22,232 nucleotides of DNA from a virus, in the IMG/VR virus record IMGVR_UViG_3300009790_000085, positions 1 to 22,232 of that record. One strand, 5' to 3'. The notes under the pieces are model-generated. The model worked only from the letters and a program-made list of their open reading frames with translations. It was not told the origin of the DNA and ran no database searches. The number at the start of each line of letters is the position of its first letter. Position 1 is the stretch's first letter. Of this stretch, positions 1 through 22,232 are shown piece after piece. Position numbers and translations under genes: made by a program.

Positions 1-2
1 AA

Positions 3-41
3 TCAGACTCAGATTTAGAGTTAGAAATGGAGTTAGGTTAA
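3..41 (+). CDS. 3' end of an upstream gene (partial)
   Basis: Only the last 12 codons are inside the window. They read as an acidic tail ending in Leu-Glu-Leu-Glu-Met-Glu-Leu-Gly, and the TAA stop shares its last A with the ATG of the integrase (TAATG). The same stop-start overlap is used at several other junctions in this genome, which is the main reason to believe this is a real gene end. No function can be read from so short a fragment. The integrase frame is also open up to the window edge, so an earlier integrase start cannot be fully excluded. Confidence 0.45.
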   Translation, partial: SDSDLELEMELG

Positions 42-1189
42 TGGAACTAGCAATTAAAGACACAGTTAAAAATGGTAAAAAAATTTGGCGATGGAGGTAC
101 TTTGGTTTAGATGGCCAAGTTAAATTTATTTCTGCTAAGACCAAGAGTGCAGCAGAGGTTTTGGCTAAAGAGAAAGTAAAAGAAATAGGTTTAGAAAAAA
201 CATCTTCCTCACAAATATTTTTAAGAGAAGCTAATATAGATTTTTGCCAACACCAAGATTATAAAATTAGTGTAGGTAAATTAGATAAGAGTACAAAGGA
301 TGATTATATTAGCTTTTTTATTAACCACATAATTCCTTATTTTACCAATGTAGATATAAGGTTAATTGATAAACATAAGGTTAATGACTTTGTGGAACAC
401 CTAAAAGGCAAAATACAAACTAAACAAATTAGTGCTAATACTGTTAGAAAAGTGTTCAATACCCTAAGTCTTTTGCTACAACATCAAGTAGATATTGATA
501 AATTGAATAAAAATGTATGCAAAGACAAGGATTTTCTAAAAACAGTTATAGTGCCTAAAAAGGTCAAAAAGACTATAGATTTTGATGTTTGGCCTATGGA
601 TAGGGTTATGGGTATTATTGAAGATATTAATAGACCTATAATAAAACTGATGTGTAAAATCATGTTGGAAACTGCTTGTAGACCTAGTGAGGTCAGAGCA
701 TTAAATAAAAAGAGTTTATTATTTAAGGCTAATATTCCAAGCATTAGTATAGATAAGGCAGTTAAAAAAGGTAAGAACATTGGTGTAACTAAAACTGACA
801 ATGGGGTTAGAACTTTAGTTATATCTACTAAGTTAAAAGACTTAATTAACGACCATGTTAATACCTTGCCAGACCACCAAGATTATTTGTTTCTTAATAG
901 CAAAGGTAAATTTATATGCGTAGAACAAATTATAAGGGGTTTAGAGGGTGCGTTAGCCAAGAATAAGGTGCAACTACCCATACCAAGAAAGTCGTACTTC
1001 TTTAGGCACTATATGGCTACCTATTGGGCATATACTAAAAAGCATAAAGAGAATGCTTTGTTATTAGCAAGGGATCTAGGTGATAAGGATATTAACTTTG
1101 TTAATGAGAACTACATTAAGCTTTATAAAAATAATGCTGATGCAGACCAACATATAGATTATCAAAATCAACACTTTAATTGGAAATAA
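41..1189 (+). CDS. int: Tyrosine recombinase / phage integrase
   Basis: A 382-residue site-specific recombinase expected to insert the phage genome into the host chromosome. The N-terminal ~60 residues look like an arm-binding domain, ~60-165 like a SAM-like core-binding domain, and ~180-370 like the catalytic domain. Box I is ETACRPSEVRAL with the first catalytic Arg at 214. Box II is SYFFRHYMATYWAY with the second Arg at 322, and the probable nucleophile is Tyr358 (NENYIKLY). Two usual histidines differ: the HxxR position holds Tyr319 and the LGH position reads LGD (Asp348). Known family members tolerate changes at these two sites, so activity is still likely. The ATG is joined by TAATG to the preceding reading frame and has no strong Shine-Dalgarno sequence. 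No attP core or tRNA fragment was recognised nearby. Confidence 0.93.
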   Translation: MELAIKDTVKNGKKIWRWRYFGLDGQVKFISAKTKSAAEVLAKEKVKEIGLEKTSSSQIFLREANIDFCQHQDYKISVGKLDKSTKDDYISFFINHIIPYFTNVDIRLIDKHKVNDFVEHLKGKIQTKQISANTVRKVFNTLSLLLQHQVDIDKLNKNVCKDKDFLKTVIVPKKVKKTIDFDVWPMDRVMGIIEDINRPIIKLMCKIMLETACRPSEVRALNKKSLLFKANIPSISIDKAVKKGKNIGVTKTDNGVRTLVISTKLKDLINDHVNTLPDHQDYLFLNSKGKFICVEQIIRGLEGALAKNKVQLPIPRKSYFFRHYMATYWAYTKKHKENALLLARDLGDKDINFVNENYIKLYKNNADADQHIDYQNQHFNWK

Positions 1190-1239
1190 GAAAAGAGGTG
1201 GTGGGGTATATATATGTATAAACTTAACTAGAGGTAAAT

Positions 1240-1461
1240 ATGAAAATAATTAAATTAACAGAAAAACAATTTGATATGTTAAAAAGTCTTTTTAAAGAGG
1301 GTAATGCTTGTAGACAAAGTAATTTTGAAGATGAATTAGATTATGAATGGTTAGGTGATGAATGTGGAGAGCCAAGATGCAGTAAAGAAGTGTCAAAAAA
1401 AATAAATTCTCAAAAAAAAATTATTAAAAGAATATGCAAAAAACTTGGCATAAATACTTAA
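1240..1461 (+). CDS. Small hypothetical protein
   Basis: A 73-residue protein I do not recognise. The N-terminus (MKIIKLTEKQFDMLKSLFKEG) resembles the start of a small helical phage protein. The middle is acidic with two Cys (DECGEPRC), and the C-terminal third is strongly basic (SKKINSQKKIIKRICKKL). An AGAGG sequence lies about 5 bases before the ATG. It follows the integrase by 50 bp on the same strand and converges on the small gene at 1463-1633. It could be an excisionase-like accessory because of position and size, but no winged-helix pattern is visible, so this is only a guess. Confidence 0.55.
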   Translation: MKIIKLTEKQFDMLKSLFKEGNACRQSNFEDELDYEWLGDECGEPRCSKEVSKKINSQKKIIKRICKKLGINT

Positions 1462-1462
1462 A

Positions 1463-1633
1463 TTACTTATACCAATACTTATCGTAGTTCTCTGAATTAT
1501 AGAGAACTACATCCCATTCTATTTTTCGTTTAATACTTTTCCTAGCAAACTCCCTAGCATCTTTTTCTAAAGAAAATATAGTATTGGTAAAGCTAGTAAA
1601 TTTATCTTTAGGTTTCCAAATTACAAAATACAT
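1463..1633 (-). CDS. Small hypothetical protein
   Basis: A 56-residue, lysine- and aromatic-rich protein (starts MYFVIWKPKDKF, ends ENYDKYWYK). I do not recognise a family. The frame is open upstream to a GTG at 1669, but that would run the coding sequence through the strong terminator hairpin at 1642-1661. The ATG at 1633, just beyond the T-run, is therefore the preferred start. There is no Shine-Dalgarno sequence directly upstream of this ATG, so expression would have to rely on read-through or an unseen promoter. It converges tail to tail with the gene ending at 1461. Confidence 0.45.
   Translation of the reverse strand: MYFVIWKPKDKFTSFTNTIFSLEKDAREFARKSIKRKIEWDVVLYNSENYDKYWYK
1484..1510. 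other. Perfect inverted repeat (10-bp arms, 7-nt loop)
   Basis: Arms GTAGTTCTCT (1484-1493) and AGAGAACTAC (1501-1510) enclose a 7-base loop. The repeat lies inside the last codons of the leftward gene 1463-1633 and just beyond the rightward gene ending at 1461. On the plus strand the nearest T-run is about 10 bases after the stem, so it is at best a weak terminator for the integrase transcript. It may instead be an mRNA-stabilising structure. Confidence 0.5.
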
Positions 1634-1661
1634 AAAAAAAAGGGGAGGATTGCTCCTCCCC
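1634..1661 (-). terminator. Intrinsic terminator for the leftward transcript
   Basis: On the minus strand an 8-bp GC-rich stem (GGGGAGGA / TCCTCCCC) with a GCAA tetraloop is followed at once by eight T residues. This is a textbook rho-independent terminator. It ends leftward transcription coming from the regulator gene at 1733-2134 and the operon behind it. Confidence 0.85.
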
Positions 1662-1669
1662 CTATACAC

Positions 1670-1705
1670 AACAAATAAAATATAAGAGGTTACAAATCTC
1701 TTATA
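1670..1705 (-). terminator. Second, weaker leftward terminator
   Basis: On the minus strand TATAAGAG and CTCTTATA form an 8-bp stem (1681-1705) with a 9-base loop. A T-rich tail (TTTTATTTG) follows directly. It sits between the end of the XRE regulator and the strong terminator at 1634-1661, so the two form a tandem pair. Confidence 0.5.
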
Positions 1706-1732
1706 AGTGTTTCACATTTATTGATAATCATT

Positions 1733-2134
1733 TTAATTTAACTCAGCAACATTAGAGGGAGCTAAAATTACATCTGAGCTTCTACCAGGTAGATTACCTT
1801 GACCTAATAAATCGTTTGCAGCACTTGTAAAGTAATCAAGTGGCTTGTTAAAAAATCTACTTATCTTTAATAGTTTTGTTGAACTAACTCCATTTTGACC
1901 TCTTTCGTATTTTTGGATTTGTTGAAATGTTACTCCGACTGCTTTAGATAATTCTGTTTGGGTACAAATTTTTTGCCTTTTAATTGTATGTGCAGTTGTA
2001 ACATTTTTAACTTCAGGCACATTAATAAAAATAACTCTATTTTGTCTTGCTTCTTTAATTTTTTTACCAATGGCTTTATTTAATAAAGTTTCCTCATCGG
2101 ATTTTTTATAAGCTTTGTATGGTCTTTTTTGCAT
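1733..2134 (-). CDS. XRE-family DNA-binding regulator (candidate phage repressor)
   Basis: A 133-residue protein with a Cro/CI-type helix-turn-helix, probably a lysogeny repressor or an early-gene regulator. Helix 1 is AIGKKIKEARQNR (21-33). Helices 2 and 3 are TQTELSKAVGV and TFQQIQKYERGQNGVS (58-84), closely matching alphaproteobacterial XRE proteins, followed by KLLKISRFFNKPLDYF (87-102). Between helix 1 and helix 2 there are about 21 extra residues (34-54) that the family normally lacks. There is no C-terminal peptidase domain. The start has a good AGGAGAG 7 bases upstream. A separate candidate promoter at 2156-2185 and tandem terminators behind it suggest it can be expressed on its own as well as from the leftward operon. 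Confidence 0.85.
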   Translation of the reverse strand: MQKRPYKAYKKSDEETLLNKAIGKKIKEARQNRVIFINVPEVKNVTTAHTIKRQKICTQTELSKAVGVTFQQIQKYERGQNGVSSTKLLKISRFFNKPLDYFTSAANDLLGQGNLPGRSSDVILAPSNVAELN

Positions 2135-2155
2135 TACTTTCTCTCCTTTTTTTTA

Positions 2156-2185
2156 AGCATATGATCCCTATCAAGTTTATTTCAA
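2156..2185 (-). promoter_or_regulatory. Candidate promoter for the XRE regulator
   Basis: On the minus strand TTGAAA (2180-2185) is followed after 18 bases by TATGCT (2156-2161), about 20 bases before the regulator ATG. The -35 match to sigma-70 is good and the -10 is moderate. This would let the regulator be made in a lysogen while the rest of the leftward operon is silent. Confidence 0.4.
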
Positions 2186-2211
2186 CTTCTAGTATTAGTG
2201 TGAAAAATCAA

Positions 2212-2319
2212 TTAAGAGTGTATTCTAAACTCTCTCTTTGACTCCTCTTCAAAAATTTTAGAACTGATTACAGCAATCTTATTTTTACATTTCTCAAAAT
2301 TACTTTTGTGCTTGTGCAT
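2212..2319 (-). CDS. Possible 35-residue small protein
   Basis: A short frame starts MHKHKSNFEKCKNK and ends EEESKREFRIHS. It begins inside the last codons of the upstream leftward gene (20-bp overlap), as expected in this operon. AAGGA lies about 10 bases before the ATG. Composition is charged and helical. I recognise no family. It fills what would otherwise be an unexplained 165-bp gap in the operon, but it is short enough to be chance. Confidence 0.35.
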   Translation of the reverse strand: MHKHKSNFEKCKNKIAVISSKIFEEESKREFRIHS

Positions 2320-2548
2320 CTTTTGAGCTGTCCTTTCTTGCTGTAGCTTGAGTTCCAATATTTTCTTTGGATCCATATTGCTCCTTTGGTTTTAATGTTA
2401 TTTTGGATTTTGAAAACTTAATATCCAAAACATCTAATTTAGCCATTTCACTTGGCTTATCTGATTGTGCAGCTATTTCTGCATTATCAAATTCTTCATT
2501 AACTTTAAAACTTGCTTCATAAAAACTTTCTTTTAAAACTTTTGTCAT
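2300..2548 (-). CDS. Small hypothetical protein of the leftward operon
   Basis: An 82-residue hydrophilic protein of unknown function. The N-terminal half (MTKVLKESFYEASFKVNEEF) could be helical, and the C-terminal third is low-complexity, rich in Lys, Ser, Gln and Ala (ends KDSSKDAQAQK). It overlaps the stop of the LexA-like gene upstream by ATGA, which points to translational coupling. No cysteines, membrane segment or catalytic motif is visible. Confidence 0.7.
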   Translation of the reverse strand: MTKVLKESFYEASFKVNEEFDNAEIAAQSDKPSEMAKLDVLDIKFSKSKITLKPKEQYGSKENIGTQATARKDSSKDAQAQK

Positions 2549-2838
2549 TTTCTAAACTCCATTGTTGAATAACTTTTATTAACTTTAAGCATGGAAATTT
2601 TACTAATTTGATTATCGCTTAATTCTATATTTCGGTGTGCTTGTTCACCTTTACTTATTAAATTTAACTTAAATAATTCTGCTATGATTGCACCGGCTCT
2701 AGCTCTTGAGAATTTAAACTTTTGACCAATCTCTTTATAGGTTGGTGAATAATCGTACTGCTGAATAAAATATTTTATATATTTTAAAACATCTAATTTT
2801 ATTTGGCTTAAATATATATGCCCATTTCCATTTTTCAT
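2545..2838 (-). CDS. LexA-like winged-helix DNA-binding protein
   Basis: A 97-residue protein whose first ~70 residues match the LexA N-terminal DNA-binding domain pattern. Helix 1 is LSQIKLDVLKYIKYFIQQYD, then the hallmark SPTYKEIGQKFKFS turn (the LexA family reads GYSPTxREIA), a recognition helix RARAGAIIAELFKLNLI, and a wing ISKGEQAHRNIEL. There is no C-terminal S24 protease domain, so it would not self-cleave. It could regulate early genes or bind SOS-type boxes. It is coupled by ATGA overlaps to both neighbours, so it is made with the recombination genes. Confidence 0.75.
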   Translation of the reverse strand: MKNGNGHIYLSQIKLDVLKYIKYFIQQYDYSPTYKEIGQKFKFSRARAGAIIAELFKLNLISKGEQAHRNIELSDNQISKISMLKVNKSYSTMEFRK

Positions 2839-3128
2839 TTCTTATCCTTGAATAATTCAGCAACATTGTCAGGCTCAGCAATAAACAATCCCTCTTTTTT
2901 AAGGTCGTTTAAATATTGGATTAATTTATTTGTGTACCATTCGGCTTTGCTAATATCGGTTATACAAGCTCCAATAGAGCCATTTTCTTTAGCACCAAAC
3001 CTCATTGTGTATTTTAAAATTTGCCACCTCAACCCACCAATGATTTCCATTGGTGAAAGTTGAGATGAGATTGCGTCAAAAGTTTCAATACTTTTTTTAT
3101 AGTGGTCTGGATTAATTTGGTCTTTCAT
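2835..3128 (-). CDS. DUF3310 protein (T7 gp1.7-like putative nucleotide kinase)
   Basis: A 97-residue protein carrying the DUF3310 pattern: INPDHYKKSIETFDAI at the N-terminus, then GGLRWQILKYTMRFGAKENGS, then ITDISKAEWYTNKLI. The first block (NPxHY) and the KA.WY block are the family signature. In phage T7 the related gp1.7 phosphorylates nucleotides; many DUF3310 proteins are untested, so the activity here is by analogy. It sits in the recombination operon with a TAATG junction to the gene before it and an ATGA junction to the gene after it. The C-terminal tail (PDNVAELFKDKK) is outside the domain. Confidence 0.75.
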   Translation of the reverse strand: MKDQINPDHYKKSIETFDAISSQLSPMEIIGGLRWQILKYTMRFGAKENGSIGACITDISKAEWYTNKLIQYLNDLKKEGLFIAEPDNVAELFKDKK

Positions 3129-3352
3129 TAAAAGGGTGTACTTTCCTTGCTGACCATATCGCTAATTTTTAAGGATATATCTGGTTGGGTATCTTTTGTT
3201 TTTTCAACATTAAGCCATGCTGCAACTTTCTTTTTAGTTCCACCAACTGTAATGTTACCCTCATACTGAGGATATTTTTTTCCAGCAACATCTGTATCTC
3301 TACTTTGTCTTTTCCACATAGCACCAGAATTATCGTAATTATTATCTGCCAT
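3128..3352 (-). CDS. DUF736-like small phage protein
   Basis: A 74-residue protein from ATG 3352 (MADNNYDNSGAMWKRQS). An upstream GTG at 3361 is in frame, but the AGGAG sequence is 8 bases from ATG 3352 and touches the GTG, so the ATG is preferred. The pattern YEGNITVGGTKKKVAAWLNV...ISLKISDM, with a basic residue near GAMWKR, resembles short phage and plasmid proteins of the DUF736 kind, all-beta and of unknown role. The lysine-rich strands would fit a nucleic-acid contact, but this is inference. It overlaps the end of the annealing-protein candidate, so the two are coupled. Confidence 0.6.
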   Translation of the reverse strand: MADNNYDNSGAMWKRQSRDTDVAGKKYPQYEGNITVGGTKKKVAAWLNVEKTKDTQPDISLKISDMVSKESTPF

Positions 3353-4016
3353 TATTAGCACTCCTATTTATTTGATTATTTTGTATTTGTGATTTTAGTT
3401 TGTTGTATGTGTTATCAACTCTTTCCGATTGAATTAAATCACCAGATATAAATATTAAATCTGATTTATAATCTTCTCTAAATGGAGTTAAATTTTTTTC
3501 AAAATTGTTTTGTGATTTTGAGTGTTTAGCAACATCAGTCATTTGCTTAATCCAATCATCTGCCATTTGCTTAACATTTTTTGTAATTGGTTTTTCTGTT
3601 GGTGTTGCACTTTTAGTTTCAACTTTAGCTACATTAGCTGGTGGTTTAAGAAATTGTTCCATTTCCTCAGCAGTCGCTAACTCATCGCCAAAGAATCCTA
3701 AAAAACTTAATGCTCTTCCACAACTAACAGTCGATTGCTTTTCAAACTCTTTGTCCTTGTTAAACATCTGCTTAGACAAACCAGTAGCAACTATCTTGTC
3801 ATCTAAATAAATTTCTGTTTTAAATTTATGAGAGCCATTATCCAGGTCAAAGCTATCAGTAATAATTCTAATTCTTTCCCCAAAATACTCCCTAACAAAT
3901 TTTAATCTGTAAGGTACAGTAAGGTATTTACCTTTAGCACCTAGTTTAACATAATCGTTATCTTCAATATTTTTTCTAAATTGATCTATTGCATCAATTA
4001 AAGATTTTGTTTTCAT
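3342..4016 (-). CDS. Putative single-strand annealing protein (ERF/Rad52-like)
   Basis: A 224-residue protein. The first ~125 residues follow the layout of phage ERF/Sak-type annealing proteins: a conserved YLTVPYRLKFVREYFGERI segment, alternating strands (KFKTEIYLDDKIVATGLSK), and STVSCGRALSFLGFFGDELATAEEM, which matches the family's A(x)GRAL...LG...ASAEE ending. The rest (130-224) is a variable hydrophilic, Lys/Gln/Asn-rich tail. These proteins anneal complementary single strands at phage DNA ends. An exonuclease gene of the RecB/Cas4 type lies two genes upstream in the same operon, the expected partner. No direct homologue was checked, so the family call is moderate. Confidence 0.6.
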   Translation of the reverse strand: MKTKSLIDAIDQFRKNIEDNDYVKLGAKGKYLTVPYRLKFVREYFGERIRIITDSFDLDNGSHKFKTEIYLDDKIVATGLSKQMFNKDKEFEKQSTVSCGRALSFLGFFGDELATAEEMEQFLKPPANVAKVETKSATPTEKPITKNVKQMADDWIKQMTDVAKHSKSQNNFEKNLTPFREDYKSDLIFISGDLIQSERVDNTYNKLKSQIQNNQINRSANNGR

Positions 4017-4231
4017 TGTTTAGCCTCTCTCAATTTGTTTAGTTCTGTGTGTAAGTTGCCATTTATTTGTTTGTGATCTTGTTCAAGTTCTTTAATTTGA
4101 TTTACTTCTTTATTTAATCTTTCAATCTCATCTTCTTGTTTTAAAATTAATGAATTTTTATCTACAATTTTTTGAATCAAATCTTTCTTTTCCAAAGTTT
4201 CATAATGCTTAACCAATTGTTTAAAGTTCAT
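4013..4231 (-). CDS. Small coiled-coil protein
   Basis: A 72-residue, highly charged, almost wholly helical protein. From about residue 20 to 65 it shows a heptad-like pattern (LILKQEDEIERLNKEVNQIK, then LEQDHKQINGNL), typical of a two-stranded coiled coil. The start overlaps the exonuclease stop by 11 bp, and its stop overlaps the next gene by ATGA, placing it between exonuclease and annealing protein. It may be a small adaptor, but no family is recognised. Confidence 0.65.
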   Translation of the reverse strand: MNFKQLVKHYETLEKKDLIQKIVDKNSLILKQEDEIERLNKEVNQIKELEQDHKQINGNLHTELNKLREAKQ

Positions 4232-5096
4232 ACAAATCCCTAAAGCTTTTTATTATTTCTGGATCTATCCCTTTCCACCAGAAGCCATTTTTTCGTATTT
4301 CACTAAAGTCAGGTTTGACCAAAAGTGCTAAAGTTTTAATATCGCCATCAGCTAGTTCTAATTTCTTTTCCCAACATCTTTGATAAAGAATAAGTTCATC
4401 ATAATAATATTGTAGGTTTTCAGGTCTAAGCTCTACACAGTTCTCAGGTGTAAAAATAACTCTATCGCTATCACTAGCATAAGTTAGAAATGGTTTATGT
4501 TTTGGCAGCAGTTTTTGGTATAGTGCAATTTGTAGGCAGTCGCTATGAAATGGAACTTGTGGGCATTTCCTTTTTGAATAACTGTAACCTTTTTTAGTTT
4601 TGGTTAATGTGCCAAATACATTTTTAATATCGCCAAAATGTGTTTCACCAACTAGGTCAACATAAGCTAAAAAATATGTTTTTATTTTTTCTGAGTCCCA
4701 ATGTGTATATTCAAGTTCTGCTTTCCATTCTTGGTTAGGTATTTCTTTAATATTATCTAAGTGGTTTTGAACTAAAGGCTCTAGATTCTCAATAATGTAA
4801 TTAAATTTAATTTTATCTTTTTCATCTACCGGCTCATAATTAGTTATTTTATCTTTAACTAATTTAAAAGCATCGCCAAACGATTTGTTGCTACATTTAA
4901 CAGATTGAATAACTTCATGGCTTATAGTTCCACCAGTAAATGAACAATTAGTAGGTAGGTTAGCTTTTTGTTTTTTTGTTATTAAAATGTAATTTCTTAA
5001 TCTGATATCGTCAGGTATTGTGTTTTGACTCTTACTGGTATGTGCCAAGCCAAATTTCTTATAGCAATCTCCTAAAATCTTAGGTTGATTCGTCAT
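4221..5096 (-). CDS. PD-(D/E)XK exonuclease (RecB/Cas4-like)
   Basis: A 291-residue nuclease of the RecB/Cas4 branch. The visible active-site series is GGTISHEV with His60, then YVDLVGETHFGDIKN with Asp147 and the Asp156-Ile-Lys158 core, then LQIALYQ with Gln189 and Tyr193. This is the usual H...D...DxK...QxxxY order. Phage enzymes of this kind trim double-stranded ends for annealing-based recombination, which suits the annealing-protein candidate downstream. It has no four-cysteine Fe-S pattern clearly placed, although Cys51, Cys68, Cys178 and Cys187 are present. The gene is first in the leftward operon; the ATG has no Shine-Dalgarno sequence and lies about 8 bases behind a good -10, so its mRNA may be leaderless. 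Confidence 0.82.
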   Translation of the reverse strand: MTNQPKILGDCYKKFGLAHTSKSQNTIPDDIRLRNYILITKKQKANLPTNCSFTGGTISHEVIQSVKCSNKSFGDAFKLVKDKITNYEPVDEKDKIKFNYIIENLEPLVQNHLDNIKEIPNQEWKAELEYTHWDSEKIKTYFLAYVDLVGETHFGDIKNVFGTLTKTKKGYSYSKRKCPQVPFHSDCLQIALYQKLLPKHKPFLTYASDSDRVIFTPENCVELRPENLQYYYDELILYQRCWEKKLELADGDIKTLALLVKPDFSEIRKNGFWWKGIDPEIIKSFRDLYEL

Positions 5097-5104
5097 ATAA
5101 GAGT

Positions 5105-5132
5105 TTTATAACTATATTATAAGGTATTGCAA
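5105..5132 (-). promoter_or_regulatory. Candidate leftward early promoter
   Basis: On the minus strand TTGCAA (5127-5132) and TATAAA (5105-5110) are separated by 16 bases, a good sigma-70 arrangement. The -35 lies in a perfect 10-bp palindrome, TATTGCAATA (5125-5134). The -10 ends only 8 bases before the exonuclease ATG (5096), so transcription would begin at or just before the start codon. This would drive the operon from 5096 down to about 2300 or further. Confidence 0.5.
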
Positions 5133-5145
5133 TAGTATTATAACT
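5106..5145. repeat. Two TTATAACT direct repeats, 32-bp period (candidate operators)
   Basis: TTATAACT occurs at 5106-5113 and again at 5138-5145 on the plus strand, flanking the -35 of the leftward promoter; one copy overlaps the -10. The TTATAAC core recurs in the divergent control region at 5902-5908 and 5940-5946. Three-helical-turn spacing around a promoter is what operator pairs look like. In an AT-rich genome such a word alone is weak evidence. Confidence 0.35.
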
Positions 5146-5156
5146 TATCGCTAATA

Positions 5157-5855
5157 TTATTTTTTAGGCTTAATCCAATGATTCTCTTGTGGATAAACTA
5201 TTCCCTCAATTTTTGCAGAGCCATCAATTTCTATATTGGTAACTATATCCCCTAATTTTTTGTCAGATATTAACGATCTTTCTTCAACAGTATATTTGCC
5301 ATTTGCTTGAGGCATTAACCAACCCCAGTAAATAATCTTAGTTTTCTTTTGCCTAACAACCGATAAAGTGTAATCGGAACTTGATCTTACTTTACTAAGA
5401 GGTTTAATAAATCGTACTGCTCCTTGTAAAAATCCTTGCCTAATCATAATAGCAACATGATTAACCCAAAAATCAGTTACTTTTAATCTCATTTTTTCTT
5501 TAGCCTTATATTCTCTTACTTGGCCATTTTGCATAAAATTCCCACAACAATTTATAGTACAACTTCTAGTAATAAAATGAGTAGATGATAAATGAGGTAG
5601 GCCATTATATCTTTTTTTATTAAAATATTCGGCCAATAATTCGGATAGTTCTAATAAACCAAAATTATGTGGATCTTCTTGTTTTTTATTAATTAGCCTA
5701 GACCATTTAACTTTCCAGTTATTAAAATCTTTAACTTTTTTACCTAAAGTTTCTCTTAATATTTGATCCCTTGAAACCTTATGTAAGGTTAATTGCTCCT
5801 CTAATTTATCTTTTTGAAAAATGCTATCCATATTAGATTTATCTATCTCAAACAT
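5157..5855 (-). CDS. Protein of unknown function at the divergent control region
   Basis: A 232-residue protein that I cannot assign. Residues ~15-80 are helical and basic (SRDQILRETLGKKVKDFNNW, LLELSELLAEYFNK) and could hold a degenerate DNA-binding fold. The middle has a Cys cluster (SCTINCCGNF, ~93-102). The C-terminal part is beta-rich (GKYTVEERSLIS, IEIDGSAKIEGIVYPQE), loosely recalling the last strands of S24/LexA repressor domains, but no Ser-Lys catalytic pair is seen. It starts after AAAGGAGAG and is transcribed away from the peptidase gene at 5958. That divergent position is where temperate phages often keep their repressor, so a regulator role is possible but unproven. It is separated by 60 bp from the exonuclease operon, which has its own promoter. 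Confidence 0.7.
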   Translation of the reverse strand: MFEIDKSNMDSIFQKDKLEEQLTLHKVSRDQILRETLGKKVKDFNNWKVKWSRLINKKQEDPHNFGLLELSELLAEYFNKKRYNGLPHLSSTHFITRSCTINCCGNFMQNGQVREYKAKEKMRLKVTDFWVNHVAIMIRQGFLQGAVRFIKPLSKVRSSSDYTLSVVRQKKTKIIYWGWLMPQANGKYTVEERSLISDKKLGDIVTNIEIDGSAKIEGIVYPQENHWIKPKK

Positions 5856-5888
5856 ACACTCTCCTTTGTCATTTGTCTATTACCATTG

Positions 5889-5909
5889 TGTTATACTTTA
5901 CTTATAACA
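5889..5909. promoter_or_regulatory. Dyad TGTTATA-N7-TATAACA (candidate operator)
   Basis: Seven-base arms, TGTTATA (5889-5895) and TATAACA (5903-5909), are perfect inverted repeats around CTTTACT, 21 bp overall. It lies between two divergent genes and overlaps the candidate -10 of the leftward one. Its left half also contains an extended -10-like sequence (TGT before TATACT, 5889-5897) on the plus strand. The geometry suits a dimeric helix-turn-helix repressor. Confidence 0.45.
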
Positions 5910-5923
5910 AATACTAATTGCAA
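5895..5923 (-). promoter_or_regulatory. Candidate promoter for the 232-residue gene
   Basis: On the minus strand TTGCAA (5918-5923) and TAAAGT (5895-5900) are 17 bases apart, and the start codon at 5855 lies about 40 bases on with a proper Shine-Dalgarno sequence. Because TTGCAA is its own reverse complement, the same six bases would serve as -35 for the rightward promoter. The -10 match is only moderate. Confidence 0.35.
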
Positions 5924-5946
5924 CATTATTTTTGATAATTTATAAC
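5918..5946 (+). promoter_or_regulatory. Candidate rightward early promoter
   Basis: TTGCAA (5918-5923) and TATAAC (5941-5946) are exactly 17 bases apart. The -10 ends 11 bases before the ATG of the peptidase gene, so the transcript would have a leader of only about 5 bases, even though an AGGGG sequence lies at 5949-5953. An upstream extended -10 (TATACT, 5892-5897) could give a longer transcript that includes that ribosome-binding site. Confidence 0.5.
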
Positions 5947-5957
5947 ATAGGGGTTTT

Positions 5958-6278
5958 ATGATTCTGAAAGAGATTAAATATCGTAATTTTAAGGTAAAAA
6001 TTGTTAAATTAGCTAGGAAAGACGCTAAAAAAGAAAACATTTATGGTTACTATGATACTGACAAATCAATCATAGCTTTATCAGAAGATTTAAAAAAAAT
6101 TACATTATTAGATACTTTACTACATGAAATAGCACACATGATAGCTCACAAGTCATCGATTCGGTTAAAGAATCTTGGTGAGGAGGGTGTTGCTACTTTT
6201 ATAGGCTCAGAGTTTTCTAAAATTTTTTTACAAAATCCAGAATTATCAAAATTTATAAAAAGGTGTGTTGCTAAATGA
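5958..6278 (+). CDS. HExxH zinc metallopeptidase, ImmA/IrrE-like
   Basis: A 106-residue protein with a zinc-protease signature: TLLHEIAHMIAH, giving His56, Glu57 and His60. A candidate third ligand lies in the following helix (GEEGVATFIGSEF, ~75-87). The upstream strands (IYGYYDTDKSIIALS) match short phage members of the ImmA/IrrE group. ImmA of ICEBs1 relieves repression by cutting its repressor, so a similar role on a regulator of this phage is plausible. It is first in the rightward operon, directly opposite the unassigned 232-residue gene. It could instead belong to another small HExxH family such as the SprT-like proteins. The gene overlaps its follower by ATGA. Confidence 0.75.
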   Translation: MILKEIKYRNFKVKIVKLARKDAKKENIYGYYDTDKSIIALSEDLKKITLLDTLLHEIAHMIAHKSSIRLKNLGEEGVATFIGSEFSKIFLQNPELSKFIKRCVAK

Positions 6279-6505
6279 AAGCTTATTTAATTTTAGTTTT
6301 AATGACATCACAAGGTTTGCTTTACGAAAAAATAAATATCAAAAATTTTACAAATTGTGATGAAGCATTTGAAAGCAAAGCTACTTGGTATGACAATCCT
6401 AAATTTGAAGATGGTAATGGTGAGATTTGGGGTTTTTATATTTACAATAAAAAAGGCATAGCAGCTCACTATTGCCTAGACCAACAAGGAAACTATTTAT
6501 TATGA
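6275..6505 (+). CDS. Small, possibly exported hypothetical protein
   Basis: A 76-residue protein with a short hydrophobic N-terminus (MKAYLILVLMTSQGLL) that could be a weak signal peptide or anchor. After it come FTNCDEAFESKATWY and AHYCLDQQGNY, with one Cys each, which could form a disulfide outside the cytoplasm. Small phage proteins with this plan (hydrophobic start, F-x-x-C-xEA, later YC) are common and uncharacterised. It is coupled by ATGA to both neighbours. Confidence 0.65.
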   Translation: MKAYLILVLMTSQGLLYEKINIKNFTNCDEAFESKATWYDNPKFEDGNGEIWGFYIYNKKGIAAHYCLDQQGNYLL

Positions 6506-6705
6506 ACAGTTTATTAGAAAGTTTTATTGATGTTACAAGTGGATTAATTTTAGCAATTATTATTCAGCTAACAATTTTTCCATATTTTTTTAACTTACAT
6601 CCAAACATAATTGAAAGTTTGCACATAGCATTAATATTTACTGTTGTTTCAATTTTAAGATCATGGGGTTGGAGATCATTTTTTAAAAACAAAAAAATTT
6701 TATGA
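6502..6705 (+). CDS. Small membrane protein, DUF7220-like
   Basis: A 67-residue protein from ATG 6502 (MNSLLESFIDVTSG). An earlier in-frame TTG at 6472 lies inside the preceding gene and is not needed, because the ATG makes the ATGA overlap seen throughout this operon and has AAGGA about 10 bases upstream. Two membrane segments are evident (LILAIIIQLTIFPYFF and IALIFTVVSILRSW). The order E-S...G...Q...FP...FTVVSI-RS-W-RR/FF matches small phage inner-membrane proteins of the DUF7220 type, whose role is unknown. Confidence 0.7.
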   Translation: MNSLLESFIDVTSGLILAIIIQLTIFPYFFNLHPNIIESLHIALIFTVVSILRSWGWRSFFKNKKIL

Positions 6706-7211
6706 TAGAAGTTAAATTAGATTTATACGATATTATGGCAGCTTCACAAACTGGGTTGCTTAGGGTTTTTGAGTCATTAAGATTAAAACAAGATTGGGGT
6801 CATAACTATAAAGGTAGTGTTAATGACCAAATAGCAAAATCAATAAGTGGTGCTTGTGCAGAACTTGCAGTTTGTCGTTACTTAGATACTTCTTTTAACT
6901 TTCATGTAAATCATGGTGCTAATCCAGATATTATTTGGCATGATGTTCATTTACAAGTTAGATCCCAACTACCTAAAAAACATAATAGTTTAATAATAAG
7001 ACCTAAAGGCAGTAAAGCTGGGGAAATCTATGTATTAGTTATTGATAAAAGTCCGACTTACGAAATTCATGGCTTTGTTAATAGCAGTTATGTTTTAGGT
7101 ACAGAAAAATATTTAACAGACTTTGGTATTACTGACAGACCAAAAGTTCATTCACTAAGTTTAGATAAACTTACACCAATTAAATTTTTGAAAGATGGAG
7201 CATGGAATTAA
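6702..7211 (+). CDS. Degenerate PD-(D/E)XK-like nuclease-fold protein
   Basis: A 169-residue protein. Its centre follows a phage nuclease-fold pattern: GACAELAVCRYL with Glu54, then HGANPDIIWHDVHLQVRSQ with Asp76. In active relatives the last strand reads I-D-V-K; here it is LQVRS, with Gln/Arg where the catalytic acid and lysine would be. The fold is therefore likely, but cleavage activity is doubtful. Basic strands follow (SLIIRPKGSKAGEIYVLVID). The cytosine methyltransferase starts 10 bp before its stop, so the two are co-translated and may work together, perhaps in DNA recognition or as a relic restriction partner. No homologue was checked. Confidence 0.6.
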   Translation: MIEVKLDLYDIMAASQTGLLRVFESLRLKQDWGHNYKGSVNDQIAKSISGACAELAVCRYLDTSFNFHVNHGANPDIIWHDVHLQVRSQLPKKHNSLIIRPKGSKAGEIYVLVIDKSPTYEIHGFVNSSYVLGTEKYLTDFGITDRPKVHSLSLDKLTPIKFLKDGAWN

Positions 7212-8122
7212 GTGTACTTGATTTATTTAGTGGCATTGGTGGTTTTAGTGTTGGCTTGGAGTCTACTGGTAAATTTAAAACAACTGCATTTTGTGAAAAA
7301 GATAAATTCTGTCAAAAAGTTTTACAAAAACATTGGCAAGGCACAACAATATTTGAGGACATAAGGGATATAGATGGAACAAAAATTAAAGCAGATGTCA
7401 TTACTGGGGGATTCCCATGCCAACCATTTAGCACAGCAGGAAAAAGAAAAGGAACAGAAGATGACCGATACCTATTTCCAGAAATGCTTAGAGTCATTAA
7501 AGAGACTCAAGCAAGGTGGGTTGTTGGAGAGAATGTGCAAGGAATTGTTAATATGTCAGAGGGAAAAGTCTTGCAAGGAATACACAATGATTTGGAAACC
7601 ATCGGTTACGAAGTCCAAACTTTTATTATTCCAGCTAGTTCGCAAGGAGCATGGCACAAAAGAAACAGAGTTTGGATCGTTGCTGCCAACACCAACAGCA
7701 AGTTGCTTAGAGGGTGGAGAACAATCGAACAGAGTGGAGAGAAGCAAAACAGGAAAAGGGTTTATTTTAAGGAAAAAAAACAAACCGAACAACACTTATG
7801 GAGCAAGTCTCTCAGACACAATGATGTTTTTGGCAAAACAGAAATATCCAACTCCAACAACATCGGATGCAAAGGACATAGCTTACAATCCGATAACCTG
7901 CAAAAGGGAAATAACACAACAGAAAATGTCAATTCAAGCTTTAAAAAACAACAAACCTGGTGGGAAACTCAACAGCTTATTTGTGGAGTTCCTAATGGGA
8001 TTTCCTATGAATTGGACAAGGATAGAACAAATAGAGTCAAATCACTTGGAAACGCAATCGTACCACAAATCGCAACAGAAATCGGCAAAGCCATTATCAA
8101 GGCAGAAGAAGAAAATGTATAG
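7202..8122 (+). CDS. dcm: C5-cytosine DNA methyltransferase
   Basis: A 306-residue enzyme that methylates cytosine at C5 with S-adenosylmethionine. All main motifs are present: I DLFSGIGGFSVGL (7-19), IV GGFPCQPFSTAGKRKG with nucleophile Cys73, VI GENVQGI with Glu110, VIII GAWHKRNRVWIVA, and X SLGNAIVPQIA (281-291). The target-recognition part (~160-265) is short, polar and Asn/Lys-rich. Phages use such enzymes to evade host restriction. The gene overlaps the nuclease-fold gene by 10 bp and ends in ATGTATAG, overlapping the neighbouring frame. From 7374 on it shares its DNA with another long open frame, which may explain the unusual composition of its recognition region. Confidence 0.95.
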   Translation: MELSVLDLFSGIGGFSVGLESTGKFKTTAFCEKDKFCQKVLQKHWQGTTIFEDIRDIDGTKIKADVITGGFPCQPFSTAGKRKGTEDDRYLFPEMLRVIKETQARWVVGENVQGIVNMSEGKVLQGIHNDLETIGYEVQTFIIPASSQGAWHKRNRVWIVAANTNSKLLRGWRTIEQSGEKQNRKRVYFKEKKQTEQHLWSKSLRHNDVFGKTEISNSNNIGCKGHSLQSDNLQKGNNTTENVNSSFKKQQTWWETQQLICGVPNGISYELDKDRTNRVKSLGNAIVPQIATEIGKAIIKAEEENV

Positions 8123-8540
8123 AACTCCAACTGCAATGGACACTGGTAACGATAGTTTTGTTTATGCAGCTAAAATATTAAATGGCAAAATAAATAGAAA
8201 TTCAGACAGTAGGGTGCAAATTACTTTATCTACAGATGTTGCAATTAAATTTTTAAAAGATAATCCACATTTAATAAAAGAATATGACAAGCCATTTAAA
8301 ATTAGACCAAATTTACCAAACAAAATTGATTTTATAAATTATTTAAAATCGCAAATTAATATTAAGGAACTCACAGATAAAACCGATATTAAAAAAACTA
8401 CAATAGAACATTGGTTTAGAAAAGATAAATGCTTTGCTTACCCCACAGTTGAAAATTGGAACACAATAAAAAAATTATTTAATCAACTTAAATACGATCA
8501 TGAGATGACACATGAAGTTGAGGAAGATTGGAAAAGTTAG
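7374..8540 (+). CDS. Methyltransferase-associated 'PTPTA' protein overlapping dcm out of frame
   Basis: A 388-codon frame sharing 7374-8122 with the cytosine methyltransferase in another phase. It starts at ATG 7374 with AAGGG six bases upstream. Features in order: a Lys-rich N-terminus, WKPSVTKSKLLLFQL (74-88), LLPTPTAS (103-110), YPTPTTSDAK (158-167), LNSLFVEFLMGFPMNWT (199-215) and YRTPTAMD (249-256). I recall these strings from a recurrent phage family usually annotated beside DNA methyltransferases, of unknown function. The third PTPTA copy lies beyond the dcm stop, so the motif is not a by-product of dcm codons. The C-terminus (KELTDKTDIKKTTIEHWFRK, ~328-347) looks like a helix-turn-helix. 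A shorter product from ATG 8115 (141 residues), overlapping the dcm stop, is the conservative alternative. Confidence 0.65.
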   Translation: MEQKLKQMSLLGDSHANHLAQQEKEKEQKMTDTYFQKCLESLKRLKQGGLLERMCKELLICQREKSCKEYTMIWKPSVTKSKLLLFQLVRKEHGTKETEFGSLLPTPTASCLEGGEQSNRVERSKTGKGFILRKKNKPNNTYGASLSDTMMFLAKQKYPTPTTSDAKDIAYNPITCKREITQQKMSIQALKNNKPGGKLNSLFVEFLMGFPMNWTRIEQIESNHLETQSYHKSQQKSAKPLSRQKKKMYRTPTAMDTGNDSFVYAAKILNGKINRNSDSRVQITLSTDVAIKFLKDNPHLIKEYDKPFKIRPNLPNKIDFINYLKSQINIKELTDKTDIKKTTIEHWFRKDKCFAYPTVENWNTIKKLFNQLKYDHEMTHEVEEDWKS

Positions 8541-8542
8541 AT

Positions 8543-8698
8543 ATGTATGGTGATCCGGCAAAGAAGTGTTGCATGAAAGATTGTGACACACCGGCTGTGC
8601 TTACAGAAAACAATAAGCATTATTGCCCAGACCATTACTCATCTGAAATATTACAAATACCATTAGAAGAATTAGGTAAAGGTGGTGAGGATGATTGA
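8543..8698 (+). CDS. 51-residue Cys/His (zinc-ribbon-like) protein
   Basis: A short protein beginning MYGDPAKKCCMKDCDTPAV and ending KGGEDD. Cys9/Cys10, Cys14, then HYCPDHY with His26, Cys28 and His31 could bind one zinc ion. It starts two bases after the preceding stop and its TGA overlaps the start of the adenine methyltransferase (ATGATTGA), so it fills the only gap between the methyltransferase genes. No strong Shine-Dalgarno sequence is seen, which fits coupling to the upstream gene. Confidence 0.6.
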   Translation: MYGDPAKKCCMKDCDTPAVLTENNKHYCPDHYSSEILQIPLEELGKGGEDD

Positions 8699-9299
8699 GT
8701 TGCCTAATAAAAAATACAATATTATTTATGCCGATCCAGCTTGGTCGTACAATGGTAAGTTACCACAAAGAGCTAAGGTGCAGCACTATCCTGTAATGCC
8801 AATTGAGGATATTTGTTCAATACCAGTAAAAGATATTACAGCAGATGATAGCATTTTATTTATGTGGGCAACTTTCCCATTACTGCAAGAGGGTTTAGAT
8901 GTAATTAAGTCTTGGGGTTTTGAACTAAAAACTTGTGCTTTTGTATGGATTAAAACTAATAAAAGAACTGATGTTAAGCAATCATCATTTTTTCCAGTAG
9001 ACTCATTTGATAGTTTTTGGGGAATGGGTGGTTGGACAAGGAGTAACGCAGAAATTTGTTTATTAGGTACTAAAGGCAAACCCAAAAGATTAGATAAAGG
9101 CATACACCAGGTAATTTATGAGCCAATAAGAGAGCATAGCAGAAAGCCTGATTGCATTAGGGAAAAAATCGTACAGCTTTGTGGGGATTTACCAAGATTA
9201 GAAATGTTTAGCAGAACTGTTACACCAGGTTGGGATATTTGGGGTAATCAAACAGACAAATTTAAACCGACTGCCGAAAACAAGGAGTTAAGACTTTGA
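8691..9299 (+). CDS. MT-A70 family adenine-N6 DNA methyltransferase
   Basis: A 202-residue methyltransferase from ATG 8691 (MIELPNKKYNIIYADPAWSY); two in-frame GTG codons at 8682 and 8685 are less likely because they lie inside the preceding small gene. The catalytic DPPW motif reads Asp15-Pro-Ala-Trp18, a known variant. FMWATFPLLQEGLDVIKSWGF and the FVWIKTNK strand follow, then EICLLGTKGKPKR, REHSRKPD, and RLEMFSRTVTPGWDIWGNQ near the C-terminus, all standard for the family. It would methylate adenine in phage DNA, complementing the cytosine enzyme. Target sequence cannot be read from the protein. The next gene's TTG start overlaps its stop. Confidence 0.92.
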   Translation: MIELPNKKYNIIYADPAWSYNGKLPQRAKVQHYPVMPIEDICSIPVKDITADDSILFMWATFPLLQEGLDVIKSWGFELKTCAFVWIKTNKRTDVKQSSFFPVDSFDSFWGMGGWTRSNAEICLLGTKGKPKRLDKGIHQVIYEPIREHSRKPDCIREKIVQLCGDLPRLEMFSRTVTPGWDIWGNQTDKFKPTAENKELRL

Positions 9300-9703
9300 G
9301 TTGGACTTTTGAAAAGGTAGATATTGATTTGTTAGACAACCTAAATTTGAATAGCCATGAAAAGCTATTGTATATTTTAATAAGAAGATTCCATAACTGC
9401 AAAAATGGTGTAAATGTATCTAATAAATATTTAATGCGTAGAACTGGCATTAAATCTGAGGCCACACTTAGAAAGTATTTAGACAATTTAACATTGTTTG
9501 GCCTAGTTGCTAGACACCAACCTAAACGAAACAAAGCTAACAACTACACATTTGATAGGAATAAGATGCAAGAAATTATTCGCATGAATAATGGTAAAAG
9601 ACGAAGAATTAGCGAAAGCATTAAACAAAAAATACACAACAAAAAGTTATCACAAGAAATTAACAGGGGTACAGTTATCACCATAAATCCAAAAGTTCGG
9701 TAG
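9296..9703 (+). CDS. Winged-helix protein (HTH_36-like, possible replication or regulatory protein)
   Basis: A 135-residue basic protein. The start is TTG 9296, supported by AAGGAG eight bases upstream and by overlap with the methyltransferase stop. Residues ~18-75 form a winged helix-turn-helix: NSHEKLLYILIRRFHNCKNG, VSNKYLMRRTGIKSEATLRK and YLDNLTLFGLVARHQPKRN. This pattern is typical of N-terminal domains of phage replication initiators and some regulators. The remaining 60 residues are Lys/Arg-rich with no further domain. Two 17-bp direct repeats begin at its last base and could be its binding sites. Confidence 0.7.
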   Translation: MSWTFEKVDIDLLDNLNLNSHEKLLYILIRRFHNCKNGVNVSNKYLMRRTGIKSEATLRKYLDNLTLFGLVARHQPKRNKANNYTFDRNKMQEIIRMNNGKRRRISESIKQKIHNKKLSQEINRGTVITINPKVR

Positions 9704-9742
9704 TTAATTTTTGTAGGTCATGGGGGTTAATTTTTGTAGGTC
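9703..9742. repeat. Two perfect 17-bp direct repeats, 23-bp period
   Basis: GTTAATTTTTGTAGGTC occurs at 9703-9719 and 9726-9742 with no mismatch. The first copy starts on the last base of the winged-helix gene. Two full-length copies in tandem right behind a DNA-binding protein gene recall iterons or operator pairs. No third copy was seen. Confidence 0.75.
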
Positions 9743-9745
9743 TTA

Positions 9746-9770
9746 AATAGAAAATACTTAATAGAAAATA
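9746..9770. repeat. Short AT-rich direct repeats, 14-bp period
   Basis: AATAGAAAATA occurs at 9746-9756 and 9760-9770, directly after the 17-bp repeats and before the next gene. The stretch is nearly pure A/T, which would melt easily, as in a replication-origin unwinding region. The composition alone could produce it. Confidence 0.4.
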
Positions 9771-9776
9771 ATATAT

Positions 9777-9983
9777 ATGGAGCAAAAAGATAAGATTAAA
9801 AAAATAATAGGTAATATGGTTAAAAATACTAACTTTTATTACAAAAAAGCAAAGGATAGTAGAATTAAGAATAGAAAAGCACATGACCAAAACAAAAAAA
9901 CCAAACAATTACAGAAATCCTTATCAAAGGATAGATTTAACCAATATTTAGACCAATTGTATAAACAAAATGATAACAGTTAG
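9777..9983 (+). CDS. Small basic hypothetical protein
   Basis: A 68-residue, very basic and polar protein (MEQKDKIKKIIGNMVKN, later RKAHDQNKKTKQLQKS). It is probably helical and has no cysteine or membrane segment. No clear Shine-Dalgarno sequence precedes the ATG, where the DNA is AT-rich. It overlaps the next gene by 14 bp, which supports its being translated. The function is unknown; the charge suggests nucleic-acid contact. Confidence 0.5.
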   Translation: MEQKDKIKKIIGNMVKNTNFYYKKAKDSRIKNRKAHDQNKKTKQLQKSLSKDRFNQYLDQLYKQNDNS

Positions 9984-10383
9984 ACTGACTACCGACCAAT
10001 TAGATAGATTTTTATCCATAGCAGCATTTGTGGATAATAAATTACCTGGACTTAAAAAACCAAGATGTACTACTAACTTTGAACTGTTAGATGTATCACC
10101 AGATAAAGATACTTATAAAGATTCGGCACCATCTACTGCTAGACCAAGAATAATTCCGACTTCCAGACAATTATCCATATATGATTTTGTAACTATGCTT
10201 ATGTTGGATGTTAAAGCTGATAAAAGAGAACTAATTTACCTTAGACACTTTCCCTACAGATCCTACAGACAACTTAAAAGATTCTACTTAGATTGGTCAC
10301 ATGAAAAAATAAGATATATGTATTTTAGAGCTTTGGTAGAAGCTTGTGAGGTAGCAAACAAGAATTTAAAAAAATATTTGTAA
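9970..10383 (+). CDS. DUF6362-like helix-turn-helix protein
   Basis: A 137-residue protein. The second half, SIYDFVTMLMLDVKADKREL then LRHFPYRSYRQLKRFYLDWS then HEKIRYMYFRALVEA, has the plan of DUF6362 phage proteins. There, a helical bundle with an L-R-x-x-x-x-S-[WY]-R core and a sigma-region-4-like helix-turn-helix often sits just before terminase genes. The N-terminal 60 residues are variable. By position it could be a late-gene activator for the packaging operon, but that is inference. It is the last gene before the 400-bp island at 10384-10784. Confidence 0.6.
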   Translation: MITVRLTTDQLDRFLSIAAFVDNKLPGLKKPRCTTNFELLDVSPDKDTYKDSAPSTARPRIIPTSRQLSIYDFVTMLMLDVKADKRELIYLRHFPYRSYRQLKRFYLDWSHEKIRYMYFRALVEACEVANKNLKKYL

Positions 10384-10425
10384 AAGATTTGACAAGTTAT
10401 CAAATAAGTTAAAGAAAAACTTTAT

Positions 10426-10448
10426 ACTTAATTTAAGTGTTTTTTTTT
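10426..10448 (+). terminator. Weak terminator-like dyad with T-run
   Basis: ACTTAA and TTAAGT (10426-10438) form a dyad with one central base, followed by G and nine T residues (10440-10448). A-rich bases before it could pair with the T-run. The dyad has almost no loop, so the hairpin would be poor. The position, 40 bp after the rightward gene ending at 10383, suits a terminator of the early transcript. Confidence 0.3.
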
Positions 10449-10479
10449 AAAACCTTTTTTTTAGTTTGAATCATATGAT

Positions 10480-10526
10480 GGGGTAGCAAACCTTTCTTTC
10501 TTTCTCTCTCTCAAAATTGCTACCCC
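10480..10526. other. Long-loop hairpin with polypyrimidine loop
   Basis: GGGGTAGCAA (10480-10489) and TTGCTACCCC (10517-10526) are perfect inverted repeats of 10 bp. The 27-base loop is almost all C and T. A perfect 10-bp palindrome, ATCATATGAT (10470-10479), touches its left arm. No T-run follows on either strand, so it is not a plain intrinsic terminator. It lies downstream of both the rightward early operon and the leftward small gene 10538-10696. Confidence 0.7.
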
Positions 10527-10537
10527 CTTATGAACAA

Positions 10538-10696
10538 TTACTGTTCAATTGGCTTAAAGTCTTTTATTTTAAGCTTTTTTAACATCTTCCTATTCTTTAA
10601 TGCTGATTGGAACTTATCTTTATTCCTGTAGTATTTAACAATAGGAAACTTAAACATAACAATTGGAGTTGTTAAAGTTTTAGATTTATTAAACAT
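10538..10696 (-). CDS. 52-residue basic protein encoded opposite to its surroundings
   Basis: A leftward frame starts MFNKSKTLTTPIVMFKFPIV and ends LKIKDFKPIEQ. The ATG at 10696 has a very good AAGGAGAG about 4-5 bases upstream, the same form used by the XRE regulator and the 232-residue gene. The protein is strongly basic with a helical C-terminal half (DKFQSALKNRKMLKKLK). It is the only leftward gene between the control region and the end of the window and faces the terminase gene across an 88-bp region with spaced repeats. No family is recognised. A role in late-gene control is a guess from position. Confidence 0.6.
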   Translation of the reverse strand: MFNKSKTLTTPIVMFKFPIVKYYRNKDKFQSALKNRKMLKKLKIKDFKPIEQ

Positions 10697-10730
10697 ATTT
10701 CTCTCCTTTTGATTCGTTAGAATCGGTTGA

Positions 10731-10762
10731 TAACAATATTAACACTATCGCTAACAATATTA
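10731..10762. repeat. TAACAATATTA direct repeats, 21-bp period (candidate operator)
   Basis: TAACAATATTA occurs at 10731-10741 and 10752-10762, exactly 21 bp (two helical turns) apart, between the divergent starts of the small leftward gene (10696) and the small terminase (10785). Such spacing suits a regulator binding one face of the DNA. TATCGCTA, between the copies, also occurs next to the leftward early promoter. Confidence 0.5.
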
Positions 10763-10784
10763 CAACCACAAATAAGTAAATAAA

Positions 10785-11204
10785 ATGGCTAATAAGACTA
10801 AGAAAAATGATAAAGTGATTAAAGAAATGCTAGAAGAATTAGCACAAGGTAAATCACTTAGAGCTGTACTTTCACCACAAAATAAGGATCCAGATAGACC
10901 ATGTTGGGAAACCTTTAGATCCTGGATGAAAAAGGATAATAATTTACGACTAGCCTATGAAGAGGCTAAAATGGATAGCATGGAATTTGTACTTAGTGCA
11001 GCTACTGACTTATTAAACGAAAGTATTGCTAATAGTAAAACAAAAGAAAAGACTGACTTAGGTCAAACACATCTTATTAAGTCATTTGTAGATTTAAGTA
11101 AATGGAAAAGTGAACGAATTCAACCCAAATACTATGCTAAAAAGGATGCAACTACATTAAATTTCGATAAAAATACTCCATTAGTTGTTAAGTGGGATAA
11201 GTAA
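10785..11204 (+). CDS. terS: Terminase small subunit
   Basis: A 139-residue protein that would recognise phage DNA for packaging and feed it to TerL. The N-terminal part is a helix-turn-helix typical of small terminases: VIKEMLEELAQGKSLRAVLS, then PCWETFRSWMKKDNNLRLAYEEAKMD, with the WETFRSW...LRLAYEEA pattern shared with phage TerS proteins. Residues ~65-105 form a helical oligomerisation segment, and the C-terminal tail (TTLNFDKNTPLVVKWDK) ends in strands like other TerS tails. It opens the late block. The ATG has no Shine-Dalgarno sequence; the preceding bases are A-rich. Confidence 0.85.
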   Translation: MANKTKKNDKVIKEMLEELAQGKSLRAVLSPQNKDPDRPCWETFRSWMKKDNNLRLAYEEAKMDSMEFVLSAATDLLNESIANSKTKEKTDLGQTHLIKSFVDLSKWKSERIQPKYYAKKDATTLNFDKNTPLVVKWDK

Positions 11205-11543
11205 GTTATTGGTAAAAGTATTGTAATTGCTATGTTTTGTTTAAAATGTTCAGAGCATCAGATAAAACTAGCACAGAAGTATTTATAGGACAAATGTTCA
11301 CTAAATGTTTTAGAATTATTCTAAAGTACAAACAAAAAATTAATAAATTTATACCAATTTTATACCGGCAACATAAAATTATTAATTTTCAAGGTAAATA
11401 AACCAAAGCAAGTGATTATTAGTCAGTTTTCAGATTAAAACACAGGATTTGGGGGGTTTTGAATCGAAGCCACCCATCAGGCTATATTGGGAACTAAAAA
11501 TAAAATTAGGGGTGGTACACACAAATAAACAAGGGTTTTTAAT
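11205..11543 (+). other. 339-bp non-coding stretch between the small terminase and a short gene
   Basis: No convincing gene is seen on either strand; the longest item noticed is an 18-codon frame (11232-11288, MFCLKCSEHQIKLAQKYL). It contains a perfect 7-1-7 palindrome, AAAATTA-T-TAATTTT (11375-11389), two TTTATACC words near 11348-11366, and a G-run (GGGGGG, about 11451-11456) followed by a small stem GGTTT/AAGCC. Its place between the terminase genes makes a packaging site or a late promoter possible, but nothing decisive is visible. Confidence 0.4.
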
Positions 11544-11735
11544 ATGTTCGATTACGAAGATGGTAAACAAGGATATTCAGCAGTTATCTACATAATGGAA
11601 TCTACTAATAGTGTTGTAGTACACTTTGGAGGTTTTAACGATTTAACTGAGTGCAAATATTTTAGCCATCACATCATGAATGATTTAGGCATTGAACAAT
11701 TATTAAATGTACCCAGAGGTGTAACAGTACACTAA
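11544..11735 (+). CDS. Small hypothetical protein between the terminase genes
   Basis: A 63-residue mixed alpha/beta protein: YSAVIYIMESTNSVVVHFGG gives two strands, then FNDLTECKYFSHHIMNDLGI a helix, and LLNVPRGVTVH the end. AAGGG lies about 8 bases before the ATG. No motif or membrane segment is visible and I do not recognise a family. It lies in the packaging operon, 18 bp before TerL. Confidence 0.65.
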   Translation: MFDYEDGKQGYSAVIYIMESTNSVVVHFGGFNDLTECKYFSHHIMNDLGIEQLLNVPRGVTVH

Positions 11736-11753
11736 GGGGGGTTTTGTTTTAAA

Positions 11754-13022
11754 ATGGCAAACATAGTCATTCCATACAAACCAAGAGAATTACAGAATTT
11801 TTTGCACAAGAAAATCGATAAGCATCGATTTAGTGTTTTGGTTTTACACCGAAGAGCTGGAAAAACAGTCATGACGATTAATCATATGCTAAAAGCAGCT
11901 TTGACTAATCCCTTGCCTAACCCCAGATATGCGTTTCTTTCGCCCACATTCAAACAAGGAAAGGCGACGGCTTGGGATTACATAAAAACCTATGCCGGTA
12001 AAATTCCTGGTACGAAATTCAACGAATCTGAGCTTAGGTGCGATTTACCTAATGGTGCAAGGATTACAATATTAGGTGCTGAGAATGATCAAGCACTTAG
12101 AGGTATATTTTTAGATGGTTGCGTTTTTGATGAAACACAAGCCATAAAGCCAACTATATTTCCAGAGGTAATAAGACCAGCTCTGGCAGATAGAAAAGGT
12201 TGGTGCGTATTCATTGGAACACCAAAAGGTCGTAATTATTTTTTTGAATTATATAACCAAGCACTAGAAACTAAAGATTGGTATGCTTGTGTATTTAAAG
12301 CTAGTGATACTAAAATTTTAGACAATGATGAACTTGAAGCTGCAAAAGCTATCATGTCTAAAGATTTGTATGATCAAGAATTTGAGTGCAGTTTTCAAGC
12401 TGCCATAACCGGCAGTTATTTCGGATCTATTATAGAGGGTCTGGCAAAAGAAGGTAAGATTGCTGATGTACCTTACGATGATAACCTGGATGTAGAGACT
12501 TGGTGGGATTTAGGTCTTAACGATTCAACTGCAATATGGTTTGCCCAAAGGTATAAAGGTGAAATAAGATTAATAGACCATTATGAAAATAGTGGTTATG
12601 GCTTAGACCATTATGCAGAAGTTTTAGATCAAAAAGGTTATGAGTATTCTAAACACATAGCACCCCATGATATTAAAGTTAGAGAACTTGGTAATATGGG
12701 TAAATCAAGATTAGAAACTGCGTTAGAGCTTGGTATTAATTTTGAAGTAGCTCCAAAACTATCTATTGAAGATGGAATTGAGGCAGTACGAAAAGCATTA
12801 ACTAATTGCTGGTTTGATAAAGAAAAATGCAAAACAGGAATTGAGTATTTAAAAGCTTATCAAAAAAGATGGGATGATAAAAACCAATGCTTTAAAAATA
12901 AACCGATGCACAATTTTGCATCCCATTGTGCTGATGCTTTTAGGACTGGCATAATTGGACAAGGTGCTGAAATTTCAAATTGGAAAAAACAAGTTCCAAT
13001 CAACACAAATTATATAGTTTAA
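11754..13022 (+). CDS. terL: Terminase large subunit
   Basis: A 422-residue packaging motor and nuclease. The ATPase domain carries Walker A HRRAGKT (32-38) and Walker B VFDE (124-127), then the coupling segment CVFIGTPKGRNYFFELYNQA. The C-terminal nuclease has an RNase H-like fold starting at WWDLGLNDSTAIWFAQ, followed by HIAPHDIKVRELG, a late acidic cluster and a final HCADAFRTG, all as expected for TerL of tailed phages. The protein is complete but on the short side for the family. AAGGGGGG lies upstream, and the portal ATG follows by one base. With TerS it translocates and cuts phage DNA through the portal. Confidence 0.96.
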   Translation: MANIVIPYKPRELQNFLHKKIDKHRFSVLVLHRRAGKTVMTINHMLKAALTNPLPNPRYAFLSPTFKQGKATAWDYIKTYAGKIPGTKFNESELRCDLPNGARITILGAENDQALRGIFLDGCVFDETQAIKPTIFPEVIRPALADRKGWCVFIGTPKGRNYFFELYNQALETKDWYACVFKASDTKILDNDELEAAKAIMSKDLYDQEFECSFQAAITGSYFGSIIEGLAKEGKIADVPYDDNLDVETWWDLGLNDSTAIWFAQRYKGEIRLIDHYENSGYGLDHYAEVLDQKGYEYSKHIAPHDIKVRELGNMGKSRLETALELGINFEVAPKLSIEDGIEAVRKALTNCWFDKEKCKTGIEYLKAYQKRWDDKNQCFKNKPMHNFASHCADAFRTGIIGQGAEISNWKKQVPINTNYIV

Positions 13023-13023
13023 T

Positions 13024-15216
13024 ATGGCAGATAAAGTAACAGATATAGAATTAAGAAGTATTATTAACTCTGAGATAAATAATGCAATTGGTTTTATGGG
13101 GGGTAATTTAACTTCTCAAAGAAAAAAATCAGTTGAATATTATTTAGGTGAAAAATTAGGAACTGAAATAGATGGCAGATCGCAAGTTGTATCAACCGAT
13201 GTAGCTGACACTATTGAAACTATTTTACCTAATTTACTTAGAATTTTTACAGCTAGTGACCAAGTGGTTAAATGTGAGCCTGTAAAATCAGAGGATGTAC
13301 CTTTAGCCGAACAAGCTACTAATTATATTAATTATATCTTCAATAAAGATAATAATGGTTTTAGTGTTTTATATACTTGGTTTAAAGATGCTTTAATTGA
13401 AAAAAATGGAATTGTAAAAGTTTATTGGGATGAGTCTATTGATATAGAACAAGAAACTTATAAAAATTTAAACGATCAAGAATACCAGTTATTACTTGAT
13501 GATGAAAATGTTGAAATAGTTGAAGAGGAATCTTTTGTTGATGAAAAGATGAAAGCAGCTATGGATTTATTATTAGTTGAAGCAACTAAGCAAGGCCAGT
13601 TGGTAGAAGAAGAGCCAACTCCAATGTTGCACAACTGCATTATTAAAAGAACATCAAAAGGTGGTAGAGTTAAAATAGAAAATGTTCCACCAGAAGAATT
13701 TTTAATACAACGAACTGCAAAATCAATTGAGGATGCAGATTTTGTTGCACATAGAGTTTTAAAAACTAGATCCGATCTTATTAAGATGGGTTTTGATAGA
13801 GATGTTGTTGAAAATTTACCTACATCAAATAATATTATTTTAAATGATGAAAGATTAACTAGGTATAGCGATATAGACGAAAACCCATTTAACAATTCAC
13901 CTGATGAAGCTACTCAAGAAATAGAAATTTATGAGTGCTACATGAAAGTAGATATGGATGGTGATGGGATTGCTGAACTTAGAAAAGTTTGTGTTGCCGG
14001 TGCCGGTGGCTATACAATATTGGCCAACGAAAGCTGCGATGCTATTCCTTTTTGTAGTTTAACACCAATACCAATGCCACACAGATTTTATGGCAGATCA
14101 GTTTCAGAGTTAGTTGAAGATGTGCAATTAGTTAAATCAACTGTAATGCGTCAGTTGCTAGACAATATGTATTTAACTAACAACAACAGAGTAGCCATAA
14201 TGGATGGCATGGTCAACTTGGATGACCTATTAACATCAAGACCTGGTGGGGTAGTTAGAACTAAACAACCACCAAGCCAAGTTATGTTGCCGATGCAATC
14301 ACAAACTATATCGCAACAAGCATTTCCATTATTAGAATACTTAGATACTGTTAGGGAAACTAGAACTGGGGTTACAAGATATAATCAAGGCTTAGATGCA
14401 GATAGTTTAAACAAAACTGCAACTGGTGTTAATGCAATAATGACTCAATCGCAAATGCGTATGGAGTTGATTGCTAGAGTGTTTGCTGAAACAGGAATTA
14501 AAGATTTATTTAAAAGAATTTTTGAACTTACTTGTAAGTATCAAGACAAAGAAAGAATTGTAGAACTTAATAATCAGTTCATACCAGTCAAACCTACTGA
14601 GTGGCGAAATAGATATAATATTTCTATTGCAGTCGGTCTAGGTAGTGGCTCTAAAGAACAACAGATTATGATGCTTAACAATATTCTAGAAAGACAGTTA
14701 CAAGCCTTTCAATTACAGGGTAATAGGGAATACCCTATGGTTAGCTTAAAAAACATTTACAATAGTTTGGCTAAAATTATTGAAAATGCTGGTTTAAAAA
14801 ATGTTGAGAATTACTTTGTAAATCCTGACATGGGTAAAGGTATGGTTACACCTCCACCTCCACCAGAGCCATCGCCAATTGAAAAAATAGAATTTACTAG
14901 AATAGCAAGTGAAGAAAAACGAAAAGTTGCTGAGTTAGAACTTGAATTGAAAAAAATTAAATCTGACAATGCAGAAATTCTTTTAGAAAACGAAATTAAA
15001 ATGAAAGAACTTGAGTTGAAATATAATACTCAAATAGATTCACAACAAATAAAAGCTGATGCTGATTTAAATAAAATGTTAGTCGCAGAATCGACAAAAG
15101 ATTTTAGAGAAGCTAGTAGGCAATCACAAATGGTACAAGATCAGGTAAAAGCTTTATATGAACAAGAGCCAACAGGACAAACTCCAACAGGAAGTGAGCC
15201 AATCGAACAAAGCTAA
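13024..15216 (+). CDS. Portal protein (P22/SU10-like)
   Basis: A 730-residue portal, close in size to P22 gp1. It would form the twelve-subunit ring through which DNA enters and to which the tail adaptor binds. The N-terminus (SQRKKSVEYYLGEKLGTEID, then SQVVSTDVADTIETILPNLLR) and the core (DIENPFNNSPDEA-like acidic part, FYGRSVSELVEDVQLVKSTV, then TRYNQGLDADSLNKTATG) match the P22-type portal layout. Residues ~600-615 are Pro-rich (TPPPPPEPSPIEK). The following ~100 residues are a Lys/Glu-rich helical segment like the P22 barrel, ending in a Gln-rich tail. The last 59 bp also encode the start of the next gene. Confidence 0.93.
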   Translation: MADKVTDIELRSIINSEINNAIGFMGGNLTSQRKKSVEYYLGEKLGTEIDGRSQVVSTDVADTIETILPNLLRIFTASDQVVKCEPVKSEDVPLAEQATNYINYIFNKDNNGFSVLYTWFKDALIEKNGIVKVYWDESIDIEQETYKNLNDQEYQLLLDDENVEIVEEESFVDEKMKAAMDLLLVEATKQGQLVEEEPTPMLHNCIIKRTSKGGRVKIENVPPEEFLIQRTAKSIEDADFVAHRVLKTRSDLIKMGFDRDVVENLPTSNNIILNDERLTRYSDIDENPFNNSPDEATQEIEIYECYMKVDMDGDGIAELRKVCVAGAGGYTILANESCDAIPFCSLTPIPMPHRFYGRSVSELVEDVQLVKSTVMRQLLDNMYLTNNNRVAIMDGMVNLDDLLTSRPGGVVRTKQPPSQVMLPMQSQTISQQAFPLLEYLDTVRETRTGVTRYNQGLDADSLNKTATGVNAIMTQSQMRMELIARVFAETGIKDLFKRIFELTCKYQDKERIVELNNQFIPVKPTEWRNRYNISIAVGLGSGSKEQQIMMLNNILERQLQAFQLQGNREYPMVSLKNIYNSLAKIIENAGLKNVENYFVNPDMGKGMVTPPPPPEPSPIEKIEFTRIASEEKRKVAELELELKKIKSDNAEILLENEIKMKELELKYNTQIDSQQIKADADLNKMLVAESTKDFREASRQSQMVQDQVKALYEQEPTGQTPTGSEPIEQS

Positions 15217-15451
15217 ACAACTTTTTGAAAATCCTTTGTTAAAAGAGAGTTTTGATAAGTTAAAAAAGCTTTATGCCGAAAGTTTATTTAATACTGGTGC
15301 TAAAGAAACAGAAGCTAGAGAGAAATTGTGGTTAGCTTACAATGTAGTCGGCAAAGTAGAACAAAATTTACTAGAAATTTTAGATACCGGCAAATTAGCC
15401 TCTAAACAATTAGAGGATTTTAGAAAAAGTATCAAACAACAAAAATTCTAA
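15158..15451 (+). CDS. Small helical protein behind the portal
   Basis: A 97-residue, almost wholly helical protein starting inside the portal gene (59-bp overlap). Only one methionine is present, so the start at 15158 is clear. The pattern NPLLKESFDKLKKLYAESL, then EAREKLWLAYNVVGKVEQNL, then LDTGKLASKQLEDF is one I associate with small unknown proteins next to portal and scaffold genes in SU10/P22-like phages. It may help capsid assembly. The N-terminal 20 residues, which share DNA with the portal, are Gln/Ser-rich and probably unstructured. Confidence 0.75.
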   Translation: MNKSQQDKLQQEVSQSNKAKQLFENPLLKESFDKLKKLYAESLFNTGAKETEAREKLWLAYNVVGKVEQNLLEILDTGKLASKQLEDFRKSIKQQKF

Positions 15452-15510
15452 CAAAAAAAGTTAGGATAAGTCAACCTACACAACAGGAACTTAACTAAAA
15501 GGAGCAAATT

Positions 15511-16554
15511 ATGGCAGACAATTATGCAAACCCTCTAAAGGGAGCTGAAACTGACATTACTAAAGCAACAAAAGCAATAACAGGCTTATTAAATCCATTA
15601 AACCCAAAAGAAGAAGAGGTAATTGGACAACAAGAGCCACCAAAAGAACAAGAAGAACAGAATTCTCCTGAACTTACACAAGAGGAATCTTCAAATGAAG
15701 ATCAACCTCAAGAACAGGAAATAGTGGAAGAAGAATCTAACGAAGAAGCTTCCGAAGATGTATCTCAAGACGAAGAACAAATTGATACTCAAGAGAAACA
15801 AGAGTCCCCATCTTACAAAGTTAAAGTAAATGGACAAGAATTCGATGTTACCCTTGATGAGTTGAGAAATGGTTACTCAAGAGATGCTGATTATCGACAA
15901 AAGACTGAAGAACTTTCTAATCAAAGGAAAAATTTTCAATCGGAGTCGGAAAAGCAAAGACAAGACTATTCTACAAAGCTTAGTGAAGTGAATCGGTTAA
16001 TGTCAGTTGCCCAACAACAATTACAAACAGAGATTAATTCTGCTGATTTGGAAAAGTTGTACGAAGAAGATCCAACAGAAGCTGCAAGGATTGAACATAG
16101 ACTAAGACGAAAGCAAGAAAAGCTTAATTCGGCTATGGCCAAAACGCAATCGGAACAGCAAAAACAATTTGATAGTTTTTTACAAGATCAACAAAGAAAA
16201 TTGGTAGCAAAAATGCCTGAATTTTCTGATCCTCAAAAAGCATCAAGTTTAAAAACTAATATGAAAAGCACACTTAACAATTATGGTTTTAATGACCAAG
16301 AAATTGCACAAGTGTACGATCATAGAATAGTTATGTTGGTAAATGATGCTATGAAATATAGAAGTCTACAAAAGGCAAAACCAAATATTGCTAAAAAGAT
16401 TTCTAAACCTGGCAAAGTTTTTTCAAGTGGGGTTAAACAAAGCAAAGCTGATGTCAATTACAAAGCTAGAAAAGAAAAGTTGAGTCGTCTAAAAAAATCT
16501 GGAAGTGTTAAAGATGCTACCAGCATATTTTTAGATATGATTAACAAACAATAA
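15511..16554 (+). CDS. Scaffolding protein
   Basis: A 347-residue protein expected to fill the procapsid and direct coat assembly. Residues ~30-100 are extremely Glu/Gln-rich and disordered. Then comes KVKVNGQEFDVTLDELRNGY followed by SRDADYRQKTEEL, a signature of scaffolds in this kind of head module. Residues 125-235 form a long coiled coil rich in Gln and Lys. The C-terminus is basic (KKISKPGKVFSSG, KARKEKLSRLKKSGS), as needed to touch the coat. It has a good AAGGAG and directly precedes the coat gene. Confidence 0.88.
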   Translation: MADNYANPLKGAETDITKATKAITGLLNPLNPKEEEVIGQQEPPKEQEEQNSPELTQEESSNEDQPQEQEIVEEESNEEASEDVSQDEEQIDTQEKQESPSYKVKVNGQEFDVTLDELRNGYSRDADYRQKTEELSNQRKNFQSESEKQRQDYSTKLSEVNRLMSVAQQQLQTEINSADLEKLYEEDPTEAARIEHRLRRKQEKLNSAMAKTQSEQQKQFDSFLQDQQRKLVAKMPEFSDPQKASSLKTNMKSTLNNYGFNDQEIAQVYDHRIVMLVNDAMKYRSLQKAKPNIAKKISKPGKVFSSGVKQSKADVNYKARKEKLSRLKKSGSVKDATSIFLDMINKQ

Positions 16555-16578
16555 CAACTCAACATAAGGAAAATAACT

Positions 16579-17526
16579 ATGTCACAAGTAAGTGGAACTT
16601 ATTCTACATACGATGCTGTGGGTGAAAGAGAAGATTTATCAGATATAATCTATAATATCTCTCCAACAGACACACCATTTATGTCAGGAATAGGAAAAGA
16701 AAAAGCGACAGCAGTTTATCATGAATGGCAAACTGACAGTTTAGCAGCAGCAGCTAGTGATAACTACCAAATTGAAGGTGATGAAATATCTTTTTCTGCA
16801 CCTGGTACTACAACTAGAATTGGAAACAGAACTCAGATTTCTAGAAAATCTGTAATCGTTTCTGGTACTCTAGACGCAGTATCTACAGCTGGTAGAAATA
16901 ATGAATTAGCTTACCAAATCTCTAAAAACTCTAAAGAGTTAAAAAGAGATATGGAAACTTCATTAACTGCAAACCAAGCACCAGTAACTGGTGATGATTC
17001 TACAGCTAGAAGATTAGCTGGTATTGAATCATGGATCAAAACTAACACATCTAAAGGTGGTGGTAGTGGAGCTGACCCAAGTACATCAGGTACTAATGCT
17101 AGAACTGATGGAACTCAAAGAGCTTTCACAGAAGCACAATTAAAAGATGTAATCAAAAAAGTTTGGGACTCTGGTGGAGACCCATCTATGATTATGCTTG
17201 GCTCTTTCAACAAACAAAAACTATCAGGCTTTACTGGTGGATCAACTAGATTTGATCCAGCAGAAAACAAAAGATTGGTAGCAGCAGTTGATATTTATGA
17301 ATCTGATTTTGGTGCGATGACTGTTGTACCTAACAGATTTAGCAGAAGCAGAAGTGCTTATGTTTTATCACCTGATATGTGGGCAGTTGCGTTTTTAAGA
17401 GACTTCCAATTGGTTGATCTTGCAAAAACTGGTGATGCTGCGAAGAAAGCTATGTTAGCAGAATACACACTTGTTTCTAAAAACGAAGCAGCAAGTGGTG
17501 GTGTTTTTGATTTAACAACATCTTAA
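16579..17526 (+). CDS. Major capsid protein (DUF5309/SU10-type, HK97 fold)
   Basis: A 315-residue coat protein. The N-terminus (YDAVGEREDLSDIIYNISPT, then DTPFMSGIGKEKATAVYHEW) and the core (GNRTQISRKSVIVSGTLDAV, then ELAYQISKNSKELKRDMETSL) are diagnostic for the DUF5309/SU10 major capsid family. The C-terminal half has the usual LGSFNKQKLSGF, VVPNRFSRSRSAYVLSPDMW and TLVSKNEAASGGVFDLTTS. This family has the HK97 fold. The codon choice is slightly richer in C-ending codons than in neighbouring genes, as expected for a very highly expressed gene. A strong hairpin follows the stop at 17537. Confidence 0.95.
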   Translation: MSQVSGTYSTYDAVGEREDLSDIIYNISPTDTPFMSGIGKEKATAVYHEWQTDSLAAAASDNYQIEGDEISFSAPGTTTRIGNRTQISRKSVIVSGTLDAVSTAGRNNELAYQISKNSKELKRDMETSLTANQAPVTGDDSTARRLAGIESWIKTNTSKGGGSGADPSTSGTNARTDGTQRAFTEAQLKDVIKKVWDSGGDPSMIMLGSFNKQKLSGFTGGSTRFDPAENKRLVAAVDIYESDFGAMTVVPNRFSRSRSAYVLSPDMWAVAFLRDFQLVDLAKTGDAAKKAMLAEYTLVSKNEAASGGVFDLTTS

Positions 17527-17536
17527 TCTATATAAT

Positions 17537-17560
17537 TATAGGGGGAGCAATCCCCCTATA
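17537..17560 (+). terminator. Strong hairpin after the coat gene (partial terminator or mRNA stabiliser)
   Basis: TATAGGGGGA and TCCCCCTATA form a 10-bp perfect stem with a GCAA tetraloop. The sequence after it (TTCAATTAAC) lacks a T-run, so it would slow rather than end transcription, or protect the coat message from 3' decay. The leftward terminator at 1642-1661 has the same G-run and GCAA loop. Confidence 0.6.
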
Positions 17561-17629
17561 TTCAATTAACATTTTGTTTGGTCTTTGAAGTCAATGACGG
17601 AACGAAGCAAATAAATAAGGACAAAAAAC

Positions 17630-17977
17630 ATGAGAACTCTTAACGATTATTTTATAACAGCAGAGATTGAGGATATTTCTACAGCATCTTCAACTTTTGT
17701 TGGAATTCCAGATGGTGGAAGAATAATTAAAATTATAACTGCACTTCAAGGTGCGATCTCTGGTGCAAATGCCGGTATTTCTTTTGAAATAGGTGGTACA
17801 GCAGTAACTGGTGGTGGAATCACAGTTGCACACTCAGGATCAGCAGCCGGTACTGTTGATACAGCAGAGCCTACAGCTTTGAATCAAGTTGAAGAAGATG
17901 GAACTATCGAAATGATTACTGATGGTGCATCTACAGGAACTAAAAAACTTTTAGTAACTTTTGTTATTAGAAGATAA
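17630..17977 (+). CDS. Putative head decoration protein
   Basis: A 115-residue beta-rich protein: MRTLNDYFITAEIEDISTAS, then VGIPDGGRIIKIITALQGAI, then repeated Gly/Ala/Thr strands (ISFEIGGTAV, GGITVAHSGSAAGTVDT), ending KKLLVTFVIRR. Similar proteins follow the coat gene in related phages and are taken to be capsid-decorating or fibre-like proteins. This is by position and composition; no homologue was checked. AAGGAC lies about 7-8 bases before the ATG. The gene is bracketed by hairpins at 17537 and 17985, so its mRNA level may be set separately. Confidence 0.75.
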   Translation: MRTLNDYFITAEIEDISTASSTFVGIPDGGRIIKIITALQGAISGANAGISFEIGGTAVTGGGITVAHSGSAAGTVDTAEPTALNQVEEDGTIEMITDGASTGTKKLLVTFVIRR

Positions 17978-17984
17978 TTACAAA

Positions 17985-18023
17985 ATTTGAGGGGATCCTG
18001 TCTAGCGATATTTCCCCTCAAAT
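17985..18023 (+). other. Hairpin after the decoration-protein gene
   Basis: ATTTGAGGGG (17985-17994) and CCCCTCAAAT (18014-18023) are perfect 10-bp inverted repeats with a 19-base loop. No T-run follows; the next bases are GTAAATTAAAAAAGG, which hold the ribosome-binding site of the next small gene. It is best read as an mRNA-stabilising or attenuating structure. Confidence 0.6.
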
Positions 18024-18047
18024 GTAAATTAAAAAAGGAAATAAATT

Positions 18048-18152
18048 ATGCCAATGGTAGGGAAAAAAAAGTTTTCATACAGTAAAGCTGGAATGAAAAA
18101 AGCAAAATCTTATGCCAAGAAAAAAGGCAAAAAAGTAAAATACAAAAAATAA
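18048..18152 (+). CDS. 34-residue Lys-rich protein
   Basis: The frame begins MPMVGKKKFSYSKAGMKKA and ends KKVKYKK; nearly half of the residues are Lys. AAGGA lies about 8 bases upstream, and another follows for the next gene. I recall very similar small proteins (MPxVGKKxFxYTxxGM...KK) in the head operons of AT-rich marine phages. The basic charge suggests binding to DNA or to the acidic capsid interior. It could be a minor virion protein. Confidence 0.7.
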   Translation: MPMVGKKKFSYSKAGMKKAKSYAKKKGKKVKYKK

Positions 18153-18165
18153 AGGAAAATAAATT

Positions 18166-18450
18166 ATGAGTTTTAATTATGCTTTAAGACCAATAGTCTT
18201 ACAAAAAATAACAATGGCAGGAAGTGCTGCATCACTTGCATCAGCTGCTTTTGGTGCTGGAACTGAATATGTAAGAGTTGCTGCATCAACAGATTTTCAT
18301 ATAGTTTTTGGAGCATCGCCAACTGCAACTGCCGATCATATTTTTATACCAGCAGATCAACCAGAAATTTTTAAAGTTTCTCCAGGTGAAAAAGTAGCTG
18401 CTTTAGGTGGTAATAGTGAGGTTATTTCTATTGTTGAAATGAGTGCTTAG
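18166..18450 (+). CDS. Putative small structural protein
   Basis: A 94-residue, beta-rich, Ala-rich protein: ALRPIVLQKITMAGSAASLA, then EYVRVAASTDFHIVFGASPT, then HIFIPADQPEIFKVSPGEKV, ending VISIVEMSA. The V-R-V-A...H-I-x-F-G...P-A...F-x-V-x-x-G-x-K-V pattern is common in small virion proteins near the head genes and suggests a jelly-roll-like or beta-sandwich fold. The exact role is unknown. Its stop overlaps the GTG start of the next gene (TAGTG). Confidence 0.7.
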   Translation: MSFNYALRPIVLQKITMAGSAASLASAAFGAGTEYVRVAASTDFHIVFGASPTATADHIFIPADQPEIFKVSPGEKVAALGGNSEVISIVEMSA

Positions 18451-18584
18451 TGGCTAAACAAAAGTTTATTCATTTCGTACCAAGACCAAAACCAAAAAAA
18501 AGACCAGGAGTTCATCGTAAGACGCAATCGAAAAGTCAAAAAAGACAAAGAAAGCAAACTAGATACAAAGGTCAAGGTAGATAA
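18450..18584 (+). CDS. 44-residue Arg/Lys-rich protein
   Basis: The frame starts at GTG 18450 (MAKQKFIHFVPRPKPKKRPG) and ends RYKGQGR. The GTG is overlapped by the preceding stop (TAGTG) and the TAA overlaps the next ATG (TAATG), so it is tied on both sides. The FIHFVPRPxPKKRPGxH start is one I associate with tiny basic proteins in head operons of marine podophages. It has no acidic residue and about 16 Lys/Arg, so it should bind nucleic acid. The function is not established. Confidence 0.7.
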   Translation: MAKQKFIHFVPRPKPKKRPGVHRKTQSKSQKRQRKQTRYKGQGR

Positions 18585-18925
18585 TGGGAAAAATTAGTGT
18601 AGAAAAAGATGGTTTAATTACAGAAACTTTTCATGACAACGAAAATAAAGGTGTTGTTCAAGAAAGAACTGTAAATCATAAACCAATTTTAGACCACAAT
18701 AAAAAATTATATACTCAAAATGATGGTTACTCACCTGATAAAGGTTTAAAAAGAGTGGCTACCATACCTACTATTATTTTAGAAATTTGGGCAAAAGAAT
18801 ATAATGGGGATCAAAACAATGGTAATTGGTTTGCTTTACCTAAAGATGTTCAAACAAAAATTTTAAAAGAAAAATTAAATAGTTCTGATTATAGATATTT
18901 TAGAACTGCACCAGGAAGATTTTAA
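18584..18925 (+). CDS. Small conserved-looking virion-operon protein
   Basis: A 113-residue hydrophilic protein. The second half, NDGYSPDKGLKRVATIPTII, then LEIWAKEYNGD, then SSDYRYFRTAPGRF, follows a pattern I know from proteins of podophage head operons (GYxxxRxLKRVAxIPxxVxxxW...D..YRxLRTAPGR). These are usually of unknown function and may be internal virion or connector-associated proteins. The start and the stop both overlap the neighbours (TAATG), so it is translated with them. Confidence 0.75.
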   Translation: MGKISVEKDGLITETFHDNENKGVVQERTVNHKPILDHNKKLYTQNDGYSPDKGLKRVATIPTIILEIWAKEYNGDQNNGNWFALPKDVQTKILKEKLNSSDYRYFRTAPGRF

Positions 18926-19599
18926 TGGCATTAACTACTTACACAACTTTAAAAGCATCAATTGCTAACTGGCTTAATAGATCAGATTTATCATCTGAAA
19001 TATCAGATGATTTTATTAAATTAGTAGAAGCTGATTTTAATTCAAAATTAAGAATTAGAAAAATGATAGCTCAAACTACTATAACAATAGATAGCGAAAC
19101 AGAAGCTTTACCAACAGATTTTTTACAAGTAAGAGATTTTTATATTTTAAGTGGCAGTACAAAACACCCTTTAAGATACATGACACCTAGTCAAATGGAT
19201 CAAGTTAAAGGTACATCTAGAACAGGATTACCATCAAGCTATACAATACTTGGTGATACTTTTAGGTTTATGCCTAAACCAGATTCAAGTTATACCGGCT
19301 ACATAAATTATTATAAAAAATTTAGTGCTTTATCAGATAGTGCTACAACAAATTATATTTTAGAAAGCCACCCAGCAATTTATTTGTATGGTGCTTTATT
19401 TCATGCTGCTAATTTTTTAGGTGGAGTAAATCCACAACAAGTACAAACTTGGTCGCAAATGTATCAAACAGCTATGGAAAGATTAGAATTAAATGACAGG
19501 GAAGATCAATTTAGTGGATCACCTTTAGTACAAAGAGGTGAAGATACAATAGCATCACCATTTAGAAGTAATTATACATCAACAACTAATTCGGCTTAA
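18925..19599 (+). CDS. Head-tail adaptor protein (SU10-type)
   Basis: A 224-residue protein expected to sit under the portal and connect the nozzle. The helical N-terminus TTLKASIANWLNRSDLSSEI, then DFIKLVEADFNSKLRIRKM, followed by the strand EALPTDFLQVRDFYI and the segment YMTPSQMDQVKG, then GYINYYKKFSALSD and HPAIYLYGALFHAANFLG, follow the layout of phage adaptors in the SU10 family (similar in role to P22 gp4 and T7 gp11). The Ser/Thr-rich tail is likely flexible. It overlaps the preceding gene by TAATG. Confidence 0.85.
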   Translation: MALTTYTTLKASIANWLNRSDLSSEISDDFIKLVEADFNSKLRIRKMIAQTTITIDSETEALPTDFLQVRDFYILSGSTKHPLRYMTPSQMDQVKGTSRTGLPSSYTILGDTFRFMPKPDSSYTGYINYYKKFSALSDSATTNYILESHPAIYLYGALFHAANFLGGVNPQQVQTWSQMYQTAMERLELNDREDQFSGSPLVQRGEDTIASPFRSNYTSTTNSA

Positions 19600-19601
19600 T
19601 T

Positions 19602-21086
19602 ATGCAATTACCTTTTGGAGAATGGTTGCCTGACCAACCAGATCATTTAAATCCTGGTGCAACAGTAGCAACTAATGTGTACCATGCACAATCAAGCTAC
19701 AAGCCTGTAAAAGGTTTAGTTGCTTATAGTGGTGCATCTAATGTAACACAAAATGCTAAAGGTGCAGGATCATTTAGAGATAATACGAACACAGTATTTA
19801 CTTTTGTTGGAACTAAAACAGATATTTACAAATTAACATCTGGTACTTTTGCAAGTGTTAAAGGATCATGTACTGTTAGTGGTGGAGATACAGATTTTTT
19901 TACATTTACACAGTTTGGTAACTATGTAATTGCATCTAATGGTGTTAATCCACCTATGTATTACTTAATGGGTACTTCAACTAACTTTGCAACATTACAA
20001 AGCTTAGTAACAAGTAGTGGTCAAGGTACAGTACCGGCTAAATTTAAAATAAGTGGTGTTATTAGAGATTTTTTAGTGACTGGTAATATAGAAAATGCAA
20101 AAAACAGAGTTGCATGGTCTGGATTAAACGATATTAGCATTTGGGAAGCTGGTGTTAGTTCATCAGATACACAAGATTTACCTGGTAGTGGTGGTCAAGT
20201 TGTAGCCATAACTTCTGGTGAGGTTGGTTATGTTTTTAGACAAGACCAAATAATTAGAATGGACTTTGTTGGTGGAAATGTAGTTTTTAGATTTTCAGTT
20301 ATAAGTCCGAATAGAGGAGCTGTTTATGGCCAAACTGTTTGCCAAGACAACAGACAAGTTTTCTTTTATGCTTCTGATGGATTTTTTCAAATTAATGGCG
20401 ATCAAGTATTGCCGATTGGTGCAGAAAAAGTAAATAGATTTTTTGATGGTGATTTAAACAAAGCTTACACAGATAGAATTACAGCAGCAGTTGATCCATT
20501 TAATACTTTAGCGATTTGGTTATACCCTAGTAAAGATAATCCAAACACTACAGGGATATGCGATAAATTATTAATTTATAATTATGTAACGCAAAAATGG
20601 AGTACAGCTAATGTTAAAGCTTCACAAATTTTTAAACAATTTGTAGTAGCAAACACAGTTGAGTTAATGGATATTATTAGTGAGAACTTAGAAGATATTA
20701 ATATTTCACTAGACACAGCTTATTGGACAAGTGGCCATTTATATTTAGGTGCTATAGATGAAAATTTTAAAGCAGCTATTTTTTCTGGAAAAAATTTAGA
20801 AGCCGAACTTGAAACTAAAGAAACAGAATTGTTTCCAGGTTTAAGAGCTAATGTAACTGGTGTAAGACCTTTAGTAGACGCAACTTCAAATGTAGTTGTT
20901 AAAACTAGAGATAAACTTGCAGACACAGTTACAAGTTCATCATCAAGTACAATTAACACATCAGGTATTGCACCAGTAAGACAAAGTGGCAGATACTTTA
21001 GAGCTAATGTAAAAATACCGGCAGAAAGTCTTTGGACTAATGCACAAGGTATTGATTTAACAGCAAGTCAGGGTGGAAGTAGATAA
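19602..21086 (+). CDS. Tail nozzle / P22 gp10-like tail protein
   Basis: A 494-residue, beta-rich protein probably forming the tail nozzle beneath the adaptor. The start MQLPFGEWLPDQPDHLNPGA, then GLVAYSGASNVTQNAKGAGS, then repeated Gly/Thr strands are typical of the beta-propeller seen in P22 gp10 and T7 gp12-like nozzles. WSGLNDISIWE and QDLPGSGGQVVAITSGEVGY, then FFYASDGFFQINGDQVLPIG, are recurrent in these proteins. The C-terminal ~100 residues (LFPGLRANVTGVRPLVDA) form a separate beta domain. The call rests on position and pattern; no structure was compared. Confidence 0.75.
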   Translation: MQLPFGEWLPDQPDHLNPGATVATNVYHAQSSYKPVKGLVAYSGASNVTQNAKGAGSFRDNTNTVFTFVGTKTDIYKLTSGTFASVKGSCTVSGGDTDFFTFTQFGNYVIASNGVNPPMYYLMGTSTNFATLQSLVTSSGQGTVPAKFKISGVIRDFLVTGNIENAKNRVAWSGLNDISIWEAGVSSSDTQDLPGSGGQVVAITSGEVGYVFRQDQIIRMDFVGGNVVFRFSVISPNRGAVYGQTVCQDNRQVFFYASDGFFQINGDQVLPIGAEKVNRFFDGDLNKAYTDRITAAVDPFNTLAIWLYPSKDNPNTTGICDKLLIYNYVTQKWSTANVKASQIFKQFVVANTVELMDIISENLEDINISLDTAYWTSGHLYLGAIDENFKAAIFSGKNLEAELETKETELFPGLRANVTGVRPLVDATSNVVVKTRDKLADTVTSSSSSTINTSGIAPVRQSGRYFRANVKIPAESLWTNAQGIDLTASQGGSR

Positions 21087-21232
21087 TGTCAGATAAAATA
21101 GATATTGATAACATAAGATACTCAATTGAAACACAAGAGTTTTTTCAAAGACAAGTAGAGGAAGCTGTAAATACATTAATTAACAAGAATAATGCTGAAA
21201 GCGATAAAGCTTTTAGTTGGTTTATGAATTAG
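21086..21232 (+). CDS. 48-residue helical protein
   Basis: A short frame (MSDKIDIDNIRYSIETQEFF to DKAFSWFMN) tied to the nozzle gene by TAATG. It is one long amphipathic helix with no cysteines. The next gene's AGGAG lies just after its stop (TTAGGAGCAAC). Small helical proteins often sit between nozzle and fibre genes, with no known role. Confidence 0.6.
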   Translation: MSDKIDIDNIRYSIETQEFFQRQVEEAVNTLINKNNAESDKAFSWFMN

Positions 21233-21239
21233 GAGCAAC

Positions 21240-22232
21240 ATGACAACAAACATTAAAGATTATTCAACAACCCAAGCCAGTAACACATCACTTAATTCTA
21301 TTGATGTAGATGAGGGGATGCTACCTAGTAATTTGAACAATGCTATTAGAGCATTAATGAAAAATACTAGAGATTGGTTTAATGATAGTCAATGGGTTGA
21401 GTATGGTGATGGCGATGCTAGTGTAACTTATGCTTATGCTTCAGGCACATCTTTCACAATAGCTGGTGTTAATGTAACCTCTGTATATCATGCTGGTAGA
21501 CGAATTAAATTAACAGCATCAACACCTGGCACTATTTATGGAACAATTTCAAGTTCATCTTTTTCTACAAACACTACTGTAAATGTAACATGGGATAGTG
21601 GCTCATTATCCAATGAAGCTATTACTACAGTTTATATTGGTGCTTTATCCAAAACTAATAACTCTATACCTACAGGGATTGCTGCAACTAAAATTGCAGA
21701 TGGAACAATCTCAGACACAGAATTTCAATACTTAAATGGAGTATCAAGTGCTATCCAAACTCAATTAGATGCTAAACAAGCAACTATTACAGGATCAGCT
21801 TCTACAATTGATACCGAAAGTTTAACTGCTGACAGAGCAGTAATATCTAATGGCTCACAAAAGATTGCAGTATCAGATGTAACCTCAACAGAATTAGGTT
21901 ACTTAGATGGTGTAACAAGTGCAGTACAAACACAAATAGATTCGAAACAAGCAACATTAACTGGGGGTGCAACAACAATAGCATCATCTGATTTAACTGC
22001 CTCAAGAGCATTACAATCAAATGGCTCAGGTAAAGTAGAAGTTAGCGATGTTACAACAACTGAACTTGGTTATTTAGATGGTGTATCATCTGCAATTCAA
22101 ACTCAGTTAGATGCAAAACAAGCTAGTGATGCCCAATTAACTGATATTGCCGGACTAACACCAACTGACAGTAATTTTATTGTTGGTGATGGATCAAATT
22201 TTGTAACAGAGTCTGGTGCTACTGCTAGAACA
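21240..22232 (+). CDS. Tail fibre protein, N-terminal part (runs off the window)
   Basis: The first 331 codons of a fibre gene with AGGAG five bases before the ATG. The N-terminus (TNIKDYSTTQASNTSLNSID, then MLPSNLNNAIRALMKNTRDW) is a short helical anchor of the kind that docks fibres to a podophage tail. Residues ~60-140 form a beta domain (SVTYAYASGTSFTIAGVNVT). From residue 163 there are three units starting [GQ]YL[DN]GV.SA.QTQ.D.KQA with an exact 57-residue period, typical of trimeric fibre shafts. The tip that would bind the host receptor lies beyond 22232. Confidence 0.88.
   Translation, partial: MTTNIKDYSTTQASNTSLNSIDVDEGMLPSNLNNAIRALMKNTRDWFNDSQWVEYGDGDASVTYAYASGTSFTIAGVNVTSVYHAGRRIKLTASTPGTIYGTISSSSFSTNTTVNVTWDSGSLSNEAITTVYIGALSKTNNSIPTGIAATKIADGTISDTEFQYLNGVSSAIQTQLDAKQATITGSASTIDTESLTADRAVISNGSQKIAVSDVTSTELGYLDGVTSAVQTQIDSKQATLTGGATTIASSDLTASRALQSNGSGKVEVSDVTTTELGYLDGVSSAIQTQLDAKQASDAQLTDIAGLTPTDSNFIVGDGSNFVTESGATART
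21726..22124 (+). repeat. Tandem 171-bp coding repeats in the fibre shaft
   Basis: Units begin at 21726, 21897 and 22068, so the period is exactly 171 bp (57 codons). Each starts with YL(D/N)GV(S/T)SA(I/V)QTQ(L/I)D(A/S)KQA. Units 1 and 2 are full length and similar throughout; unit 3 keeps the first ~19 residues and then diverges. DNA identity is clearly lower than protein similarity, so the duplication is not recent. Confidence 0.85.

Follow-up and report, generated by a model that had tools for sequence, protein, structure and literature searches.

In the window, the 22,232-base virus record analysed here, two open reading frames on the same DNA very probably encode one 5-methylcytosine DNA methyltransferase that is split into two subunits. 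The first frame, alpha (7202–8122), would supply the SAM-binding and catalytic core (motifs I–VIII) together with the closing helix (motif X). The second, B (or beta; 7374–8540), occupies the +1 frame relative to alpha and would be translated from its own ribosome-binding site inside alpha. It would contribute the target-recognition region as well as motif IX, and its C-terminal tail is a candidate second recognition-type module. The alpha segment that runs over the B recognition region would then be a passenger without a fold, whose frame stays open for the sole purpose of bringing alpha to motif X. From these sequence features we infer that alpha and B assemble physically, that they methylate DNA jointly and that B recognizes the DNA.

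Two reading frames and the motifs they carry

All window features described here lie on the plus strand. Alpha is a C5-cytosine DNA methyltransferase ORF of 306 amino acids, with motifs I–VIII and X, and was identified with PF00145 (E 1.6e-55), TIGR00675 (E 5.6e-50) and Foldseek against M.HhaI and M.HaeIII (E about 1e-14). Its catalytic core carries motifs I–VIII (PCQ, ENV and a QxRxR-like motif) as expected of a PF00145 member, and P72 C73 Q74, E110 N111 V112 and H152 R154 R156 are invariant. The AlphaFold model of alpha has a confident catalytic domain that resembles M.HhaI and M.HaeIII, and this part shares its fold and motifs with both enzymes. Motif X (LGNAIVPQIA, 8045–8074) is in the alpha frame, with columns that are invariant in alignments A2 and A4, and only alpha is constrained here. 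Motif IX is absent from the alpha frame, so that alpha alone is incomplete as a single-chain enzyme if motif IX is expected in the same chain as VIII and X; the same site reads WWETQQLICGVPNGISYEL in the alpha frame and KLNSLFVEFLMGFPMNWT in the B frame. Moreover, alpha residues 167–249 (7700–7948), over the variable region of B, are predicted to be disordered (pLDDT around 25–30, below 50), so that no recognition domain is visible within alpha itself. In M.HhaI the recognition domain and motif IX belong to the same chain, whereas here they appear to lie in another frame and another protein.

An initial annotation had described a 388-codon frame open across about 750 bp of dcm, and the ORF at 7374–8540 (388 amino acids) indeed overlaps alpha (7202–8122) by 749 bp and extends 418 bp past its end. 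B, as delimited by its translation, conservation, the selection tests and a match to phrog_1008 ('DNA methyltransferase', E 8.7e-24), has its earliest start at ATG 7374. The AAGGG noted six bases before this ATG was located at 7363–7367; it is Shine-Dalgarno-like, with a weak match (AAGG only) that falls below that of most relatives. Starts at 7395 and 7461 are also frequent among relatives. A further ATG is present within the B frame at 8115. The strings WKPSVTKSKLLLFQL, LLPTPTAS, YPTPTTSDAK, LMGFPMNWT and YRTPTAMD do share one frame, and YRTPTAMD, from ATG 8115, extends beyond the dcm stop at 8120–8122, as the annotation had it.

The overlap can be divided into successive segments. A segment constrained in both frames (7442–7685) includes the alpha motifs before and at VIII, as well as B residues 24–104 with the invariant W74 and FQL. 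It is followed by a variable region led by B (7686–7960), which contains PTPTA repeats, is proposed to serve in target recognition and has its substitutions on alpha codon position 1, the wobble position of B. At 7968–8018 the B frame carries a putative motif IX (LNSLFVEFLMGFPMNWT), assigned from its invariant residues and from matches of the B profile to single-chain methyltransferases. The invariant residues of B cluster at W74 and at LNxxFVExLMGFPxxWT, and the latter resembles the C5-methyltransferase motif IX (RRLTPIECERLQGFPDNWT in single-chain relatives); within it, M208, W214 and T215 are invariant in alignments A1 and A3. Positions 210–256 of the B profile match motif IX of three single-chain methyltransferases (L265, L268 and L270).

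Beyond the overlap, B ends in a C-terminal module (8112–8540; YRTPTAMD ... TIEHWFRKDKCFAYP ... WKS) that was identified with hhalign. This tail (residues 247–388, with TIEHWFRKDK) aligned to the VIII–IX segment of seven single-chain C5-methyltransferases (set A5) with an E value of 3.9e-13. The same hhalign comparison of B with single-chain methyltransferases aligned the tail module and not motif IX, and the motif IX link is based on the HMM matches (E about 8e-5) and on residue comparison. In other phage groups the module is placed within the variable region of B rather than at its C-terminal end. Because it occupies the position of the recognition domain in single-chain enzymes, the module may well take part in DNA recognition. 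Pfam and NCBIfam searches with B returned no family, and PDB sequence searches with B, both single and profile, gave nothing useful. Outside the tail, AlphaFold modeled B poorly (mean pLDDT 57); consequently, Foldseek with this model gave no usable match, and a recognition-domain fold for B is not established.

The pair has two neighbors on the same strand. A gene of unknown function (6702–7211, phrog_18407) shares 10 bases with the start of alpha, and an MT-A70-type methyltransferase gene (8682–9299; PF05063, E 1.7e-26; phrog_359, 'DNA methyltransferase') lies just downstream of B, so that the phage would have two kinds of putative DNA methylation genes.

Selection on both frames

In 300 synonymous shuffles of dcm the B frame was never open (mean of 8.4 stops), and in 300 synonymous shuffles of B the dcm frame was likewise open in none (mean of 13.7 stops), which places the doubly open arrangement well beyond chance. 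Synonymous shuffling of 74 non-redundant loci had the same outcome, rare exceptions, if any, being confined to the reverse direction. Between pairs that are 70–98% identical, alpha shows about 0.28 wobble differences per codon upstream of the overlap, 0.05–0.10 within it and 0.32 at motif X. The 4-fold sites of alpha follow the same course, with differences of 0.387 in the alpha-only part, 0.005–0.087 in the overlap and 0.305 at motif X. In the segment 7442–7685 both frames are constrained (alpha 0.005–0.087 and B 0.025–0.109, against 0.387 in the alpha-only part), while at 7686–7960 the 4-fold differences reach 0.26–0.33 in B against 0.03–0.08 in alpha. The differences in this second region fall on the B wobble position, which indicates that B is the leading frame here and alpha its passenger. 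Downstream, starting at 8042, the constraint is on alpha only.

An explicit shadow null was built by resampling codon pairs from the alpha-only regions. B-frame identity in the conserved overlap was 0.78–0.91 against 0.60–0.65 under the null and equaled the null in both control regions, and no B-frame stop codons were observed where the null expects 3–11%. A Shine-Dalgarno match of at least 6 nt precedes the first B ATG in 54 of 73 loci, compared with 2.4% of alpha background positions. Wobble positions, 4-fold sites, the shadow null and the Shine-Dalgarno matches thus agree in indicating that B is a translated, genuine second gene. The overlapping-gene selection test that the initial annotation had put forward revealed constraint in both frames, unlike a shadow.

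Distribution and natural variants

Scans of viral contigs yielded 80 loci with the B query and 41 with the alpha query, and 120 loci, including the window and three phage-record loci, have matches to both alpha and B. Some 30 of the loci with both ORFs (L084 onward) came from the alpha query and were not selected for B; a few alpha-query loci lie on contigs that the B scan had also returned. Wherever a viral locus had a single clean ORF in each frame, B was in the +1 frame of alpha (116 of 116). A genome scan, which was seeded on B motif IX and gives no frequency of dcm genes without B, added 80 bacterial and archaeal loci from Bacillota, Bacteroidota, Proteobacteria, Nitrospirota, Chloroflexota and others, again with B in the +1 frame of dcm (80 of 80). 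Phage records matching two different B queries numbered 52 and 68, and gp56 of Paenibacillus phage Shelly, annotated as 'g55 internal gene', has the same +1 position. In all, some 200 loci of phages and bacteria have the overlap arrangement. The initial description of the two genes as an ancient overlapping pair is supported by this conservation, which spans phages and many phyla of bacteria, along with constraint in both frames.

Five loci with identical match scores (L144 and L146–L149), all with the alpha/B overlap, come from one Roseovarius sp. assembly (OX638333.1) and are perhaps multiple prophage copies. A contig of a Lokiarchaeota MAG (L125) has only a partial dcm beside a B end and tail of the window type, which are 66% identical; it is likely a viral insertion or binning contamination.

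In three lineages alpha ends just after motif VIII and B extends through IX into X: a phage clade (L221, L223–225, L242 and L247), a further locus (L240) and a Brevibacillus borstelensis locus (L194). Motifs IX and X are both in the small subunit, as in M.AquI, in L194, L240, L223, L242 and L247. These variants indicate that the B elements belong to the same enzyme as the alpha elements.

A probable split enzyme, its alternatives and its precedents

The reading of alpha and B as halves of one enzyme draws on three comparisons: single-chain enzymes carry the motif IX of B between VIII and X, they carry the tail module of B at the position of the recognition domain, and in three lineages alpha ends after VIII with B continuing through IX and X. 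The possibility that B is instead a shadow of dcm, open through composition and codon bias, with protein made only from ATG 8115, can practically be dismissed. An ATG does exist at 8115 and all relatives of the overlapped part sit on dcm genes, but this account was rejected on the synonymous shuffles, the 4-fold site constraint and the explicit shadow null, whose controls passed, and it is further contradicted by the internal Shine-Dalgarno sequence. Homologues of B free of a dcm overlap, which the initial annotation had asked to be counted, were not found, no stand-alone B being present among the viral and genome scan loci; the selection tests still indicate that B is translated. Since an overlap of every B relative with dcm is expected of a split enzyme, it is weak as a refutation of a real B. 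Very unlikely, too, is production of B mainly by programmed ribosomal frameshifting, which would give an alpha-B fusion (motifs I–VIII, then the recognition region and IX) beside normal alpha. The fixed frame relation between B and alpha would suit such a mechanism, and a shift would be sensible in the segment after motif VIII; however, conservation of the B frame begins well before motif VIII (7442–7685), and B has its own start and Shine-Dalgarno sequence.

A better case, though still an improbable one, can be made for B as a real protein that acts as a separate partner or regulator (a reader, an inhibitor or a specificity switch) and not as one of two structural halves of the enzyme. Although B accompanies alpha in a conserved way, sequence searches assign it no fold, and part of its C-terminus lies outside the overlap. 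Against this stand the motif-IX-like sequence in B, which alpha lacks, the shift of motif X into the B reading frame in three lineages, and the location of both B elements between VIII and X in single-chain enzymes. The initial annotation had left B as a 'partner or control factor' of phage methylation; the absence of motif IX from alpha and the probable recognition region in B favor the partner, as one half of a split methyltransferase.

In M.EcoHK31I, an alternative frame within the gene of the large subunit encodes the small subunit, and M.EaeI is grouped with M.EcoHK31I as a similar two-polypeptide enzyme. The alpha/B pair likewise has the gene for the small subunit inside that for the large one, in another frame. 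In M.EcoHK31I (YGGCCR), the large polypeptide contains motifs I–VIII and X and the small one contains IX, and the predicted recognition domain was assigned to the large subunit (PMC3404938). The window pair has the same division of motifs, with I–VIII and X in one polypeptide and IX apparently in the other. However, the recognition domain appears to be in B here, and its assignment to the large subunit of M.EcoHK31I counts against the placement proposed for B; B also differs by its extra C-terminal module outside the overlap. By motif layout and description, M.EcoHK31I, one laboratory enzyme from which the arrangement is known, is the closest precedent, and the window pair is an unusually widespread further case. 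M.AquI (CYCGRG), in which the division into subunits also cuts through the variable region (PMC3404938), is another natural alpha/beta C5-methyltransferase split after motif VIII. It is matched by L194, L240 and L223/L242/L247, with I–VIII in alpha and the recognition region, IX and X in B, whereas in the window motif X stays in alpha (8045–8074) and IX and X are not together in the small subunit. The phrog_1008 pairs with an 'internal gene' in Paenibacillus phages (Shelly gp55/gp56) have the same +1 position, but their B is about 33% identical, they belong to a different phage group and their annotations propose no mechanism.

The literature found, with few subscription papers within reach, contained no paper on the overlap family beyond mentions of M.EcoHK31I and M.AquI. 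None of the papers found describes the breadth of the family, the tail module, the disordered alpha passenger or the M.AquI-like derivatives. It is rare for a same-strand overlap of about 700 bp to persist in phages and in many phyla of bacteria, and this one would be explicable as enzyme halves sharing DNA. A common class of 'cytosine methyltransferase' annotations would then be incomplete without a hidden partner, and when such genes are tested heterologously the outcome may hinge on whether the internal gene is kept. The chances are about even for a more comprehensive picture, in which the pair is among the most widely conserved same-strand overlaps of prokaryotes and phages, the recognition half of a split methyltransferase has moved to the other frame, each frame is partly a passenger, recognition modules shuttle between single-chain and split forms, and there have been repeated escapes to an M.AquI-like split.

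The coexistence of overlapping, M.AquI-like and single-chain forms allows the origin and loss of an overlapping gene pair to be tested. A simple origin, in which a single ancestral gene underwent two frameshifts that compensate each other, was weighed and is not established, because the conserved WW..CGVPNGIS of alpha and motif IX of B share bases in the window. In four loci (L112, 1645–3144; L226, 1716–3272; L187; L202) the alpha and B parts are frame-swapped or alpha is broken in two, and these irregularities are either real transitions or sequencing frameshifts. Finally, one locus (L255, 1996–3058) has an overlapping ORF in +1 that carries the tail module but whose N-terminus is unlike that of B (SSWKTWQRSLITDWTLFSESFPKQGTMQNG...), which suggests that the same overlap also occurs in a more distant family.
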